Of a stretch of DNA of 64,000 nucleotides, positions 1 to 64,000 are shown piece by piece. Location of the stretch: contig JAFRYI010000007.1 in assembly GCA_017437745.1 (NCBI GenBank), positions 1 through 64,000 on the forward strand, written 5' to 3'. The notes beneath the pieces are model-generated. The model was not told where the DNA came from, ran no database searches, and was given only the letters and a program-made list of their open reading frames with translations. The number at the start of each line of letters is the position of its first letter. Position 1 is the first letter of the stretch. A program made the position numbers and the translations under genes. This stretch comes from Bacillota bacterium (GTDB lineage Bacteria; Bacillota; Clostridia; Peptostreptococcales; Anaerovoracaceae).

Positions 1-294
1 ATGCTTAGAAATCTCGTAACGGATCTCTTCCGCTACGGCCGCATTCAGACAACTGACTGCAGGGCCAAGGAAGCCAGAAGAGAAGCCGAGAAGATGATCA
101 CCATTGCGAAGAAGGGCGACCTTCACGCAAGAAGGCAGGCACTGGCTTACATCAAGGACGAGGACGTCGTCGCCAAGCTCTTCGACGAGATCGCACCGAA
201 GTACGACGGGCGCAACGGCGGCTACACCAGGATCCTTAAGCTCGGACCGCGTCAGGGCGACGTAGCCGAAGCAGTGTTCCTGGAGCTCGTATAA
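1..294 (+). CDS. rplQ: 50S ribosomal protein L17, 5' end outside the window
   Basis: Structural protein of the large ribosomal subunit. The visible 97 residues match L17 from its conserved internal Met onward ([10 protein letters not shown], then the [23 protein letters not shown] region), ending in a typical short C-terminus. L17 normally has about 15 more residues (an MxHRKLGR-type start) before this Met, so base 1 is almost certainly an internal codon and the true start lies upstream of the window. In Bacillota rplQ is usually the last gene of the rpoA operon; the strong terminator 40 bp downstream fits that. Confidence 0.95.
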
Positions 295-336
295 GCGCAG
301 GATCGCAGGACGATCGAAGCATATAATTGCAGCAAC

Positions 337-369
337 AAGACGGTTTCGCAAGGAACCGTCTTTTGTTTT
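337..369 (+). terminator. Intrinsic terminator of the rplQ operon
   Basis: A 9-bp perfect stem (AAGACGGTT at 337-345 with AACCGTCTT at 354-362) is followed by TTTTGTTTT. It closes the ribosomal protein operon and separates it from the RNA promoter that starts 12 bp further on. Confidence 0.9.
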
Positions 370-380
370 CCGCTTTGATA

Positions 381-409
381 TTGACGATTAGACCCGCTGA
401 TGATACCAT
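381..409 (+). promoter_or_regulatory. Sigma-70-type promoter of antisense RNA 1
   Basis: TTGACG (381-386), a 17-bp spacer, and TACCAT (404-409). It points into a stretch with no plus-strand gene but with a terminator about 90 nt downstream. The two sister loci have equivalent promoters with the same 17-bp spacing. Confidence 0.75.
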
Positions 410-415
410 TCAATT

Positions 416-508
416 AATAGGGTGCTGCCGCGCAAGCGGAATTACCCAAGGTGGTTAACGAAGTAACCGACCGTTGCGGTAAAATCTGGGCGGTTACTTC
501 TGTTTTTT
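416..508 (+). ncRNA. Predicted ~93-nt antisense RNA, copy 1 (putative antitoxin RNA)
   Basis: Predicted from the promoter at 381-409 to the terminator: a 10-bp perfect stem (GAAGTAACCG at 460-469, CGGTTACTTC at 491-500) followed by TGTTTTTT. The RNA has no convincing ORF. Its 5' part carries the GTGCTGCCG element shared with the sister RNAs. Its last 15 nt lie inside the 3' end of the minus-strand peptide gene, so it is complementary to that gene's 3' UTR and final codons. An antitoxin role is inferred from layout only. Confidence 0.65.
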
Positions 509-583
509 GCCTATTTCATACCCGAGCATGAAACAGGTTATGCAAACGCCTATTATTGTAAGCAAAGCTTCAATAGTCAGCAT
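494..583 (-). CDS. 29-residue hydrophobic membrane peptide, copy 1 (type I toxin-like)
   Basis: A short gene with a good Shine-Dalgarno sequence (GGAGGG, six bases before ATG). The peptide is one transmembrane segment with an acidic residue near the start (Glu5), the family core CITCFMLGY (residues 14-22), and a basic tail KKQK. Two paralogues in this window (16580-16681 and 37938-38033) share the core C(I/V)(T/S)CFM(A/L)G(Y/F) and the KKxK tail. Size, hydrophobicity and convergent antisense RNA resemble small holin-like or TxpA/Fst-type toxins, but I cannot assign it to a named family. Real expression is supported by three-copy conservation of start, SD and stop. Confidence 0.7.
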   Translation of the reverse strand: MLTIEALLTIIGVCITCFMLGYEIGKKQK

Positions 584-672
584 TATCATCCCTCCTTTCG
601 ATCCCTACCCCTTTTGGGTAAGATGAATTCGGGAAACAGTTTTTAACCACCGGCCGCCGGTTCGGCAGCACA

Positions 673-700
673 CTTATAGTATGACGCATTGAGCCGTCAT
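673..700 (-). promoter_or_regulatory. Promoter of peptide gene copy 1
   Basis: On the minus strand: ATGACG, a 16-bp spacer and TATAAG, with the predicted RNA starting at or just before GCTGCCG. Copy 3 has the same arrangement (ATGACA, 16 bp, TATAAT). The leader of about 85 nt contains a TACCC...GGGGTA hairpin just before the SD. Confidence 0.55.
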
Positions 701-799
701 TCTCCATTCTTTTATTCCCTAAAACGGTACAGACTTTGAGCTTGAAGCACCCGCCCGGACGTTTTTCTGTTGTTGAAACTACTGTTTCTGTATTCGGCG

Positions 800-934
800 C
801 GGGTGTATGCTCTTCGTAAGGACAATTGGGGAACCCGGTGCTCTGCGACTGGCAAGCAAAGCGCAGACAGAACAGAAGCACCGCTGGGAGGGGCCCCATT
901 AGCGGGAGCGTGTCCTAAGGAGAGCATACACCCG
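800..934 (+). repeat. Structured interspersed repeat, copy A
   Basis: One of four copies of an element with a near-invariant core: GGGAACCCGGT at the left, ACCGCTGG in the middle, AGCGGGAGCGTGTCC at the right. The ends pair as a 14-bp perfect outer stem (800-813 with 921-934). Other copies are B (11350-11493), C (18059-18202, inverted) and D (25485-25612, inverted). Core bases stay constant while the outer stem sequence differs in each copy; A, B and C keep long well-paired stems. It lies between peptide locus 1 and the lipoprotein gene. I do not recognise it as a named RNA family. Confidence 0.85.
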
Positions 935-954
935 TGTACTTAACGAACAGTAAT

Positions 955-984
955 TTGTAAATTGGCGTCCTGTTGTGTTATAAT
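955..984 (+). promoter_or_regulatory. Promoter of the 1023-1697 lipoprotein gene
   Basis: TTGTAA (955-960), an 18-bp spacer and a perfect TATAAT (979-984), 38 bp before the start codon. Confidence 0.65.
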
Positions 985-1022
985 ATCAAGTCAATACTAT
1001 TTGGCGTCAAAGGGAAACCATC

Positions 1023-1697
1023 ATGAAAAAGACATTAATCATCATACTTGCGATAGCTATGCTGCTGGGGCTCTGCGCATGCGGAGAGACCAACGCCAAT
1101 TCCGGACCGGTGGAGATACCGCCTCAGGCCGCGGAGCTGGAGGACAAGGGCTTCAAGTGCACCATGGTCAAGGATACCGCGGCGGATTACAAGACTGCCT
1201 GCAAGCAGGATCCTTCTCAGGTGACAGTGGGAACACTGACCATAACGGAATGCAAACGCTACGGCAGCGGCCAGACTCCGCCCAAGGAGGGTCTGGAGGC
1301 GCTGGAAGGCTACGAATGGATGGAGATAAAGGCCCGCACCGTGTTCGACGATCAGAACGCAAGGCTCTACGGAGTCGACAGGGCGTCCACCGTCACCACC
1401 TACTACGATCAGAAGTACTACGAGCAGAGCCTTAAGGACAACGAAAACGGGTCCACGTCGTTCTCGGCCGTTAAGGGCGGCAAGGAATGGAAGGACTGCC
1501 TCTACATAAAGGAAGTGGACAATCAGGGCTGGAACGAAGAGCGCCAGAGCATATGCGAGTATACCTGGTACGTAAGAGTCCCGGAGGGCTACGACGGAGT
1601 GGTCGTTGTGTTCTATAACGCGTCTCTTAAGTGGGAGGCCGGAAAGTACATCTACGAAGTGCTGGACGGCGACTCTCTGCTGTTCAGGGCTCAGTAA
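1023..1697 (+). CDS. Putative lipoprotein of unknown function
   Basis: 224 residues. The N-terminus is a lipoprotein signal peptide: MKK, a hydrophobic stretch, then a lipobox ending LCAC at about residue 20, so the mature protein would be tethered to the outer face of the membrane. The rest is soluble, charged and Tyr/Trp-rich, and I recognise no domain. AAAGGGA precedes the ATG. A strong promoter lies upstream. The next gene (MtnA-like isomerase) begins 54 bp later on the same strand, so co-transcription is possible though no functional link is visible. Confidence 0.8.
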   Translation: MKKTLIIILAIAMLLGLCACGETNANSGPVEIPPQAAELEDKGFKCTMVKDTAADYKTACKQDPSQVTVGTLTITECKRYGSGQTPPKEGLEALEGYEWMEIKARTVFDDQNARLYGVDRASTVTTYYDQKYYEQSLKDNENGSTSFSAVKGGKEWKDCLYIKEVDNQGWNEERQSICEYTWYVRVPEGYDGVVVVFYNASLKWEAGKYIYEVLDGDSLLFRAQ

Positions 1698-1751
1698 GAA
1701 GCGCGGACAGAGCGGAAGCATAGGATCCACGGGACTGTAAAGAAACATAGA

Positions 1752-2813
1752 ATGGAAAGAGCGGATAAAGATCTGGCATTCATGCTCAGATACGAAAACG
1801 TGGCATGGTACGACGGCGGCGAGGTAAGGATACTTGACCGCCGTGTTTACCCTGCGAAGACCGAGTTCGTGGTCTGCAAAAGCCATAAGGAAGTGGCGCA
1901 GGCCATACGCGACATGGTCACCCAGAGCGCGGGTCCTTTTACTGCGGCGCCCATGGGCATGGCCCTTGCGGCTTACGAGTGCAGGGACCTTTCCGCGCAG
2001 GCGCAGAGAGAGTATCTGGCCGACGCGGCAAACACCATCGCGAATTCCAGACCTACCACCGCAAAGCGCATGAGGGTCTTCTGCGACGAATGCCTTAAGG
2101 CTGCGGACAAGGCGCTGGAAAGCGGCGCGGACGTGGCTCAGGCGATAGTGGACCGCACCGTGGAGATGAACGACGAGCGCTACGGCCTCATAGACCGCAT
2201 AGCCAAACATCTTGTTAAGAAGTTCCCGCAGGGCGGAACGGTAATGACCTTCTGCTTCGCGGAAACGATAGTAGGAATGATGCTGCGCGAATGCCGCCGC
2301 ACAGGCAGGGAGATAAAGCTCTTCTGCCCGGAGACCAGGCCGTACTTCCAGGGCGCCAGGCTTACCGCTACGGTATGCCGCGACATGGGCTTCGACGTGA
2401 CCGTGATCTCCGACAACATGCCCGCGTTCGTAATGAGCCGCGAAGGCGTGGACGTGTTCACAACAGCGGCTGACGCGATATGCCTGGACGGCCATGTCGT
2501 AAACAAGATAGGCACTTTCCAGACGGCGATAGTCGCAAAGCATTTCGGAGTTCCGTACTACGTTACCGGCGCGCCGGATCTTGCGCATCCCACGATAGAT
2601 ACAGTTAAGATAGAGTTCCGCGACCCGGAGTTTACTCTCCAGGCCATGGGGGTACGCACAGCGGCGGAAGGCGTAAAGGGCTATTATCCGTCGTTCGACA
2701 TCACTCCTCCGGAGCTGGTCACAGGCGTTGCCACGCCGGAAGGCATCTTCAGCCCCTACGAGCTGGACAAGTACGTTAAAGCAACGGACGGCAAGTACCG
2801 CGTTGTAGTTTAG
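1752..2813 (+). CDS. MtnA / eIF-2B-alpha family sugar-phosphate isomerase-like protein
   Basis: 353 residues. It aligns along its length with S-methyl-5-thioribose-1-phosphate isomerase and ribose-1,5-bisphosphate isomerase (eIF-2B alpha/beta/delta fold). Visible landmarks are the family N-terminal region (LDRRVYPAKTEFVVCKS), TFCFAET carrying the Cys expected at the catalytic position, and the AADAICLDGHVVNKIGT block, whose Asp matches the GADRI catalytic Asp of MtnA. Family members isomerise an aldose-1-phosphate to a ketose-1-phosphate. The substrate here is unclear: no other methionine-salvage gene is nearby, and the MtnA VRGAP segment is replaced by QSAGPFTAAP. The ribosome-binding site is weak; Met11 is an alternative start. 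Confidence 0.75.
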   Translation: MERADKDLAFMLRYENVAWYDGGEVRILDRRVYPAKTEFVVCKSHKEVAQAIRDMVTQSAGPFTAAPMGMALAAYECRDLSAQAQREYLADAANTIANSRPTTAKRMRVFCDECLKAADKALESGADVAQAIVDRTVEMNDERYGLIDRIAKHLVKKFPQGGTVMTFCFAETIVGMMLRECRRTGREIKLFCPETRPYFQGARLTATVCRDMGFDVTVISDNMPAFVMSREGVDVFTTAADAICLDGHVVNKIGTFQTAIVAKHFGVPYYVTGAPDLAHPTIDTVKIEFRDPEFTLQAMGVRTAAEGVKGYYPSFDITPPELVTGVATPEGIFSPYELDKYVKATDGKYRVVV

Positions 2814-2877
2814 ATAATACAAGGACGTTTTCAGGGTCCGCTCCGCAGGAATCCGGGACCGTTCCCAAAGGATCATC

Positions 2878-4596
2878 ATGACAGTAAAAACACCTTGGAA
2901 GGACTCGCTCGGCGACCTTCCGTTCACACTCGAATATTTCCAGGGCTCCATGTGGGAGGGCGTAGAACTGCAGGCCAAGGAAAGGCCTCATTACACCGCG
3001 CTGGACTTCATGGGAAAGACCATTTCCTACAGGGAGATGCAGAAGAACATAGAAGCCTGCGCCAGGAGCCTCCGCACCATAGGCGTGCGCCCCGGCGACT
3101 ACGTTACCATAGCCATGCCCAACTGCCCGCAGATCGTATACATTCTGTACGCGGTAAACATGGTGGGAGCCATAGCCTGCATGGTCCATCCGCTGTCTTC
3201 CGAAAAGGAGATGGAGTTCTACATCAACGAGACCAAAAGCGTTCTCGTAGTTACCCTGGACCAGTTCTACGACAAGATCGAGGCCATAAGGCATAACACT
3301 TCCATAATCAACATCGTGATCGCCAGCATCAAGGACGAGCTGGGCATCGTCGTTAAGGCGGGCTACTACCTTACCGAAGGACACAAACTGGCAAAGATCC
3401 CCAGCGACGCCCCGGTAATAGCCTGGGACGAGTTCGTTAAGATAGGCCACGCCTGCTCCTTCGATTTCAAGGTGCACAAGGGCTACGACGATCCGGCGGT
3501 GGTGCTGTTTTCCGGCGGTACCACAGGTACCTCCAAGGGCATACTGCTTACCAACGGCGCGTTCAACTCCGTAGGCAAGATGATAGTTGCCACCAACCCC
3601 ATGTTCCGTCCCGGCGACAAGATGCTTGCCGCAATGCCGCTGTTCCACGGCTTCGGACTGGGAGTCTGCATACACGCAATGCTTCTTAACGGCGGTCGCT
3701 GCCTGCTGGTGCCGCGCTTTACCCCTAAGAGCTATTCCAAGCTTATGGTAAAGAAGCGCTGCAACTTCGTGGCGGGCGTTCCTACGCTGTACGAGGCGCT
3801 GCTGCGTCTTCCCAACATGGAGAAGGCGGACCTGTCCGCGCTTAAGGGCGTCTATTCCGGCGGCGACAGCCTGTCGATAGAACTCAAGAAGAAACTGGAC
3901 ACCTTCCTTTACGACCACCAGGCCAGCGTGCAGGTACGCGAAGGTTACGGAGCTACGGAAACAGTAACGGCGTGCTGCCTTACACCGCCTCACAGGTACA
4001 AGGAAGGCTCCATAGGCCTGCCGTTCCCGGACACCTACTTCAAGATAGTTAAGCCGGACACGGAAGAGGAAGTTCCGTACGGCGAGGAAGGCGAGATACT
4101 CGTCTCCGGCCCCATGGTGATGACCGGCTATCTGAATCACCCGGAAGAGAACGAAAAGACTCTGCGCAAGCACGCGGACGGCCTTACATGGCTGTACACC
4201 GGAGACCTGGGCTCCATGGACGAGGAAGGTTTCGTGTACTTCAAGGGCCGCATAAAGCGCATGATCATAAGCTCCGGATACAACATATATCCGGCGCAGG
4301 TGGAGAACATCTTCGACTCCTGCGACCTGGTATCCATGAGCTGCTGCATAGGCATCCCGGATTCCTACAGAATGCACAGGCCGAAGATATTCATCGTGCC
4401 CGCGCCCGGCGTGGAGCCCACGAAGGAGACCAGGGACGCAATACTCAAGTACGCTTCCAAGCGCATAGCCAAGTACGCAATGCCCAAGGATCTGGAGTTC
4501 CGCACGGAGCTGCCCAAGACCATGGTAGGCAAGGTAGCGTACCGCGTGCTGGAGGAAGAGGAAGCCGCGAAACAGAAGGCGGAAGCGGAAAAATAG
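2878..4596 (+). CDS. AMP-forming acyl-CoA synthetase (class I adenylate-forming enzyme), first of two tandem paralogues
   Basis: 572 residues. Predicted to activate a carboxylic acid with ATP and CoA through an acyl-adenylate. Motifs in order: the phosphate-binding loop SGGTTGTSKG (about residue 213), GYGATET (about 358), YTGDLG (about 440), the hinge GRIKRMIISSGYNIYP (about 457), and a C-terminal LPKTMVGKVAYR carrying the A10 lysine. No signal peptide. The gene at 4689-6455 is a near copy along its whole length, so this is a recent tandem duplication. The substrate cannot be read from sequence; the length suits medium/long-chain or aryl acid ligases. AAAGGAT precedes the ATG. Confidence 0.88.
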   Translation: MTVKTPWKDSLGDLPFTLEYFQGSMWEGVELQAKERPHYTALDFMGKTISYREMQKNIEACARSLRTIGVRPGDYVTIAMPNCPQIVYILYAVNMVGAIACMVHPLSSEKEMEFYINETKSVLVVTLDQFYDKIEAIRHNTSIINIVIASIKDELGIVVKAGYYLTEGHKLAKIPSDAPVIAWDEFVKIGHACSFDFKVHKGYDDPAVVLFSGGTTGTSKGILLTNGAFNSVGKMIVATNPMFRPGDKMLAAMPLFHGFGLGVCIHAMLLNGGRCLLVPRFTPKSYSKLMVKKRCNFVAGVPTLYEALLRLPNMEKADLSALKGVYSGGDSLSIELKKKLDTFLYDHQASVQVREGYGATETVTACCLTPPHRYKEGSIGLPFPDTYFKIVKPDTEEEVPYGEEGEILVSGPMVMTGYLNHPEENEKTLRKHADGLTWLYTGDLGSMDEEGFVYFKGRIKRMIISSGYNIYPAQVENIFDSCDLVSMSCCIGIPDSYRMHRPKIFIVPAPGVEPTKETRDAILKYASKRIAKYAMPKDLEFRTELPKTMVGKVAYRVLEEEEAAKQKAEAEK

Positions 4597-4688
4597 CATC
4601 CGCCTGACAAACAGAAGCGAAAACAGGCAGCTGACTGCCGGAAGATATCACTTTAGCGGTCACGGAGACCTTAAACCGGAGAGCATCA

Positions 4689-6455
4689 ATGAGCATCGAA
4701 ACAACAGCAAAGACCCCGTGGAAAGACCACCTGGGGGACATCCCGTTCACACTCGAGTATTTCCAGGGAGCCATGTGGGAAGGCGTGGAGATCCAGGCCA
4801 AGGAAAGGCCTAACGCCGTAGCCATGGACTTCATGGGAAAAGCCATCACTTACAGAGAACTTCAGAAGAACATAGAGGCCTGCGCAAGGAGCCTCCGCAC
4901 CATAGGCATACGCCCCGGCGACTCCGTTACCATTGCGATGCCGAACTGCCCGCAGGGCATCTACATGTTCTACGCGGTGAACATGGTAGGCGGCATAGCC
5001 AGCATGGTGCACCCGCTGTCCTCCGAAAAGGAGCTGGAGTTCTACATAAACGAGACCGACAGCGTCCTGGTGGTGACCCTGGACCAGTTCTACCATAAGA
5101 TAGAAGCCATACGTCAGAACACCGGTCTTATAAACGTGGTCATCGCGCGCATCAGGGACGAACTTTCGCAGCCGATAAAGGCAGGCTACATGCTTACCGA
5201 GGGCCGCAAGATAGCCAAGATCCCGGACGACGCTCCGATAATCCCCTGGGACGACTTCATGAAGATAGGCCGCGCCTGCTCCTACAACTACAAGCAGCAC
5301 AGGACCTTCGACGACCCCGCGGTAGTTCTCTTCTCCGGCGGAACCACAGGCGTTTCCAAGGGCATAGTTCTTACCAACGGAAACTTCAACGCTCTGGGCG
5401 CCCAGATAGTTGCCACCAACCCCATGTTCCGCAAGGGCGACAAGATGCTTGCCGCCATGCCCATATTCCACGGCTTCGGTCTTGGCGTGTGCATACATTC
5501 CATGCTCTTCGGAGGCGGACGCTGCATACTGGTGCCGCGCTTTACCCCCAAGAGCTACGCCAAGCTTATGGTAAAGAAACGCTGCAACTTCGTGGCCGGC
5601 GTGCCCACTCTCTACGAGGCTCTTCTGCGTCTGCCCAAGATGGAGAAGGCAGATCTGTCCTGCCTTAAGGGAGTATTCTCCGGAGGCGACAGCTTGTCCA
5701 TAGAGCTTAAGAAGAAGCTGGACAAGTGGCTCTACGACCACAACTCCACCATACAGGTCCGCGAAGGCTACGGCACCACCGAGACCGTAACGGCCTGCTG
5801 CCTTACCCCGCCGCACATGCACAAGGAAGGCTCCATAGGCCTGCCGTTCCCGGACACCTACATCAAGATCGTAAAGCCGGGCACGGACGAGGAGCTGCCC
5901 TACGGCGAAGAGGGCGAGATACTGCTCTCCGGCCCCACCGTAATGAAGGAATACCTTAAGCACCCCGAAGAGACCGCGCAGACCTTAAGGACCCACGCGG
6001 ACGGCCTTACCTGGGTCTATACCGGCGACCTTGGAACCATGGACAACGAAGGTTTCACCTACTTCCGCGGCCGCAGCAAGCGCATGATAGTCACCTCCGG
6101 CTACAACGTATACCCGGCGCAGCTGGAGAACATCTTCGACTCCTGCGATCTGGTATCCATGAGCTGTGTGATAGGCGTTCCGGATCCCTACAAGATGCAG
6201 AAGGTAAAGGTGTTCGTGGTGCCCGCAAACGGCGTGGAGCCCAGCGACGCCACCAAGGAAGAGATACTGAAGTATGCGTCCAAGCGCATTGCCAAGTACG
6301 CCATGCCCAAGGATCTGGAGTTCCGCGCGGAGCTGCCCAAGACCCTGGTAGGCAAGGTGGCTTATCGCAAGCTGGAGGAAGAAGAGGAAGCAAAGCGCAA
6401 GGCTGCCGCCGAAGCAGAAGCTGCCAAGGCAGCAGCAGAGACCGCAAAAGCATAG
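4689..6455 (+). CDS. AMP-forming acyl-CoA synthetase, second tandem paralogue
   Basis: 588 residues with the same domain order as the upstream gene: SGGTTGVSKG, GYGTTET, YTGDLG, GRSKRMIVTSGYNVYP and LPKTLVGKVAYR. It differs mainly by an extended Ala/Glu/Lys-rich C-terminal tail of about 20 residues and by scattered substitutions, some in the acid-binding half, which suggests a related but not identical substrate. The gap to the upstream gene is 92 bp with no terminator; a strong terminator follows at 6481-6510. GGAGAG lies before the ATG. Confidence 0.88.
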   Translation: MSIETTAKTPWKDHLGDIPFTLEYFQGAMWEGVEIQAKERPNAVAMDFMGKAITYRELQKNIEACARSLRTIGIRPGDSVTIAMPNCPQGIYMFYAVNMVGGIASMVHPLSSEKELEFYINETDSVLVVTLDQFYHKIEAIRQNTGLINVVIARIRDELSQPIKAGYMLTEGRKIAKIPDDAPIIPWDDFMKIGRACSYNYKQHRTFDDPAVVLFSGGTTGVSKGIVLTNGNFNALGAQIVATNPMFRKGDKMLAAMPIFHGFGLGVCIHSMLFGGGRCILVPRFTPKSYAKLMVKKRCNFVAGVPTLYEALLRLPKMEKADLSCLKGVFSGGDSLSIELKKKLDKWLYDHNSTIQVREGYGTTETVTACCLTPPHMHKEGSIGLPFPDTYIKIVKPGTDEELPYGEEGEILLSGPTVMKEYLKHPEETAQTLRTHADGLTWVYTGDLGTMDNEGFTYFRGRSKRMIVTSGYNVYPAQLENIFDSCDLVSMSCVIGVPDPYKMQKVKVFVVPANGVEPSDATKEEILKYASKRIAKYAMPKDLEFRAELPKTLVGKVAYRKLEEEEEAKRKAAAEAEAAKAAAETAKA

Positions 6456-6480
6456 TCCTAACTGCATAAACGAATGACAG

Positions 6481-6510
6481 AACTCCCGGAGAGATCCGGG
6501 AGTTTTTTTT
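6481..6510 (+). terminator. Terminator after the acyl-CoA synthetase pair
   Basis: AACTCCCGGA pairs with TCCGGGAGTT across a GAGA loop and runs straight into eight T residues. Confidence 0.92.
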
Positions 6511-6519
6511 GAAAACCTG

Positions 6520-6548
6520 TTGACAGCAGACTGTATTACTCATATAAT
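6520..6548 (+). promoter_or_regulatory. Consensus promoter of the GntR/ABC operon
   Basis: A perfect sigma-70-type promoter: TTGACA (6520-6525), 17-bp spacer, TATAAT (6543-6548). The -10 box sits inside the first of two operator-like repeats, so repressor binding would block polymerase directly. Confidence 0.9.
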
Positions 6549-6585
6549 ACGGTTGAAAGAACTGTATTACTCAAGTAGTACGGTT
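6530..6585 (+). promoter_or_regulatory. Tandem operator repeats, probable GntR-family binding sites
   Basis: Two 25-bp direct repeats, 6530-6554 and 6561-6585, each an imperfect palindrome of the form ACTGTATTA-N6-TA(A/G)TACGGT. Their centres are 31 bp apart, about three helical turns, so dimers would bind on the same face. The first covers the -10 box, the second the early transcribed region. The gene immediately downstream encodes a GntR regulator, which makes autorepression the natural reading. Confidence 0.75.
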
Positions 6586-6612
6586 TGCGTCAGGAAAAGA
6601 AACAGAGGAACG

Positions 6613-7008
6613 ATGGTAGACTTCAGCAGTTTCAAAACAGAAGCAGGAATGCCCATATATCTGCAGATCCTGTACTTCATAGAGAGGGGCGCAGTGGCGG
6701 GCACCATAGCGGACGGAGACGAGCTTCCGTCCAGAAGGGTGCTGTCCGCGCTGCTGGGCATAAATCCCAATACCGTCCAGAAGGCCTTCCGTCTGCTTGA
6801 GGAGGAAGGGCTCATAGAGTCCAGAAGCGGCGCTAAGAGCTTCATGACGCTTGATGCGGATAAGATATCGGAACTGCGCGTTTCGCTTCTTACAGCGGAC
6901 ATTAGGGGCCTTACAGGGGCACTTAAACGCACGGGTATAGACAAAGCGGAGGCTTTAAGGCTGATAGACAGGTTCTGGGACGAGGAGGCGCGCGATGAAG
7001 AAGTTTGA
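6613..7008 (+). CDS. GntR-family (YtrA-type) transcriptional regulator
   Basis: 131 residues from the ATG that has GAGG just upstream. The N-terminal winged helix-turn-helix shows GntR landmarks: PIYLQIL, then DELPSRRVLSALLGINPNTVQKAFRLLEEEGLIES. The C-terminal part is only about 55 residues, the short helical effector/dimerisation region typical of the YtrA subfamily, which controls ABC transporter operons. It overlaps the next gene by 14 bp and is expected to repress its own operon through the repeats at 6530-6585. Confidence 0.9.
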   Translation: MVDFSSFKTEAGMPIYLQILYFIERGAVAGTIADGDELPSRRVLSALLGINPNTVQKAFRLLEEEGLIESRSGAKSFMTLDADKISELRVSLLTADIRGLTGALKRTGIDKAEALRLIDRFWDEEARDEEV

Positions 7009-7537
7009 CATACATCGCTGGTGGATCCCCGGAAAGAGCATGTCCGCGGTATTCGTGCCGCTGGGGATATGGACGTTAGTGTACTTCGTGGCGTCGTGGT
7101 TCCGCTTTACGAGCAGGATGGAAGAAGCGTTCGGGAGACTCGGCTGGTCTCCGGTAAGAGGCTGGTCGCACGGGATAACCACTGAGCTTAAGATGCCGGT
7201 GTTCAACAGAATAATAAACGGCTGCTTCTCAGGATACTGGATCATACTGTTGGCTTGTCTGATCATTATTCTGGAAAGGTATATGTGGCTCAAAAGAGAC
7301 CGGAGCCTGTACATTATGAAACGCCTTCCGGCGGCAGAAACGTTCAGGCGCTGCGCGCTCTTACTGCTGATATACGCGGCGGTGGTGCTGGTATTGACAT
7401 TCGCCATGTTGCCGTTGTGTAAATCATTTTACATGGCAAACACGCCTAAGGTGCTGTTGGAACCTCAAGGACCGATAAAGTTCTTCAACGCGTTATCGAT
7501 CAACGGAAGGAACCATTACATACTGTTCGACTTCTAG
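6995..7537 (+). CDS. Membrane protein of the YtrA-type ABC operon
   Basis: 180 residues. Three hydrophobic segments are visible (about residues 16-35, 78-98 and 125-146), consistent with a small ABC-2-like or accessory membrane subunit. No family signature recognised. It overlaps the regulator gene by 14 bp and is followed 22 bp later by the ATPase gene, so it belongs to the operon. Confidence 0.75.
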   Translation: MKKFDIHRWWIPGKSMSAVFVPLGIWTLVYFVASWFRFTSRMEEAFGRLGWSPVRGWSHGITTELKMPVFNRIINGCFSGYWIILLACLIIILERYMWLKRDRSLYIMKRLPAAETFRRCALLLLIYAAVVLVLTFAMLPLCKSFYMANTPKVLLEPQGPIKFFNALSINGRNHYILFDF

Positions 7538-7558
7538 CTATAGACCGGAGGTTAAAGG

Positions 7559-8296
7559 ATGTTAGAAATAAAAGATCTCAATAAATACTACGGAGGCAAA
7601 CAGGCGCTGGAAAACGTCAGCCTGAGCATCGGCCCCGGCGAGATAGTGGGCCTGTTCGGAGAGAACGGCGCCGGCAAGACCACGCTCATGAAGTGCATCC
7701 TGGGCTTCATTAAATACCGCGGCAGCGTCCGCCTGGACGGCGAGCCCATAAGCCGCAAGAACATAGCAAGGCTGTCCTTCGCAACCTCCGAGCACAGTTT
7801 CTTCCCGGACATTACAGCAAAGGAGCACGCGTACTTCTTCGCGGAGCACTTCGGGACCTTCAGGCAGAAGCGCTTCGACGGGCTGATGGAGTTCTTCGGG
7901 CTGCCGGACAACAAGCCCATCAAGAAGTTCTCCACCGGACAGCAGAACCAGTTCGAAGTGATACTGGCGCTGTGCCAGGGCGCGGACTACATACTGATGG
8001 ACGAGCCGTTCGCGGGCAACGACGTGTTCAACCGAGAGGATTTCTATAAGGTGCTTGCGGGTATTCTGGAACCCAACGAGACGGTCATTCTCTCCACGCA
8101 TCTGATAGAGGAAGTGTCCAATTTCGTCAGTCGCACGGTGCTCATCCACAGGGGAAGGATAATAGGCGACGCCTCCGCCGACGAGCTGGAGGAGAAGGGC
8201 CTGTCGCTCATCGACTACGTAAAGCAGGCCTACGAATACCGTGCGGACAGGGTGGCTCAGGCTATAGAGCAGATAAGCGGATCGGAGCAGCAATGA
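7559..8296 (+). CDS. ABC transporter ATP-binding protein
   Basis: 245 residues, one nucleotide-binding domain. Walker A is GENGAGKT (about residue 35-42), Walker B YILMDEP (about 142-148), and the H-loop STHL follows. The signature motif is KFSTGQQNQ rather than LSGGQ, a degenerate form, and the Q-loop region reads FATSEHS. It overlaps the next membrane gene by 4 bp (ATGA), as expected for a translationally coupled exporter. GGAGGT precedes the start. Probably energises the two membrane proteins of this operon; the substrate is unknown. Confidence 0.9.
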   Translation: MLEIKDLNKYYGGKQALENVSLSIGPGEIVGLFGENGAGKTTLMKCILGFIKYRGSVRLDGEPISRKNIARLSFATSEHSFFPDITAKEHAYFFAEHFGTFRQKRFDGLMEFFGLPDNKPIKKFSTGQQNQFEVILALCQGADYILMDEPFAGNDVFNREDFYKVLAGILEPNETVILSTHLIEEVSNFVSRTVLIHRGRIIGDASADELEEKGLSLIDYVKQAYEYRADRVAQAIEQISGSEQQ

Positions 8297-9063
8297 AAGA
8301 CGACGTTTTGATACTGAATACGCTGGGCAGACGCCATCTCCCGCGGCTGCTTCCGGTGATAATACTGGCTGCGGCTGCGGTAACGGTCGCGGTGATCTGT
8401 AACGGATCACTGGAGTTCGGCCTCTTCCCGAATAAATACGGCAACGTGACTAATTACAGAGGCTATTTATACGCCGGATCGCTGCTCTTCATCGTCCTGT
8501 GCGTGGAACTGGTCTACGCGTCCATAGTGCTGGTAGGTCCGCGGACCAACCGTTTCAAATACCGCTACACCGTCAGCAGGCTTAAGATAACGGAGCGCAG
8601 GGCGTTCCTGCTATGCTGCTTGTTCAATATCCTTGTGTACCTGCTGATCTGGGCATCGCTGTGCTGCGCGGCTCTGATCTTCGGGCGCGCGCTTAACAAC
8701 GCGGGTGTTTTCGGCACAGCCTATCAGGGGCTGTACACGGCTTATATTCTTGATCCGTACATGCAGCTGTTCGTGCCAATGGATAATGTTCAGGTAACGG
8801 TGTCCATGATAATGTTCATGGTCGGATTCGGCCTGTGGTCCGCATGTGACTTTGCCGGAGTTGTAAAAGGAAAAGCTGTTTTCCCGATGACATTCGCGGT
8901 GCTGGTATTCTTTTGGGCAAGCGGATTCTTCAACAGGGGAGGCGGGCTGATAGGATGGACCGCGACAGCATCTTTCATGCTCATCGTGTCGATATGCATG
9001 GTCCTGTACAGACGGTCGCAGCTCAGCCGCGGCAACAATGTGGAGGTGGACGATGGAGAATAG
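8293..9063 (+). CDS. Polytopic membrane protein, probable ABC-2 type permease
   Basis: 256 residues with about six hydrophobic segments (starting near residues 15, 58, 108, 175, 199 and 217). The ATG overlaps the ATPase stop by 4 bp. Its position after the ATPase suggests the transmembrane component of the exporter. No specific family recognised. Confidence 0.75.
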   Translation: MKDDVLILNTLGRRHLPRLLPVIILAAAAVTVAVICNGSLEFGLFPNKYGNVTNYRGYLYAGSLLFIVLCVELVYASIVLVGPRTNRFKYRYTVSRLKITERRAFLLCCLFNILVYLLIWASLCCAALIFGRALNNAGVFGTAYQGLYTAYILDPYMQLFVPMDNVQVTVSMIMFMVGFGLWSACDFAGVVKGKAVFPMTFAVLVFFWASGFFNRGGGLIGWTATASFMLIVSICMVLYRRSQLSRGNNVEVDDGE

Positions 9064-10501
9064 AAGACCTAAGATCTGGATACTCGTCCTTGCGGTCCTT
9101 ACTGTTGCCGCTCTGGTGTATACATTTGCCGGAGCGTCGTCTCTGAAAGCCACGGCGGATAAGGCGGAGTTCACGCAAAAGACAGTGTACGGAGATGCTT
9201 CCGCCGCTGAAGGCGTAAGCGTAACGTACACGAACATCGTCGGCGCCAATAGACAGGTGAAATGGACGACCGATCTGAACGTAAACGGAGGCAAGGTCGA
9301 CCTGGAATTAGATCACGAATACTCGGATAATGTGTACGGTCAGCCCGGCGAACCTTTCTGGGACAGGATAGAGATCTACCCGGATCTCAATGACGTTCCC
9401 GAACTGGAGGCCCTTGCAAAGGAAGCGGCGCGCGATCTGAAAGTTTACGAACGCACAGAGATAACCCTTAAGCTTTCAGATCATCTGGAGTACATACCGG
9501 TAACAGCGCAGTATGCCGTCGGGCAATCATCGTATTCCGTAAGAATGGACGATTCGGCCAGACGTGCCCTTAACGAGATGTTCAGGATAAAGACTCCGGA
9601 CGATGTTAAGGTAACGTTGAACGTCTACAGAAACCCGGATGTCGATGGAGAATTGGCCTGTAATTATGATGTCTCACAGGTCGAAGAAAGTACCGGCATA
9701 TTTAATTACAGAGTCATTGCGTCGGGACCGTATATCGACGGGGCGTTCTACATTTACGATTATGATGCCTACAGACCGTACAGATACGCGCCCAGCATGC
9801 TGGAACCGCAGGAGGACGGGTCCAATCCCTACAAGATATACAGGATCCCGGCCAAGTCAGAAACGGTCGATGAAATGCCCAGATACACCCTGGACGTCGA
9901 TAATGCGACCGTGATCGGCGAGTTCGAGCAGAGCCACAAGCCGATACAGGCAGCGCAGACGGCGGACGGCAGCAAGGTAATGATACTCGGTACCGCGGAG
10001 GATAGGTTCAAAGCTTATGTCGTGGATCTTAAGGACGGCGGAAGGGCGCAGACTCTGGATCTTTGTGCCGCCGGACCTTACAAAGACGCTGTTCAGATGC
10101 ATTACGACGTGTTCTTTAAGGACGACTATTTTGTTCTGAACAACATGGAGGAGGGCTATTACGCAGTCTATCCGAAAGGGAATGATTACGCGGTATTCCA
10201 TGCTCCGACAGACGGTAAAGCAGAGGCTTCGGAACTGGCACGCTTCCGCCAGCAGTATTGGGACCAAAAGCCTTATGACGTCAAATTTGAGAACGGACGA
10301 CTGGTAGCTGCCGGCTTTGCCGGAGAGCGGACCGAAAACGTTGTGGACGGACAGGTCTATCCGTATATGATCGGTGACAGCATCTGTCTGGCGGTCTACA
10401 CGAAGGACGGTCTGCAGTACTTCACCCGTTACACGAGCACCTTGTTCGATCTGCAAGCTCCGCTGATAAGCAACTACGCTTGCAGTGTAGAGATACATTA
10501 A
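9053..10501 (+). CDS. Membrane-anchored extracytoplasmic protein of the ABC operon
   Basis: 482 residues from the ATG at 9053, which has GGAGGTGG five bases upstream and overlaps the permease gene by 11 bp; an in-frame ATG at 9038 has no comparable SD. One N-terminal transmembrane segment (about residues 9-28) precedes a large soluble region rich in Tyr, Asp and Val, presumably outside the cell. I recognise no domain. As the last gene of a YtrA-type operon it may act as an extracytoplasmic partner of the transporter. A terminator follows at once. Confidence 0.75.
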   Translation: MENRRPKIWILVLAVLTVAALVYTFAGASSLKATADKAEFTQKTVYGDASAAEGVSVTYTNIVGANRQVKWTTDLNVNGGKVDLELDHEYSDNVYGQPGEPFWDRIEIYPDLNDVPELEALAKEAARDLKVYERTEITLKLSDHLEYIPVTAQYAVGQSSYSVRMDDSARRALNEMFRIKTPDDVKVTLNVYRNPDVDGELACNYDVSQVEESTGIFNYRVIASGPYIDGAFYIYDYDAYRPYRYAPSMLEPQEDGSNPYKIYRIPAKSETVDEMPRYTLDVDNATVIGEFEQSHKPIQAAQTADGSKVMILGTAEDRFKAYVVDLKDGGRAQTLDLCAAGPYKDAVQMHYDVFFKDDYFVLNNMEEGYYAVYPKGNDYAVFHAPTDGKAEASELARFRQQYWDQKPYDVKFENGRLVAAGFAGERTENVVDGQVYPYMIGDSICLAVYTKDGLQYFTRYTSTLFDLQAPLISNYACSVEIH

Positions 10502-10522
10502 ATAACTCAAAACGGGTATAAC

Positions 10523-10554
10523 AAAACTCCCGGAACGTTCCGGGAGTTTTTTAT
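10523..10554 (+). terminator. Bidirectional intrinsic terminator between convergent genes
   Basis: A 13-bp perfect palindrome centred on GGAACGTTCC (stem AAACTCCCGGAAC) followed by TTTTTTATT on the plus strand and A-rich on the other side. It ends the ABC operon and can also serve the convergent DUF4125 gene ending at 10614. Confidence 0.92.
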
Positions 10555-10613
10555 TGCTTATAATGCGTTTAGATCGTCCGTCTCAGTACGGGTCGATCGG
10601 AAAGCGGTTCCGC

Positions 10614-11294
10614 TTACTGTACGTCGTCCGGGATCATGCAGGTGGGGCAGTCCGGCTCTACGGTTATGCCAAGGTCGCCCATTACCTGGCCCATCATGGC
10701 TATCTCGGCTTCTCTCATGTCCTTGTAACCAAGGCAGGTTACGGAGTTCTCCTGGATCTTGTAGACGAAGTCTTCGCCTTTGGCCTGCATGTCCTTGATG
10801 TGAGCCAGCAGCTTCTCCAGGGTCTCCTCGGAGTAGGTGTTCAGCTCGCTGGTCTGGTAGGTCTCGATGGAGGCCCACTGGCCTTCCTCGGAGGCGTGCA
10901 GCGGTCTTCCGCCCAGGGCCAGAAGCGGATACTGCTTGCGGAGCTCTTCGGTCTGCGCCAGCATTATCTTCCAGATGGCCGCGACAAGTTCCTTCTTTTT
11001 ATCGGAGATGGCAGGAAGCAGGCTCTTAAAGGCCTCGAATCCGCGCGGATCCGTGTGCTCCATCATCCAGATGTACTTTTCCTTAACAAGGCTGCGGCCC
11101 TCCGCGATAGCGGCGTCCAGATCCTTGTCGTAGCCGGCAAGGGAAGCCTCGTCCCAGACCGAAAACTGCGCGGTGCGCATGTTCTCGAACGTGCCCGGAT
11201 CCTCCTGGCAGTCCACACGGTCCTCGCCGTTAACATTGTGGAACATCGGCCACTCCTTTGCCACGATGCTCTTTATAAGTTCTTCTTTGGTCAT
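10614..11294 (-). CDS. DUF4125 family protein
   Basis: 226 residues. The opening (MTKEELIKSIVAKEWPMF, then the CQEDPGTFENMRTAQF block) matches the DUF4125 family as I know it. No signal peptide or membrane segment. The C-terminus has a CPTCM pair of cysteines. Function unknown. Its stop lies 60 bp from the bidirectional terminator. Upstream on the same strand, across a structured repeat, lies a glycyl-radical activase, and a divergent TPR/DUF4037 pair follows; I infer these four genes act together. Confidence 0.8.
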   Translation of the reverse strand: MTKEELIKSIVAKEWPMFHNVNGEDRVDCQEDPGTFENMRTAQFSVWDEASLAGYDKDLDAAIAEGRSLVKEKYIWMMEHTDPRGFEAFKSLLPAISDKKKELVAAIWKIMLAQTEELRKQYPLLALGGRPLHASEEGQWASIETYQTSELNTYSEETLEKLLAHIKDMQAKGEDFVYKIQENSVTCLGYKDMREAEIAMMGQVMGDLGITVEPDCPTCMIPDDVQ

Positions 11295-11349
11295 GTTGTT
11301 ACTCCTGTAAAGTATCTGCGGTTGAAGGTTTGAGTTCTATGGTTATTGG

Positions 11350-11493
11350 GGTCCGCGATGCCGCGTGTTAAGCGGACAATCAGGGAACCCGGTCCTTAGC
11401 GACCGGCGAGCCGCAGGCGAAGGCGGAGCTTAGTACCGCTGGGAGGGTGCCCTGTTAGCGGGAGCGTGTCCGCAAACACCGGCATCGCGGGCC
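11350..11493 (+). repeat. Structured interspersed repeat, copy B
   Basis: Same core as copy A: GGGAACCCGGTCCTTAGCGA, ACCGCTGGGAGGG, AGCGGGAGCGTGTCC. The outer stem is a different sequence: 11350-11363 pairs with 11480-11493 over 14 bp with a single G-U. It fills most of the 224-bp gap between the activase gene and DUF4125, oriented opposite to both. Confidence 0.85.
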
Positions 11494-11518
11494 GTAAAAA
11501 ACATTGCTGCGCGAGCCG

Positions 11519-12463
11519 TCAGCCGCCGATCTTGCAGGGGGAACCTGCGTCCTCGACCAGTTTCTTAAGGCTCTGCATGTACTCGTCCGACGGCACGTTT
11601 ATCTCGCACCTGTTCTCCTGTCCCAGGCTCTCGTTCTTGCTCTCGCCCAGCTTGTGAGCCGGCAGCAGGTTTACGAGGACGTTGTCTCCCAGGGTCTGCG
11701 CGAACTTGGCCGTTGCTATAAGGTTCTCCGGGCTGTCGTTGTAGCCGGGTATGGTGGCCACGCGGATTATCACCGGCACCTTAAGATCCACCGCTATGTG
11801 GCGTATGTTCTCCAGGATGTAGGTGTTGGGCACGCCGGTAAGCTTTTCGTGGGTGGTGTTGTCCATGTGCTTTATGTCCAGAAGGCCCAGGTCCACGTGC
11901 GGGTATACAAGGTCCACGGCAGCCTTGGAAGCGAAGGAACTGGTCTCGATGGCGGTGTTGATCCCGGCCTCGTGAGCTGCCGCCATAAGGTTGGCGGTGA
12001 ATTCCGGCTGCATAAGGGGCTCGCCGCCGGAGACGGTCATTCCGCCGCCGGATCCGTCGTAGAAGAGCTTGTCCTTCTTGACCTTGTCTATTACCTCGCG
12101 GACGGTCATGGTCTTGCCGGCTATCTCCCTGGCTTCAGCCGGGCAGACGGAAACGCAGGCGCCGCAGTTTACGCACTTTTCGCGGTCCGTAAACGCTATG
12201 TATTTTTCCATGGAGCCGGATTTGTAGGGCCCTATGGAGATGGCGCCCTTGGGGCAGACCTTTACGCAGGTGCCGCATCCGGTGCATTTGCTGGAATAGG
12301 TCATCAGCTGGGGCTTGGCCTGGTTGGATTCCGGGTTTGCGCACCATAGGCAGCGCAGGGGGCAGCCCTTAAGGAACACGGTGGTGCGTATGCCGGGACC
12401 GTCGTGTATGCTGTATGTCTGGATGTTGAAAACAGTAGCTGTTGCGTCGTAATTAACGTTCAT
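11519..12463 (-). CDS. Glycyl-radical enzyme activating protein (radical SAM)
   Basis: 314 residues. N-terminal radical-SAM cluster CX3CX2C (Cys34, Cys38, Cys41 in GCPLRCLWC) preceded by the activase signature SIHDGPGIRTTVF. Two ferredoxin-type 4Fe-4S motifs are inserted next (CTGCGTCVKVCP and CVNCGACVSVCP, about residues 60-110), as in activases of the HPD/choline lyase/BssD type. Such enzymes cleave SAM to install a glycyl radical on a partner. No glycyl-radical enzyme gene is present in this window, so the partner is unlinked or the role is different. Neighbours are DUF4125 downstream and, divergently, TPR and DUF4037 genes. Confidence 0.93.
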   Translation of the reverse strand: MNVNYDATATVFNIQTYSIHDGPGIRTTVFLKGCPLRCLWCANPESNQAKPQLMTYSSKCTGCGTCVKVCPKGAISIGPYKSGSMEKYIAFTDREKCVNCGACVSVCPAEAREIAGKTMTVREVIDKVKKDKLFYDGSGGGMTVSGGEPLMQPEFTANLMAAAHEAGINTAIETSSFASKAAVDLVYPHVDLGLLDIKHMDNTTHEKLTGVPNTYILENIRHIAVDLKVPVIIRVATIPGYNDSPENLIATAKFAQTLGDNVLVNLLPAHKLGESKNESLGQENRCEINVPSDEYMQSLKKLVEDAGSPCKIGG

Positions 12464-12502
12464 GTTATCCCTCTTTTCGAAGATGATATGTTTAGCATTA
12501 CC

Positions 12503-12541
12503 ATTATATCAGTTGAGCGGTTTTAAGTAAAATGATAGAAT
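12503..12541. promoter_or_regulatory. Back-to-back promoters between the activase and TPR genes
   Basis: On the plus strand TTGAGC (12513-12518), 17-bp spacer, TAGAAT (12536-12541) points to the TPR gene. On the minus strand a perfect TATAAT box (reading ATTATA at 12503-12508 on the plus strand) points to the activase gene, with a weak -35. The two overlap, so a single factor could control both arms. Confidence 0.65.
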
Positions 12542-12610
12542 GTACAAAGATGCAAATGTCACGCAGAACGCCGCGTTCGGGCAGAACGTGACGTCCGGAA
12601 GGGACGAAGG

Positions 12611-13441
12611 ATGGATGTAAAAGATTACTTCGACATAGTAGATAAGGCGTACGCTACGGAAGACCACAAAGTAATAGAATCGGAGATAAAACGCGCGGCT
12701 CAGCTGGCTGAGCAGAACGAAGGTTCGGAAAGCGCGCTGTACGCAGCCATGCTCTCCGAGCTGGGCGGTTTCTACAGGGGAATGACCCGCTTTGACGAGT
12801 GTCTGGACTGCTTCAGCAAGGCCGCGGAGATAATGAAGACCGCCAAGGGCGAGGATTCCGCGGACTACGCCACCTGCGTCAACAATCACGCCAGCGCATA
12901 CCGGCTGATGGGCCGCTTCGACGAGGCTCAGGAAGAACTGGAAAAGTGCCTGAAGATATACGAAAAAGCCGTGGGTAAAAAGCACATACTCTACGCTTCC
13001 GCGCTAAACAATCTGGGAATGGTGGCGCTCAACCGGGAGGATCCGGACAGCGCCATGGACTATCTGGAGGAGGCCGCGGACATACTTAAGGAACTGCCGG
13101 GGCATCTGTTCGAGTACGGTTCGTCGCTCGCGAACAACGCGGAGATCTACCGTCTGATGGGGCGCTACGGCGAGGCGGAGGAGAACCTGCTTAAGGCAAA
13201 GGCGGTGTACGACACGGAGCTTAAGGACACGTACACGTCGCATTATCACGCGATACTCAACAGCCTGGGGCTGGTCTGCATGGCTACGCGCAGGTACAAG
13301 GAGGCGGCGGACTGGTTCGAACAGGCGCTGACCGCCTGCGAGCGCTACTTCGGGAAGGATCACCGCGAATACAAGTCCACGGAACACAATCTGGAAGTCG
13401 TAAAGGCTCTGATCGAAGGTCCGAAGGACGATCTGATATAG
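12611..13441 (+). CDS. Tetratricopeptide repeat protein
   Basis: 276 residues, no signal peptide. Five TPR-like units of about 42 residues can be followed, e.g. ALNNLGMVALNREDPDSAMD and SLANNAEIYRLMGRYGEAEE, in the kinesin-light-chain style with repeated LxxLGxxY/AxxxxxxA patterns. TPR arrays bind proteins, so this is probably a scaffold or recognition partner. It is followed 70 bp later by the DUF4037 gene and is divergent from the glycyl-radical activase. Confidence 0.88.
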   Translation: MDVKDYFDIVDKAYATEDHKVIESEIKRAAQLAEQNEGSESALYAAMLSELGGFYRGMTRFDECLDCFSKAAEIMKTAKGEDSADYATCVNNHASAYRLMGRFDEAQEELEKCLKIYEKAVGKKHILYASALNNLGMVALNREDPDSAMDYLEEAADILKELPGHLFEYGSSLANNAEIYRLMGRYGEAEENLLKAKAVYDTELKDTYTSHYHAILNSLGLVCMATRRYKEAADWFEQALTACERYFGKDHREYKSTEHNLEVVKALIEGPKDDLI

Positions 13442-13511
13442 TAATAAAGGACGGCTGTCCGCGCCGTTTTGATCGAAGTTTATTTAAACTGCCGCAGCAG
13501 AAGGAGAAACC

Positions 13512-14462
13512 ATGAAAGGTCTTGAACTTGCAAGAAAATACTGGGAAGAACTGGGCCGTCCGGCTTTCGAGAAGGAGTGCCCGCAGGTGCTGGAGAAGGC
13601 CTGCGTCGGACTGATAGGCGAGGGCTCAGAGTGCTTCGGTTTCGACGACGAGATATCCCGCGACCACGACTGGGGTCCGGGCTTCTGCGTGTGGCTGTCC
13701 ACGGCGGACGCGGAGGCTTACGGCGCTAAGGCGGCCGCGGTCTACAGGTCTCTGCCGGAAGAATTCATGGGATTCAAGAGGCTGGTACTCAACGAGCAGA
13801 CCGGAGGGCGCGTAGGCGTCATCGAGACCGGCCGTTTCTACGCGGGCTACACCGGTCTGGACAGGGTGCCGCAGAGCATCTTCGAGTGGCGCTGCATACC
13901 GGAGACCGGCCTTGCGGTGGTCACCAACGGCGAGCTTTTCGTAAGGAACGAAGGGCAGTTCACGGAGATACGCGAGGGGCTTAAGGGCTTCTACCCGGAG
14001 GATCTCCGAAAGAAGAAGCTGGCGATGCACTGCGCTTTCGCGGCCCAGTCCGGACAGTACAACTACGCGCGCTGCGCCCACAGGGGCGAGATGGTGGCGG
14101 CGTTCCTGGCGTCCGCGGAATTCGTGGGACACGTACAGGCGATAGTCTTCCTGCTGAACAAGCGCTACCGTCCGTACTACAAGTGGACGCACAGGGCAAT
14201 GAAGGACCTGCCGGTCCTCGGCGCCGAGCTTGCGCCGAAGGTGGAGCTGCTGGCCGGAGGCGCCGGCGACCCGGGCAGACCAGAGACGCCTTTCCACGAA
14301 AAGGTGGACATCATAGAAGAGATCAGCTCGCTGATAATCGACGAGCTTAAGGCCGAGGGGCTTTCGACCTCCGGCTCGGACTTCCTGCTGCAGCACGGCG
14401 AGGACATACAGCGCCGCATCCAGGATCCGCAGCTGAGGGCGATGCATCTGATGGCGGAATAG
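13512..14462 (+). CDS. DUF4037 domain protein (nucleotidyltransferase-like)
   Basis: 316 residues. The opening GLIGEGSECFGFDDEISRDHDWGPGF matches the DUF4037 family: a G(S)EC...D(x)DxSRDHD pattern resembling the GS...DxD motif of nucleotidyltransferase-fold proteins. The rest is alpha-helical, with no membrane segment. AAGGAG lies before the ATG. Third member of the activase/DUF4125/TPR neighbourhood. No enzymatic activity is established that I know of. Confidence 0.82.
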   Translation: MKGLELARKYWEELGRPAFEKECPQVLEKACVGLIGEGSECFGFDDEISRDHDWGPGFCVWLSTADAEAYGAKAAAVYRSLPEEFMGFKRLVLNEQTGGRVGVIETGRFYAGYTGLDRVPQSIFEWRCIPETGLAVVTNGELFVRNEGQFTEIREGLKGFYPEDLRKKKLAMHCAFAAQSGQYNYARCAHRGEMVAAFLASAEFVGHVQAIVFLLNKRYRPYYKWTHRAMKDLPVLGAELAPKVELLAGGAGDPGRPETPFHEKVDIIEEISSLIIDELKAEGLSTSGSDFLLQHGEDIQRRIQDPQLRAMHLMAE

Positions 14463-14514
14463 TGTAAAAAAGTTAAGGCGGGCCCGGCCGGACGGCCGCC
14501 CGCAGTCCGTATAA

Positions 14515-15972
14515 ATGAAGAAGTTGTCGATAAGATACAGGATCATCAAGGCCGCGGTAAAGTTCTTCTACCCCGCGGTCGATGTTTTGGGAACGGAAAA
14601 CCTTCCGGACGAACCGTGCGTCGTAGTGGGGAACCACTGCCAGATGGACGGTCCGATCTCGTGCGAACTTTATTTCCCCGGGGAGCATTACATCTGGTGC
14701 GCAGGGGAGATGACGAAGGTAAAGACCATCCCTGGCTATGCGTATAAGGATTTCTGGTCGCAGAAACCGGTATGGATACGCTGGCTGTTCAAGATAGCGT
14801 CGTACCTGATAACGCCGCTGGCGGCCGCGATGTTCGGCAAAGGCGGAGCGAACGTCATACCCGTCTACCACGATACCCGCGCGCTCTCCACGTTCCGCGA
14901 CACCATCGCCAGACTGAATGAAGGCGCCAACGTCATAATCTTTCCGGAGCACGGCGCGCCTGTAAACAACATCCTCTACGATTTCAACGACCGCTTCATA
15001 GACCTGGCGTCCGTGTATTACAAGCAGACCGGCAGACGCATGAAGTTCGTACCCATGTACGTGGCCCCCGCGCTAAGGCAGGTGCATCTGGGCAAACCTG
15101 TTGAGTACGATCCGGACGCGCCCAAAGACGGGGAGCGCCGCCGGATAAATGATTATCTGATGTCGAGCATTACGGACATCGCGCGCTCGCTGCCGGAGCA
15201 CCGCGTGGTACCGTACCGCAACATAGGCAAGAAGAACTACCCCGGCAATCTGAGCGAAAAGCCCTTCGGACGCATGCGCAGGAGGCCGGAGGTGGATTAC
15301 AGGCAGCTGACGCCCAAGGGCATCTTTACAGATAAACGCTTTACGCACCTTAAGCTGCTGGGCGGCTGGATCGTGTACTTCGCGCTGTACTTCCTGACCG
15401 AGAACCTCATACCGGCCGAAAAGTGCCACGTAATACACTGCGCGCTGGACGACGTAATAAAGTTCGACGAACGCTGGCTGATATTCTACTGCGCGTGGTA
15501 CGTGTGGATAGTGTTCTCGCTGCTGTATTTCCTGCTGTACGACGTGGGGAGCTTCAGGAAACTGCAGACGTATTTCATGATAGTGCAGGCGCTGGCGGTG
15601 ATAGTGTACATCGTGTACCCGAGCGTCCAGATGCTAAGGCCGGAGAGCTTCGAGCGGACCAATATTCTGACCGCGCTCATGGGATTCATCTACAGGTTCG
15701 ACACGCCGACCGGAGTCTGTCCGTCGCTGCATGTGGCGTACTCCGTGGGCATATGCACCGCGTGGCTGAAACGCCGCGAGACGACCCGGGGCAATAAGCT
15801 TCTGTTGGCGCTGCTGTGCGTTCTGATCAGCATCTCCACGACGTTCGTTAAACAGCATTCCGTGGTGGACATTTTCGCCGCGATACCGCTGTGCGTAGTC
15901 GCGCACGTTCTGATATTCAGCAAGGTAAAAGGCCTGCCCGCCAAACTGCAGGCAGCGATCGAAAGAATTTAG
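14515..15972 (+). CDS. Fusion of a PlsC-like acyltransferase and a PAP2-type phosphatase/transferase
   Basis: 485 residues with two recognisable halves. Residues about 1-215 look like a lysophospholipid acyltransferase: GNHCQMDGP occupies the active-site position (His and Asp separated by three residues, not the usual four) and IIFPEHGAP matches the FPEG block. Residues about 280-480 have about five or six membrane segments and PAP2 motifs: CPSLHVAYS and, near the C-terminus, STTFVKQHSVVD. This suggests a lipid-remodelling enzyme in the membrane combining acyl transfer with lipid-phosphate chemistry. The ATG has no clear SD. The GtrA-family gene follows 40 bp downstream. Confidence 0.8.
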   Translation: MKKLSIRYRIIKAAVKFFYPAVDVLGTENLPDEPCVVVGNHCQMDGPISCELYFPGEHYIWCAGEMTKVKTIPGYAYKDFWSQKPVWIRWLFKIASYLITPLAAAMFGKGGANVIPVYHDTRALSTFRDTIARLNEGANVIIFPEHGAPVNNILYDFNDRFIDLASVYYKQTGRRMKFVPMYVAPALRQVHLGKPVEYDPDAPKDGERRRINDYLMSSITDIARSLPEHRVVPYRNIGKKNYPGNLSEKPFGRMRRRPEVDYRQLTPKGIFTDKRFTHLKLLGGWIVYFALYFLTENLIPAEKCHVIHCALDDVIKFDERWLIFYCAWYVWIVFSLLYFLLYDVGSFRKLQTYFMIVQALAVIVYIVYPSVQMLRPESFERTNILTALMGFIYRFDTPTGVCPSLHVAYSVGICTAWLKRRETTRGNKLLLALLCVLISISTTFVKQHSVVDIFAAIPLCVVAHVLIFSKVKGLPAKLQAAIERI

Positions 15973-16012
15973 AGCGCGGAAACTATTAAGACGCTTCCGC
16001 CGGAATGACTTT

Positions 16013-16474
16013 ATGGGGATCAAGAACAAAGAAGTTGTACGCGCGATCAAGTTCACGCTGTTCTCGGCAAGCGCCGGGCTGATAGAGCTCGGCTCGTTTA
16101 CGCTGTTCAACGAAGCGCTGCGCCTGCCGCACTGGCTCAGCTACCTTATGGCGCTGGTGCTGTCCGTGCTCTGGAACTTTACGCTCAACCGCAAGTTCAC
16201 TTTCAAATCCGCGGCCAACGTACCTGTCGCCATGCTGAAAGTGGCGGCTTTCTACGTTGTCTTTACGCCGCTGTCCACGCTTTTTGTAAAATACCTGACC
16301 GAGACCGCCGGCTGGAACGAGTACCTGGTCACCATCCTGAACATGCTGATCAACTTCGTCCTGGAGTTCCTCTACCAGCGCTTCTTCGTCTTCGGCAAGA
16401 GCCTGGACACCCAGCCGCAGAAGAACAGAAGTATTGCTTCTGACGCAAATGATATGCCGGATCATATTGACTAA
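16013..16474 (+). CDS. GtrA-family membrane protein
   Basis: 153 residues with four hydrophobic segments. GtrA landmarks are F(T)LFSASAGLIELGSFTLF in helix 1, SVLWNFTLNRKFTF after helix 2 and the C-terminal NFVLEFLYQRFFVF. Family members help flip or use polyprenyl-linked sugars in envelope glycan synthesis. It follows the acyltransferase-PAP2 gene by 40 bp. Its stop codon overlaps the -35 box of antisense RNA 2. Confidence 0.88.
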   Translation: MGIKNKEVVRAIKFTLFSASAGLIELGSFTLFNEALRLPHWLSYLMALVLSVLWNFTLNRKFTFKSAANVPVAMLKVAAFYVVFTPLSTLFVKYLTETAGWNEYLVTILNMLINFVLEFLYQRFFVFGKSLDTQPQKNRSIASDANDMPDHID

Positions 16475-16495
16475 AGAATAGGAAATATATAGAAT
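16467..16495 (+). promoter_or_regulatory. Promoter of antisense RNA 2
   Basis: TTGACT (16467-16472), 17-bp spacer, TAGAAT (16490-16495). It overlaps the stop codon of the GtrA gene and directs an RNA of about 93 nt. Confidence 0.78.
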
Positions 16496-16501
16496 TGTGT
16501 T

Positions 16502-16594
16502 AGCAAAAGGCTGCCGGAAAGACGGTCAGTCCCTAAGATTGGTTATCTGAAATAACCGCTCGGATCAGGAACGTGGCGGTTATTTCTGTTTTTT
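16502..16594 (+). ncRNA. Predicted ~93-nt antisense RNA, copy 2
   Basis: Bounded by the promoter above and by an 11-bp perfect terminator stem (GAAATAACCGC at 16549-16559 with GCGGTTATTTC at 16576-16586) followed by TGTTTTTT. It begins with the shared GGCTGCCGG element. The last 15 nt are antisense to the final codons and stop of the peptide gene at 16580-16681. Confidence 0.68.
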
Positions 16595-16762
16595 GCCGCT
16601 GTTACGCGAGCCAAGGTTGTAGCCTGCCATAAAGCAGGTCACACACAGCGATAATATCGCTATCATGGACTCAACATTCATACGCCCTCCTTTCTCCCCT
16701 TTTGAAAAGGGTGGAGGAACAGGTCCCCCGAAGAGGACTGACCGCCTACCGTGTCCGGCAGC
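16509..16762. repeat. Inverted repeat shared by the two converging transcripts of locus 2
   Basis: GGCTGCCGG...GACGGTCAGTCC (16509-16532) recurs inverted as GGACTGACCGCC...CCGGCAGC (16735-16762). Both the antisense RNA and the peptide mRNA would start with nearly the same 5' sequence. Loci 1 and 3 show weaker versions of the same arrangement around GCTGCCG/GCACTGC. Confidence 0.7.
16580..16681 (-). CDS. 33-residue hydrophobic membrane peptide, copy 2 (type I toxin-like)
   Basis: Start chosen at the ATG preceded by GGAGAAAGGAGGG; the reading frame stays open upstream but without an SD. One membrane span, the family core CVTCFMAGY and a basic tail GKKQK. The leader holds CCTCC (plus-strand GGAGG at 16713-16717) and a CCCTTTT/AAAAGGG hairpin next to the SD, so the SD can be masked by pairing. 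Paralogous to 494-583 and 37938-38033. Confidence 0.7.
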   Translation of the reverse strand: MNVESMIAILSLCVTCFMAGYNLGSRNSGKKQK

Positions 16763-16845
16763 GCTTTTGCAATTAATATGATACCAGCGGGAGCGGAAAA
16801 ACAGTAGCGGATCATTAGTCAAAACGGCACACATTTATTCAGCTT

Positions 16846-16878
16846 AAAAGGCAGAAGGTCTGAGACCTCCTGCCTTTG
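16846..16878 (-). terminator. Terminator of pta
   Basis: A hairpin with stem AAAGGCAG(G)AGGTC and GACCTTCTGCCTTTT (minus-strand reading) across a TCA loop, ending in TTTT. It lies 35 bp after the pta stop. Confidence 0.75.
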
Positions 16879-16912
16879 ATCTATGTTGCTATTGAGTTGT
16901 TAGTGCCGTTCT

Positions 16913-17923
16913 TTACAGCGCTGCGGTTATGATGGACATCCTGTAGACTTCTTCGGCGTCGCAGCCGCGGGAGAGGTCGTTGATCGGAGCGTTGAGTCCG
17001 AGCAGTACGGGGCCGTAAGCCGCGTATCCGCCGAGCCTCTGGGCGATCTTGTAGCCGATGTTGGCGGCTTCGATCAGCGGGAACACGAAGGTGTTGGCGT
17101 AGCCGGCGACAGGGGATCCGGGGAACTTCAGCTGGCCTACGACCGGGGATACCGCAGCGTCGAACTGCATCTCGCCGTCGATCAGCATGTCCGGATTCAT
17201 CTCCCTGGCGATCTTTGTGGCTTCCTGGGAGAGAGCGACGGTGCCGCCCTTGCCGGAGCCCTTGGTGGAGAAGCTGAGCATCGCTACCTTGGGGTCTATG
17301 CCGAAGATCCTTGCGCATCTCTCGACTTCCACGGCTACCTCGGCCAGCTTAGCCGCGCCGGAGAGCGTTACGTTTCCGTCCTTGTCCACGGTGTCCGTGT
17401 AGTCCAGGTTCACCGCGCAGTCGCCCATGGCGATGGTACGCAGAGCCTCGGGGCCTTCCTCGCGGTGGAGTATGAAGCAGGAGGAAACAAGGTGCGAACC
17501 GGGCTTGGTCTTTACCAGCTGCAGAGCCGGACGGATGGTGTCAGCGGTGGAGTAGGTAGCTCCGCCGAGCAGGCAGTCCGCCTTGCCGATCTTTACCAGC
17601 ATGGTGCCGAAATAGTTGCCCTTAAGCAGCGCCGCGCGGCACTCTTCCGGGGTCATCTTGCCCTTGCGCAGAGCGACCATGGTGTCGACCATCTCGTCCA
17701 TGCCTTCGTAGGTAGCGGGGTCCAGGATCTGGGCCTTGGAGATGTCGAAACCGCCTTTTTCGGCAGCGGCCTTGACTTCTTCGACGTTGCCTACGAGCAC
17801 CACACTCATGAGGCCTTCCTTAAGAAGACGGGCAGCTGCGCTCTGGATGCGCGCGTCGGTACCTTCGGTAAACACGATGGTCTTCGGCTGGGCTTTTACT
17901 TTTTCGATGAGTTTGTCAAACAT
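16913..17923 (-). CDS. pta: Phosphate acetyltransferase
   Basis: 336 residues, the usual length of the short bacterial Pta. Interconverts acetyl-CoA and acetyl phosphate in the cytoplasm, the first step of acetate formation with ATP yield in fermenters. Recognisable throughout: IVFTEGTDARIQSAAARLL at the start, GKMTPEECRAALLKGNYFGTMLV in the middle, and the C-terminal FPLIEAANIGYKIAQRLGGY and GLNAPINDLSRG blocks. GGAGGAA precedes the ATG. The partner acetate kinase gene is not adjacent in this window. Confidence 0.95.
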   Translation of the reverse strand: MFDKLIEKVKAQPKTIVFTEGTDARIQSAAARLLKEGLMSVVLVGNVEEVKAAAEKGGFDISKAQILDPATYEGMDEMVDTMVALRKGKMTPEECRAALLKGNYFGTMLVKIGKADCLLGGATYSTADTIRPALQLVKTKPGSHLVSSCFILHREEGPEALRTIAMGDCAVNLDYTDTVDKDGNVTLSGAAKLAEVAVEVERCARIFGIDPKVAMLSFSTKGSGKGGTVALSQEATKIAREMNPDMLIDGEMQFDAAVSPVVGQLKFPGSPVAGYANTFVFPLIEAANIGYKIAQRLGGYAAYGPVLLGLNAPINDLSRGCDAEEVYRMSIITAAL

Positions 17924-17999
17924 TGTTATTCCTCCGTAAACGCTTTAATGCTTTAGTAACTTTATTACGGCGCGTCTGGCGCTGTTTCATAACCATTTA

Positions 18000-18005
18000 A
18001 TTATA
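18000..18005 (-). promoter_or_regulatory. -10 box of the pta promoter
   Basis: TATAAT on the minus strand, within TATATAAT, 77 bp before the pta start. The best -35 candidate 17 bp upstream is TTTATT, which is weak. Confidence 0.5.
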
Positions 18006-18058
18006 TACCAAACGAAGCGGGAAATAAAGTGGCGCGGGATGGTTACGCGTATCGTTCT

Positions 18059-18202
18059 GCGGCGCGCAGGCTGTGTTCGCGGACACGCTCCCGCTTGGTT
18101 GGGATCCCACCAGCGGTACTAAGCTCTGTCTGCGCCTTCCGGCTTGCCAGTCGCTAAGGACCGGGTTCCCAAACAGTCCTCGGAACACAGCCTTCGCGCC
18201 GC
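18059..18202 (-). repeat. Structured interspersed repeat, copy C
   Basis: Inverted relative to A and B. Same core (GGGAACCCGGTCCTTAGCGA, ACCGCTGG, AGCGGGAGCGTGTCC). The outer stem is again unique: 18061-18078 pairs with 18183-18200 at 17 of 18 positions. Inner arm TTTGGGA/TCCCAA differs from the CAGGG/CCCTG of copies B and D but still pairs. It sits between the divergent pta and nagZ-like genes. Confidence 0.85.
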
Positions 18203-18229
18203 GAATAATTACCGCGCGGTCCTTAACCT

Positions 18230-18259
18230 TTGTAACTGCATGTCGTTTTATGGTATAAT
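18230..18259 (+). promoter_or_regulatory. Promoter of the NagZ-like lipoprotein gene
   Basis: TTGTAA (18230-18235), 18-bp spacer, and an extended -10 TGGTATAAT ending at 18259. The start codon is only 10 bp further, so the transcript should have almost no leader. Confidence 0.7.
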
Positions 18260-18268
18260 CACTAGATT

Positions 18269-19513
18269 ATGAAAAGACATTCAGCAAAACCGAATACCGT
18301 CGGAGCGATGGCGATGCTCATGGCGCTCGTCCTGCTTCTGTGCGCCTGCGGAACGCCGTCCGGTAACACACAGAACAACAGCGCGGAGGAGTTCGTGCCC
18401 GGAAACCACGAGGACGACACGCAGGGCAAGGACGATCAGGACGACTACTGCACCCAGCTGCTAAAGTCCATGACGCTGCGCGAAAAAGTCGGCCAGATGT
18501 TCATAATCCGGCCGGACCAGCTCGTCACGTCGCTGGCGCCAGCGTCCACACATACCAGCAAAGCCAGCAAGGTAAAGACCTTCTCGCAGGAGATGCTCGG
18601 GACGCTTAAGGATTACCCGGCAGGCGGATTCATATTCTTCGACAAGAACATAGAAAGCAAGACGCAGATAATGAACTTCACGGCTCAGGCGCGCGAGGTC
18701 TCGAAATATCTGCCGTTCATAGCCATAGACGAGGAGGGCGGCAAGGTCACCAGGCTGGCCGGCTCCACGGATAAAGGCATACGCGTAAAGACCTACAGGA
18801 GCATGGAATCCATAGGTAAGACCGGCGACCCGGCCAACGCGCTCGAGGCCGGTCAGACCATAGGCAAATATCTGGAGGAATACGGCTTCAATCTGGACTT
18901 CGCTCCGGTGGCGGACATCAACACCAATCCCCGCAACGTAATAATCGGGGACCGCGCCTTCGGCTCCGATCCGGACATGGCGGCGAAGATGGTCTGCGCG
19001 TTCGTGGACGGACTGCACGAAAGCAGCGTGCTGTCGTCCGTAAAGCATTTCCCGGGTCACGGGGACACCACGGCGGATACCCACCACGGCAGCGTAGCGG
19101 TAAAGAAGACCTGGGCGCAGCTTCTGGAGGCGGAGCTGATACCGTTCCGGGCCGCGTTCGATACCACGGACTTCGTGATGATAGCGCACATCAACCTGCC
19201 CAACGCTACGTCGGACGGGCTGCCGGCATCCATCTCCAGGGAGCTAATAACGGATAAGCTGCGCGGCGAGCTGGGCTACAAAGGCCTTGTGATCACCGAC
19301 TCTCTGGCCATGGACGCGATAACGGATCTGTATTCGCAGGAAGAGTCGGCGGTCCTTGCAGTAGAAGCGGGCGTGGACGTTCTGCTGATGCCGCTGGACT
19401 ATACGACGAGCTTCGACGCGGTAGTGGCTGCGGTCGAGAGCGGCAGGATACCCGAGAGCCGCATAGACGACAGCGTTCTGCGCATACTGCAGGCAAAGTC
19501 CAAGATACACTGA
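18269..19513 (+). CDS. Glycoside hydrolase family 3 lipoprotein, beta-N-acetylhexosaminidase type
   Basis: 414 residues. Lipoprotein signal with lipobox LLCAC (about residues 24-28), so it acts outside the membrane. The GH3 NagZ fold is clear: EKVGQMF near the start, FIAIDEEGGKVTRL, LDFAPVADINTNPRN, KHFPGHGDTTADTHHG (about residue 257; the His/Asp dyad of NagZ enzymes) and ITDSLAMDA (nucleophile Asp at about 344). Expected to release N-acetylglucosamine from peptidoglycan fragments or other glycans. It lacks an SD, in keeping with the very short leader. Calling it nagZ is tempting but substrate specificity is unproven. Confidence 0.9.
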   Translation: MKRHSAKPNTVGAMAMLMALVLLLCACGTPSGNTQNNSAEEFVPGNHEDDTQGKDDQDDYCTQLLKSMTLREKVGQMFIIRPDQLVTSLAPASTHTSKASKVKTFSQEMLGTLKDYPAGGFIFFDKNIESKTQIMNFTAQAREVSKYLPFIAIDEEGGKVTRLAGSTDKGIRVKTYRSMESIGKTGDPANALEAGQTIGKYLEEYGFNLDFAPVADINTNPRNVIIGDRAFGSDPDMAAKMVCAFVDGLHESSVLSSVKHFPGHGDTTADTHHGSVAVKKTWAQLLEAELIPFRAAFDTTDFVMIAHINLPNATSDGLPASISRELITDKLRGELGYKGLVITDSLAMDAITDLYSQEESAVLAVEAGVDVLLMPLDYTTSFDAVVAAVESGRIPESRIDDSVLRILQAKSKIH

Positions 19514-19595
19514 GCGGCTGGGGACGCGGACCGGTGCGCCGGCGGAACGTGTCGTGGACGAACGCCGCTGCGCGCGTAACAGAAAGGATAGCTAA

Positions 19596-20069
19596 ATGTC
19601 TGTATACGATTTCGTAATGAAGGACGCGGAAGGCGTCGACGTATCCCTTGCGGATTACAGGGGCAAGGTGCTGCTGATAGTAAACACGGCAACCGGCTGC
19701 GGCTTTACCCCGCAGTACAACGCTCTGGAGGAACTGTACGAAAAGTATAAGGACCGGGGCTTCGAGATCCTGGACTTCCCGTGCAACCAGTTCGGTGAGC
19801 AGGCCCCCGGCACGGACGCGGAGATAACCGAGTTCTGCGCGATAAACTTCGGCGTCAGCTTCAGACAGTTCTCCAAGATAGACGTCAACGGCGAGAACGA
19901 GGCGCCGCTGTACACCTACCTTAAGAACGAAAAGGGCGGCATCCTTGGCACTAAGATAAAGTGGAACTTCACCAAGTTCCTGGTGGACCGTGAAGGCAAC
20001 GTCGTGGAGCGCTACGCTCCGACCGTAACGCCGGAGAGGATCGAGCCCAGGATAAAGGATCTGCTGTAA
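19596..20069 (+). CDS. Glutathione peroxidase family (thiol peroxidase), Cys type
   Basis: 157 residues, full length for the family. Reduces peroxides; the bacterial Cys forms usually take electrons from thioredoxin. Visible: peroxidatic Cys35 in TATGCGFTPQY (VASKCG in most members), FPCNQFGEQAPGT with Cys63 and Gln65, the probable resolving Cys81 in EFCAINFGVSF, and IKWNFTKFLVD carrying the active-site Trp and Asn. Cytoplasmic, no signal peptide. AGAAAGGAT precedes the ATG. It follows the GH3 gene by 82 bp and may be co-transcribed. Confidence 0.92.
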   Translation: MSVYDFVMKDAEGVDVSLADYRGKVLLIVNTATGCGFTPQYNALEELYEKYKDRGFEILDFPCNQFGEQAPGTDAEITEFCAINFGVSFRQFSKIDVNGENEAPLYTYLKNEKGGILGTKIKWNFTKFLVDREGNVVERYAPTVTPERIEPRIKDLL

Positions 20070-20224
20070 AGGCCGCATCACATCACACAAATTACAAAAA
20101 ACAGTTTGGATTTCTTCACGGAGGCTTGCCGGGGAACACATATTAGTCGCTTATACTTTAACCATCAAAAGCGATCACTAAACATACAATTCTTCATAAA
20201 ACCTCCAATATAGAAAAAGCATTA

Positions 20225-20253
20225 GGGCGGACTCGAAAGAGCCCGCCTTTTTG
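20225..20253 (+). terminator. Intrinsic terminator after the peroxidase gene
   Basis: GGGCGGaCTC pairs with GAGcCCGCC across a GAAA tetraloop and runs into TTTTT. The 155 bp between the peroxidase stop and this hairpin show no gene. Confidence 0.9.
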
Positions 20254-20354
20254 TTATTCTGACGTCATATCGAGCGGCAGCAGGCCCGGGCCCCGGGAGA
20301 TAGGGACAACTGTGTATCATCGGCAAATTAAACTTTAATTGAGCAAAATCACGC

Positions 20355-20383
20355 TTGACATCCGCTGTTTCGTGGCGCATAAT
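20355..20383 (+). promoter_or_regulatory. Promoter of the T-box/trpB transcript
   Basis: TTGACA (20355-20360), 17-bp spacer, CATAAT (20378-20383). Transcription would begin about 20390, just before stem I of the T-box. Confidence 0.85.
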
Positions 20384-20389
20384 AACCAC

Positions 20390-20678
20390 AATTTAATAAA
20401 CTAAACCTGTGAGGAAGAGTAGTACCCTGCATTGCAAAGCTATAGCTAGCTCCGGACGGTGGAAGCGGAGCGCGGCGCGGCAGGCGAATGGACTTCTGAG
20501 GGCGGACCGAAAAGCATCCCAAGGGAGCGCTCAGTAGGGACCGACGGGATCCCTCCTGTTACAAATCGGGGTGCCTGTGATGGCAGGCATAAGTGAGAGG
20601 CGCGCAAGCGCAACTCGGGTGGCAACGCAGAAGCAGGCGCTTTTGTCCCGGGAGACCGTGGATGAAAGCGCTTTTTTA
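20390..20678 (+). promoter_or_regulatory. Tryptophan-specific T-box leader
   Basis: A T-box senses uncharged tRNA and controls transcription termination. Landmarks: stem I start GAGGAAGAGTAGTA (about 20411-20424), specifier region GAATGGACTTCTGA with codon TGG (Trp) at 20489-20491, and the T-box sequence ACTCGGGTGGCAACGC (20613-20628). The tRNA-pairing bases TGGC fit a tRNA ending GCCA, as tRNA-Trp does. The terminator is a 12-bp stem (20637-20648 with 20660-20671) followed by six T; antiterminator pairing would involve the T-box segment. The downstream gene is tryptophan synthase beta, agreeing with the specifier. Confidence 0.93.
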
Positions 20679-20781
20679 TCCCACATTCCATCAGACAGCG
20701 GCGCGCGGCATTACGCAGCGTGCAGATCCAAGAGTCGGGCCGCGGCACAGGCCGGCGGCAAAAAGGAAAGAGGTAAAAGAA

Positions 20782-22161
20782 ATGGCTAAGAAAGAAACAG
20801 CACCTTACAAGATCTATCTTACGGAAAACGAGCTTCCCACCAGTTGGTATAACCTGAGGGCGGACATGAAGACCAAGCCCGCTCCGCTGCTCCACCCGGG
20901 AACGCTCAAGCCCCTTAAATTCGAAGACATGCAGCCCATCTTCTGCGATGAGCTGATAAAGCAGGAACTGGACAACGACACGCAGTTCATTCCCATCCCG
21001 GGACCGGTAATGGACTTCTACAAGATGTACAGACCTTCGCCGCTGGTACACGCGGAGTTCCTGGAAAAGCTCCTGGACACCCCGGCAAAGATCTACTACA
21101 AGTTCGAGGGCAACAACACCTCCGGAAGCCACAAGCTCAATTCCGCGATAGCCCAGGCATACTACGCAAAGGCTCAGGGCCTTAAGGGCGTCACCACCGA
21201 GACCGGAGCCGGCCAGTGGGGCACCGCGCTTTCCATGGCTTGCTCCTACTTCGACCTGGACTGCAAGGTATACATGGTTAAAGTGTCCTACGAGCAGAAG
21301 CCTTTCCGCCGTGAAGTGATGCGCACCTACGGCGCCAACGTCACTCCGTCCCCGTCCATGGATACCGAGGTGGGCCGCAGGATCAACGCGGAGCACCCGG
21401 GAACCACCGGATCCCTGGGATGCGCCATCTCCGAGGCTGTGGAAGTTGCGGTAAGCACTCCCGGCTACAGATACGAGCTGGGCAGCGTGCTCAATCAGGT
21501 GCTTCTGCACCAGTCCGTGATAGGTCTGGAGACCAAGGCAGCCTGCGACAAGTACGGAATAGAACCGGACATCATCATCGGCTGCGCAGGCGGCGGCTCC
21601 AATCTGGGCGGACTGATAGCTCCGTTCATGGGAGAAAAGCTCCGCGGAGAGAAGGACTACAGGTTCATAGCGGTAGAACCCGCGTCCTGCCCCAGCTTTA
21701 CCCGCGGTAAGTACGTATACGATTTCGCGGACACCGGCAAGGTGTGCCCCATGGCTAAGATGTACACTCTGGGTCACGACTTCATTCCTTCCGCCAACCA
21801 CGCGGGCGGCCTCAGGTACCACGGCATGAGCCCGGTGCTCTCCGAGCTCTACCACGAAGGACTTATGGAGGCCAGATCCTACGAGCAGACCGCGGTGTTC
21901 GAGGCTGCCGTACAGTTCGCCAGGGTAGAGGGAATACTCCCCGCTCCGGAATCCGCTCACGCTATAAAGGGCGCGATAGACGAGGCTCTTAAGTGCAAGG
22001 AGACCGGCGAAGAGAAGACCATAATCTTCGGCCTTACCGGCACCGGCTACTTCGACCTCGTGGCTTACCAGAAGTACAACGACGGCGAGATGAGCGACTA
22101 CATCCCCACCGACGAAGACCTCGCGAAAGGCTTCGCCAGCATCCCGCAGGTAGATCTGTAA
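20782..22161 (+). CDS. trpB: Tryptophan synthase beta chain, TrpB2 type
   Basis: 459 residues from the ATG with AGAGGT seven bases upstream; the frame is open further upstream only as part of the T-box leader. A PLP enzyme making L-tryptophan from indole and serine. The long N-terminal extension (ENELPTSWYN) and sequence type are those of TrpB2. PLP lysine in NNTSGSHKLNSA (about residue 117), phosphate-binding GCAGGGSNLGG (about 268). No trpA or other trp gene is adjacent, and TrpB2 proteins usually do not pair with TrpA, so indole salvage is the likely role. Controlled by the Trp T-box. Confidence 0.94.
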   Translation: MAKKETAPYKIYLTENELPTSWYNLRADMKTKPAPLLHPGTLKPLKFEDMQPIFCDELIKQELDNDTQFIPIPGPVMDFYKMYRPSPLVHAEFLEKLLDTPAKIYYKFEGNNTSGSHKLNSAIAQAYYAKAQGLKGVTTETGAGQWGTALSMACSYFDLDCKVYMVKVSYEQKPFRREVMRTYGANVTPSPSMDTEVGRRINAEHPGTTGSLGCAISEAVEVAVSTPGYRYELGSVLNQVLLHQSVIGLETKAACDKYGIEPDIIIGCAGGGSNLGGLIAPFMGEKLRGEKDYRFIAVEPASCPSFTRGKYVYDFADTGKVCPMAKMYTLGHDFIPSANHAGGLRYHGMSPVLSELYHEGLMEARSYEQTAVFEAAVQFARVEGILPAPESAHAIKGAIDEALKCKETGEEKTIIFGLTGTGYFDLVAYQKYNDGEMSDYIPTDEDLAKGFASIPQVDL

Positions 22162-22233
22162 AGGCCTGTCACCACGGCGGCGCGGCGTAGATCACGACGC
22201 CCGCGAATAACTGAACGATAAAATTTTAACCCT

Positions 22234-22272
22234 AAAGCAATGTTCGAATAATCTTGAACATTGCTTTTGTTT
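22234..22272 (+). terminator. Terminator after trpB
   Basis: A 12-bp perfect stem (AAAGCAATGTTC at 22234-22245 with GAACATTGCTTT at 22256-22267) followed by a T-rich run. Confidence 0.9.
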
Positions 22273-22330
22273 TAAGAAAAAACGGTCCGATTTAATCGAA
22301 CGATTTATTTATCGCATTTGTAACTTATTG

Positions 22331-22336
22331 TATAAT
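22331..22336 (+). promoter_or_regulatory. -10 box of the purine operon promoter
   Basis: A perfect TATAAT preceded by TTG one base before; the -35 region (TTTATC) is poor, suggesting an activator or context dependence. A leader of about 75 nt follows and can form a GGGGA...TCCCC hairpin (22352-22395) just before the purE SD. No known purine riboswitch pattern is recognised in it. Confidence 0.5.
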
Positions 22337-22413
22337 CAAATGGTCAGAAAGGGGATGCATTCGGTTGTTTTCGTGCAGCGGATGGCCGTCCCCTGTGTTA
22401 TTTGGAGGATACT

Positions 22414-22896
22414 ATGAAAAAAGTCGGTATCATAATGGGCAGCGACAGCGACATGCCGGTCGCGCAGAAGGCAGTCGACATGCTCAAGTCTCTGGGCGTA
22501 CCTTACGAGGTGCACATCTATTCCGCGCACAGGACTCCGGTCGAGGCGCGTGACTTTTCCCTCAACGCAAGGAAGAACGGTTTCGGAGCCATAATCGCCA
22601 TGGCCGGAATGGCCGCGCACCTGGCCGGAGCCATAGCTGCCAACACCACCATCCCGGTGATAGGCATACCGTGCAAGTCCGGTCCTCTGGCCGGCATGGA
22701 CGCGCTTCTGGCAACCGTTCAGATGCCCACAGGCATACCCGTGGCTACCGTTGCGATAGACGGCGGCGGCAACGCTGCTCTTCTGGCGGCTCAGATAATA
22801 GCCGTGGAGGACGCGGAACTGGCGGAGAAACTGGACGCGAAGCGCAGGGCGGACGCGGACAAGGTCCTGGCGAAGAACGACGCGCTTACGATCTAG
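22414..22896 (+). CDS. purE: N5-carboxyaminoimidazole ribonucleotide mutase (PurE class I)
   Basis: 160 residues from the ATG preceded by GGAGGA (22404-22409). Converts N5-CAIR to CAIR in de novo purine synthesis. MGSDSDMP at the start, SAHRTPVEA at about residue 40, and AMAGMAAHLAGAIAANT follow; these are the PurE substrate-binding loops. First gene of the cluster. Its usual partner PurK is not in the window. Confidence 0.96.
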   Translation: MKKVGIIMGSDSDMPVAQKAVDMLKSLGVPYEVHIYSAHRTPVEARDFSLNARKNGFGAIIAMAGMAAHLAGAIAANTTIPVIGIPCKSGPLAGMDALLATVQMPTGIPVATVAIDGGGNAALLAAQIIAVEDAELAEKLDAKRRADADKVLAKNDALTI

Positions 22897-22992
22897 CGCG
22901 GACGGCAGGACACACGCGTGAACGCCTTCCCGGCGGACGCGTAAGACAGTTTATAATCATCACTTGACATACATTTTGGAGCAGGATCAATT

Positions 22993-24420
22993 ATGGGTGG
23001 ATTTTTCGGCGCAGTCTCAAGCGGGCGCAGCGTAGTCCTGGACGTGTTCTTCGGCACGGACTACCACAGCCATCTCGGAACACAGAGCGCGGGCCTCACT
23101 TTCTGGGACGACGAAAAAGGTTTTTCCAGAGAACTTCACAACATCTCGAACTCTCCGTTCAGGACCAAGTTCGAGTACGACCTGTACAAGTTCGCGGGCA
23201 GATGCGGCATAGGCTGCATAAGCGACACGGATCCCCAGCCGCTGCTGATCAGATCACAGCTGGGGTCTTACGCGATAACGACTACGGGAATAATCAACAA
23301 TGCGGAGGAACTGATCGAAGACATATTCGGCTCGGACCACAATCAGTTCCAGATGATGAGCTCCGGCGGAGTAAACGTTACTGAGCTTGCCAGCGCTCTC
23401 ATCAATCAGGGAAAGACCTTCGCCGAAGGCATCAGGAACGCTCAGGACCGCATCAAGGGTTCCATGAGCTTCATTCTGATGACCGACAAGGGCGAGCTCA
23501 TTGCCGCGCGCGATAAACTGGGCAGGACTCCGGTCCACATCGGAAAGCGCGACGACGGATTCTGCGTGTCCTTCGAGTCCTTCGCCTACGAGAAGCTTGG
23601 CTATCACGACTTCAAGGAACTGGGCCCGGGAGAGGCGGTAAAGCTTACCTGGGACAAGATTGAAGTGATAGACGAGCCGCGTAAGGAAATGAAGATATGC
23701 GCGTTCCTCTGGAGCTACTACGGCTATCCGAATTCGGACTACGAGGGCGTAAACGTGGAGCTGATGCGCTACCACAACGGCGAGATCATGGCGCAGACAG
23801 AGATCGACCGCGGCACTCTACCGGACGTGGACTACGTGGCCGGCGTTCCGGATTCCGGTATACCTCACGCGATAGGCTACTCCACCAGGAGCCGCAAGAC
23901 CTTCGCCAGGCCGTTCGTAAAATACACGCCGACATGGCCCAGGTCCTTCATGCCGAACGACCAGACGGTACGCAACCGTGTCGCGAAGATGAAGCAGCTG
24001 CCCGTCGACAGGCTTATCCGCGGCAAGAAGCTGTTGTTCGTGGACGACTCCATAGTGCGCGGCACGCAGCTCCGCGAGACCGTGGATTTCCTCTACGAGT
24101 CCGGCGCCAAGGAAGTGCACATGCGCTCCGCCTGCCCGCCGATAATGTACGCGTGCAAGTATCTTAACTTCAGCCGCGGCAACTCCGACATGGACCTTCT
24201 TGCCAGAAGGATCATCCAGGAGCTGGAAGGCGACGAAGGCAGCAAACACATAGAAGAATACGCGGACGGAAGCACCGAGCGCGGCAAGTGCCTGCTTAAG
24301 ACCATCTGCGAAAAAATGGGTTTCGACTCTCTGGGCTACCAGACCCTGGACGGTCTGCTGGACGCCATAGGTCTCCCGCGTGAAAAAGTCTGCACATACT
24401 GCTGGACAGGAAAGGAATAG
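22993..24420 (+). CDS. Amidophosphoribosyltransferase (PurF) homologue lacking the N-terminal Cys
   Basis: 475 residues. PurF makes 5-phosphoribosylamine from PRPP. The C-terminal phosphoribosyltransferase half is intact: VAGVPDSGIPHAIGYS and the PRPP loop LLFVDDSIVRGTQ (about residue 350). The N-terminal Ntn-glutaminase half is recognisable, but the protein begins MGGFFGAVSSG where PurF has a processed CGVFG: the nucleophile cysteine is replaced by glycine, and no Cys lies near the N-terminus. The HRGQ region reads SHLGTQSAG. It may use free ammonia or another amine source. It lies between purE and purM, so a purine role is likely. Confidence 0.85.
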   Translation: MGGFFGAVSSGRSVVLDVFFGTDYHSHLGTQSAGLTFWDDEKGFSRELHNISNSPFRTKFEYDLYKFAGRCGIGCISDTDPQPLLIRSQLGSYAITTTGIINNAEELIEDIFGSDHNQFQMMSSGGVNVTELASALINQGKTFAEGIRNAQDRIKGSMSFILMTDKGELIAARDKLGRTPVHIGKRDDGFCVSFESFAYEKLGYHDFKELGPGEAVKLTWDKIEVIDEPRKEMKICAFLWSYYGYPNSDYEGVNVELMRYHNGEIMAQTEIDRGTLPDVDYVAGVPDSGIPHAIGYSTRSRKTFARPFVKYTPTWPRSFMPNDQTVRNRVAKMKQLPVDRLIRGKKLLFVDDSIVRGTQLRETVDFLYESGAKEVHMRSACPPIMYACKYLNFSRGNSDMDLLARRIIQELEGDEGSKHIEEYADGSTERGKCLLKTICEKMGFDSLGYQTLDGLLDAIGLPREKVCTYCWTGKE

Positions 24421-24423
24421 ATC

Positions 24424-25461
24424 ATGAAAAGTCAGTCCGAATCCTACGCAAAGGCGGGCGTCGACATCGAGGCCGGCTACAAAGGCGTAAAACTCATGAA
24501 GCCCTACGTGGAGCGCACCAACATACCCGGAGTAGTCTCCGGAATAGGCGGCTTCGGAGGGCTGTTCGCCCCGGACGTAAAGGGCATGGAAGAACCGATA
24601 CTGGTCTCCGGCACCGACGGTGTCGGCACCAAACAGCGCATAGCCCAGCTTATGGACAAGCACGACACGGTAGGCATAGACTGCGTGGCGATGTGCGTCA
24701 ACGACATAATCTGCTGCGGCGCCAGGCCTCTGTTCTTCCTGGATTACATCGCGATAGGAAAGAACGTTCCGGAGAAGGTAGCGGAGCTTGTAAAAGGCGT
24801 GGCCGAGGGCTGCGTTCAGGCAGGCTGCGCGCTTATAGGCGGCGAGACCGCGGAGCATCCGGGCGTGATGCCTCCCGACGACTACGATCTGGCGGGATTC
24901 TCCGTGGGCATCGTGGACAAGAAGGATCTTATAGACAACAGCCGCATGGCGGAGGGCGACGTGATAATAGCGCTGCCGTCCAGCGGCATACACTCCAACG
25001 GCTATTCGCTGGTGCGCAAGGTCTTCGGCATAGAGAACGCGGACCTCGACGCGAAGCCGGCGGAGCTCGGCGGACAGACACTCGGAGAGGCCCTGCTTAC
25101 GCCTACCAGGATATACGTCAAGCCCGTGATGGCGCTGCTTAAGGCGGCCGACGTCAAGGGCATAAGCCACATAACCGGCGGCGGCTTCTACGAGAACGTT
25201 CCCAGATCCGTTCCCGACGGACTCTGCGCGGAGATCGACAAGGCCGCTGTAAAGGTCCCTGCGATCTTCGGTCTTCTGCAGAAGCGCGGGAACATCCCCG
25301 AGCGCGACATGTTCAACACCTACAACATGGGCGTGGGCATGGCGGTGATCGTGGCGGCCGCGGACGCGGACAAGGCGCTGGAAGTCCTTAAGGCCAGCGG
25401 CGAGGACGCGTACGTTATAGGCCGCATCATAAAGGGCGAAGACAAGATCGTTATCAAGTAA
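24424..25461 (+). CDS. purM: Phosphoribosylformylglycinamidine cyclo-ligase (AIR synthetase)
   Basis: 345 residues, standard length. ATP-dependent closure of the imidazole ring, FGAM to AIR. Landmarks: [13 protein letters not shown] at the N-terminus, GTDGVGTKQ (about residue 63), [20 protein letters not shown] and the [10 protein letters not shown] segment. It starts 4 bp after the PurF-like stop, indicating one operon. A structured repeat (copy D) separates it from purN. Confidence 0.97.
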
Positions 25462-25484
25462 TTCATTTTACGGCGCATTAGTTC

Positions 25485-25612
25485 GCGCCGGTGCCCCGGG
25501 ACACGCTCCCGCTGACAGGGCACCCTCCCAGCGGTACTAAGCTCCGTCTTCGCCGGCGGCTCGCCGATCGCTAAGGACCGGGTTCCCTGATCGTCCGCGA
25601 CGCATCCGGACG
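25485..25612 (-). repeat. Structured interspersed repeat, copy D, inside the purine operon
   Basis: Inverted copy with the same core as B (GGGAACCCGGTCCTTAGCGA, ACCGCTGGGAGGG, AGCGGGAGCGTGTCC). Its outer stem is the least perfect: GGTGC/GCATC plus GGAC/GTCC. It lies between the purM stop and the purN SD, so it is co-transcribed in the antisense orientation. Confidence 0.82.
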
Positions 25613-25642
25613 ACTCACATGCGCAGAATAAAAGGATAAACC

Positions 25643-26257
25643 ATGAAAACAAAAGCACGAATAGCCGTCCTGGTATCGGGCGGCGGCACCAACCTTCAGG
25701 CGCTTATAGACGCGCAGAAGTCCGGCATAATCAAGAGCGGCGAGATCGTTCTGGTGGTCTCCAACAAGACCGGCGCCTACGCGCTGGAAAGGGCGGCCAA
25801 GGCCGGAATCAAGGCCGTAACGCTTACGCGCAAGGAATGCGGCGGCAAGGAGGGCTTCGAAAAAGCCCTGACGGAGCTGCTGGAAGCGGAGAAGATAGAC
25901 CTTATCGTTCTGGCGGGCTTCCTTGCGATACTCAGCGCGGACTTCACATCCAGGTATCCGGAGCGCATAATAAACGTGCACCCGTCGCTGATCCCGAGCT
26001 TCTGCGGCGAGGGCTTCTACGGGCTTACGGTGCACGAGAGGGCGCTGGAGTACGGTGTAAAGGTAACGGGGGCCACGGTGCATTTCGTCAACGAGATCCC
26101 CGACGGCGGAAAGATAATACTTCAGAAGGCGGTGTACATAGAAGACGGCGATACTCCGGAGGTGCTGCAGAGGCGCGTCATGGAGCAGGCCGAGTGGATC
26201 ATCCTGCCGCAGGCCGTGGAGCTGGTGAGTTCAAAACTTGCCGGTGCCCGCAGTTAA
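25643..26257 (+). CDS. purN: Phosphoribosylglycinamide formyltransferase
   Basis: 204 residues. Transfers a formyl group from 10-formyl-THF to GAR. Clear motifs: VLVSGGGTNLQALIDAQ at the N-terminus; FLAILSADFTSRYPERIINVHPSLIPSF with the catalytic Asn and His; and ATVHFVNEIPDGGKII, where the usual Asp of HxVDEEIDxG-type motifs is Asn but DGGKII is kept. Preceded by AAAGGA. Third committed step of the pathway, yet placed after purM. Confidence 0.94.
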   Translation: MKTKARIAVLVSGGGTNLQALIDAQKSGIIKSGEIVLVVSNKTGAYALERAAKAGIKAVTLTRKECGGKEGFEKALTELLEAEKIDLIVLAGFLAILSADFTSRYPERIINVHPSLIPSFCGEGFYGLTVHERALEYGVKVTGATVHFVNEIPDGGKIILQKAVYIEDGDTPEVLQRRVMEQAEWIILPQAVELVSSKLAGARS

Positions 26258-26286
26258 CGTTTATCGATCAATACAGTTTCAGAGCC

Positions 26287-26359
26287 GGTCGCTGCCGAGT
26301 GTGTTTTATCAGCCCGCTCCGAAGCGCTTCAAAAACATACGCCCGGCAGTGCCCGGACC
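26287..26359 (+). other. Intergenic hairpin between purN and the IMP cyclohydrolase gene
   Basis: Stacked stems GGTC/GACC, CTGCCG/CGGCAG (26292-26297 with 26344-26349) and a 9-bp arm GTGTGTTTT/AAAACATAC (one G-U), with a 24-nt loop. There is no T-run, so it is not a terminator. It may stabilise or process the operon mRNA. Confidence 0.6.
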
Positions 26360-26391
26360 CCTGAACGTCAATAGATAAAAGGAGAAGCAAC

Positions 26392-27021
26392 ATGGATCTT
26401 ATCAAATTCTTAAAGGAAAACAGCTACCCCGGACGCGGCATCGTGATCGGCAACAACGTGGCGTACTACTGGATAATGGGCCGTTCCGAGAACAGCCGCA
26501 ACCGCATCTTCGCGCTTACGGAGGACGGCATAGAGACCCGCGCTTTCGACGAGAGCAAGGTAAAGGATCCCAGCCTCATCATATATCACCCGGTGCGCGA
26601 GACCGAGGAAGGTCTTATCGTGACCAACGGCGACCAGACCGATACCATAGCGGAAAAAGGCTGCTTCAAGAAGGCGCTCATGACCCGCGAGTACGAGCCG
26701 GACGATCCCAACTGGACTCCGCGCATCTCCGCCATGATCTACAAGGACGGCAGCTTCGACATCTCCATACTTAAGCGTCTTAACGGCACCTGCCTGCGCG
26801 AGTTCTTCTGCTACGAAGGCGCCGCGGAAGGCAAGGGCTACTTCATAAGCACCTATCAGGGCGACGGCAAGCCGCTCCCGAGCTTTGCGGGCGAACCGGT
26901 CGAAGTGGAGCTTCCGACACCGGAAGAGCTCTGGAACGCGCTGAACAGCGACAACAAAGTGTCGCTCTACACCAACGTCAGGGGCGTTGTAAAGCTCTTC
27001 AACAAGCATCTGGGCGACTGA
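26392..27021 (+). CDS. purO: IMP cyclohydrolase, PurO-type
   Basis: 209 residues. Resembles the archaeal-type IMP cyclohydrolase family (PurO, PF07826): YPGRGIVIGN, YWIMGRSENSRNRIF with the family Arg/Ser/Asn residues, and YEPDDPNWTPRIS. This enzyme closes FAICAR to IMP, the job of the C-terminal activity missing from the separate AICAR transformylase at 27887. Their presence in one cluster supports the call. AAAGGAG lies nine bases before the ATG. Confidence 0.85.
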   Translation: MDLIKFLKENSYPGRGIVIGNNVAYYWIMGRSENSRNRIFALTEDGIETRAFDESKVKDPSLIIYHPVRETEEGLIVTNGDQTDTIAEKGCFKKALMTREYEPDDPNWTPRISAMIYKDGSFDISILKRLNGTCLREFFCYEGAAEGKGYFISTYQGDGKPLPSFAGEPVEVELPTPEELWNALNSDNKVSLYTNVRGVVKLFNKHLGD

Positions 27022-27085
27022 TCCGGATGTCTGCGTACACTGAAACTACGGCAAGATCGAAACGATCGGAAAACAGTTTAAGACC

Positions 27086-27808
27086 ATGTACGATACTGAC
27101 ATAAAAGGCAAAAGAATAATCTACTACGAGAACTGTCTGGAACTGGACGGGGTCACCATTTACTACCGCGACATGGAGCACATAACCCAGTCGTTCGAGG
27201 AGCAGCCTGTCTTCAGGTTCGGCTACCGCGGCAGGGACATACGCATCCCGTGCAGGGAAGACGAGTACCAGACCGTTCTGGAGTATTTCATAAAGGCGGC
27301 AGACCAGTCTCCGACCACGGACACAGTGGCGTTCCTGGACAGCGCCAGGAGAAAGAAAGAGGACGACTCCCGCCTGGACAGCTTTACGGAAAGCAAGGAG
27401 ACCCGCTACACGAGCTCCGGCAGCGCAAGGACCGGCGGCGCTTACCGTCAGGACGGTTACGATAACGGAACAAGCAGACAGTCCACCGGAAGCGGCTACA
27501 AGTATTACGGCGGCGGGACCACCAACTACGGAGGGTACGAAGAGGATCGCAGGTACGGCGCTCCGGAAGGCCCAAGGCGTATCAACAAGCACGTATTCGT
27601 GTGGATCTGCTCCTTCTTCTTCGGCGTTCTGGGCGTGGACCGCTTTGCCAGAGGCCAGATAGCTCTGGGCTTCGTAAAGCTGATCACCGGCGGCCTCGGC
27701 GGTTTCTGGTACATCGCTGACTTCGTGATCGCCGCGGTAAAAGCGTACGGAAGCTACAGGGATTCCGAGGATCTGTACTTCGACGTCTACGGCCACTACA
27801 CCAGATAA
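27086..27808 (+). CDS. TM2-domain membrane protein
   Basis: 240 residues. The C-terminal about 65 residues are a TM2 domain: two membrane helices around WICSFFFGVLGVDRFARGQI and GGLGGFWYIADFVI, with the family GxxGxDRF motif. The N-terminal about 90 residues are a soluble domain I do not recognise (IKGKRIIYYENCLELDGVTI), joined by a Gly/Tyr/Ser-rich, probably disordered linker. Sits between two purine genes on the same strand with short gaps, so it is likely co-transcribed, but a metabolic role is not apparent. Confidence 0.85.
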   Translation: MYDTDIKGKRIIYYENCLELDGVTIYYRDMEHITQSFEEQPVFRFGYRGRDIRIPCREDEYQTVLEYFIKAADQSPTTDTVAFLDSARRKKEDDSRLDSFTESKETRYTSSGSARTGGAYRQDGYDNGTSRQSTGSGYKYYGGGTTNYGGYEEDRRYGAPEGPRRINKHVFVWICSFFFGVLGVDRFARGQIALGFVKLITGGLGGFWYIADFVIAAVKAYGSYRDSEDLYFDVYGHYTR

Positions 27809-27886
27809 GATATTGCACAACTGAGACAGAAAATAGTCTATAATTAAGAGTAACGATAATATTCGGATGTATACGGAGGAACAACG

Positions 27887-29062
27887 ATGAAAGAATTCCA
27901 GCTCAAGTACGGATGCAACCCCAATCAGAAGCCTGCGAAGGTGTTCATGAGAGACGGCTCCGACCTTCCTTTCGAGGTCCTGAACGGCCGTCCCGGATAC
28001 ATAAACTTCATGGACGCTCTCAATTCCTGGCAGCTGGTGATGGAGCTTAAGGAAGCGACGGGACTTCCGGCAGCGGCAAGCTTCAAGCACGTCTCCCCGG
28101 CGGGAGCCGCAGTCGCAAGGCCGCTTACGGACATAGACCGCAAGCTGTACTTCGTGGAGCAGGAGGACGTTTCTCCTCTGGCAAGCGCTTACATAAGGGC
28201 GCGCGGCGCCGACAGGCTCTGCTCCTACGGCGACTGGGCGGCGCTTTCCGACGTCTGCGACGCTTCCACCGCAAGGTATCTTAAGGAGGAAGTCTCCGAC
28301 GGAGTGATCGCTCCGGGATATACGGACGAGGCGCTGGAGATACTCAAGACAAAGAAAAAGGGGAATTACAATATAATCAAGATCGATACCGCTTACGTCT
28401 GCGCTCCGCAGGAGATAAAGGACGTATACGGCATCAGCTTCGAGCAGGGCCATAACAACTTTAAGATCAACAAGGAGCTGCTGGCCAACATAGTTACGAA
28501 GAACAAGGAACTTCCGGAGGATGCCGTCCGCGACATGATACTGTCGCTGATAACCCTTAAGTACACGCAGAGCAATTCTGTGTGCTACGTTAAGGACGGT
28601 ATGGCGATAGGCGTGGGCGCCGGCCAGCAGAGCCGCATCCACTGCACCAGGCTTGCCGGCAGCAAGGCCGACAACTGGTATCTGCGCCAGAGCCCCAAGG
28701 TCCTGGACCTGCCCTGGAAGGAGAACGTCCGCAGGCCCGACAGGGACAACGCGATAGACGTCTACATCTCCGACGAGTACGAGGACGTGCTCCGCGACGG
28801 CGAGTGGCAGAAGGTATTCACCAGAAAGCCGGAAGTATTCACAGCAGAAGAAAAGAAGGCGTGGATAGCTACGCAGAAGGGCCTTACCGTAGGTTCCGAC
28901 GCGTTCTTCCCCTTCGGCGACAACATAGAAAGAGCCAGAAAGTCCGGCGCGCAGTACATCGCTGAGCCCGGCGGATCCATCAGGGACGACAACGTCATAG
29001 AGACCGCGGACAAGTACGGCATGGTCATGGCCTTCACGGGAATGAGGCTGTTCCACCACTAA
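27887..29062 (+). CDS. Stand-alone AICAR formyltransferase
   Basis: 391 residues. Corresponds to the transformylase domain of bifunctional PurH, without the IMP cyclohydrolase domain. It adds a formyl group from 10-formyl-THF to AICAR. LKYGCNPNQKPAKVF at the start and the catalytic Lys-His in SFKHVSPAGAAV (PurH: FKHxNPCG) mark it, with SDAFFPFGDNIERA near the end. The ring-closing activity is supplied by the PurO-type gene at 26392. GGAGGAA precedes the ATG. Confidence 0.93.
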   Translation: MKEFQLKYGCNPNQKPAKVFMRDGSDLPFEVLNGRPGYINFMDALNSWQLVMELKEATGLPAAASFKHVSPAGAAVARPLTDIDRKLYFVEQEDVSPLASAYIRARGADRLCSYGDWAALSDVCDASTARYLKEEVSDGVIAPGYTDEALEILKTKKKGNYNIIKIDTAYVCAPQEIKDVYGISFEQGHNNFKINKELLANIVTKNKELPEDAVRDMILSLITLKYTQSNSVCYVKDGMAIGVGAGQQSRIHCTRLAGSKADNWYLRQSPKVLDLPWKENVRRPDRDNAIDVYISDEYEDVLRDGEWQKVFTRKPEVFTAEEKKAWIATQKGLTVGSDAFFPFGDNIERARKSGAQYIAEPGGSIRDDNVIETADKYGMVMAFTGMRLFHH

Positions 29063-29115
29063 AGACAGGAACGAGGCTGTTCCGCTGCTTAAGATCAAAA
29101 AGAGGCGAGTAAGCG

Positions 29116-30597
29116 TTGACAGAGGATAAGGACAGGAAGATAAGAACGATATGGTGGACGGTGTTCGCCGTTTCAGTGATACTCAGCCTTGCCGCAATCA
29201 TTCTGACCACGCGCGGGGCGCTGTCCTGGAAGGACGGCGTACCTGTCCGGACCTACGGGATCAGGTACGACTCGTACAGCGGAGAGCTGGACTTCAGCGG
29301 CATGAGCCCGGAGGAGGTCCTGGAAAAAGCCGGGGAAGCGGAAAACGTGCCGGGAGCAAAAAGCGTAAAGCTGGACCTTACCGGCTGGACCGCCGATCTG
29401 GTGCTGCAGTTCTGCGAAAAGTGTCCGGATCTTAAGCTCGAATGCGGACGGCTGACGCTGAACAAAGAAGACCCCCGCGCGCTTCTGGAAATGAAGGAGA
29501 AAGTCCCGGAAGTCGCTTTCGACGGCACGATAGACTTTAACGGTTCGGAGCTGCCGCTGCGCGGCGGAAAACCGGATCTTACCAAGGCCTCTCCTGAAGA
29601 TCTCGATCTGATGATAGAACTGGCGGACGGCATACTGCAGCCGGAAAGCGTCGACTTCGGGATCGAAAAGGATGGCCATACAAGACTGCAGAAAGTCCAC
29701 GAGTTCATGAAGGCCAGTCCGGACACCAAGGTGTCGTACGGATTCTCCGCCTTCGGTAAGAACATAGACCTCTACGACGAGGTCCTGGACCTGAACCACA
29801 TACCGATGACCGACCAGGGCGCCGAGGTCCGCGAGATAATCGCCTGCATGCCCAGACTTAATTACCTGGACATGGACTTCTGCGAAGTGGACGACGACCA
29901 CATGGCGGCCATACGCGAAGACTTCCCGGACATAACCGTGGACTGGCGCATATGGTTCGGCGACAGGTTCACCGCAAGGACGGACGAGACCAGGATACTG
30001 GCAAGCGCCAGCTGGCTGGGCGGCGAGCTTACCCCGGAGAACACCAAGGGCCTTAAGTACTGCACAAAAATGAAATACCTGGACATAGGCCACATGAACT
30101 ATCTTAAGGACATCTCGTTCACGGCGTACATGCCGGATCTGGAAGTTCTGATAATAATGATGGGCAACGTTACGGACATTTCTCCGCTGGCGAACTGCAA
30201 ACACATGGAATTTCTGGAGATATTCACCAACGACATAACGGATCTGAGCCCGCTCGCGGAGATGCACGAGCTTAAGCACCTTAACATCTGTTATAACAAG
30301 AACCTGTCGGACATGACGCCGCTCTACGGTCTTACCCAGCTGGAGAGGCTGTGGATAGGCAGGTACACGCAGATCCCGAAGGAGCAGATACAGCGATTCA
30401 AGGAGCTGGCTCCGAACTGCGAAGTCAACACCACCTGCGGAAACCCGCATTATAACTGGCGCTGGTACGGGGACCCGGAAGACGACGAGCCTAAGAACCT
30501 TACCCCCAGATACAGGCTGCTGATACAGCAGCTGGGATACAGAGGCAAGAAGTACTCGATGCCCTGGAACGACCCTAAATACTATCCGCACGACTGA
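29116..30597 (+). CDS. Membrane-anchored leucine-rich-repeat protein, paralogue 1
   Basis: 493 residues if started at TTG 29116. After a charged start comes one transmembrane helix (about residues 9-30), then a large domain presumably outside the cell. The second half has internalin-like LRRs: LKYCTKMKYLDIG, MPDLEVLIIMMGNVTDISPLANC, MEFLEIFTNDITDLSPLAEM, LKHLNICYNKNLSDMTPLYGL, followed by a Pro/Tyr/Trp-rich tail. Such LRR surfaces bind ligands or partners. It is paralogous to the next gene. The TTG start with weak SD is uncertain. Confidence 0.8.
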   Translation: MTEDKDRKIRTIWWTVFAVSVILSLAAIILTTRGALSWKDGVPVRTYGIRYDSYSGELDFSGMSPEEVLEKAGEAENVPGAKSVKLDLTGWTADLVLQFCEKCPDLKLECGRLTLNKEDPRALLEMKEKVPEVAFDGTIDFNGSELPLRGGKPDLTKASPEDLDLMIELADGILQPESVDFGIEKDGHTRLQKVHEFMKASPDTKVSYGFSAFGKNIDLYDEVLDLNHIPMTDQGAEVREIIACMPRLNYLDMDFCEVDDDHMAAIREDFPDITVDWRIWFGDRFTARTDETRILASASWLGGELTPENTKGLKYCTKMKYLDIGHMNYLKDISFTAYMPDLEVLIIMMGNVTDISPLANCKHMEFLEIFTNDITDLSPLAEMHELKHLNICYNKNLSDMTPLYGLTQLERLWIGRYTQIPKEQIQRFKELAPNCEVNTTCGNPHYNWRWYGDPEDDEPKNLTPRYRLLIQQLGYRGKKYSMPWNDPKYYPHD

Positions 30598-30629
30598 CGC
30601 GCGGAGGAGATCCGAAGGCAGTGATTTCT

Positions 30630-32342
30630 ATGGAAAACAACGAAGAGACACTGAAAAAGGCAGAAGAGCCCGAACAGAAAAAGAAGAACAGGAAGCTGCC
30701 CGTGGCGCTGATAGCCATAGTCGCGGTCGTCGCGATAGCGGTGGGCGTGCTTACGGCTACTCATAACATAGTGTGGTTCCGCCACGGAGTCCACTATAAG
30801 AACGCGCAGAGCATATCTCACAGGATGGAGTCCGGAGAGACGGCCAAGCTTGCGCTTCTGCCGGACCTTGAGCGCGCCGATTTCAAGGAGAGCGACTGCT
30901 TTGTAGAGCTTTACGAGTGGGCCAAGGCTCACCCGGAAGTGGACGTTCATTACACCGTTAAGCTTCCGGACGGCGCTTCGTACGACGAGGCTTCGCATAC
31001 CGCGGATATCTCCGCTCTGGATCACGACGCCGCGGAGATCGTTTCGGACCAGGAGATACGGTACATACTGGGGCTCGAGGCTGTCAGGCTCGGGATCTCC
31101 GATTGGTCGCTGGAGCAGATGGCCGCGTACACTGAGCGTTTCCCGAACTGGCGCGCCGAAGGCGTAAAGGACCTGGGAACGGTAAGCGGGGACGTATTCG
31201 CTTCGTACCGTAAGGCGATGCCGGACGCGGAGCTGAAGTGCAGCATACAGATAGGATCGGTCACCGTTTTCCCGGACGCGGAGAGCGTTAAGTTCGATAA
31301 CGCCAATGCCGACGAGGTGGCTGGAATGAGCGCCGCCGCTCCGTACATGCCTGCGCTTAAAAGTGTAGACTTCGGCGTGGATCACGAAGGGCACGAACAA
31401 CTGCCCGCAGTTTACGCCTTAATAAAAGACGATCCGGATCTTAAAGTAGATTACAAGTTTACGGTATTCGACCGCACTCCTGACATACACGACGTTAAAC
31501 TGGACCTGAACCACAGGAAGATGACCGACCAGGGCGCGGAAGTGCGCGAAGTCATTTCCTGCATGCCGGATCTGAAGTGGCTGGACATGGACAGCTGCGG
31601 AGTGGACGACGAGCACATGGCCGCCATCCGCGACGATTTCCCGGACGTCAAGGTGGTATGGCGCGTATGGTTCGGAGTAAACAAGACATATTCCGTAAGG
31701 ACCAACACTCACAGGATACTGGCCAGCGCGCCGGAGAGAGCAGGCAGCCTTACGCCGTCCTCCGCCGCGTCGCTCAAGTATTGCACGGACGTAAAGTATC
31801 TGGACATTGGTCATAACGAATACCTTTACAACATAGACTTCGTAAGATACATGCCCGACCTGGAGGTCTTCATAGTGATGGACGGGACCATAAGCGACAT
31901 TTCGCCCCTGGAAAACTGCCCGCACCTGGAGTTCTGCGAACTGTTCACCAACAGGATAACGGACCTTTCTCCGCTTGCGAACTCTAAGGAACTGAAGCAC
32001 CTTAACATAAACTGGAACCAGCGCTTAAACGACATTACTCCGCTGTACGGACTGGATCTGGAAAGGCTCTGGATAGGCATAATCAACAAGGTGCCCAAGG
32101 ATCAGATAGAGGAGTTCAGAAAGCTCCATCCAAACTGCGAGGTAAACGATACGTGCATAGACTCGCACGACGGCTGGCGCTGGGACGAGGACCGCAATTA
32201 TTTCCCCAGATACGCGCTCCTGAGGGAGCAGATGGGATATCACTATCCGGAAGGCGGAACGGACTACGTCTTCTACTGGATGGATCCTCTGTACGAGCCG
32301 CACGACGACTCGGTGCAGGATCCGCTCTGCCCGTATAATTAG
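30630..32342 (+). CDS. Membrane-anchored leucine-rich-repeat protein, paralogue 2
   Basis: 570 residues from ATG 30630 (a GTG nine bases upstream is an alternative). A Lys/Glu-rich cytoplasmic tail precedes a transmembrane helix (about residues 25-46). The ectodomain matches the upstream gene closely in its second half: the LNHRKMTDQGAEVREVI block, IRDDFPDVKVVWRVWFG, then LRRs VKYLDIGHNEYL, LEVFIVMDGTISDISPLENC and LEFCELFTNRITDLSPL. The pair is inserted between the AICAR transformylase gene and purD on the same strand. Function unknown. Confidence 0.82.
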   Translation: MENNEETLKKAEEPEQKKKNRKLPVALIAIVAVVAIAVGVLTATHNIVWFRHGVHYKNAQSISHRMESGETAKLALLPDLERADFKESDCFVELYEWAKAHPEVDVHYTVKLPDGASYDEASHTADISALDHDAAEIVSDQEIRYILGLEAVRLGISDWSLEQMAAYTERFPNWRAEGVKDLGTVSGDVFASYRKAMPDAELKCSIQIGSVTVFPDAESVKFDNANADEVAGMSAAAPYMPALKSVDFGVDHEGHEQLPAVYALIKDDPDLKVDYKFTVFDRTPDIHDVKLDLNHRKMTDQGAEVREVISCMPDLKWLDMDSCGVDDEHMAAIRDDFPDVKVVWRVWFGVNKTYSVRTNTHRILASAPERAGSLTPSSAASLKYCTDVKYLDIGHNEYLYNIDFVRYMPDLEVFIVMDGTISDISPLENCPHLEFCELFTNRITDLSPLANSKELKHLNINWNQRLNDITPLYGLDLERLWIGIINKVPKDQIEEFRKLHPNCEVNDTCIDSHDGWRWDEDRNYFPRYALLREQMGYHYPEGGTDYVFYWMDPLYEPHDDSVQDPLCPYN

Positions 32343-32372
32343 TCCGGTATGTCACCGAGAGGAGAAGCACAG

Positions 32373-33638
32373 ATGAAAGTCCTTGTAGTTGGAAGCGGCG
32401 GCAGGGAGCACGCCATAATCAAGAAGATAAACGAGAATCCGGCCGTAGACGTCGTATACGCGCTGCCCGGCAACGCGGGCATGGCGCAGGACGCCGAGTG
32501 CATAAACATAAGCGTCTCGGATCTGGACGCCATCGTGGAATTCGCCAAAGGTCACGGCGTGGACTACGCGGTAGTGGCTCCGGACAATCCGCTTGTGGAC
32601 GGCTGCGTGGACAGGCTGGAGGAAGAAGGTATTCCTTGCTTCGGTCCCAGGGCCAACGCCGCCATCATCGAAGGCAGCAAGGTCTTCTCCAAGAACCTCA
32701 TGAAGAAATACGGCATCCCCACGGCTGCTTACGAGGTGTTCACCAGCGCCGAAGATGCTCTGAAATACGTAAAGACCTGCCCGATACCCACGGTGGTCAA
32801 GGCCGACGGCCTGGCTCTGGGCAAGGGCGTAGTAATAGCCGAGACCCGCGAAGAGGCGGAAGCCGCGATCGTCTCCATAATGGAAGACAAGAAGTTCGGC
32901 GCCAGCGGCGACAGCATCGTCATCGAGGAGTTCCTTACCGGACCTGAAGTTTCCGTGCTGTCCTTTACCGACGGCAAGGTGGTGGTCCCGATGGTATCCT
33001 CCATGGACCACAAGCGCGCCTTGGACGGCGACAGGGGACTCAACACCGGCGGCATGGGCACCATAGCTCCCAATCCGTACTATACTCCGGAGATAGCGGA
33101 GCGCTGCATGAAGGAGATCTTCCTGCCCACCATGGACGCCATGAACGCGGAAGGCCGCACTTTCAAGGGCTGCCTGTACTTCGGGCTGATGCTCTGCGCG
33201 GACGGTCCCAAGGTAATAGAGTACAACTGCCGCTTCGGCGATCCGGAGACCCAGGTGGTGCTGCCGCTTCTTAAGAGCGACCTGCTTACCGTAATGCAGG
33301 CCGTTACCGACGAGCGTCTGGCGGAGACCAAGGTGGAGTTCAGCGACGGAGCTGCCTGCTGCGTAGTGGTGGCTTCCGACGGTTACCCGGGAAGCTACGA
33401 GAAGGGCAAGCCCCTTACGATAGAGGACGAGGTAAAGGACAAGGTGTTCGTGGCGGGCGCTGCGTTCAAGGAAGGCGTGCTGGTCACCAACGGCGGACGC
33501 GTGCTTGGCTGCACGGCTACCGCGGAAGACCTTCCGTCAGCAATCAAAGCTGCGTACGAAGTAGTGGAGAAAGTCCACTTCGAGAACGCTTACTACAGAC
33601 ACGACATAGGCGCCAAGGCGCTTAAAGCGCTGGAATAA
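32373..33638 (+). CDS. purD: Phosphoribosylamine-glycine ligase
   Basis: 421 residues from the ATG preceded by GAGAGGAG; an in-frame ATG at 32349 lacks an SD. ATP-grasp enzyme joining glycine to phosphoribosylamine. MKVLVVGSGGREHAI, FGPRANAAIIEGSK and the ATP-grasp core KADGLALGKGVVIA, plus HKRALDGDRGLNTGGMGTIAPNP, are textbook PurD. It uses the product of the PurF-like enzyme encoded upstream. Confidence 0.97.
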   Translation: MKVLVVGSGGREHAIIKKINENPAVDVVYALPGNAGMAQDAECINISVSDLDAIVEFAKGHGVDYAVVAPDNPLVDGCVDRLEEEGIPCFGPRANAAIIEGSKVFSKNLMKKYGIPTAAYEVFTSAEDALKYVKTCPIPTVVKADGLALGKGVVIAETREEAEAAIVSIMEDKKFGASGDSIVIEEFLTGPEVSVLSFTDGKVVVPMVSSMDHKRALDGDRGLNTGGMGTIAPNPYYTPEIAERCMKEIFLPTMDAMNAEGRTFKGCLYFGLMLCADGPKVIEYNCRFGDPETQVVLPLLKSDLLTVMQAVTDERLAETKVEFSDGAACCVVVASDGYPGSYEKGKPLTIEDEVKDKVFVAGAAFKEGVLVTNGGRVLGCTATAEDLPSAIKAAYEVVEKVHFENAYYRHDIGAKALKALE

Positions 33639-33683
33639 ACGGACAGCACGGAAAACCAAAGTTTCGGTCGTCAAGGAGAGATC

Positions 33684-36600
33684 ATGGTCTACAGAGTCTA
33701 TTCGGAAAAGAAGAAGGAATTCGCTCACGAGGCGAAAGCGCTGCTTTCGGAGGCGGGAAAACTGCTTGGCATCAAAGGGCTGAAGGACGTACGCGTCCTT
33801 AACCGCTACGACGCCGAGAACATAAGGCCCGAGCTCTTCGAGTACGCGAAGACTGCGGTGTTCTCGGAGCCTCAGGTGGATATCTGCACGGACGCCCCGG
33901 ATCTTGAGGGCGCAAGGGTGTTCGCCGTGGAGTTCCTGCCCGGCCAGTTCGACCAGAGGGCCGACTCTGCCGCGCAGTGCGTCCAGTTGATCTCGCAGGA
34001 GGACAGACCGCTGATCCGTTCCGCCAAGGTCTACGCGCTCTACGGCGACATAAGCGACGCGGAGCTTGAGGAGATAAAGAAATACGTTATCAACCCGGTG
34101 GAGGCCCGCGAGGCTTCGCTGGAGCTTCCCGAGACTCTTGCCATGGAGTACGCCGTGCCGGAGAAGGTAGCCGTACTGGACGGCTTCAACGATCTTTCGG
34201 AGGAGCAGCTTGCGGACTTCATAAAGGCCAACGGCCTTGCCATGGACCTTGCGGACATAAAGTTCTGCCAGGACTACTTTAAGAGCGAGGGCCGCTGCCC
34301 CACCATCACGGAGATAAAGGTGATCGACACCTACTGGTCCGATCACTGCAGACATACGACATTCGGAACCATAATCGACAGCGTAAGCTTCGAGGATCCT
34401 CTGCTGCAGAGGACCTGGGACGACTATATTGCCGTCCGCAGGGAGCTTGGCCGCACCAAGCCCATCTGCCTTATGGACCTGGGCACCATAGGCGCCAAGT
34501 ATCTTAAGGCTCACGGCAAGCTGGACAAGCTGGACGAATCCGAGGAGATAAACGCCTGCACCGTTAAGCTTCAGGTAGAGATAGAAGGAAAGAAGGAGCC
34601 CTGGCTGCTTCTGTTCAAGAACGAGACTCACAATCACCCGACGGAGATAGAGCCCTTCGGCGGCGCCGCCACATGCATAGGCGGAGCAATAAGAGACCCG
34701 CTCTCCGGTCGTTCCTACGTGTACGGGGCCATGCGCGTTACGGGCGCCGCGGACCCGACCCGGCCAATCAGCGAGACCATACCCGGCAAGCTTCCGCAGA
34801 GGAAGCTGGTAGCTACCGCGGCCGCGGGATACTCGTCCTACGGTAACCAGATAGGCCTTGCCACCGGAATAGTAGACGAACTGTATCATCCCGGCTACGC
34901 CGCCAAGCACATGGAGATAGGCGCAGTAATAGCGGCAGCTCCGGAAGCGAACGTGCGCAGGGAAAGGCCCGAGGCAGGCGACGTGGTGATACTGCTGGGC
35001 GGAAGCACAGGCCGCGACGGAATAGGCGGAGCAACAGGTTCCTCCAAGGCCCACGACGTCCACTCCGTCGAGAACTGCGGAGCGGAGGTCCAGAAAGGTA
35101 ACGCTCCGGAGGAAAGAAAGCTCCAGAGACTGTTCAGGAACCCGGTCGCTTCAAGGCTCATAAAGCGCTGCAACGACTTCGGCGCGGGCGGCGTGTCCGT
35201 TGCCATAGGCGAACTTGCGGACGGCCTCAGCGTAGATCTAAACGCGGTGCCCAAGAAGTACGAAGGTCTGGACGGCACGGAGCTTGCCATAAGCGAGAGC
35301 CAGGAGAGGATGGCCGTGGTGGTAGCCGCGGACGACGTGCGTAAGTTCCTGGATCTGGCGGCCGCGGAGAACCTTCAGGCCGTAAAGGTGGCGGAAGTCA
35401 CCGAAGATCCCAGGCTGGTCCTTAACTGGAACGGCGAAAAGATCGTAGACCTTAGCCGCGAGTTCCTCAACTCCAACGGCGCGGAAAAGCACATAGACGT
35501 GGAGGTAAAGAAGACCTGGTCCGCAAGGCGCAAGATCGTAGGCGAGACCTTCGCGGAAAAATACATAGGCATGGCCGAGAGCCTCAACTGCTGTTCCAGG
35601 CGCGGCCTTTCGGAGCGCTTCGACTCCACCATAGGAGCCGGCACCGTGCTGATGCCCTTCGGCGGAAAGAACCAGCTGACCCCGATACAGGCCATGGTCC
35701 ACAAGATCTCCGTGGAGGACAGGGACACCGATACTTGCTCTCTGATGTCCTGGGGCTACAACCCCTTCCTTACCGAGAGCTCGCCTTATCACGGCGCGTA
35801 CACCGCGGTCGTGGAATCCGTAAGCAAGCTGGTAGCCACCGGCGCGGAGTTCAAGGACGTTTATCTTACGTTCCAGGAGTACTTCGAAAAGCTGGGACGC
35901 GACAGCGAGAAGTGGGGCAAGCCGCTGGCTGCTCTGCTGGGTGCTTTCAGAGCGCAGAAGGAACTTGGAGTCGCGGCCATAGGCGGCAAGGACTCCATGA
36001 GCGGATCCTTCGAGGACATACACGTTCCGCCGACGCTGGTGTCGTTCGCGGTAACGGACGAAAAGATAGAGAACATCATGTCGCCGGAGTTCAAGGAGGC
36101 CGGAAGCTCCGTCCTCCGCATCTCCCCGCGGCTCGGAAAGGACGGTCTGCCGGAGGCGTCGTCTCTGCTGGATCTGTTTAAATACGTAAACATGCTGCAG
36201 CGCTGCGGAGCCATTCAGGCATGCTGGGCGCCGAGCATGGGCGGTACGGCGGAAGCGGTCTTCAAGATGTGCATAGGCAACGGCCTGGGCTTCAGATTCG
36301 AAGACGGGCTGGCGGCCGTGGACAGCAGGCTGTTCAATTACGACTACGGCAGCTTCATCGTGGAGATGGGCGAGGCGCCGGACGGCATATTCTCCGAGAA
36401 GCACCTGCCCGACGGCGTATCCGTAGGCTTCCTGGGACGCACCACGGATGACGGCGTCATCCGTCTGGGCGATGAGGAAGTAGGCATAGAAGTGCTTACG
36501 GCCGCTTACGAAGGCAAGCTCGAGGACATCTACAACTGCAACATAAAACAGGAGATAGGACCTGTCGAGAACGTTACGTTCAAGGCCGAAAGCTGGCCGT

Positions 36601-37418
36601 CTCCGCTCGTTAAGAGCGCGAAGCCGCGCATACTGATACCGGTATTCCCCGGAACCAACTGCGAGTACGACAGCGCCAAGGCGGCCGCGGCGGCGGGACT
36701 GGATCCGCAGATAATGGTCATCAGGAACCTTTCCGCGGACAACGTTTCGCGCAGCGTGGAAGAGTTCGCCAAGGCGGCGGCTGAGTCGCAGATCATATTC
36801 ATCCCGGGCGGATTCTCCGGCGGCGACGAGCCGGAAGGCAGCGCCAAGTTCATAACCGCGTTCTTCAGAAACGGCGCGGTAAAGGAGCAGGTAACGAAGC
36901 TCCTGGAGGAGCGCGACGGTCTGATGCTGGGCATCTGCAACGGTTTCCAGGCACTGGTAAAACTCGGTCTGGTTCCATACGGAAAGATCATGGATACCGA
37001 CGCGGACAGCCCGACGCTTACGTTTAACGTAATAGCGCGCCACCAGTCCAAGATAGTGCGCACGCGCGTCGCAAGCAACAAGTCTCCGTGGCTTGCCCTT
37101 ACGCAGCCGGGCGAGATATACAGCGTGCCCATATCCCACGGCGAAGGACGTTTCATAGCCAGCGACGCGGTGCTGGCGGAGCTTATAAAAAACGGCCAGA
37201 TAGCCACCCAGTACGTGGATCTGGACGGCGACGCAAGCGCGGACGTGCGTTTCAACCCCAACGGTTCCGTGATGGCCATCGAAGGCATAACCAGTCCGGA
37301 CGGCAGGGTGCTCGGCAAGATGGGCCACTCGGAGCGTGTGGGCGCGGGGCTTTACAGGAACGTTCCCGGCGACTACGACATAAAGCTGTTCGCCGCGGCA
37401 AAAGAGTACTTTAAATAA
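33684..37418 (+). CDS. purL: Phosphoribosylformylglycinamidine synthase, single-chain
   Basis: 1,244 residues, the large single-chain form found in many Clostridia and Bacteroidetes rather than the PurS/PurL/PurQ trio. Converts FGAR to FGAM with glutamine and ATP. Order: N-terminal PurS-like region, FGAM synthase halves (HCRHTTFGTII at about residue 216, ETHNHPTEIEPFGGAATC at about 313), and a C-terminal class I glutaminase (IPVFPGTNCEYD, nucleophile Cys in LGICNGFQAL at about 1085, His in PISHGEGRF). Unlike the PurF homologue, its glutaminase residues are intact. A terminator follows immediately. Confidence 0.96.
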   Translation: MVYRVYSEKKKEFAHEAKALLSEAGKLLGIKGLKDVRVLNRYDAENIRPELFEYAKTAVFSEPQVDICTDAPDLEGARVFAVEFLPGQFDQRADSAAQCVQLISQEDRPLIRSAKVYALYGDISDAELEEIKKYVINPVEAREASLELPETLAMEYAVPEKVAVLDGFNDLSEEQLADFIKANGLAMDLADIKFCQDYFKSEGRCPTITEIKVIDTYWSDHCRHTTFGTIIDSVSFEDPLLQRTWDDYIAVRRELGRTKPICLMDLGTIGAKYLKAHGKLDKLDESEEINACTVKLQVEIEGKKEPWLLLFKNETHNHPTEIEPFGGAATCIGGAIRDPLSGRSYVYGAMRVTGAADPTRPISETIPGKLPQRKLVATAAAGYSSYGNQIGLATGIVDELYHPGYAAKHMEIGAVIAAAPEANVRRERPEAGDVVILLGGSTGRDGIGGATGSSKAHDVHSVENCGAEVQKGNAPEERKLQRLFRNPVASRLIKRCNDFGAGGVSVAIGELADGLSVDLNAVPKKYEGLDGTELAISESQERMAVVVAADDVRKFLDLAAAENLQAVKVAEVTEDPRLVLNWNGEKIVDLSREFLNSNGAEKHIDVEVKKTWSARRKIVGETFAEKYIGMAESLNCCSRRGLSERFDSTIGAGTVLMPFGGKNQLTPIQAMVHKISVEDRDTDTCSLMSWGYNPFLTESSPYHGAYTAVVESVSKLVATGAEFKDVYLTFQEYFEKLGRDSEKWGKPLAALLGAFRAQKELGVAAIGGKDSMSGSFEDIHVPPTLVSFAVTDEKIENIMSPEFKEAGSSVLRISPRLGKDGLPEASSLLDLFKYVNMLQRCGAIQACWAPSMGGTAEAVFKMCIGNGLGFRFEDGLAAVDSRLFNYDYGSFIVEMGEAPDGIFSEKHLPDGVSVGFLGRTTDDGVIRLGDEEVGIEVLTAAYEGKLEDIYNCNIKQEIGPVENVTFKAESWPSPLVKSAKPRILIPVFPGTNCEYDSAKAAAAAGLDPQIMVIRNLSADNVSRSVEEFAKAAAESQIIFIPGGFSGGDEPEGSAKFITAFFRNGAVKEQVTKLLEERDGLMLGICNGFQALVKLGLVPYGKIMDTDADSPTLTFNVIARHQSKIVRTRVASNKSPWLALTQPGEIYSVPISHGEGRFIASDAVLAELIKNGQIATQYVDLDGDASADVRFNPNGSVMAIEGITSPDGRVLGKMGHSERVGAGLYRNVPGDYDIKLFAAAKEYFK

Positions 37419-37429
37419 ACGATGAAACA

Positions 37430-37461
37430 GGCTCCCCGCATCGCAGGGGAGCCGTTCTTTT
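37430..37461 (+). terminator. Terminator of the purine operon
   Basis: GGCTCCCC (37430-37437) pairs with GGGGAGCC (37446-37453) and is followed by GTTCTTTT. The next gene starts only 23 bp later, so its expression may come partly from read-through. Confidence 0.82.
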
Positions 37462-37483
37462 CGGAGGAGGTCTGAAAGTCAGA

Positions 37484-37795
37484 ATGAACAGGATAGAACG
37501 CGTAAAGAAGATGGAAGAATACCTGGACGCTTCATCGGAGGCAGTCAAAAAGCTGGGTGAGGCGCTGGATCAGTACGAGTCCGTTCAGAAGCAGTACAAA
37601 AAGCTGAGCGACTACTACGGAAGCTCAGCCTGGATGAAGGATTTCGAGGCGGACGAGAAAGGCATGCTGCCCGCGGATCTTAAGCGCGGCGTACTTTCCG
37701 AGGACGCGGTCTACGACCTGATAATAGAGAACCGCGAGCTCGTCATCCGCATGCTTAAACTTACCGGATCGGCGCTGGAGAACAACGTGCTTTAG
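37484..37795 (+). CDS. DUF4298 family protein
   Basis: 103 residues, soluble, mostly helical with coiled-coil tendency in the first 50 residues (RVKKMEEYLDASSEAVKKL). The YYGSSAWMKDFEADEKGMLPADLKRGVLSEDAVYDL segment is typical of DUF4298 as I know it. Function unknown. GGAGGAGG lies 13 bp before the ATG, between it and the operon terminator. Confidence 0.82.
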   Translation: MNRIERVKKMEEYLDASSEAVKKLGEALDQYESVQKQYKKLSDYYGSSAWMKDFEADEKGMLPADLKRGVLSEDAVYDLIIENRELVIRMLKLTGSALENNVL

Positions 37796-37821
37796 CGTCT
37801 GAAACAGATCCTCCGGTGTTA

Positions 37822-37850
37822 TTGACATCCGCCGGGTCGTTTGTTATGCT
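37822..37850 (+). promoter_or_regulatory. Promoter of antisense RNA 3
   Basis: TTGACA (37822-37827), 17-bp spacer, TATGCT (37845-37850). Confidence 0.82.
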
Positions 37851-37856
37851 TGTATA

Positions 37857-37952
37857 CGAAAAGAGGCACTGCCGACAGGCGGTCCTCCCTTCGGAGTTAG
37901 ATCACAATGTGACCGCGTCCTTGGTTAGGTTGGGCGGTCACTTGTGTTTTTT
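37857..37952 (+). ncRNA. Predicted ~96-nt antisense RNA, copy 3
   Basis: Bounded by the promoter above and a terminator with stem GTGACCGC (37909-37916) and GCGGTCAC (37934-37941), then TTGTGTTTTTT. The 5' part carries GGCACTGCCG. The last 15 nt are antisense to the end of the peptide gene at 37938-38033. Confidence 0.68.
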
Positions 37953-38033
37953 GGAATAGTATCCTAGCGTAAAGCCTGCCATGAAGCAGCTAATACACAG
38001 ACCCAGCAGGGTCATGATATCAGTCAGATCCAT
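37938..38033 (-). CDS. 31-residue hydrophobic membrane peptide, copy 3 (type I toxin-like)
   Basis: Preceded by AAGGGGGTGG. Acidic N-terminus (MDLTD), one membrane span containing the family core CISCFMAGF, and a basic tail SKKHK. Its leader has a CACCCT/AGGGTG hairpin, and the CACCCTT arm could instead pair with the SD. Paralogous to 494-583 and 16580-16681. Confidence 0.7.
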   Translation of the reverse strand: MDLTDIMTLLGLCISCFMAGFTLGYYSKKHK

Positions 38034-38133
38034 ATTTACCACCCCCTTTCTGCCGTAAGGCTTTAAGAGGGCACAAGCACCCTCCGTCCTCCGAAGGGTG
38101 TTCCGCCTACCGCTGCTGCAGTGCCGTGAGACC

Positions 38134-38161
38134 ATTATACCTGCAGCAGCTTAAATGTCAT
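38134..38161 (-). promoter_or_regulatory. Promoter of peptide gene copy 3
   Basis: Minus strand ATGACA, 16-bp spacer, TATAAT (plus-strand ATTATA at 38134-38139, TGTCAT at 38156-38161). The RNA would start just before GCACTGC, about 95 nt ahead of the start codon. Confidence 0.72.
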
Positions 38162-38261
38162 TACTTACGGGCAAAGTGTGTGCCGTTTTATAGTAAAAAC
38201 CCTGTCTTTGTGATAAAATAAAATATCAACTTTAACGAGTAAACACTCAGAGGAATTCCAC

Positions 38262-38534
38262 ATGAAGAAATGCATTTTAAGCGTAGTCGGCAAGGATAAG
38301 GTCGGCATCACCGCGGGAGTGTGCGGCGTTCTGGCGAACGCGGGCGTAAACATCCTGGACATCAACCAGACCATCCTTCAGGAATACTTTACGATGGTAG
38401 TCCTGGTGGACATCGATACCAGCAGCCTCGGCTTCGGCCAGATAGCCGAAAGGCTGGAGAACTACGGTAAAGAGAGCGGCATGGAGATCCACATCCAGCG
38501 CGAAGAGATCTTCGACGCCATGCACAGGATCTAG
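38262..38534 (+). CDS. ACT-domain protein, UPF0237 family
   Basis: 90 residues, a single ACT domain (KCILSVVGKDKVGITAGVCGVLANAGVNILDINQTI). ACT domains bind small ligands, often amino acids. UPF0237 proteins are almost always encoded directly before a UPF0210 protein, as here, with a 14-bp gap, so the two probably work together, perhaps as regulator and enzyme. AGGAAT precedes the ATG; a weak promoter with TAAAAT lies about 45 bp upstream. Confidence 0.93.
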   Translation: MKKCILSVVGKDKVGITAGVCGVLANAGVNILDINQTILQEYFTMVVLVDIDTSSLGFGQIAERLENYGKESGMEIHIQREEIFDAMHRI

Positions 38535-38548
38535 GGAGGTGACCGCAA

Positions 38549-39907
38549 ATGCTTAGTGCCAGCGAGATCCTTTCTACCGTAGAAATGATCAGCCAGCAGC
38601 ACCTGGACATCCGTACGGTCACCATGGGCATATCGCTCAGGGACTGCTGCGATTCGGACCCAGCTGCTTGCGCGGACAAGATATACGAAAAGATATGCCG
38701 CAAGGCCGAAAGGCTGGTGCCCACGGCTCAGGCCATAGAGCGCGAGTTCGGCATACCCATAATAAACAAGCGCGTTTCCGTAACGCCCATAGCCATAGCC
38801 TGCGAGAGCAGCGACACGGAGGACTACGTGCCCTTCGCAAAGGCCATGGACCGCGCCGCTGACGCTCTTGGAATAGACTTCATAGGCGGATTCTCCGCGC
38901 TGGTCCAGAAGGGCTATACCGGCGGAGACCACGCGCTGATAAACTCCATACCGGAAGCTCTGGCGAGCACCAACAAGGTATGCGCGTCCGTAAACATCGG
39001 TTCCACTAAGGCGGGAATAAACATGAACGCCGTGGCGGAGATGGGGCGCGTCATAAAGAAGGCGGCGGAGCTTACATCCGACCGCGGAGGCTTTGCCTGC
39101 GCCAAGCTTGTTGTGTTCTGCAACGCTGTGGAGGACAACCCGTTCATGGCGGGAGCGTTCCACGGTGTGGGCGAGCCCGGCTGCGTAATAAACGTCGGCG
39201 TGTCCGGTCCCGGAGTGGTGCATCACGCGCTTCAGAGCTGCAAGGGTCAGCCGATAGACGTAGTAGCGGAGACCATAAAACGCACAGCGTTCCGCGTAAC
39301 GCGCATGGGTCAGCTGGTTGCTCAGGAGGCTTCCGCAAGGCTCAACGTTCCGTTCGGAATAGTGGACCTTTCCCTTGCTCCTACGCCCGCGGTAGGCGAC
39401 AGCGTTGCGGACATACTGGAAGAGATGGGCCTTGAGAGCGTAGGCGCTCCCGGTACCACGGCTGCTCTGGCTCTGCTCAACGACGCGGTAAAGAAGGGCG
39501 GAGTAATGGCGTCCTCCAATGTTGGCGGACTGTCCGGAGCCTTCATACCGGTCTCCGAGGACGCGGGAATGATACGCGCCGCGAAGAGCGGTTTCCTTAC
39601 CATAGAAAAGCTGGAAGCCATGACCTGTGTCTGCTCCGTAGGTCTGGACATGATAGCGGTGCCCGGCGACACTTCCGCGGAGACGATCTCCGGAATAATC
39701 GCCGACGAGGCCGCGATAGGAATGATAAACAACAAGACCACCGCCGTAAGGATAATCCCGGCGCCCGGATGCGGCGTAGGCGACGTGGTTGAATTCGGCG
39801 GACTTCTGGGCTCTGCGCCCGTAATGCCCGTCAATACGAAGTCGTGCAAGGAACTTGTTGACCGCGGCGGAAGGATCCCCGCGCCCATACACAGCCTGCG
39901 CAACTGA
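38549..39907 (+). CDS. UPF0210 / PFL-like family protein
   Basis: 452 residues. Matches UPF0210 (DUF711), named for distant similarity to pyruvate formate-lyase, though no C-terminal glycyl-radical motif (RVxG) is visible. Conserved stretches include the start [43 protein letters not shown] and a Gly-rich C-terminal half. Excellent SD GGGAGGTGA. Partner of the ACT protein upstream. Biochemical role unknown. Confidence 0.92.
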
Positions 39908-39959
39908 TCGTGTGTGTCCGCTCCGGCGGAGCACGGTTTACAGGACAGAAAGGACACTC

Positions 39960-40538
39960 ATGCAGAGCAGTTCGGGAAAATATAAAAGTCTGGTCATCAC
40001 GGGAATGCTTCTTGCCGTGGGCCTTGTGCTGCCGTTCCTTACAGGACAGATCCAGGCCATCGCTAAGACAATAAGCCCGCTCCACATACCGGTGCTTATC
40101 TGCGGCCTGTGCTGCGGCTGGAAATGGGGCTTGGGTCTGGGAATAGTGCTGCCGCTTCTGCGCAGTCTGCTGTTCGGCTTCCCGCCGTTCCCGACCAACG
40201 CGCTGCCGATGGTGTTCGAACTAGCGGTGTACGGACTGATAACAGGCCTTCTGTACCCCGCGCTGATAAAGAATAAAAAGATGAGCCACCCGGCCGCGAT
40301 GTACATGGCTCTGATCCCGGCCATGATACTCGGCCGCGTCGCCGGAGGCGCAGCCAAGGCGCTATTCATCAGCTTAGGCGTGATAGGCAGCAGTTCGCCT
40401 TACACTTTCGCGGCGTTCTTCTCCGGCTACTTCGCGTCCACGGCGGTGGGCGCCGTGATACATCTTATACTGGTTCCGGCCGTAGTCCTCGCCATAGAGA
40501 GCGCGGGACTGTCACCGGTCTCCGGAGGCAAAAGATGA
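39960..40538 (+). CDS. ECF transporter S component
   Basis: 192 residues from the ATG with AAAGGA upstream. Five or six hydrophobic helices with the short loops and Pro/Gly-rich pattern of ECF substrate-binding subunits: LAVGLVLPFLTGQIQ, SPLHIPVLICGLCCGWKWGL and FPPFPTNALPMVFELAVYG. S components capture vitamins or related small molecules and dock to a shared energising module encoded elsewhere. Substrate not evident. Overlaps the next gene by 4 bp. Confidence 0.83.
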   Translation: MQSSSGKYKSLVITGMLLAVGLVLPFLTGQIQAIAKTISPLHIPVLICGLCCGWKWGLGLGIVLPLLRSLLFGFPPFPTNALPMVFELAVYGLITGLLYPALIKNKKMSHPAAMYMALIPAMILGRVAGGAAKALFISLGVIGSSSPYTFAAFFSGYFASTAVGAVIHLILVPAVVLAIESAGLSPVSGGKR

Positions 40539-42238
40539 AAAAACGTTTCAACAGACCGATAAAGACCGCGCTCTGCCTGCTGCTTGCGGCATCGCTGTGT
40601 CTGTCGCTCTCCGCGTGTACTTCCATATTCGACTTCGGCAACGACACCGTTCCGTCCAGGACGCCGGTGGAGCATGTCGATCACATTACCGTAGGAACCA
40701 CGGCTGTGCCGGTCCCCGAAAACACCAGTGACCGCGCCGGTTATCACGGACAGTGGAGTTACACCGGGGTTGTACAAGCGCCTCTGTTCGTAAGGGGCGA
40801 GTTCCACAGGATACGCGGGTATTTCATTCAGGACTACGCGGTATCGGAGGACGGCAGGGAGATACGCGTTGCGTTCCCGACCATGTTTAAATGGCACGAC
40901 GGCGAGCCTGTAACTTTCGACGATCTTGTCTTTACCCTGGAATACAGGCGGGACATCGCGGGGGACGAGACACTGGCCAACCTTAAGGAGATACGGAAGA
41001 CCGCCGACAATCAGGCTGTGCTTGTCTTCTCCGAACCGGACGCGTATAAGTTCCTGCGTTCCGAAAGCGCTCTTTCTCCCTTGATGTCAAAACATAGCTG
41101 GGAGGCGGATTATGGCCTTTCCGACTGCGGGCCGTACAAGGTTTCGTCCACAGGGGATGGAATGACGGAACTGGAGCTCTTCCCGGGCAACGACCTCCAG
41201 GGAGAAGCCCGCATAGACAAGATCACCATAAAGACTTACCCGGACAAGGAAGCGCTGATCAACGCCCTTGTCGCTCACGAGATAGATTACATCTACTCCT
41301 ACGATTCCCCGTGGGACTATACCATGGCGGATCTGTTCATGGATAAAGAGGGGATAGACCCCGGAAGGTTCTACGGCGCGGACGCGGATATAGCCGTGTT
41401 CCACGAGACTTTAGCTGCCGTCAGTACCCCGGAATTCAGAAAAGCGGTGCTGCTCAGCATCGACTGGAACGCTCTTAGGGAGCTGTTCTGCGGTAACACC
41501 GGAAGCGTTGCGTCTTCCGGACTTCTGCCTCCGTCCGTTTTGGGCTATGACGACTCTTACGAGACCTTTAAGACGGACCGCGAAGAAGCCGCCAGACAGT
41601 TGGAAAAGGCCGGGTTCAAAGACATTAACGAAGACGGCATGCGCGAGCTTCCCGACGGCAGGGGCTTTACCTTTACCATAGTCTCTGAGAACCTTCCTGA
41701 AAGACAGGAACTCTACGAAAAAGCTGCGGCGATAATAGTCGCCGGGCTTAAAGAGGTCGGAATGAAGGCACAGTTTGCAGGTCCGATCCAGTATGCGTAC
41801 ATTCCGGAGGAAACGGATACGCAGGATCAGCCAGCCAAGACTCCGGAAGAGACGACCGACGGGGAACCGGCAGAGCCGGAAGAGTTCGACGGCTATCATT
41901 ACGAACTGCTGCTTACCCGTTCTACCGGCGGAAAGGACATTTTCCGCACCGCGGCGTCCGCCATCCTCGAAAGCTGGGGAGAGGCCATTCCGGAGGACGT
42001 GTATTATACAGATCTTGCCGGGCAGATCGCGGCATTGGGGTCTTCCTTAAGCGACGAGGACTACATGCAGAAAGCTAAGAATCTGCAGAAGCTGATATCC
42101 GATCGCCTCTACGGATTTGCGCTCTGCTGGGAGGAGTACTTCTTCCCGTACAGGACGGACGAATTCGAAGGACAGTCCTTCCTGCCGGACACCGGCGAAG
42201 TAAACTACATGCTGTTTTACAGGATCAAGAAGAAATAG
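40535..42238 (+). CDS. Family 5 extracellular solute-binding lipoprotein
   Basis: 567 residues. Lipoprotein signal with lipobox LSAC (about residues 25-28). The mature part resembles SBP_bac_5 (peptide/nickel/oligopeptide-binding): FPTMFKWHDGEPVTFDDLVFTLEY near residue 112, and the FRKAVLLSIDW segment at about 304. An acidic, Pro/Glu/Thr-rich insert is present around residues 428-446. No peptide permease genes are adjacent. Instead it is translationally coupled (ATGA overlap) to an ECF S component, an unusual pairing. Confidence 0.85.
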   Translation: MKKRFNRPIKTALCLLLAASLCLSLSACTSIFDFGNDTVPSRTPVEHVDHITVGTTAVPVPENTSDRAGYHGQWSYTGVVQAPLFVRGEFHRIRGYFIQDYAVSEDGREIRVAFPTMFKWHDGEPVTFDDLVFTLEYRRDIAGDETLANLKEIRKTADNQAVLVFSEPDAYKFLRSESALSPLMSKHSWEADYGLSDCGPYKVSSTGDGMTELELFPGNDLQGEARIDKITIKTYPDKEALINALVAHEIDYIYSYDSPWDYTMADLFMDKEGIDPGRFYGADADIAVFHETLAAVSTPEFRKAVLLSIDWNALRELFCGNTGSVASSGLLPPSVLGYDDSYETFKTDREEAARQLEKAGFKDINEDGMRELPDGRGFTFTIVSENLPERQELYEKAAAIIVAGLKEVGMKAQFAGPIQYAYIPEETDTQDQPAKTPEETTDGEPAEPEEFDGYHYELLLTRSTGGKDIFRTAASAILESWGEAIPEDVYYTDLAGQIAALGSSLSDEDYMQKAKNLQKLISDRLYGFALCWEEYFFPYRTDEFEGQSFLPDTGEVNYMLFYRIKKK

Positions 42239-42254
42239 GACCGCGGCAGGATAT

Positions 42255-43079
42255 ATGGACGACCGTTTTTACGAATGTCACGGACACATAATGATGGGCG
42301 GGGCGGACTACGCCTCGTCCTTTGATGCTCTGGCTTCCTGCGGGATCGGTTATTTCCGCGACGGCGGCGACGCCGGAGGGATCACGGCGGAGGCAAAGCA
42401 GTACGTAAAGGAACACCCGGAGCTTGGTCTGGAGTACGTTACTCCGGTGTTTGCAATACACAGAAAAGGACGCTACGGCGGCATCGTCGGAAGACCTTAC
42501 GAGGACTTTAAGGAGTTCCGTGCGCTGGTCGCCGAGGCTGCTTCGAAAGGCGCGGACTTCATAAAGATAATGTACTCCGGGATAGTAACTTTTAAGGAAT
42601 ACGGCGAGCTCTCCACTCCGCCCCTGGACGCGGAAGAGATAAAGGAACTCGTAAACATAGCGCACGGAGAAGGTTTCGCGGTGATGGCCCACTGCAACGG
42701 CAGGGACACGATACTTGCGGCGATAGAGGCCGGCACGGACAGCATAGAGCACGGCGTCTTCATGGACGAAGAGTGCGAGGCGGCGCTGGCGGAGTCCGGA
42801 ACCATATGGGTGCCCACGATAGCCGCGATCGCCGCTTTCTGCAATCGGCCCGGCTTCGACGAAGAGATAGCTGACCGCACGGCAAAGGCCCTTAAGGCTT
42901 CCGTTTCCCGGGCTTCGGCTCTGGGCGCCAAGATAGCCTCCGGCTCCGACTGCGGAGCTTTCAGAGTGCCGATAGGACCCGGATGCCTGGACGAATACGC
43001 GCTGCTGCGCGAATGCGGAGTACCCTCCGAAAGGATCGCCGCAGCCAACGAGCTTATCCGCGGACGCTTCAGAAGATGA
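42255..43079 (+). CDS. Amidohydrolase-superfamily protein
   Basis: 274 residues, metal-dependent hydrolase fold. HGH near the N-terminus supplies two metal ligands, KIMYSG (about residue 100) fits the carbamylated-Lys position, AHCNG and SIEHG give further His, and ASGSDCG the Asp. Similar to imidazolonepropionase/prolidase-type amidohydrolases but short, lacking the N-terminal beta-sandwich half. Lies between the solute-binding protein and MATE genes in a tight gene string, so it may process the imported compound. Confidence 0.82.
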   Translation: MDDRFYECHGHIMMGGADYASSFDALASCGIGYFRDGGDAGGITAEAKQYVKEHPELGLEYVTPVFAIHRKGRYGGIVGRPYEDFKEFRALVAEAASKGADFIKIMYSGIVTFKEYGELSTPPLDAEEIKELVNIAHGEGFAVMAHCNGRDTILAAIEAGTDSIEHGVFMDEECEAALAESGTIWVPTIAAIAAFCNRPGFDEEIADRTAKALKASVSRASALGAKIASGSDCGAFRVPIGPGCLDEYALLRECGVPSERIAAANELIRGRFRR

Positions 43080-44422
43080 TGGATCGCAAGTTTTATAAAA
43101 AAGTCGCGATGATAGCCATTCCGGTAGCGCTGCAGGGGCTGGTCAGCAGTTCCCTTACGCTTCTGGACAACATGATGGTAAGCAGTCTCTCGGAGACGGC
43201 GCTCTCCTCGGTCAACCTGGGAGTGCAGCTTTTTAACATACAGTGGATGATGGTCTTCGGCTTCTGCACGGGATGTTCCACTTTCCTTACGCAGCTGTGG
43301 GGCGCCAGGGAAGCGGACAACATAAAGAGGGTAATGAGCTTTGCCGTGGTCAATACCACGGCGCTGAGCCTGATCTTCTTCTGCCTCGGAACGTTCTTCC
43401 CGCTGAAGGTAATGGCTATCTACACCAACGATGCGGCTGCGGCGGCGCTGGGCGCTGAGTATCTGCGGACGGCCTCGGTCAATTTCCTTCTGATAGGCAT
43501 CATAAACCCGCTCTCCACGAGCCTCAGGGCTACGGAGCAGACCAGGATACCCATGTACATATCCCTGGCCGCGTTCGTTACGGACGTGTTCTTCAACTAC
43601 TGCCTGATCTTCGGCAACTTCGGATTCCCGAGGCTGGAGGTCCGCGGCGCGGCGCTGGCTACGGTCATAGCCAGGGTTCTGGAGTTCTGCCTGATGATCG
43701 TCATGGTCTTCGTGCGGAAGAATCCGCTCAGGGGCATCTCCGCCCGGATGTTCCGCTTCGATAAGGAGTTCGCTAAAAGGATATATAAAAACAGCATATT
43801 CACAACGCTCAACGAGACCCTCTGGAGCGGGGCCAACTCCGCCATGAGCGCGGCTTACAGCCGCATAGGCATACTGGAGTACGCTTCGTATTCCGCGGCG
43901 ATAACGGTAATGAACCTGTTCCTGATGTGCATGTTCAGCATAGGCGACGCGTCGCTGATACTGGTAGGCGCCAGGATAGGCGAGGGACGCCCTGAGGAAG
44001 CTAAGGAGACCGCGAGGAGACTGCTGCGTCTCGCGGCGGTGTTCGGCGCGGTGGCCGGAGCGCTCATAGCTGTGTTCGCGGGGATAATAATACGCATCTT
44101 CGACCTCAGCCCGGAAGGGTTCGAGCTCGCGAAAAAGATAATGTACGTCAACGCGGCGTTCTGTCCCGTCTATCTTGTGAACGGAGTGCTTATTTCGGGA
44201 ACGATGCGGGCAGGCGGCGACACACGCTTTGCCGCGATAACGGAGATACTGATAATGTGGCTGATAAGCGTGCCCCTGTCGTTCATAGGGGCGCTCGTGC
44301 TTAAGCTGCCGATACACATGGTGGTGCTGATGGTCCAGGCGGAAGGCATAATAAAGTTCTTCTTCCTGTTCCGCAGGTTCCGCTCGGGAAAATGGCTCAA
44401 CTACATGATAGAAGGAATGTAG
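43076..44422 (+). CDS. MATE-family efflux transporter
   Basis: 449 residues from the ATG overlapping the amidohydrolase stop by 4 bp; the longer frame lies within that gene. Twelve hydrophobic helices with the two-fold MATE pattern: IPVALQGLVSSSLTLLDNMMVSSL in helix 1 and the mirrored NETLWSGANSAMSAAYSRIG near residue 243. Likely a sodium- or proton-coupled exporter of organic cations or metabolites in the inner membrane. Confidence 0.92.
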   Translation: MMDRKFYKKVAMIAIPVALQGLVSSSLTLLDNMMVSSLSETALSSVNLGVQLFNIQWMMVFGFCTGCSTFLTQLWGAREADNIKRVMSFAVVNTTALSLIFFCLGTFFPLKVMAIYTNDAAAAALGAEYLRTASVNFLLIGIINPLSTSLRATEQTRIPMYISLAAFVTDVFFNYCLIFGNFGFPRLEVRGAALATVIARVLEFCLMIVMVFVRKNPLRGISARMFRFDKEFAKRIYKNSIFTTLNETLWSGANSAMSAAYSRIGILEYASYSAAITVMNLFLMCMFSIGDASLILVGARIGEGRPEEAKETARRLLRLAAVFGAVAGALIAVFAGIIIRIFDLSPEGFELAKKIMYVNAAFCPVYLVNGVLISGTMRAGGDTRFAAITEILIMWLISVPLSFIGALVLKLPIHMVVLMVQAEGIIKFFFLFRRFRSGKWLNYMIEGM

Positions 44423-44446
44423 GACGCGTCAGGATCGGAGGAAGAC

Positions 44447-44893
44447 ATGGCAAAACTTACGGAGAAAAAGGAAAAGGAGCTTGCGGCAAAGGCTCTGGAC
44501 ATGCGGAAGATGGCCTACGTTCCGTTCTCGGGACATCCGGTGGGCGCAGCTCTGCTGGCGAAGGACGGCAGGGTGTTCACAGGCTGCAACGTGGAGAACA
44601 GCTCGTATTCGCCGACCATATGCGCGGAGCGCACGGCTTTCGTAAAGGCTGTCAGCGAAGGAGCGCGCGAGTTCGAAGCGATAGCCATAGCGGGCGGCTT
44701 CGGCGAAGTACCGGAGACCTACTGCGCGCCCTGCGGAGTGTGCCGCCAGGTGATGGTGGAGTTCTGCGGCAGGGACTTCAAGGTGATACTGGCTAAAACT
44801 CCGGACGATTACAAGGTCTACGATCTGGAGGAGATAATGCCTCTGGGATTCAAGATAGAGGACGTTAAGAGCGGGACCTACGCGGAAAGGTAG
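44447..44893 (+). CDS. cdd: Cytidine deaminase
   Basis: 148 residues. Deaminates cytidine and deoxycytidine to (deoxy)uridine. Zinc site: TICAERTA (Cys plus catalytic Glu) and [10 protein letters not shown] with two more Cys; [10 protein letters not shown] binds the ribose. SD GGAGGA. Followed five bp later by deoC, placing it in nucleoside salvage with the importer and phosphorylase downstream. Confidence 0.96.
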
Positions 44894-44898
44894 ATATC

Positions 44899-45570
44899 AT
44901 GGAGATAAAAGAAATACTTGCAAAATGCGACCATACGCTGCTTAAGCAGCAGTCCACATGGGCCGACATAAAGGCGGTCGTGGACGACGGGATAAAGTAC
45001 GGGACGGCCAGCGTCTGCATTCCGCCGGCGTTCGTTGAAAGGGCCGCGCGCTACGCCAAAGGTATGGTGGCGATATGCACCGTCATCGGCTTCCCCAACG
45101 GCAGCAGCACCACGGAATCCAAGGTCTTCGAGACCCGCGACGCCATAGAGAAGGGCGCGGACGAGATAGACATGGTGATCAACATCGGCGAGCTCAAGGC
45201 CGGCAACGACGACTACGTTCTGAACGAGATGAAGAAGATCAAGGAGGCCTGCGGCGATCACATACTGAAGGTCATAATCGAGACCTGCCTCCTTACGGAA
45301 GAAGAGAAGATACGCGCCTGCAGGCTCGTGACAGCTTCCGGCGCGGACTACATAAAGACTTCCACCGGTTTCTCCACCGGAGGAGCCACCAGGGAGGACG
45401 TTGCGCTGATGCGCGCCAACGTCGGCCCGGAGGTAAAGGTCAAGGCCGCGGGAGGCATCGCGGACCTTAAGGACGCGGAGGATTTCATAGCTCTGGGGGC
45501 GGACCGTCTGGGCACCAGCCGCATAGTCAAAGCCGTTAAGGAAATGGAGAAGGGCGCGCCCGATAAATAA
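44899..45570 (+). CDS. deoC: Deoxyribose-phosphate aldolase
   Basis: 223 residues, standard length. Cleaves 2-deoxyribose-5-phosphate to acetaldehyde and glyceraldehyde-3-phosphate. CDHTLLKQQ at the N-terminus, [19 protein letters not shown] with the Lys near residue 151, and DYIKTSTGF carrying the Schiff-base Lys, then KAAGGI. It takes the sugar released by the DeoA-type phosphorylase encoded downstream. Confidence 0.97.
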
Positions 45571-45670
45571 CGCGCGGAGCATTTGTATGAAAGGCACAAA
45601 ACGCCGTTCCTACAAGTAAAAAAATCCTTGAAATGTTAATGATTCCATAGTTATTACATTGTAAAAGTGT

Positions 45671-45676
45671 TATAAT
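45671..45676 (+). promoter_or_regulatory. -10 box before the BMP lipoprotein gene
   Basis: A perfect TATAAT in an A+T-rich stretch, 64 bp before the start codon. No good -35 hexamer is present at 17-18 bp, so the promoter is tentative. Confidence 0.45.
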
Positions 45677-45740
45677 AATTTCATGGTAAATAAGGGCTCT
45701 GCCCAATAATAGTTTTTACAAAAAAAGGAGAAAAGAAGCA

Positions 45741-46910
45741 ATGAAGAAAGTATTAGCGATCCTCCTCGTGCTCGTAATGGTATTCGGCCTTGCGGCATGC
45801 GGAAAGGGCAACGATACGACCCCGGCAAACAACGGGAACACCACCCCGGCCGGCCCCGTAAAGCCGACCACTCCGGAGACCAACCCGGACAAGATAGCTG
45901 ACGCTATGACCTCCCCGGACGGCAAGTATCAGGTAGCGTTCGTTACCGATATCGGCCAGCTGAAGGACAAGTCCTTCAACCAGGGCACCTACGACGGAGT
46001 TAAGCTCTACGCTTACAACGAAGGTCTCAGCTACAAGTACTATCAGCCTGCTAACGGCGCTGAAGCTACCGACGACGACCGTTACAACGCCATGAAGGCT
46101 GCTGCCGACGGCGGCGCCAAGGTCATCGTATGCGCAGGATTCCTCCAGGCTGCCGCTCTCGAAAAGGCCGCCAAGGAATTCACCGACGTCAAGTTCGTCT
46201 TCATCGATGGCTGGAACGTAGGACTTGCCAACGTAGCAGGCATTGCCTTCAAGGAAGAGCAGTGCGGTTACTTCGCCGGATACGCCGTAGTTAAGGAAGG
46301 ATTCGAGAAGCTCGGATTCATGGGCGGCGGCGGCGGAACCAACGAGGCTTGCTGCAGATACGGCTACGGATTCGTCCAGGGCGCAGCAGCTGCTGCAAAG
46401 GAAATGGGCAAGAAGATCGAGGTCAAGTACACCTGGCAGTACGGAGCAAACTTCCAGGCTTCCGCTGAACTTCAGACCATGGCTAACGGCTGGTACACCA
46501 ACGGCACGGAGATCATCTTCTCCTGCGGCGGTTCCATATTCGACTCCATCACCGCGGCTGCTTCCGCTAACAGCGCTAAGGTCATCGGCGTAGACGTTGA
46601 CCAGAGCTACGACTCCAAGACAGTAGTCACCTCCGCTCTCAAGGGCATAGGCGCTGCTGCCGAGTGGGCATGCGGCAAGGCGTTCGACGGCACCTGGAGC
46701 GCTATCGGCGGAAACGCTGTAAGCCTGGGCGCTGCCGAGGGAGCTACCGGTCTTCCGACCGACACCTGGTCCCTCAAGAACTACAGCGTAGCAGAGTACG
46801 AAGCTCAGCTGAAGGATGTCGTTAACGGAACTCTGAAGATCGACAACACTGTCATCCAGGCTCCGAACTATCCGGCAAGCACCGACAACTGCACGGTCAT
46901 CTACGAGTAA
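45741..46910 (+). CDS. BMP-family nucleoside-binding lipoprotein
   Basis: 389 residues. Lipoprotein signal with LAACG at about residues 15-19, followed by a Thr/Pro/Asn linker. The mature domain is a BMP/PnrA-type periplasmic-binding fold: VAFVTDIGQLKDKSFNQGTYDG at the start, VICAGF-like region at about 131, KEEQCGYFAGYAVV, and IGVDVDQSY near residue 288. BMP proteins of this layout bind purine or pyrimidine nucleosides. AAAGGAGAA lies upstream. It heads the importer ATPase-permease-permease set and is separated from it by a hairpin, as usual for abundant binding proteins. Confidence 0.94.
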   Translation: MKKVLAILLVLVMVFGLAACGKGNDTTPANNGNTTPAGPVKPTTPETNPDKIADAMTSPDGKYQVAFVTDIGQLKDKSFNQGTYDGVKLYAYNEGLSYKYYQPANGAEATDDDRYNAMKAAADGGAKVIVCAGFLQAAALEKAAKEFTDVKFVFIDGWNVGLANVAGIAFKEEQCGYFAGYAVVKEGFEKLGFMGGGGGTNEACCRYGYGFVQGAAAAAKEMGKKIEVKYTWQYGANFQASAELQTMANGWYTNGTEIIFSCGGSIFDSITAAASANSAKVIGVDVDQSYDSKTVVTSALKGIGAAAEWACGKAFDGTWSAIGGNAVSLGAAEGATGLPTDTWSLKNYSVAEYEAQLKDVVNGTLKIDNTVIQAPNYPASTDNCTVIYE

Positions 46911-46926
46911 TCTCAGTTATGCAGAC

Positions 46927-46962
46927 AAAAGGGGAGAAAGCATAATGCTTTCTTCCCTTTTT
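46927..46962 (+). terminator. Attenuating terminator between binding protein and ATPase genes
   Basis: Stem AAGGGGAGAAAGCA with TGCTTTCTTCCCTT followed by TTTT. Probably partial, letting the binding protein be made in excess over the membrane subunits. Confidence 0.85.
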
Positions 46963-47025
46963 TAAAGAAACGCCGGTCATAAGAGCCGGTAATCGGACAA
47001 AAGATATCAGAACGAAAGGTACAGC

Positions 47026-48576
47026 ATGGATCACAAAGACGATTATGTAATAGAAATGCTGCACATAACCAAGGAGTTCCCGGGCATCAAGGCCAACGAC
47101 GACATCACCCTGCAGCTGCGCAGAGGAGAGATCCACGCCTTGCTCGGAGAGAACGGCGCCGGAAAGTCCACGCTCATGAGCGTGCTGTTCGGTCTCTACC
47201 AGCCGGAGAAGGGAGAGATCCTCTACAACGGCAAGAAGGTGGAGATCAACAACCCCAACGACGCCACGGCTCTTGGCATTGGAATGGTGCACCAGCACTT
47301 TAAACTGGTGGAAGTGTTCACCGTACTGGACAACATAATCCTGGGTGCGGAGACGACCAGGATGGGCTTCCTCCAGAAGCAGGAGGCAAGGAAAAAAGTT
47401 AAGGCCTTGTCCGAAAAATACGGTCTCTATGTGGACCTCGACGCCAAGGTCGAGGACATTACGGTAGGCATGCAGCAGAGAGTAGAGATCCTTAAGATGC
47501 TCTACAGGGACAACGAGATCCTGATCTTCGACGAGCCTACCGCGGTGCTTACTCCGCAGGAGATCGACGAACTCATGGCAACAATGAAAGAGTTTGCCAA
47601 GGAAGGCAAATCGATACTCTTTATTTCTCATAAACTCAACGAGATCATGGCTGTAGCGGACCGTGTAACGGTACTTCGCAAGGGCAAGGGCATAGGCACC
47701 ATAGAGACCTCCAAGACCAACACGCAGGAGCTCTCCAACATGATGGTAGGCCGTCCGGTGCAGCTGCAGGTCAAGAAGAGCAAGGCAAAGCCGGGACAGC
47801 CGGTGCTTAAGGTGGAGAACCTGTCGGCTCCGTCCAGAGTCCACAAGAACAAGAACGCGGTCCACAACGTAAGCTTCGAGGTCCGTTCCGGAGAGATCCT
47901 ATGCATAGCTGGAATAGACGGCAACGGCCAGACGGAGCTCGTAAGCGCCATCACCGGTCTGGGCAAGACCAACAGCGGCAAGGTGACGCTCTGCGGCGAG
48001 GACATTTCCCGCGCAAGCATCAAGACCCGCGCCAGGAACATGAGCCACATACCGGAAGACCGTCACAAGCACGGACTCATCCTGGACTTCACGCTTGCGG
48101 ACAACATGGTGCTGCAGCGCTTCAAGGAGAAGCAGTTCCAGCACAACGGATTCATAAACAAGCCCATGGTAAGGCAGTACGCGGAGAAGCTGATAGACAA
48201 GTTCGACGTTCGCTCCGGTCAGGGCCCGGATACCATGGCAAGAGCGATGTCCGGAGGAAACCAGCAGAAGGCGATAATCGCCAGGGAGCTGGACAGGGAC
48301 AAGACGCTTGTAATGGCGGTCCAGCCCACCAGAGGTCTGGACGTAGGCGCAATAGAATTCATACACGCCCAGCTCGTACAGGAGCGCGACGAGGGCAAGG
48401 CCATAATGCTCGTGTCGCTGGAGCTGGACGAGGTGCTCAGCCTTTCGGACCGCATACTCGTAATGTACGAAGGCGAGATCGTCGGAGAGCTCTTCCCGGA
48501 GAGCACTAACGCGCAGGAGCTCGGACTCTACATGTCCGGCGCCAAGAGGATGGACAGAAAGGAGGCCGAGGCATGA
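47026..48576 (+). CDS. Nucleoside ABC importer, dual ATPase subunit
   Basis: 516 residues with two ABC domains. The first has GENGAGKSTLM (about residue 44) and LIFDEPTAVLTP. The second has the altered Walker A GIDGNGQTEL (about 303), signature MSGGNQQKAI (about 408) and a Walker B reading LVMAVQPTRGLD, the usual asymmetry in BMP-linked sugar/nucleoside importers (NupO/YufO type). Overlaps the permease gene by 4 bp. Confidence 0.95.
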   Translation: MDHKDDYVIEMLHITKEFPGIKANDDITLQLRRGEIHALLGENGAGKSTLMSVLFGLYQPEKGEILYNGKKVEINNPNDATALGIGMVHQHFKLVEVFTVLDNIILGAETTRMGFLQKQEARKKVKALSEKYGLYVDLDAKVEDITVGMQQRVEILKMLYRDNEILIFDEPTAVLTPQEIDELMATMKEFAKEGKSILFISHKLNEIMAVADRVTVLRKGKGIGTIETSKTNTQELSNMMVGRPVQLQVKKSKAKPGQPVLKVENLSAPSRVHKNKNAVHNVSFEVRSGEILCIAGIDGNGQTELVSAITGLGKTNSGKVTLCGEDISRASIKTRARNMSHIPEDRHKHGLILDFTLADNMVLQRFKEKQFQHNGFINKPMVRQYAEKLIDKFDVRSGQGPDTMARAMSGGNQQKAIIARELDRDKTLVMAVQPTRGLDVGAIEFIHAQLVQERDEGKAIMLVSLELDEVLSLSDRILVMYEGEIVGELFPESTNAQELGLYMSGAKRMDRKEAEA

Positions 48577-49763
48577 GGAAGAACAACAACGAACCCAGGC
48601 TGCTGGAGAGCAACGGCTTCCAGTCGGTACTGTCCTCCGTCGTTTCCATAGTGATAGGCCTGCTGTTCGGAATGCTGCTGATATTCATCGTCGGCGCGGT
48701 GGACAAGAACCTGTCCTTAAGCGCCGCGTGGGAAGGCATGCGCCTTGTAATAGGAGGTCTGTTCTCCACGGGCCGCGACGCTTCCGGCGCGCTGTCCTGG
48801 GGTTTCAACTCCATAAACTTCGGAAACATGCTGTTCCGCGCTACGCCGCTCATAATGACCGGTCTTTCCGTGGCATTCGCTTACAAGACGGGTCTGTTCA
48901 ACATAGGCGCTCCGGGGCAGTACCTCATGGGGACCATGACCTCCCTGATGATCGCTCTGAGCATCCCCTCGGACAAGGTCCCTCCGGTGATAATCTGGAT
49001 ACTGGCCTTCCTGGGAGCCATGGTCGCCGGAGCCATCTGGGGAGCCATCCCGGGCATCTTCAAGGCTTTGCTCAACACCAACGAGGTAATAGCCTGCATA
49101 ATGACAAACTGGATAGCCGCGAACGTCGTAACGTGGCTGTTCGACATATCCAACTTCAAGAACGTGACGGAGAGCACCAAGAGCGGCTACATCTACAAGA
49201 CTTCGGTCAACAACGTGGCCACCACGAAGCTGGGCCTGGACAAACTGTTCCCCGGCTCGCAGATAAACGGCGGCATAGTGATAGCCATCCTGATCGCCAT
49301 TGGAATTTACATCCTGATGACCAAGACCACGTTCGGCTACGAGCTGCGCGCCTGCGGTTCCAACAGGGACGCCGCCAAGTACGCGGGGCTTAAGGACAAG
49401 AGGGACATAGTGCTGTCGATGGCGATAGCCGGAGCTCTCTCCGCTGCAGGAGCGGCGCTCTACTACCTGTCCGGAAACACGGAGCTGTTCTGGTCCACCT
49501 ACCAGTCGCTGCCGGCGATAGGCTTCAACGGCATACCGGTAGCCATGCTGGCGCTCACCAACCCGATAGGCGTCATCTTCACAGCCTTGTTCATGTCCAT
49601 GCTGAACATAATAGGCCTGCAGATAACCAGCCTTACGGCGTACAACGAGTACATTACGGACGTAATAATCGCTGTCATCGTTTACCTGAGCGCGTTCTCG
49701 CTGCTGATAAAGCAGTTCATATCCAGAAGGATGAGCAGAAAGAAGAAGGAGGGCGAAAAATGA
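48573..49763 (+). CDS. Nucleoside ABC importer permease 1
   Basis: 396 residues, about ten membrane helices, of the BPD_transp_2 family (NupP/YufP type). Typical blocks: LFNIGAPGQYLMGTMTSLM, GAIWGAIPGIFKALLNTNEVIACIMTNWIA, and GYELRACGSNRDAAKYAGL preceding the last helices. Start and stop overlap its neighbours by 4 bp each (ATGA). Confidence 0.94.
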   Translation: MRKNNNEPRLLESNGFQSVLSSVVSIVIGLLFGMLLIFIVGAVDKNLSLSAAWEGMRLVIGGLFSTGRDASGALSWGFNSINFGNMLFRATPLIMTGLSVAFAYKTGLFNIGAPGQYLMGTMTSLMIALSIPSDKVPPVIIWILAFLGAMVAGAIWGAIPGIFKALLNTNEVIACIMTNWIAANVVTWLFDISNFKNVTESTKSGYIYKTSVNNVATTKLGLDKLFPGSQINGGIVIAILIAIGIYILMTKTTFGYELRACGSNRDAAKYAGLKDKRDIVLSMAIAGALSAAGAALYYLSGNTELFWSTYQSLPAIGFNGIPVAMLALTNPIGVIFTALFMSMLNIIGLQITSLTAYNEYITDVIIAVIVYLSAFSLLIKQFISRRMSRKKKEGEK

Positions 49764-50791
49764 GTTTCCTTATTCAACAGACACTTATATACGCGATCCC
49801 TCTCATGATAGTTGCCCTGGCAGGCGTGTTCGCCGAGAGGAGCGGTATCATAAACCTGGCTCTGGAAGGTATCATGATCTTCGGGGCTTTCTGCGGAGTA
49901 ATGTTCGTAAACACCATGCAGAAGACCGACTGGGTGTTCGCGGCCTACCGCGAAGATAAGTTCGGAACGCTGCAGCTGATAGTGGTGCTGGCCATGATAG
50001 TGGCCGCCATACTGGGCGCCGTACTGTCCCTGCTTCTGTCGTTCGCCTCGATAAACCTGCGGGCCAACCAGACGATAGGCGGCACGGCCATCAACCTTCT
50101 GTCGCCTGCCATAGTCCTGTTCCTTATCAGGATCCTGGAAGGACAGAACACACTGTTCCTGGCCAAGGGCGACGCGGCGGAATGGTTCATGATCAACAAG
50201 AGCATGTTCGGCTACGGTCCCAAGGACAGCATGGGCTTCCTGGGCGAGACCTTCGTCCACAAGACCTACATCACAAACTACATCTGCATACTGCTGTTCG
50301 TGCTCCTGGCGATAATCCTCTACAAGACCAGGTTCGGACTGCGCGTCCGTTCCTGCGGCGAGAATCCACACGCTGCGGACTCCCTGGGAATAAACGTAAA
50401 GGCGATGCGCTACGCGGGCACCACGATATCCGGAGCGCTGGCCGGCATGGGCGGCTTCGTGTACGCTCTCACCACGGCGAACTGCTCGTCCAACGGCGAC
50501 GTAGCGGGCTTCGGATTCCTGGCTCTGGCCGTAATGATCTTCGGTAACTGGAAGCCTCTTTCCATAGCCGGAGCTGCGATGCTGTTCGGATTCTTCAAGT
50601 GCCTGGCGGCAGGCTATTCGTCCATAGACATAAACGGAGACGGCATATTCCTGCTTAAGGAGCTGGGCCTGTCCCCGCACCTCTACAGGATGCTGCCTTA
50701 CATAGTAACTCTGATAGTTCTGGCCTTCACGTCCAAGAACTCCAGGGCGCCCAAGGCCGAGGGCATTCCTTACGACAAGGGACAGAGGTAG
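49760..50791 (+). CDS. Nucleoside ABC importer permease 2
   Basis: 343 residues, BPD_transp_2 family (NupQ/YufQ type), about nine helices. ERSGIINLALEGIMIFGAF near the start, NQTIGGTAINLL, and GLRVRSCGENPHAADSLGI are typical. It completes the importer and is followed ten bp later by the pyrimidine-nucleoside phosphorylase gene, showing what happens to imported substrates. Confidence 0.94.
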   Translation: MSFLIQQTLIYAIPLMIVALAGVFAERSGIINLALEGIMIFGAFCGVMFVNTMQKTDWVFAAYREDKFGTLQLIVVLAMIVAAILGAVLSLLLSFASINLRANQTIGGTAINLLSPAIVLFLIRILEGQNTLFLAKGDAAEWFMINKSMFGYGPKDSMGFLGETFVHKTYITNYICILLFVLLAIILYKTRFGLRVRSCGENPHAADSLGINVKAMRYAGTTISGALAGMGGFVYALTTANCSSNGDVAGFGFLALAVMIFGNWKPLSIAGAAMLFGFFKCLAAGYSSIDINGDGIFLLKELGLSPHLYRMLPYIVTLIVLAFTSKNSRAPKAEGIPYDKGQR

Positions 50792-50800
50792 GTACGCGCC

Positions 50801-52102
50801 ATGCGCATGTACGACATAATAAAAACCAAAAGAGACGGCGGAAAGCTCTCCGCGGAGGAGATAAAGTCCTTCGTGGAGGGCTACACTGCCGGCGACATTC
50901 CGGATTACCAGGCGGCGGCTCTTTGCATGGCCATATTCTACAAGGGTATGGACGCAGACGAGACCACCGCCCTTACCTTAGCTATAAGGGATTCCGGAGA
51001 TACGCTCAACATGGACTTCGGCGGACTGCGCGTCGACAAGCACTCCACCGGCGGCGTGGGCGACAAGACCAGCATGGTCGTGGCTCCCATCGCGGCAAGC
51101 TGCGGGATAAAGGTGGCTAAGATCTCCGGCAGGGGACTGGGCCACACCGGCGGCACCGTGGACAAGCTGGAAGCCATAGAAGGCTACCGCACGGATCTTT
51201 CCTCGGAGGAGTTCGCGGACGTGGTGCGCAAGGTGGGCGTTTCCATGATAGGCCAGAGCGGAGATTTCGCCCCGGCGGACAAGAAGCTCTACGCGCTTCG
51301 CGACGTTACCGCCACCGTGGACAGCATGCCGCTGATAGTATCGAGCATCATGGGCAAGAAGCTGGCCGCCAACGACGACTGCATAGTCCTGGACGTAAAG
51401 GTGGGCAGCGGATCCTTCATGAAGACTCAGAAGGATGCCGAAGAGCTTGCCAGACGCATGGTGAGCGTAGGCCGCAACGCGGGCAAGAAAGTCCGCGCGC
51501 TGATCACCAACATGGACAGGCCGCTGGGACTTGCCGTGGGCAATTCGCTGGAAGTGGTGGAGGCCATAGAGACGCTTAAAGGCGGCGGACCGGAGGACTT
51601 CCGGACGCTTTGCATAGAGCTTGCCGCGCACATGCTCTGCCTTGCGGAAAAGGGCAGCGTGGACGAGTGCAGGAAGATGGCTGTCGAAGCCATAAAGTCC
51701 GGCCGCGCGCTGGACACTTTCGCAAAGATGGTGGAACTTCAGGGCGGCGATCCCAGGTGGATATACGAGCCGGAACGTTTCCCCAAGGCAAAGTATTCCC
51801 TGGAAGTGCGTGCTCCCGAAAAGGGCTACATCTTCCGCGTGGATACGGAGAAATACGGAGAAGTAAGCCTTCTTCTGGGCGCGGGACGCAGCACCAAGGA
51901 AGACAAGATAGACAACACCGCGGGTTTCGTGCTCGCGAAAAAGACCGGCGACATGGCGCTTAAGGGCGACCTAATAGCCACGCTGTACACCACCGACAAG
52001 CCGGAGGCTCTGGAGCAGGCAGCGGAGCTGATGCTCTCGGCAACAGGCCAGTGGAAAGAAGTTCCGGAGCAGATGCCGCTGATCCTGGACGTTATCGAGT
52101 GA
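50801..52102 (+). CDS. Pyrimidine-nucleoside phosphorylase
   Basis: 433 residues. Phosphorolysis of thymidine, uridine or deoxyuridine to base and (deoxy)ribose-1-phosphate. Phosphate and substrate sites: DKHSTGGVGDKTSM (about residue 81) and GRGLGHTGGTVDKLEAI (about 108). The C-terminal barrel-sandwich domain ends with the usual LxxGAGRxxKED segment. This length and sequence type suit the Bacillus Pdp group as well as DeoA. AGGTAGG precedes the first of two closely spaced ATGs. Confidence 0.95.
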   Translation: MRMYDIIKTKRDGGKLSAEEIKSFVEGYTAGDIPDYQAAALCMAIFYKGMDADETTALTLAIRDSGDTLNMDFGGLRVDKHSTGGVGDKTSMVVAPIAASCGIKVAKISGRGLGHTGGTVDKLEAIEGYRTDLSSEEFADVVRKVGVSMIGQSGDFAPADKKLYALRDVTATVDSMPLIVSSIMGKKLAANDDCIVLDVKVGSGSFMKTQKDAEELARRMVSVGRNAGKKVRALITNMDRPLGLAVGNSLEVVEAIETLKGGGPEDFRTLCIELAAHMLCLAEKGSVDECRKMAVEAIKSGRALDTFAKMVELQGGDPRWIYEPERFPKAKYSLEVRAPEKGYIFRVDTEKYGEVSLLLGAGRSTKEDKIDNTAGFVLAKKTGDMALKGDLIATLYTTDKPEALEQAAELMLSATGQWKEVPEQMPLILDVIE

Positions 52103-52168
52103 CCGGGGAGCGGGCCGCGGCAGACAGCAAATGAATTGACATTCGGCATCCCTGAAAGGAGACGCAGT

Positions 52169-52765
52169 ATGGCAAAACTATACTTTAAATACGGGGCCAT
52201 GGGCTCTTCCAAGACCGCGCAGGCGCTGGTCACCAAGTACAACTACGAAGAGCGCAACATGAAGGTGCTCTTCCTTAAGCCGTCCACGGACACCCGCGAC
52301 GGAGCGGACGTTGTAAGATCCAGGATAGGCCTGGAATCCAAGGCAGTGGTGCTTACTCCGGAGGAGGACGCCTACAAGCTCTACGCGGAGCATTACAGGG
52401 ACTGCAAGGCCGTGATCGTGGACGAGTGCCAGTTCCTTACACCGGAGCAGGTGGACCAGCTGGCAATGATAACCATAGACTTCGACGTTGCGGTGCTTTG
52501 CTTCGGACTGCGTACGGACTTCCAGACACACTTCTTCCCCGGAAGCCGCAGGCTGATGGAGATAGCGGAGTCCATCTCGGAGATAAAGTCCGTCTGCGAC
52601 TGCGGCTCGAAGGCCACGGTCAACGCCCGCCTGGACGAGAACGGCGACGTCGTCTTCGAGGGCGACCAGGTGGTGCTGGGCGGCAACGACAGATATCACG
52701 CCATGTGCAGGAAGTGCTGGCTGAAGAAGAAAAAAGAACAGGAAGCGCGTAAAAATGGCAGGTAA
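52169..52765 (+). CDS. tdk: Thymidine kinase
   Basis: 198 residues from the ATG with AAAGGAGA upstream. Type II thymidine kinase: P-loop GAMGSSKTAQ at residues about 8-17 (most members have GPMxSGKS), VIVDECQFL with the catalytic acid, lasso region PGSRRLMEIA, and a zinc site of CDC...CRKC. Phosphorylates thymidine for reuse. Its end overlaps udk by 11 bp. Confidence 0.94.
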   Translation: MAKLYFKYGAMGSSKTAQALVTKYNYEERNMKVLFLKPSTDTRDGADVVRSRIGLESKAVVLTPEEDAYKLYAEHYRDCKAVIVDECQFLTPEQVDQLAMITIDFDVAVLCFGLRTDFQTHFFPGSRRLMEIAESISEIKSVCDCGSKATVNARLDENGDVVFEGDQVVLGGNDRYHAMCRKCWLKKKKEQEARKNGR

Positions 52766-53378
52766 CATAGTCATAGGCATCTGCGGCGGAAGCGGCAGCG
52801 GAAAGAGCACTCTGGCAAGAAAGATAAAGGATGAGTTCGGCGACAAGGCATCCATAGTTTCCATGGATTCCTTCTACAAGTTCCAGCCGGACACCACCTA
52901 CGAGGAACGTACGAAGACCAACTACGACCATCCGGACGCTTTCGACACGGACATAATGATAGAGTGCGTAAAGGAGCTTAAGTCCGGCAAGGATACGAAG
53001 ATCCCGGTCTACGACTTTACCATACACAACCGCAGCAGCCAGCCGTGGGAGACCGTTAAGGCAACTCCGGTGATAATACTGGACGGCATACTGCTCTTCG
53101 CGTTCCCGCAGCTGGTGGAACTTATGGACATCAAGGTGTTCGTGGACACGGACGCGGACGTAAGGATACTGCGGCGCGTGCACCGCGACGTCATAAAGCG
53201 CGGACGCAGCGTGGAATCCGTGATAGATCAGTACCTCAATACCGTTAAGCCCATGCACGAGGCTTACGTGGAACCGTACAAGAAGCTGGCGGACGTAATA
53301 ATCCCGGAAGGCGCCCACAACAGCGTCGCCAGGGAGATGGTGATCAGTCTGATCAAAGAACGTCTGAATAAGCAGTAG
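52755..53378 (+). CDS. udk: Uridine kinase family protein
   Basis: 207 residues. P-loop GGSGSGKSTLARKI at about residue 9, MDSFYKF, the base-binding NYDHPDAFD at about 55, and R-rich lid RRVHRDVIKRGRSVESV. Phosphorylates uridine and cytidine. Starts inside the end of tdk, a sign of coupled expression. Completes the salvage set of transport, deamination, phosphorolysis and kinases. Confidence 0.95.
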   Translation: MAGNIVIGICGGSGSGKSTLARKIKDEFGDKASIVSMDSFYKFQPDTTYEERTKTNYDHPDAFDTDIMIECVKELKSGKDTKIPVYDFTIHNRSSQPWETVKATPVIILDGILLFAFPQLVELMDIKVFVDTDADVRILRRVHRDVIKRGRSVESVIDQYLNTVKPMHEAYVEPYKKLADVIIPEGAHNSVAREMVISLIKERLNKQ

Positions 53379-53470
53379 ACCCTGCGCAGGCGGAACGGCG
53401 GACCTCGGAAAAACACCGGAAGCAGCAGCCCTTGTAGGGCTTTAAGCATATTAAATAACAGGAGACGACC

Positions 53471-54220
53471 ATGAAAGAAGTATTAGTATTCGGAAAGACG
53501 CTTCCGGAAGCGTATCACAAGGCTCTCGCGGCTCTCAGCCGCGAAGGCGAGATAAGCGACTGCGCGGACTGGAACACTACCCAGAAGGAGCTCTCCATGA
53601 CCTTCCAGGTGGCGGATCCGCTGGGCGAGCCCATGATTAGCAAACTGTTCATAGGCGGCCCGGAAGAGCTGGAGCAGTACCGTCAGGAGATGCTGGACGG
53701 CATACTGGACTTCGAGGTGGCCGCAGGCAAGTGGGCCTATACCTACCACGAAAGGATGGTCGAACAGTTCCCGTTCATAGTCGAGGAGCTTAAGCGCAAC
53801 CCCAGCAGCCGCCGCGCGGTCATTCTTGTGCGCGACTGGCGCAAGGACAGCGCTTCGGAAGATCCCGCCTGCCTTCAGCACATACAGTACTTCATACGCA
53901 ACGGAAAGCTGGACTGCATAATAACCTTCCGCAGCAACGACGCCTGCAAGGCCACCTACATGAACGCCTTCGCGCTGATAATGCTCCAGAAGCGCTTCGC
54001 GGACCAGCTGGGCGTGGAGATGGGAACCTACTCGCACCGCGCCAACAGCTTCCACTGCTACGAAAAGGACTTCCCCATGCTGGACGGTTACTGCCGCCGC
54101 ATAGAGACGGAAGACATAGACGACCTCACCTTCGACTACGAGGACGGCTGGAAGGACATGATGGAGGACGCCCAGCCGGAGATCGCCGCCAGAGTGGAGG
54201 AACTGAGGGCCAGAGCGTAA
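53471..54220 (+). CDS. Divergent thymidylate synthase-family protein
   Basis: 249 residues, shorter than ThyA of about 264-316. Aligns with ThyA in its catalytic core: RRAVILVRDW (ThyA SRRxxVSxW), the Cys in PACLQHIQYFIRNGKLDC where ThyA has PCHxFxQF, RSNDACKATYMNAFAL (ThyA RSxDxFLGxPFNxxxYA), and GTYSHRANSFHCYEKDF where ThyA has GxxHxYxNH. The His after the catalytic Cys and the folate-binding details differ. It could be a true thymidylate synthase, or a dCMP/dUMP hydroxymethylase-like enzyme. AGGAGA before the ATG; 92 bp after udk. Confidence 0.75.
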   Translation: MKEVLVFGKTLPEAYHKALAALSREGEISDCADWNTTQKELSMTFQVADPLGEPMISKLFIGGPEELEQYRQEMLDGILDFEVAAGKWAYTYHERMVEQFPFIVEELKRNPSSRRAVILVRDWRKDSASEDPACLQHIQYFIRNGKLDCIITFRSNDACKATYMNAFALIMLQKRFADQLGVEMGTYSHRANSFHCYEKDFPMLDGYCRRIETEDIDDLTFDYEDGWKDMMEDAQPEIAARVEELRARA

Positions 54221-54347
54221 AGGGTATTGCAAGTAGCTCGGCGGCATAAGTCTCGCATGCAGCGATTTAGCCAGTAGTATATCGGGATAAGTCCCGGACG
54301 TTGTGATTATCAAATTGTGGGCAGCCGGTCTGCTAATATGCAGTATT

Positions 54348-54445
54348 GAGAGGCGCTTTTTCGTGATTTCTGTCAGTTTTACTTTCAATAAGTGATCGTG
54401 ACAGAAGAATGCATTGGTTTTCTCGTAAGATGCCTCTCTTTTTTC
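54348..54445 (+). other. Nested hairpin ending in a T-run (terminator or small RNA)
   Basis: Outer stem GAGAGGC (54348-54354) with GCCTCTC (54432-54438) then TTTTTT; inner stem TTCTGTCA (54368-54375) with TGACAGAA (54399-54406). It lies 130 bp after the ThyA-like gene, so it could be its distant terminator or the end of a separate RNA. The 54221-54643 gap otherwise shows no gene and is visibly A+T richer than its surroundings. Confidence 0.6.
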
Positions 54446-54597
54446 TTAGTATAAATAAGTCTTTGTTCGTAAAAACAATTATCGACCATTTGCGTTGTGT
54501 TTTTCGAGCAAATAGTTGCTGCAGACGTTTTAGTATCTCGGATATAAGCAGCGCGACCGCATTAATCGTCTGTCATATCTATCCCTAAATGGGGCAA

Positions 54598-54619
54598 CTG
54601 ACAGAAACTGTGAAAAACC
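54598..54619 (-). repeat. 22-bp repeat, downstream side of the nuclease-like gene
   Basis: CTGACAGAAACTGTGAAAAA plus CC, matched at 55670-55692 with only a few changes, in the same orientation. A third relative, inverted, is at 54356-54376. The two same-direction copies bracket the gene at 54644. Confidence 0.6.
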
Positions 54620-54643
54620 ACTGTCCGCTTAAATATCTTTTGT

Positions 54644-55717
54644 TTATAGCCAATATATATCTTTTAATGTCTCTCTTGCCAGTTTTGTGTTTATGGTCCC
54701 CGATGTGGAATCGTACGTATAGATAAGGTTGATTCCCGGATGTATTTCCGCAGATGCGTAAAGCCCTGATTTCCAGTCGTTGCGGAGCCTGTATTCTTCA
54801 GTCAGCAGGCCTTTGTGCTCGTGGAATATCAATTTGCCGTCGCGCCGCGCGCCTATAAAGTCTGGAGATATGCGGGTGCCGCCAATCGTTACCACTTCGT
54901 CGTAGTGGAACGGTATTTCCAGAGAGTCGTAGATCTCGAAAAGCAGCGATTCCGACTTGGACCGGCAATTGACCCCATGGGATGTAGGGTGGATCTTATA
55001 CTCTCTGTGTTCCGTGTTTTCGCAGTATGGCTCGGCCGCCCATTCCCACGGATCCATATGCCCAAGACTAAGGCGGGCTTCGCTTGGAAAGACGGAATCC
55101 GACGGGTTCGGGAAACCTATGATGCCGGCTTTTGAAGGATCGATCACCCTCTGCATATCTAGAAGATCAAAGTGCGCGGGAAGCGAGTGAAGTATGTCTT
55201 TGTAATCTGTTGAGAGCAACTGTCCAATCGCGCGTGCCAAAATGTCCGCATTAAAGTTTAGACGGCGATGCAGCTCTGACCCGTAAGCCTTGTTTGCGAG
55301 TTTATAGATATAATCACTTTCGGGTTTAACGTAGCGGCGCTTTCTGGCACCGCTGCTGTAGCCGACTGCCGTAAAGCGCGGCTTTCCGTGATCGATGGTT
55401 ATCATCAATCTGTTCTGAGAGGGTACTTTTATCGCGTTTCTGACACTTTTGTCGTCTGCCTGCATCCGTGACAGAACATCTTTCAGTTCTTCCATATATG
55501 TTCGTTCCATGATTGACTTATGAGCTTCTTTGTATGCATCCCTGCTCCGGGATTCTATCAGATCTTGAATGCGATAGCGATAATCTGCGCTCATCTTTGT
55601 ACCAAAATTGCCTAACGAGCAGACCAAACCACTGGATTCTTCTGTCATGGCAAGGTGGCACGCCTGCGGCTGACAGAAACGGTTAAAAAGCCCTTTATGG
55701 TCTATGCATATCTCCAA
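54644..55717 (-). CDS. PD-(D/E)XK-like nuclease-family protein of unknown role
   Basis: 357 residues from a TTG start at 55717; ATG at 55648 (residue 24) is a plausible alternative, and neither has a good SD. The C-terminal part has a restriction-endonuclease-like pattern: CRSKSESLLFEIYDSLEIPF, then SPDF about 12 residues before FHEHKG, giving P-D...E-x-K. The N-terminal 180 residues are helical and charged, unrecognised. Base composition is A+T richer than flanking genes, and it stands alone on the minus strand between two plus-strand blocks, suggesting acquired accessory DNA. Confidence 0.65.
   Translation of the reverse strand: MEICIDHKGLFNRFCQPQACHLAMTEESSGLVCSLGNFGTKMSADYRYRIQDLIESRSRDAYKEAHKSIMERTYMEELKDVLSRMQADDKSVRNAIKVPSQNRLMITIDHGKPRFTAVGYSSGARKRRYVKPESDYIYKLANKAYGSELHRRLNFNADILARAIGQLLSTDYKDILHSLPAHFDLLDMQRVIDPSKAGIIGFPNPSDSVFPSEARLSLGHMDPWEWAAEPYCENTEHREYKIHPTSHGVNCRSKSESLLFEIYDSLEIPFHYDEVVTIGGTRISPDFIGARRDGKLIFHEHKGLLTEEYRLRNDWKSGLYASAEIHPGINLIYTYDSTSGTINTKLARETLKDIYWL
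55670..55692 (-). repeat. 22-bp repeat, upstream side of the nuclease-like gene
   Basis: CTGACAGAAACGGTTAAAAA plus GCC, the partner of 54598-54619. It falls between the TTG and ATG start candidates of the nuclease-like gene; if the ATG is right, both repeats flank the gene exactly. Confidence 0.6.
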
Positions 55718-55799
55718 TGACCCAACTAATGGATAAACGCAAAGAATGTTTATGTGTATTAATGGCCGGAATAAACGTTAATTCCTGAACAAATTTGCA

Positions 55800-55809
55800 C
55801 CCCCCCCCC
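55800..55809 (+). repeat. C10 homopolymer tract
   Basis: Ten consecutive C residues ending directly at the -35 hexamer of the surface-protein promoter. Such tracts change length by slippage and may also be assembly-sensitive. Confidence 0.85.
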
Positions 55810-55837
55810 TTGAATCCGTAAATATATATGTTAAAAT
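55810..55837 (+). promoter_or_regulatory. Promoter of the giant surface protein gene
   Basis: TTGAAT (55810-55815), 16-bp spacer rich in AT, TAAAAT (55832-55837). It abuts the C10 tract. The leader to the start codon is about 80 nt and includes GCTCTAAGAGC, a small palindrome. Confidence 0.65.
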
Positions 55838-55925
55838 GTAGGTGGATTATTTTTGCCCATTCCTTTTTGGTATGGTAAAAATGCTCTAAGAGCAATTAGT
55901 TATATTAGTTAAAGGGAGATGCAGT

Positions 55926-58900
55926 ATGAGTAAAAAAAGATTGTTAGCAATAGTGCTGACGCTCGTCATGGTGCTCAGCCTGATACCGCAGGTTTCATAT
56001 GCGGCGGCAGGCGATCCACCGGCGAATAGCAAGACATTGACTGACAACGGTGACGGCACCTATAAGCTCGAACTGAGCGTAACGGGTGACGCCGACTATG
56101 AGTCAGAACCTGTAAAGGCAAATGTCATCATCGTTCTTGACACTTCAGGATCGATGGATTTCCTGATCCCGTCCACTACGGGCAGCCGTGGTTCAACTGC
56201 GACTGATGGTGATACGAGGAACAACAACTTCCAGCTCTATCGTAACACCGGAGGGAACAACTACACTGCTATTGCTGATAGTGATAACTATAGTGGTACA
56301 GTATACTACTATCAGAATGGTTATGGTGGCGGTTGGAGAACATACACTGGTACTCGTTATTCAACGACCTCTCGTATGGATGCCACAAAGACGTCCGTCA
56401 ATAACCTCATCGATACGCTGGCCAGTCAGAACACGACGGCAAATCCCGACACAATCGAGATGTCGCTGATCACGTTCGCAAGCGACGGTGCGTACAACAC
56501 ACCCAACAGTGCAACAGCTAATAACTGGGTGAGCGGCACTGCAACGACCCTTAAGACCACGGTAAGCAACCTTAACGCCACCGGCGGTACCAACTGGGAT
56601 GATGCGCTCTATCGTGCAAATGCTCTGGCTGCGGCAAAGGCAACGGCTCAGCCTAACGAAAAAGTCTTCATCGTGTTCTTCTCCGATGGTGAACCTACGT
56701 TCAGCAATACGAATAGCAACAGCGATTCGCCTACTAGCCATACGCACGGAAACAACTCCAACAACGGTGGCAGTGGCACAACGACTCAGGATCGCGAAGC
56801 CAACTCTGCTTACTACCACGCAAATCAGATCCATAGCGCATCTTATGACAGCGCGCTCTATGGTATCTTCGCTTTTGGTACCGAAGAGAGCTACATGAAG
56901 AACGTCATCAGCTACGGCAACTATGGCGATGCGACCCATGCAAGCTCAGTTGAAGGCAGTCTCTACTTCAATGCCAACAGCCCCGAGGATATCGAAAACG
57001 CCTTCAGTAAGATCGCATCATCGATCATCGAAGCCGTAGGTATTACGGATGTATCCATTACAGACGGTACTACCAGCCATGTTGAAACCAGCACAGAGCC
57101 TGCAGAACTTCTTAATGTTGATGACGAGTCATTCGAATATTGGCTTAGCTGGAACCTTTCCTCAGGAAGCAACAAGTTCACGTCGTTCATTGGCGGAGAA
57201 CAAGTCGAGTGCACAGCTACGGCGAGCGGGGACAATATCGTCATCACCTGGGAAGGTGGAACGGCTACGTATGAGGGAACCATTACCGGCAGCGTCGTCA
57301 AAGTCAAGTGGACCGGAAAGACCGATTTCTATGACTTCGATCCTCCGGCTGCCTCCTTCGATGAAGACTCCGGTGCAGTGAACTGGAGTCTTGACTCTGT
57401 CGGAACACTTCTTAATGGTGTTACCTACTCTGTGAGCTTTGATGTCTACCCCAGCCAGGAGACTCTCGACACTGTTGCAGATATCAAGAATGATCCCGGC
57501 GCAACTGGCGCATGGGCAGACCTTGATCCTGCTATCCAGCAGTATATTGATGTGAATGGGAACTTAAAGACCAACACCACGGCCACGATCACCTACTCCG
57601 ATACGCGACTGGATAATCCTGGTCCCAAACAAACTACCATGACGAATCCTGATCCTGTGAAGAACAGTGCTATCAAAGAGCTGGCCGTCACAAAGGTGTG
57701 GGACAACGCGCTTGAGTCAGATTGGACTAAGCCCACAAGCATCGATCTTGATGTGACGCGCGACGGACAACCTCACTATACTGTTAGCCTTGGCGAGAGC
57801 AACTCATGGACTGGCACCGTCTATATATCCATTGGTATCATGGGGCCAGATGGCAAGCCGCTGGAAGGATCAGAGGGTCACGACTTCACATTTACCGAGC
57901 CTCAGATATCGGAAGGTTTTAGATGGGAAATAGACGCGCCCACTGTTCATCCGATGCTTATCAACAACGTAGTGACCATGCTCATCAAAGTCGATGCTGA
58001 TCATCCGGCACCTTCTGGAGCGACGACCTACACATTTAATAACGCTACTTACTACGTTGACAATGCGGCTGCGGCACTCACTGCAACCAACGAACGCCGC
58101 TCCAGTCTCAATCTGGTTAAGGCCGTCGACGGCGATGACGCGCCTGAAGACGCCGTGTTCCCATTCACGCTGAATGTTGTGAACTCACTTGCTCCCGAGA
58201 GCGAGCCGACAAACGATCCTGGTCACGACTCTGACTGGTGGGTGTGGATCTCGATTTGGGACAAGGATAAGCAGGCCGTCACCGAAGGAGCTGTGGTCAG
58301 CGGCGCTACCCACGCTGGAGGAAGCTGGTACTACGGCGTTAGCGGTCAGAATATTGTCCTCAACGTCAAGGACGGCTACTCTATCCGTATAAACAACGTG
58401 CCTACTGGTACGACCTATACCATCACCGAGGGTAACAGCACCACGCCTGGTTTTATCTTCGATACTGCCGAGATCAAGTTCACAGAGGGCAAGCAGCCCT
58501 CCTCCGCCTGGGCTTTCACCGGCGACCAGACCTCAACCGGTTCGATCGATTCCACCAACGCGGTCTACACCGTTACCTATACCAACACTTATCAGCTCAT
58601 CGACGTTAACGTCGATAAGGTCTGGGATGACAACAGCAACCAGGACGGCGTCCGTCCCGAGTCGCTTACTCTGACCCTCAACGGCGCGCCGAGCGGCACC
58701 ACCGTCCCCAACCCCACCATCACCAAGAGTGAGGACGGCAATACCTGGACCTACGTCTGGAAGGGCCTGCCCAGGTTTGACGCCGACGGCAACGAGATTA
58801 CTTACACCGTAACCGAAGGCACCGTGCCACAAGGTTATGATTGCACAAAGACCACCGTCAACGACGGAGACGAGATCAAAAACGTACATACACCGGAGAC

Positions 58901-61900
58901 ATTAAGCAAGGTTGCTACCAAGGAATGGGCAGACGGAAATAACGCGAATAACTCGAGGCCCTCTTCCGTCACCTTCAATCTTATGAAGAAGGTTGGAGAA
59001 GCTGAAGCGGAGGAGATCCTGGAGGTAACTCTCGACGGAGCCCCGGACGATGCTTCTACCGAAGAAGGTCCTGCCGGATATGAATCCACAGCATGGGAAG
59101 CTACGTTCATCAATCTGCCGAAGTATGAGAAAGGTGTTGAGATCACTTACTCCATTACTGAGGATCCGGTAGACAAATACGCGACGACCATCACTGATGG
59201 CGAAAACGGAACTACCGTTACCAATACATATGACTTCGGCGATCTCGAGATCACCAAGACCGTTGATCCCGGCAACGGAGATACCGGCAAGACTTCCGAA
59301 AAGGAATTCACGTTCACGGTAAACCTCTATAAGGATAGCACCAAGGCCGAAACCGTTTCGGGAAGCTTCAACTACACCATTACTAACGCCTCCGGAACGA
59401 CTCAGTCGACCGGCACGATCTCCAATGGAGAAACAGTAAAACTCAAGGATGGTTGGAAAGTCCTCATTGAGGATATTCCTAACGGAACGTATTATGAAGT
59501 AACTGAAGCAACTGAAAAGGGCTACACCACCAGCAAGACCGGCGATACCGGCACTATCGTGAGCAACGAGACCAAGACCGCTGCTTTCACGAATACTTAT
59601 AATGCGGATCCTGTAAAGGCACAGATCCCTGTTGTCAAGAACGTTACTCCTGAAAACTCCGGAGCGGCTGACATCACCGGAAAGTTCACCTTCACGCTTG
59701 CGGCGGGAACAAATACTGCAGGCGAAGGTGTTACCACCCCGATGCCCTCTGCTAACACAGTCGCATGCGGAGCTGACGGTGTTGAAGTCAAGTTCGGCGA
59801 GATAACGTTCAACGCTCCTGGGACCTACACCTACACAGTGACTGAGTCCGAGACAAACGGAGCTGTCGGCGGCATTACGCTCGACTCCGACAAGCCGAGG
59901 ACCATAACCGTTGTCGTAACAGATGACGGAGAAGGAAAACTCTCTGCTGCAGTAAACGGCGGCGCGACTGTTGAATTCAACAACCCGTATCAGCTGACAT
60001 CGCTGGATATCACGATCCCTGTTGAAAAGATCCTTGAGGTACCTACTGGCCTTACTGGTCCGGATATCACCGAGGCTTACACCTTCACGATCGCTACCAC
60101 AAATAATGCTCCGCTGCCTGAGACGAAGACTCTCCAGAACCCCGGCGCTGCAGGCGGTTCCATGACTTTCGGTGAAAAAGCAACTACTGGTAAGATCACC
60201 ATTACCGAGCCCGGAACCTATACCTATACTATTACTGAGTCCGGAAGCGCTCCCGGAGTTACAAACGATGCAGAGGCCACCAAGACCGTTACGGTAACAG
60301 TTGTCAACGATGGTGATGGCACCATGTCCTACACCATCAATGATGCTGATAATGAGAATGATGACGTTACCAAGTTCACCAATACTTACAGCGCGGAGCC
60401 TGTAAATGCCAGCATCTATGTAAAGAAGGTTCTCGCAGGAGCCAATGCGCCTGATATCACCAACAAGTTTACATTCACGATTGCTGATGATCCTTCAGAT
60501 GATGTGACATCACCGCTGCCCGAAACAAAGTCAGGCAACAACCCGGCTGTGAATGGCGGAGTCGTGACATTTGGACCGATCGAATATACCGCACCCGGAA
60601 CCTATGTTTACGTGATCACAGAGTCCGGAACAGTCGAGGGTGTTGTAAACGATCCTGAAGCTTCGACTGGTAAGAAGGTTACTGTGGTAATTGTAGATGG
60701 CAAGGAAGGAGCGCTCGTGGTCAAGAGCAGTACTTCTACAGAAGAAAGCCCGCTTCAGTTCACCAATTCCTACCACGAGATCACAGCTAATATTACTGTG
60801 ACCAAGGAACTTGCTAAGAATCCAACGAATCTCGAAGGACCTGATATCACAGGCAAGTACACATTTACTATCGCAGCAGGAACCAATACTGCTGGTGAGG
60901 GCGTAACGACTCCGATGCCTGCGACCACTTCCGTTACTAACAGCGGCGGTGCGATGCAGTTCGGACCGATCACCTTCAAAGAACCGGGCGAATACACTTA
61001 CACAGCAACTGAGTCCGGAAAAGTTGACGGCGTGACCAACGATACGGAGACAAAGACCGTTACTATTGTAGTCGCCAGAAACGATGAAGGTAATCTCACA
61101 GTTGGATACAAAGAAGGATCCAAGACCAGCTTCGACTTTGTCAACACTTACACTGTTAAGCCTGTTACGGCGAAGTTCCCCGTTAAGAAGGTCATGAGCG
61201 TTCCTGCCGGACTTACCGGACCTTCTGAGTGGAGCTACACTATTGGTGTTGCTGCCGAAGACGGTGCTCCTGTGGCAGATTCCATGACAGGAACTGTGAC
61301 CAAGGCTGAGCCCACCGTCACTTTTGGAGACTTTACCTTCACTGCGCCCGGAACCTATACCTACACAGTTACAGAGACAGCGACCGGCGAGATTAAAGGT
61401 GTAACCGACGATTCTGCGGCATCGACCGGTAAGACTGTACAGATTACAGTAACTGATAATAAGGACGGTACGCTTACTGCTACACCGTCCAGCACAGCAG
61501 ATAATCCGCTCACATTCACCAACAGCTACAGCGCTACGTCGATCACTGCTACCATTCAGGTGCACAAAGATCTGGTAGCCGAGAATCCGAAGGTATCCTT
61601 ACCGGATATCACGGAAAAGTATACATTCACGCTCGCTGATGATACATCGGATGACGTGGATTCACCGCTGCCTGAGACCAAGGAAGTCAAGAACCCTGCA
61701 AAGGATGGCGGTACCGTACCATTCGGAACTATTACATACGAAGCTCCGGGAACATATACTTACGTTGTAACAGAGTCCGGAACAGTAACTAATGTTACTA
61801 ATGATCCCGAGGCGACAACAGGCAAGAAAGTGACTGTTGAAGTTGTCGACGGAGGAGAAGGCAAGCTTGTTGCAACTGTAAAGTATCCTGATGCAGAAAA

Positions 61901-63530
61901 GGCTGAAGTAGACTTTACCAACACCTACAAGGCGCCTCCTGTGGAAGCAAGCTTCCCGGTACAGAAGATCGTCAGCGTGCCTGATGGACTCACCGGACCT
62001 TCTGAGTGGAGCTACACTATCGATGTTGCCGCAAACGGAACCGCTCCTGCAGCGAAGACCATGACAGGTACTGTAACCAACAGCAAGGATACAGTCACCT
62101 TCGGACCGTTCAGCTTCACAGAGCCCGGCGAATTCACTTACACTGTGAAAGAGACCGGAACCGTTAAGGGTGTTACCAACGATAAGGAAGCCGCCGGCAA
62201 GACCGTGACAGTAAAAGTAATTGATAACGGAGACGGAACGCTCAAAGCTACACCGAGTGTAAGCGATGAGTCACCGCTTAAGTTCACAAATACTTACGCA
62301 GTAGAGCCTACGACGGCAAGCTTCCCGGTCAAGAAGGTCATCGATGTTCCTAAGGGACTCACCGGACCTAAGACCTGGAGCTTCACTATCGACGTTGCTG
62401 CAAACGGAAGTGCTCCTGTGGCAAAGACCATGACAGGTACTGTTGATCAGAATAACGACACAGTCACCTTCGGAGACTTCACTTATACCGAACCTGGAAC
62501 CTATACTTACAAGGTTACAGAGACCGGAACCGTTAAGGGTGTGACCAACGATAAGGATGCTGCCAGCGGCAAGACCGTGACTGTTACCGTAAAGGATAAC
62601 GGAGACGGAACACTCACAGCTACAGCTGACTCTACTGCGGACAAGCCGATCGAGTTCACTAACACTTACAGTGTTGAGCCTGTAAAGGTCGACCCGCCGG
62701 TAAAGAAGAATATCGATGGTAATGAGTCGCTCTACAACAAGGGAGACTTCACATTCAAGATCGAGTGCACGAAGATGCCTGCCGGAGTTGAGAAGGCCCC
62801 GATGCCTGACAAGACTGAGGTCAAGAATGTCAAGGCTGATGAGCATCCGGAGAAGAAGGGTTACTATGAATTCGGCTGGATCACCTTCACGGTGCCCGGA
62901 GAATATATCTACACAGTGACCGAGTCCGGAAGCGCTCCCGGAGTTACAAACGATTCGGAGGCTACCAAGACTCTGAAGTTCACAGTAACTGATGGCGGCG
63001 AAGGCGTTCTCGAGATCACACCGACCTCTGATAGTGCGGTATTCGAATTTACCAACACTTATGGTACGAAGGGCGAATTCGTTCCGGAAGTCACCAAGGT
63101 ACTGGACGGACGCACTCTGAAGGCGGGTGAATTCAAGTTCACACTGTCTGACAGCGACGGCAAGGTTATCGACACCAAGACCAATGCTGCGGACGGAAAG
63201 GTCACATTCGATGCATTGAGCTTCACCGGAGCCGATGACGGAAAGACCTACACCTATACGATCACTGAGGTTAAGGGAACTGACAAAGACGTAGTTTATG
63301 ATACTCACACCGTGACCCTGACAGTCAGCGTGAAGGACAATGGAGACGGAACGATGACGGCAACAGGCACCTACAACGGCGACCAGAAGTTCATAAACAC
63401 CATTGAAGCTCCGGATACCGGCGATCACAGCCAGATAGCTCTCTGGTCCGGCATACTGATCGTATCCCTGCTTGGAATAGCGCTCCTGGCAGTAATCAAG
63501 CGCAAGAAGCCCGCAAAGCACAGCAGATAA
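55926..63530 (+). CDS. Giant wall-anchored surface protein: VWA domain, CnaB-type domains, ten isopeptide pilin-like repeats
   Basis: 2,534 residues. Signal peptide (residues 1-26, ending YAAAG). A VWA domain begins about residue 64 with the metal-site motif DTSGS (72-76) and continues to about 370, including GGTNWDDAL; it carries a Tyr/Gly/Asn-rich insert. Residues about 585-1225 hold CnaB-like domains (ELAVTKVWD, VNVDKVWDD, VATKEWADG, LEITKTVDP). Residues about 1227-2490 are ten repeats of 110-130 residues with an early Lys (VKK), a (V/I)TES/TET glutamate and a final FTNTY, the layout of Spy0128/FctA isopeptide pilin domains. The C-terminus is a sorting signal: APDTG, hydrophobic helix, RKKPAKHSR. 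Likely an adhesin or pilus-tip-like protein fixed by a sortase encoded elsewhere. SD AAGGGAGA. Confidence 0.92.
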   Translation: MSKKRLLAIVLTLVMVLSLIPQVSYAAAGDPPANSKTLTDNGDGTYKLELSVTGDADYESEPVKANVIIVLDTSGSMDFLIPSTTGSRGSTATDGDTRNNNFQLYRNTGGNNYTAIADSDNYSGTVYYYQNGYGGGWRTYTGTRYSTTSRMDATKTSVNNLIDTLASQNTTANPDTIEMSLITFASDGAYNTPNSATANNWVSGTATTLKTTVSNLNATGGTNWDDALYRANALAAAKATAQPNEKVFIVFFSDGEPTFSNTNSNSDSPTSHTHGNNSNNGGSGTTTQDREANSAYYHANQIHSASYDSALYGIFAFGTEESYMKNVISYGNYGDATHASSVEGSLYFNANSPEDIENAFSKIASSIIEAVGITDVSITDGTTSHVETSTEPAELLNVDDESFEYWLSWNLSSGSNKFTSFIGGEQVECTATASGDNIVITWEGGTATYEGTITGSVVKVKWTGKTDFYDFDPPAASFDEDSGAVNWSLDSVGTLLNGVTYSVSFDVYPSQETLDTVADIKNDPGATGAWADLDPAIQQYIDVNGNLKTNTTATITYSDTRLDNPGPKQTTMTNPDPVKNSAIKELAVTKVWDNALESDWTKPTSIDLDVTRDGQPHYTVSLGESNSWTGTVYISIGIMGPDGKPLEGSEGHDFTFTEPQISEGFRWEIDAPTVHPMLINNVVTMLIKVDADHPAPSGATTYTFNNATYYVDNAAAALTATNERRSSLNLVKAVDGDDAPEDAVFPFTLNVVNSLAPESEPTNDPGHDSDWWVWISIWDKDKQAVTEGAVVSGATHAGGSWYYGVSGQNIVLNVKDGYSIRINNVPTGTTYTITEGNSTTPGFIFDTAEIKFTEGKQPSSAWAFTGDQTSTGSIDSTNAVYTVTYTNTYQLIDVNVDKVWDDNSNQDGVRPESLTLTLNGAPSGTTVPNPTITKSEDGNTWTYVWKGLPRFDADGNEITYTVTEGTVPQGYDCTKTTVNDGDEIKNVHTPETLSKVATKEWADGNNANNSRPSSVTFNLMKKVGEAEAEEILEVTLDGAPDDASTEEGPAGYESTAWEATFINLPKYEKGVEITYSITEDPVDKYATTITDGENGTTVTNTYDFGDLEITKTVDPGNGDTGKTSEKEFTFTVNLYKDSTKAETVSGSFNYTITNASGTTQSTGTISNGETVKLKDGWKVLIEDIPNGTYYEVTEATEKGYTTSKTGDTGTIVSNETKTAAFTNTYNADPVKAQIPVVKNVTPENSGAADITGKFTFTLAAGTNTAGEGVTTPMPSANTVACGADGVEVKFGEITFNAPGTYTYTVTESETNGAVGGITLDSDKPRTITVVVTDDGEGKLSAAVNGGATVEFNNPYQLTSLDITIPVEKILEVPTGLTGPDITEAYTFTIATTNNAPLPETKTLQNPGAAGGSMTFGEKATTGKITITEPGTYTYTITESGSAPGVTNDAEATKTVTVTVVNDGDGTMSYTINDADNENDDVTKFTNTYSAEPVNASIYVKKVLAGANAPDITNKFTFTIADDPSDDVTSPLPETKSGNNPAVNGGVVTFGPIEYTAPGTYVYVITESGTVEGVVNDPEASTGKKVTVVIVDGKEGALVVKSSTSTEESPLQFTNSYHEITANITVTKELAKNPTNLEGPDITGKYTFTIAAGTNTAGEGVTTPMPATTSVTNSGGAMQFGPITFKEPGEYTYTATESGKVDGVTNDTETKTVTIVVARNDEGNLTVGYKEGSKTSFDFVNTYTVKPVTAKFPVKKVMSVPAGLTGPSEWSYTIGVAAEDGAPVADSMTGTVTKAEPTVTFGDFTFTAPGTYTYTVTETATGEIKGVTDDSAASTGKTVQITVTDNKDGTLTATPSSTADNPLTFTNSYSATSITATIQVHKDLVAENPKVSLPDITEKYTFTLADDTSDDVDSPLPETKEVKNPAKDGGTVPFGTITYEAPGTYTYVVTESGTVTNVTNDPEATTGKKVTVEVVDGGEGKLVATVKYPDAEKAEVDFTNTYKAPPVEASFPVQKIVSVPDGLTGPSEWSYTIDVAANGTAPAAKTMTGTVTNSKDTVTFGPFSFTEPGEFTYTVKETGTVKGVTNDKEAAGKTVTVKVIDNGDGTLKATPSVSDESPLKFTNTYAVEPTTASFPVKKVIDVPKGLTGPKTWSFTIDVAANGSAPVAKTMTGTVDQNNDTVTFGDFTYTEPGTYTYKVTETGTVKGVTNDKDAASGKTVTVTVKDNGDGTLTATADSTADKPIEFTNTYSVEPVKVDPPVKKNIDGNESLYNKGDFTFKIECTKMPAGVEKAPMPDKTEVKNVKADEHPEKKGYYEFGWITFTVPGEYIYTVTESGSAPGVTNDSEATKTLKFTVTDGGEGVLEITPTSDSAVFEFTNTYGTKGEFVPEVTKVLDGRTLKAGEFKFTLSDSDGKVIDTKTNAADGKVTFDALSFTGADDGKTYTYTITEVKGTDKDVVYDTHTVTLTVSVKDNGDGTMTATGTYNGDQKFINTIEAPDTGDHSQIALWSGILIVSLLGIALLAVIKRKKPAKHSR

Positions 63531-63577
63531 TGCAGGTGCCTGCAAAGTAAAAACACTAAGATTCCCATAGTGATACA

Positions 63578-63610
63578 GAAGAGCCGCACACGTGCGGCTC
63601 TTCTTTTATT
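63578..63610 (+). terminator. Terminator of the surface protein gene
   Basis: A 13-bp palindrome, GAAGAGCCGCACA with TGTGCGGCTCTTC type pairing around CACGTG, followed by TTTTATT. Confidence 0.92.
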
Positions 63611-63637
63611 GTTTATTTCGCATCCGTTTGATATAAT
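63609..63637 (+). promoter_or_regulatory. Promoter of the last gene
   Basis: TTGTTT (63609-63614), 17-bp spacer, perfect TATAAT (63632-63637), 78 bp before the start codon. Its -35 box touches the end of the preceding terminator. Confidence 0.68.
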
Positions 63638-63715
63638 TTTATTCGGAAAGATAAAAGCATCAGAATGGATCATCAGGCGCCGGCGCGGCGCAGGTCAGGC
63701 AGAAAGGTGAGAGCA

Positions 63716-64000
63716 ATGAAGATCGGTTTCATAGGATTGGGCATCATGGGCAGACCCATGGCAAAGAACATCATTAAGAAGGGTTATACGGACCTTCTGG
63801 TTACCGACCATCATCAGGAGAACATAGACGAGCTGGTCGCCTGCGGCGCAAAACAGGCGACGGAAAAGGAGATAGGACAGACCTGCGACGTCGTCATGAC
63901 GATGCTCCCGAACTCTCCCCACGTAAAGTCCGTAATGCTCGGCGAAAGCGGCATTGTCAATTGCATGAGGGCAGGCCAGGTCTTCATAGACATGAGCTCC
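63716..64000 (+). CDS. 3-hydroxyisobutyrate dehydrogenase-family oxidoreductase, 3' end outside the window
   Basis: The first 95 codons of a beta-hydroxyacid dehydrogenase. Rossmann signature GFIGLGIMGRPMAKNI at the N-terminus, then DVVMTMLPNSPHVKSVMLG and FIDMSS just before the catalytic region, as in tartronate semialdehyde reductase (GarR/GlxR) and 3-hydroxyisobutyrate dehydrogenase. AGAAAGGTGAGAG precedes the ATG. The substrate cannot be decided because the C-terminal half is missing. Confidence 0.9.
   Translation, partial: MKIGFIGLGIMGRPMAKNIIKKGYTDLLVTDHHQENIDELVACGAKQATEKEIGQTCDVVMTMLPNSPHVKSVMLGESGIVNCMRAGQVFIDMSS

Follow-up and report, generated by a model that had tools for sequence, protein, structure and literature searches.

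The element at 800–934 of the window (the 64,000-nucleotide stretch of DNA analysed here) belongs to a dispersed, non-coding family of structured repeats. Its copies occupy intergenic sites that are conserved between species, lie in both orientations at one and the same site, and are absent from some of the corresponding sites in relatives. It is the strand as read that folds. The reading that we favor, with a probability of about one half, is that this is a REP/BOX-like family that acts as folded RNA when it is transcribed. The copies are many, short, palindromic, non-coding, intergenic and scattered, as REP- and BOX-like repeats are in the broad sense of the term.

Copies in the window, the home genome and the genus

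A preliminary description of the window had proposed four related copies with a conserved core and copy-specific outer arms, and all four were located:

800–934, forward strand: copy A, whole element; outer arms 800–813 and 921–934, core 820–915
845–873, forward strand: inner hairpin of copy A, GCGACTGGCAAGC..GCGCAGACAGAAC; the module common to other phyla
902–909, forward strand: small hairpin of copy A with a GNRA-type loop (GC-GGGA-GC)
11352–11491, forward strand: copy B, whole element; core 11374–11471, inner hairpin 11399–11429
18056–18198, reverse strand: copy C, whole element; core 18081–18179
25478–25615, reverse strand: copy D, whole element; core 25499–25596

Copy A lies between rplQ (L17, 1–293) and the next gene, which starts at 1023, and copy D between purM-like and purN-like genes. 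The inner-arm variants TGGGG/CCCCA, CAGGG/CCCTG and TTGGGA/TCCCAA are as first described, and so are the outer stems of copy A (a perfect 14 bp, 800–813 with 921–934) and copy D (partial). The other two stems differ in detail: the outermost stem of copy B is 12 bp with one T·G wobble, plus more pairs further in, and that of copy C pairs at 18 of 19 positions. Folding z-scores against dinucleotide shuffles are –5.7, –4.5, –3.3 and –0.7 for copies A to D, so that energy alone shows no unusual stability for copy D. Folded singly, copies B to D miss some of the consensus inner helices, which for these copies derive from the alignment. (Elsewhere in the window, 55926–63530 encodes a 2534-aa protein, probably a surface protein, with ten FctA (Spy0128-like isopeptide) domains and Cna_B domains, and the neighboring long open reading frames at 2878–4596 and 4689–6455 are paralogous, with 78–81% DNA identity over two 300-nt stretches.)

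The home genome (G000; 1.63 Mb, 98% complete) holds 17 full copies and two 5'-half fragments. The copies score E values of 1e-17 to 1e-22 with a covariance model that was itself built from 15 of the 17; a DNA search found them independently at 1e-13 or better. In the genus, nine of the ten other genomes hold between 1 and 21 copies. In Rfam 15, no family matches the element above its curated gathering threshold, and in six loci none covers it at E values up to 5.

A branched fold with a covarying core

The consensus was drawn from 15–17 home-genome copies and then from 89 matches in the genus, 84 of them distinct. The element is about 100–150 letters long, with a conserved core of 96–101 nt (GGAC...GTGTCC) closed by the copy-specific outer arms. 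The outer stem, P1, ends in GGAC/GTCC; P2 (for example TTGGGG/CCCCAA) carries an unpaired T; and P3 is CCGGTnCT/AGnACCG. Within these lie an inner hairpin of 30–36 nt, GCGAYYGGCRAGC(C)-loop-(G)GCGMAGRCRGAGC, whose two internal loops are G/A-rich, and a short GC hairpin with a GNRA-type loop that varies between GGGA, GCGA and GAGA.

Double changes occur at 18 of the 32 core pairs among the 84 distinct rows, compared to a shuffled mean of 9.2, and none of 500 shuffles was as high on any measure; these counts come from an alignment fitted to the model's structure and are to that extent biased in its favor. Paired cells amount to 95.5%, falling to about 40%, with at most seven doubly changed pairs, when the partners are slid by one to three columns. 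In the small GNRA-type hairpin, 99% of cells are paired and one pair appears as GC, CG and UA. Helix covariation above shuffled controls, as is required of a structured RNA, is thus present, and the earlier contention that the folded form matters gains strength from this larger alignment and from the many further copies, whether in this genome, in its relatives or in distant bacteria. In addition, a loop position of the inner hairpin covaries without Watson-Crick pairing (A/CA 49, G/AA 42, A/AA 8 and G/CA 1 among the wide pattern matches). Duplex DNA does not explain this non-canonical covariation, which therefore counts for a structured RNA.

Outer arms and the folding strand

Within at most 24 nt of the core, the arms form a mean of 18.7 Watson-Crick pairs, compared to 12.2 when arms from different copies are combined. 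Among orthologous copies that share an orientation, 25 arm positions have changed on both sides and are still paired, where 2.7 would be expected if the arms were independent, and 17 have changed on one side; these events are not all independent, since some of the species pairs share branches. By itself, compensation in the outer stem argues less strongly for RNA than the preliminary description held, since it could also arise by template switching from one arm to the other. The isolated mismatches are more telling. Counted once per locus, there are 29 G·T against 9 A·C mismatches (p=0.0017), and since G·T on the strand as read is A·C on its complement, it is the pairing of the forward strand that is kept. 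This bias favors a folded RNA (or folded single-stranded DNA) of the forward strand over a palindrome in duplex DNA.

Genomic placement

The genus copies examined are intergenic and, by crude gene calls, 33 are antisense and 22 sense between tandem gene pairs, 16 lie between convergent genes and 9 between divergent genes. This mixture of orientations rules out a riboswitch or other cis-regulatory leader, and the slight excess of antisense over sense counts against a purely cis-acting mRNA element, which would not predict it. (One copy in the home genome lies about 1.1 kb from a lysine riboswitch, Rfam RF00168, E 2.7e-20, at 2691–2860 of locus L017 on G000:C2.) Nor is there a direction-specific –10 box near the genus copies, with 20 forward upstream matches at –40 to –31 and 17 in the mirror position.

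Outside the genus, sense exceeds antisense by 31 to 12. In four Lachnospiraceae genomes (L071, L082, L174 and L180), a sense hairpin directly follows the rplJ stop codon, which overlaps it, ahead of rplL. Other Lachnospiraceae sites, likewise sense and after the stop codon, are rplK/rplA, rpsN/rpsH, rpsH/rplF and purE/purM, all of these neighbors being named by eye from their translations rather than by profile search.

Inversion, empty sites and copying

Orthology was assigned across the genus by 1.5-kb flanks, and orientation was compared between species. Twenty sites are occupied in at least two species, and at 10 of these the element is inverted relative to its neighbors in some of them. 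The clearest case is L011, where the flanks and arms of G000 and G002 agree and the interior alone is turned. At other inverted sites, the arms have changed too, and replacement by another copy may be responsible. It is also possible that some apparent inversions are misassemblies around short inverted repeats, as most of the genomes are metagenome-assembled, but the arms, at about 20–25 nt, are much shorter than a read. The site of copy A is among the inverted ones, a call made less certain by a neighboring second copy. Copy B is found at the same site and in the same orientation in G002; copy D keeps its orientation in G002 and is inverted in G004.

Empty sites, which the preliminary description had proposed to seek in relatives, exist. 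The site of copy C is empty in G002, G004, G006 and G010. Another, L193, is occupied in G002–G004 and empty in G000, where loss is the more likely explanation. A third, L244 of G009, is absent from G005 and G010 together with its palindromic arms, so that insertion into a pre-existing palindrome is not supported at the single site tested. In G009 itself, the copies L244 and L245 are 97% identical and have in common a unique extension of about 50 nt, but their outermost arms differ. One has evidently been copied from the other, to judge from this likeness, and the difference suggests that a copy acquires its outermost arms on insertion or later. Next to the element at L244 (G009:C33), positions 2298–2490 of the locus hold another, distinct repeat, about 190 nt long, of which G009 has at least five more copies. 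At L245 (62–464 of the locus, G009:C11), the element is enclosed in a very large palindrome whose GGGGACGGTTCTC motifs may be those of a further repeat type.

The inner hairpin beyond the genus

On the evidence of pattern matches, only the inner hairpin is a widely conserved module. In the genome collection, its pattern matched at least 117 stretches, those listed including many Clostridia and Lachnospiraceae, Oceanobacillus, Gracilibacillus, Terrilactibacillus, Phascolarctobacterium and some Alphaproteobacteria. (Some matches in GC-rich genomes—Rhizobium, Luteimonas, Myxococcales and others—are probably due to chance.) The stems that surround the hairpin differ by lineage, often in tandem arrays, and its copy number ranges from 2–3 per genome in Blautia and Roseburia to 38 in Phascolarctobacterium and 46 in Oceanobacillus oncorhynchi. 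Its distribution is patchy: an even draw of the phylum found it in at least 5 of 398 genomes, the home genome included, under strict filters, and within the family Anaerovoracaceae as sampled outside the genus it occurs only in Bacilliculturomica massiliensis. With the inner hairpin alone as query, there was no match among 72,556 plasmids and 50,697 phages. Of two pattern matches in viral contigs, L183 looks like chance in GC-rich DNA and L184 looks real.

The arrangement around the hairpin varies in several of these bacteria. In B. massiliensis (G018; L059–L065), tandem arrays with a 121-nt period alternate two hairpins, alike in their inner module but unlike in their stems, and the hairpins are separated by extended –10-like boxes, TGGTACAAT. 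In Phascolarctobacterium (L144, L257–L285; G219, G243, G346), the hairpin comes immediately after TGGTATAATGTGAACA, in direct arrays of 58–111 nt, and some also have a variant hairpin, GTGAAATCAAGCC..GGCGAAGATTGA, close by. In Oceanobacillus neutriphilus (L113, L146), the hairpin lies within a mosaic repeat, several hundred nucleotides long, whose ends form a further inverted repeat, GCGGACCGTTTTG / CAAAACGGTCCGC.

Relation to known repeat classes

Which known elements does the family resemble? The BOX, RUP and SPRITE repeats of Streptococcus pneumoniae are likewise short, dispersed and intergenic with a predicted RNA fold; BOX is modular, and such repeats are thought to act through co-transcription with neighboring genes (PMC3049150). 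In the present family, no terminal inverted repeat common to the copies was seen, and the outermost arms differ between copies while remaining paired; its inner hairpin, moreover, crosses phyla, and both orientations occur at one orthologous site. MITEs have terminal repeats that are common to their copies and to a parent transposon, with target duplications; the possible mobilizers sought here were Y1 transposases and reverse transcriptases. REP and BIME sequences, which go with RAYT (Y1) transposases, are also intergenic palindromes, single or arrayed and often between the genes of an operon, but the present structure is larger and branched, with internal-loop signatures, and its arrays are direct, with two hairpins alternating. 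No Y1 transposase was found in the home genome, in G002–G004 or in B. massiliensis, and for want of such a resident gene the family does not qualify as a REP/RAYT element. (Y1 genes are present in some other members of the genus, G009 having five matches.) Nor was there a reverse transcriptase in the home genome, which sets aside a group II intron or retron derivative.

Invertons are short intergenic segments between inverted repeats that are flipped by recombinases and, like this family, occur in both orientations, which are compared here between species. The inverted repeats of this family, however, differ at each locus around a conserved interior, and a search for a promoter inside the genus copies gave no strand-specific –10 signal. 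In chloroplast DNA, a loop between inverted-repeat arms can also turn in place (PMC12371153); such hairpin-assisted small inversions are of 4–50 bp, on the authority of Kelchner and Wendel 1996. By contrast, this family is bacterial, with a structured interior of about 100 nt at many dispersed sites. Its kind, the small dispersed structured repeat, is thus already known. A search of the literature by repeat type and literal sequence, a weak negative that covered open-access texts, found no description of this family, its cross-phylum hairpin module or its in-place inversion.

How might the repeats act?

As RNA, the element would form a branched fold in which a long, copy-specific closing stem encloses a branch to the conserved hairpin, with its two G/A-rich internal loops, and the small GNRA-type hairpin. 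It would most likely act as a folded piece within the untranslated parts of transcripts, as has been proposed for BOX and related repeats (PMC3049150). Placed at the end of a transcript or between two genes of an operon, it could shield the message, cause a pause or direct processing, perhaps with a host protein bound by way of the G/A loops. In DNA, the arms constitute an inverted repeat, and strand exchange or template switching between them could turn the core in place over evolutionary time, presumably as in the chloroplast hairpins (PMC12371153).

The preliminary description had left the choice between a structured RNA and a hairpin-ended mobile element. The former is favored by the excess of G·T over A·C and by the non-Watson-Crick covariation; the latter is supported in part, since the empty sites and the duplicated pair show that copies have dispersed in the past, but the majority are inherited where they stand. 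A purely selfish origin is the main rival, less probable than the reading as folded RNA but a serious one: a MITE- or REP-like element whose single-stranded DNA hairpin was recognized by a transposase acting in trans and since lost would owe its structure to selection for mobility, not for any host function. The patchy presence, the often high copy number where the element is present, the empty sites and the copying in G009 all fit such an element, and so does the G·T bias, which folded single-stranded DNA would equally produce. However, the genomes named above lack a Y1 transposase, the home genome lacks a reverse transcriptase as well, and the inner hairpin had no match among the plasmids and phages; fixed copies still compensate at their sites, as a dead element should not, and the rplJ/rplL site is common to four Lachnospiraceae genomes.

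It is unlikely that the copies are instead a family of trans-acting small RNAs. Each would then have its own promoter, and orientation relative to the neighbors would be irrelevant, which agrees with the free orientation and the flips, as does the extended –10 box TGGTATAATGTGAACA just before the Phascolarctobacterium-type hairpins, with similar boxes in the Bacilliculturomica arrays. But the genus copies have no direction-specific –10 enrichment, the arms vary too much to hold a conserved promoter, and the Lachnospiraceae copies start at the stop codon of the preceding gene. Still more doubtful is the proposal that arm pairing is a mere by-product of template switching (palindrome correction) and loop inversion in DNA, with no selection on RNA. 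Hairpin-helped inversions are known from chloroplasts (PMC12371153), and both orientations do occur at half of the orthologous sites; correction of this kind, however, is strand-symmetric and would not be expected to produce the G·T bias. It should also have erased the mismatches and bulges that persist within the arms, as seen in the comparison at L011, and it leaves aside the short core helices, which covary as well.

Dispersed bacterial repeats are usually regarded as species-specific selfish DNA. We tentatively suggest, as something possible rather than probable, that the folded-RNA reading extends to a hitherto undescribed family of RNA-structured repeats that crosses phyla and is based on a single hairpin with two G/A-rich loops, which a widespread putative partner would recognize. 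Closing stems would be specific to each lineage, compensation would keep copies functional at fixed intergenic sites, and orientation would toggle by way of arms that arose with insertion, being absent from the empty sites of relatives. A module common to Clostridia, Bacilli, Phascolarctobacterium and some Alphaproteobacteria, together with the non-canonical covariation and the maintenance of pairing where copies are fixed, makes a common host factor a target worth searching for, and flipped and unflipped copies at one site provide a natural and direct test of whether it is the RNA strand or the DNA palindrome that counts.

What the first reader, a model, noticed from the sequence alone, without database searches (positions are those of the whole stretch)
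37822..38161. Locus 3: the peptide's Lys-Lys tail is encoded by the U-tract of the antisense RNA terminator
In all three loci the antisense RNA overlaps exactly the last 15 nt of the peptide ORF. The plus-strand TTTTTT that ends the RNA is, on the other strand, the AAA AAA codons of the KKxK tail, and the terminator stem contains the peptide's stop. One DNA segment thus satisfies a protein tail, a stop codon and an RNA terminator. Here both opposing promoters are also near consensus (TTGACA-17-TATGCT and ATGACA-16-TATAAT).
Basis: seen in the sequence. Interest (0 to 1): 0.75.

Follow-up and report, generated by a model that had tools for sequence, protein, structure and literature searches.

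The report
Peptide tail doubles as RNA terminator
A rumen bacterium carries many copies of what looks like a tiny membrane poison whose last few codons are also, on the other DNA strand, the stop signal of the RNA that silences it, an arrangement that recurs across the Clostridia and is also visible in the known Bacillus pair BsrG/SR4.

Summary
Observation confirmed. At 37938-37952 the AAA AAA CAC AAG TGA end of a 31-aa membrane peptide is, on the plus strand, the stem arm and U6 tract of a ~95-nt antisense RNA; all three window loci share the 15-nt overlap. Homologues show selection on the RNA: in 22 antisense RNAs 8 of 11 terminator pairs changed on both sides, and KK under the U-tract is AAAAAA in 15 of 16 loci against 4 of 62 KK pairs in window genes. 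The tail itself varies (KKQK, KRK, NDRR, KTQK, IKAQ).

A model of the antisense RNA matches 86 of 291 Clostridia genomes, beside dissimilar 20-40-aa hydrophobic peptides. In the genus, 16 of 33 loci have toxin-side lesions; none of 16 good peptide matches lacks the RNA. mRNA ends pair with each other, and the antisense 5' hairpin copies the mRNA leader. Best reading: a type I toxin-antitoxin module working like Bacillus BsrG/SR4, whose antisense U-tract also coincides with its KKK tail, but outside that Rfam family's cut-off. A widespread new variant of a known kind; no transcript or toxicity has been shown.

The parts
37938..38033 (-). 31-aa hydrophobic peptide ORF (predicted type I toxin), tail SKKHK, stop TGA
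   Evidence: best 17-aa hydropathy 1.98; homologues
37938..37952 (.). 15-nt dual-use segment: AAA AAA CAC AAG TGA on minus; U6 plus 3' stem arm of antisense terminator on plus
   Evidence: covariation
38040..38049 (-). Shine-Dalgarno-like AAAGGGGGTG
38134..38161 (-). mRNA promoter ATGACA-16-TATAAT
37858..38127 (-). predicted toxin mRNA, about 270 nt; its 5' end pairs with its 3' end
   Evidence: z = -6.9; ends inferred
38083..38127 (-). mRNA 5' leader segment (first 45 nt) that pairs with the mRNA 3' end and resembles the antisense 5' leader (GGCACTGC..CTTCGGAG)
37822..37850 (+). antisense promoter TTGACA-17-TATGCT with extended -10
37858..37952 (+). predicted antisense (antitoxin) RNA, about 95 nt, nested inside the mRNA
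   Evidence: model match 37859-37955, E = 9.8e-18; z = -4.6
37858..37892 (.). antisense 5' hairpin on plus; on minus the same DNA is the GC hairpin plus U-tract that probably ends the mRNA
37903..37946 (+). antisense terminator stem-loop (5 + 8 bp), 3' arm containing the complement of the peptide stop
494..583 (-). locus 1 peptide (MLTIEALL...GKKQK); antisense RNA match 415-511 (+)
16580..16681 (-). locus 2 peptide (MNVESMIA...GKKQK); antisense RNA match 16501-16597 (+)

Best explanation
A type I toxin-antitoxin module. From the right-hand promoter a ~270-nt mRNA encodes a single-pass membrane peptide; from the left-hand promoter a ~95-nt antisense RNA is transcribed into it and stops on a terminator placed in the last codons of the ORF. 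Because antisense transcription must end there, the U-tract appears in the peptide as Lys-rich codons and the 3' stem arm as the last residues plus stop; since the peptide only needs a short polar, usually basic, tail, both demands are met by one segment. The mRNA closes on itself, its 5' leader pairing with its own 3' end. The antisense RNA carries the same 5' sequence, so it can take the leader's place on the mRNA 3' end, forming a duplex that is degraded by RNase III and/or returning the leader to a form that hides the ribosome site, as described for SR4 on bsrG mRNA. Shown here by computation: the two overlapping transcription signals, stem covariation, codon bias at the U-tract, predicted 5'-3' pairing, leader mimicry within loci, and toxin-side decay. 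Inferred: that both RNAs are made, that the peptide is toxic, duplex cleavage and the leader-displacement step.
For: Multicopy locus: 11 antisense-RNA loci at E < 1e-12 in this 1.63-Mb genome. Terminator stem: 8 of 11 pairs with changes on both sides; whole structure 88.8% of cells paired, 0 of 500 shuffles reach it, slid controls 25-52%; in that stem 14 G.U on the antisense strand against 5 A.C. The model built from the RNA alone recovers, in 37 of 64 matches analysed, an SD-preceded hydrophobic 20-45-aa ORF whose stop lies inside the terminator, against 1 of 3026 control windows. mRNA and antisense leaders resemble each other within a locus more than between loci (23 loci, 0 of 20000 permutations). 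17 of 17 mRNAs folded put 49-67% of their first 45 nt in pairs with the 3' region. Toxin-side lesions in 16 of 33 assessable genus loci with the RNA match intact; 16 of 16 peptide matches at E < 1e-8 in genus genomes have an RNA match. BsrG/SR4 in SPBc2: ORF ends AAG AAA AAA TAG opposite SR4's TATTTTTTC, and bsrG mRNA folds 5' to 3' (0.65).
Against: No transcript, 3' end or toxicity is shown. The window peptides match no toxin profile and the RNA matches no Rfam family. The SD-switch step is weak: the ribosome site is largely hidden in both states in most folds, and more open in the full-length form in 13 of 17, which is not decisive and includes a mis-placed SD in L050. 9 of the 13 loci counted as having a broken or deleted ORF come from fragmented, incomplete metagenome bins (G002, G003, G004), where assembly error is possible. 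27 of the 64 RNA matches analysed fail the ORF criteria (decayed, weak SD, or possibly false matches). In the 5' hairpin, G.U on the antisense strand (6) barely exceeds A.C (4).
Confidence: 0.82

Rival explanations
1. The peptide is a useful small membrane protein rather than a poison; the antisense RNA sets its dose.
For: Nothing here tests toxicity; several copies with intact frames persist in one genome.
Against: Genus-level lesions fall on the peptide side while the RNA is kept (16 of 33 loci), and none of 16 good peptide matches lacks the RNA. Peptide sequences are interchangeable across families while the RNA is kept. Small size, hydrophobicity and multicopy state are as in known type I toxins.
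Confidence: 0.1
2. The plus-strand element is only a terminator for convergent traffic or a stabilising 3' structure of the mRNA; there is no working antisense RNA.
For: The same stem exists in the mRNA as well; no RNA data.
Against: A promoter near consensus lies upstream of the RNA in this locus; the U-tract is on the plus side only, and G.U pairs favour the antisense strand, 14 against 5; the 5' hairpin and whole RNA are conserved in 86 of 291 genomes.
Confidence: 0.06
3. The peptide ORF is spurious and the locus is an RNA element alone.
For: Some loci keep the RNA and have no frame (L114, L115, L163, L165).
Against: 37 of 64 RNA matches have an SD-preceded hydrophobic ORF ending in the terminator, against 1 of 3026 control windows; conserved F..G...G core in 12 peptides.
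Confidence: 0.02

Closest known systems
BsrG/SR4 of Bacillus subtilis SPbeta (Rfam RF01412)
   Same: Convergent pair paired at 3' ends; toxin ORF ends AAG AAA AAA TAG opposite the antitoxin's TATTTTTTC, so tail, stop and U-tract share DNA; mRNA folds 5' to 3'; a 10-nt stretch is shared by mRNA leader and antitoxin. Reviews describe SR4 invading the mRNA main helix and deepening SD sequestration (PMC6562991 and PMC7430163, passages).
   Different: No Rfam match over cut-off. SR4 is 180 nt (PMC7430163, passage) with about 120 nt of overlap (PMC4147584, passage), so it runs past the bsrG 3' end, whereas here the ~95-nt RNA is nested in the mRNA and its 5' hairpin doubles as the mRNA terminator. 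Window peptides do not match Hol_Tox.
BsrE/SR5 of B. subtilis
   Same: 3' overlap of 114 bp that appears to cover the stop codon, since RNase III is said to cut at the stop codon positions (PMC7430163, passage).
   Different: Not compared at sequence level here.
TxpA/RatA (Rfam RF01776)
   Same: Convergent, 3' overlap, hydrophobic toxin.
   Different: The review passage says RatA does not overlap the toxin coding region (PMC4147584); no RatA match in this genome.
Fst/RNAII of pAD1
   Same: Convergent pair with 3' overlap; repeats shared by both RNAs.
   Different: The shared terminator lies outside the coding region (PMC4147584, passage).
C. difficile CD2517.1/RCd8 and relatives
   Same: Clostridial, multicopy, convergent, lysine-rich C-termini (PMC6563280, the section on C. 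difficile read).
   Different: Mostly 34-53 aa and often prophage-linked; the RNA model found nothing credible in 50,000 of 56,538 bases of phage phiC2 (best E = 4.2).

Membership tests
Type I toxin-antitoxin system | Small hydrophobic single-pass peptide with its own RBS | tested here: met
Type I toxin-antitoxin system | Cis-encoded antisense RNA with own promoter and terminator | tested here: met
   By prediction and covariation only:
Type I toxin-antitoxin system | Peptide arrests growth; RNA represses it | not testable with these tools
   Needs bench work; toxin-side decay is indirect
BsrG/SR4 (RF01412) | Match to the Rfam covariance model at the gathering score | tested here: not met
   Own genome none at E <= 1, B. 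subtilis control rings; L161 27.6 bits (E 0.0066) and L145 22.7 bits against cut-off 55
BsrG/SR4 (RF01412) | Antitoxin 3' end placed in the toxin's last codons | tested here: met
   (sequence reading, ends not mapped here)
BsrG/SR4 (RF01412) | Main helix joining mRNA 5' and 3' regions | tested here: met
   Predicted in 17 of 17 loci folded and in bsrG
Hol_Tox toxins (PF16935) | Pfam gathering score | tested here: not met
   Window peptides no match; one distant locus with the same RNA, L148, passes (27.6 bits, cut-off 23.3)
TxpA/RatA (RF01776) | Rfam match | tested here: inconclusive
   None in own genome, but the B. subtilis control did not ring either
C. difficile RCd-type modules | Related antitoxin RNA | tested here: inconclusive
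   Only a phiC2 segment was searched

The most novel reading that the evidence does not exclude
The lysine-rich tail that is used as a hallmark of type I toxins is, in this class-wide group, largely imposed by the antitoxin's terminator: the RNA chooses the tail, and the hydrophobic core in front of it is interchangeable. One antisense-RNA cassette with a fixed terminator-over-stop design would then have been reused across Clostridia with many unrelated membrane peptides, and the antisense RNA works by impersonating the mRNA's own leader on the mRNA 3' end.
Probability: 0.35. Interest if true: 0.65.

Novelty: new variant of a known kind. Interest (0 to 1): 0.52.

Why it matters
Type I toxins are usually sought by looking for short hydrophobic peptides with charged tails, which has found few in Clostridia (PMC6563280, section on C. 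difficile). An RNA profile of the antisense partner finds candidates directly, in 86 of 291 Clostridia genomes sampled and up to 14 per genome, beside peptides too short and varied to link by sequence. It also gives a testable reason for the charged tail, and natural variants (NDRR, KAI, KTQK tails) for separating the protein's needs from the terminator's.

Tried and rejected
Kissing-loop idea (mRNA GGAGGAC against antisense GUCCUCC), seen in this locus only; not pursued systematically. Mobile or phage origin: blastn of the locus found nothing in phage or plasmid collections, the pattern scan of viral contigs gave 0, and tblastn of relatives' peptides gave one worthless match (E = 7) in phages and nothing in a second phage and a plasmid search. 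Rfam families reported below cut-off in relatives, other than BsrG, were judged chance. Weak Pfam/PHROGs/NCBIfam matches (ZZ_ADA2, BcsF, spanin) were rejected as composition. The R1 match at SPBc2 21247-21327 (18.5 bits) sits at an annotated stem-loop near the yolK/yomA gene ends and was taken as a terminator look-alike; it warns that matches near 18-24 bits may be false. SR4 itself scores only 10 bits with R1 (E 0.0097 in 901 bases, filters off) and is not reported in the 40-kb search, so common descent with SR4 is not claimed. The SD-opening comparison was kept as suggestive only.

Full report
Observation. The finding is as described. The 31-aa ORF at 37938-38033 (-) ends AAA AAA CAC AAG TGA. 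On the plus strand the same bases are the 3' arm of a 13-bp stem and a U6 tract at 37947-37952; the stop codon is inside the stem. The two opposing promoters are present. All three window loci have the same 15-nt overlap (494-508, 16580-16594, 37938-37952), and these three are 3 of the 8 T6-or-longer runs on the plus strand of the window.

Family in the genome and genus. A search of the window's own genome (1.63 Mb, 23 contigs) gave 9 peptide matches; 8 are the same locus type and one (L008) is not. With a profile of six peptides, good matches were limited to the same genus and one other genus in a sample of 61 genomes. Read side by side, the intact loci have a leader hairpin in the mRNA, the peptide, the antisense terminator over the stop, and a second hairpin which is the antisense RNA's 5' end on one strand and a GC hairpin followed by U's on the mRNA strand.

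Is the RNA or the protein being conserved? Four results point to the RNA. First, in 22 aligned antisense RNAs, 11 of 18 pairs have changes on both sides and 88.8% of cells pair, against 25-52% for slid versions and 0 of 500 shuffles; in the terminator stem it is 8 of 11 pairs. The stop codon varies (TGA, TAA, TAG) and its partner in the 3' UTR varies with it. Second, in that stem G.U pairs on the antisense strand outnumber A.C (which would be G.U on the sense strand) 14 to 5; two of the rows (L087, L099) are not in good register and contribute to both. Third, of the 32 loci listed, 16 have KK under the tract: 15 use AAAAAA and one (L051, frameshifted) AAAAAG; the last Lys of the 15 KK[QH]K loci, outside the U-tract, is AAG in 11 and AAA in 4. 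In 28 window genes that I chose from the ORF list Lys is AAG 710, AAA 171, and 4 of 62 KK pairs are AAAAAA. Some loci are near-identical orthologues, so these are not independent counts. In 58 peptides from many genomes, Lys at codon -3 is AAA 31, AAG 0; at -2 AAA 15, AAG 8; upstream of -4 AAA 14, AAG 10 (codons -3 and -2 together against upstream, P = 0.018). Fourth, the tail residues change while the terminator stays: NKNDRR in L004 and L041, where the stem GAACGACCGC is the N-D-R codons; KKSD in L087; KTQK, KRK, KKK, KAI, KAQ and KTV elsewhere.

A class-wide cassette. A covariance model of the antisense RNA (R1) was searched. In the genus, 9 of 11 genomes have matches at E <= 0.1, and the window's genome has 11 loci at E < 1e-12. 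In a sample of 291 genomes of the class, 86 have matches at E <= 0.001, in 60 of 181 genera; by my count of the listed best E-values 52 of these are at 1e-6 or better. Some genomes carry many copies (14 in G316) and one has a tandem row of five within 1.6 kb (G325). I examined 64 matches. The model contains nothing upstream of the tail, yet 37 of 64 have an SD-preceded hydrophobic 20-45-aa ORF whose stop lies inside the terminator, at the same model position in 30 of the 37; the same test in 3026 control windows gave 1. The peptides are diverse: relatives of the window's, holin-like toxins (one, L148, passes the Hol_Tox cut-off) and others such as MKYILKILTLILIILVVFSIKAQ and MEYVYIIIFMIVFITLIESIKK. 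27 of the 64 did not meet the criteria: some are clear remnants, some have weak SDs, some may be false.

Toxin-side decay. Of 34 genus loci at E < 1e-6, one cannot be judged (contig end). By reading the sequences I count 17 intact, 3 with the ORF kept but the mRNA promoter or leader lost (L045, L046, L048), and 13 with the ORF broken or deleted. L049 is the same chromosomal site as the window's locus 3 in another species, with the mRNA promoter, leader and N-terminal codons gone and the antisense RNA kept. In the other direction, 16 of 16 peptide matches at E < 1e-8 in genus genomes have an RNA match. This is what toxin-antitoxin logic predicts, with the caution that 9 of the 13 broken loci lie in fragmented bins.

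How it probably works. The mRNA's 5' leader and the antisense 5' leader resemble each other within each locus more than between loci (23 loci with both ends; trace 598, 0 of 20000 permutations); L009 has 23 identical bases. Since the antisense 5' end is complementary to the mRNA 3' end, this means the mRNA can close 5' to 3'. Folding 17 full-length mRNAs put 49-67% of the first 45 nt in pairs with the 3' region in all 17, and the window mRNA is far more stable than its shuffles. The antisense RNA therefore carries a copy of the very sequence with which the mRNA holds its own tail. I propose that it replaces the leader there, giving a duplex for RNase III and freeing the leader. Whether this hides the ribosome site is unclear: the SD is mostly hidden in both forms and somewhat more open in the full-length form in 13 of 17.

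Comparison with what is known. I read bsrG/SR4 in the SPBc2 record. The BsrG ORF ends AAG AAA AAA TAG, and opposite it SR4's strand reads GGTCTATTTTTTC, so the known, experimentally studied pair has the same shared tail, stop and U-tract. A review gives about 120 nt of 3' overlap (PMC4147584, passages), and counting that from the Rfam 3' end at 12627 lands on the U-tract (12742-12747). The bsrG mRNA also folds 5' to 3' (0.65), and shares a 10-nt stretch between leader and antitoxin (7 of 500 shuffles as good). Review passages describe SR4 invading the main helix and extending SD sequestration from 4 to 8 bp, with RNase III cutting 8 nt past the stop codon (PMC7430163, PMC6562991). For bsrE/SR5 the cut is at the stop codon positions (PMC7430163). 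So the mechanism has a precedent, and the dual-use tail is visible in it, though I did not see it stated: the listings of paper searches and the passages read contain no statement that the antitoxin's terminator encodes the toxin's tail; the primary SR4 paper was not held, and only passages, not whole texts, were read apart from the C. difficile section of PMC6563280. Rfam membership is not met. RatA and Fst are described as not overlapping the coding region (PMC4147584, passages).

Verdict. A real, selected, dual-use DNA segment in a new and widespread variant of a known kind of system. Type I identity rests on anatomy, covariation and decay pattern, not on experiment.

Noticed in passing
window 38179-38189, 721-731, 16821-16831; 23 sites in G000: TGTRCCGTTTT occurs 23 times in the genome (4 for the reversed control pattern), beside 10 of the 11 antisense-RNA loci on the toxin-promoter side and at 13 other sites, most of them followed by a CCAA-like stretch; tandem in L191, inverted pair in L190. 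Operator, repeat or insertion site unknown.
   Followed up: partly
L171 (G325:C1:2361500-2364400): Five copies of the module in tandem, 335-400 bp apart, with near-identical 22-aa peptides, one extended past the usual stop.
   Followed up: partly
L114, L115, L133, L163, L165: Antisense RNAs kept at sites where the peptide is deleted or unreadable; possible solo antitoxins that could protect against related toxins in trans.
   Followed up: partly
L161 1038-1284 (+): Sub-threshold Rfam BsrG match over the full model (27.6 bits, cut-off 55, E 0.0066) at a locus found through R1, a hint of distant common origin.
   Followed up: no
window 55926-63530 (+): A 2534-aa open reading frame; not examined.
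   Followed up: no
L179 21247-21327: R1 match of 18.5 bits at a stem-loop near the yolK/yomA ends in phage SPBc2; probably a terminator look-alike, useful as a false-positive yardstick.
   Followed up: no
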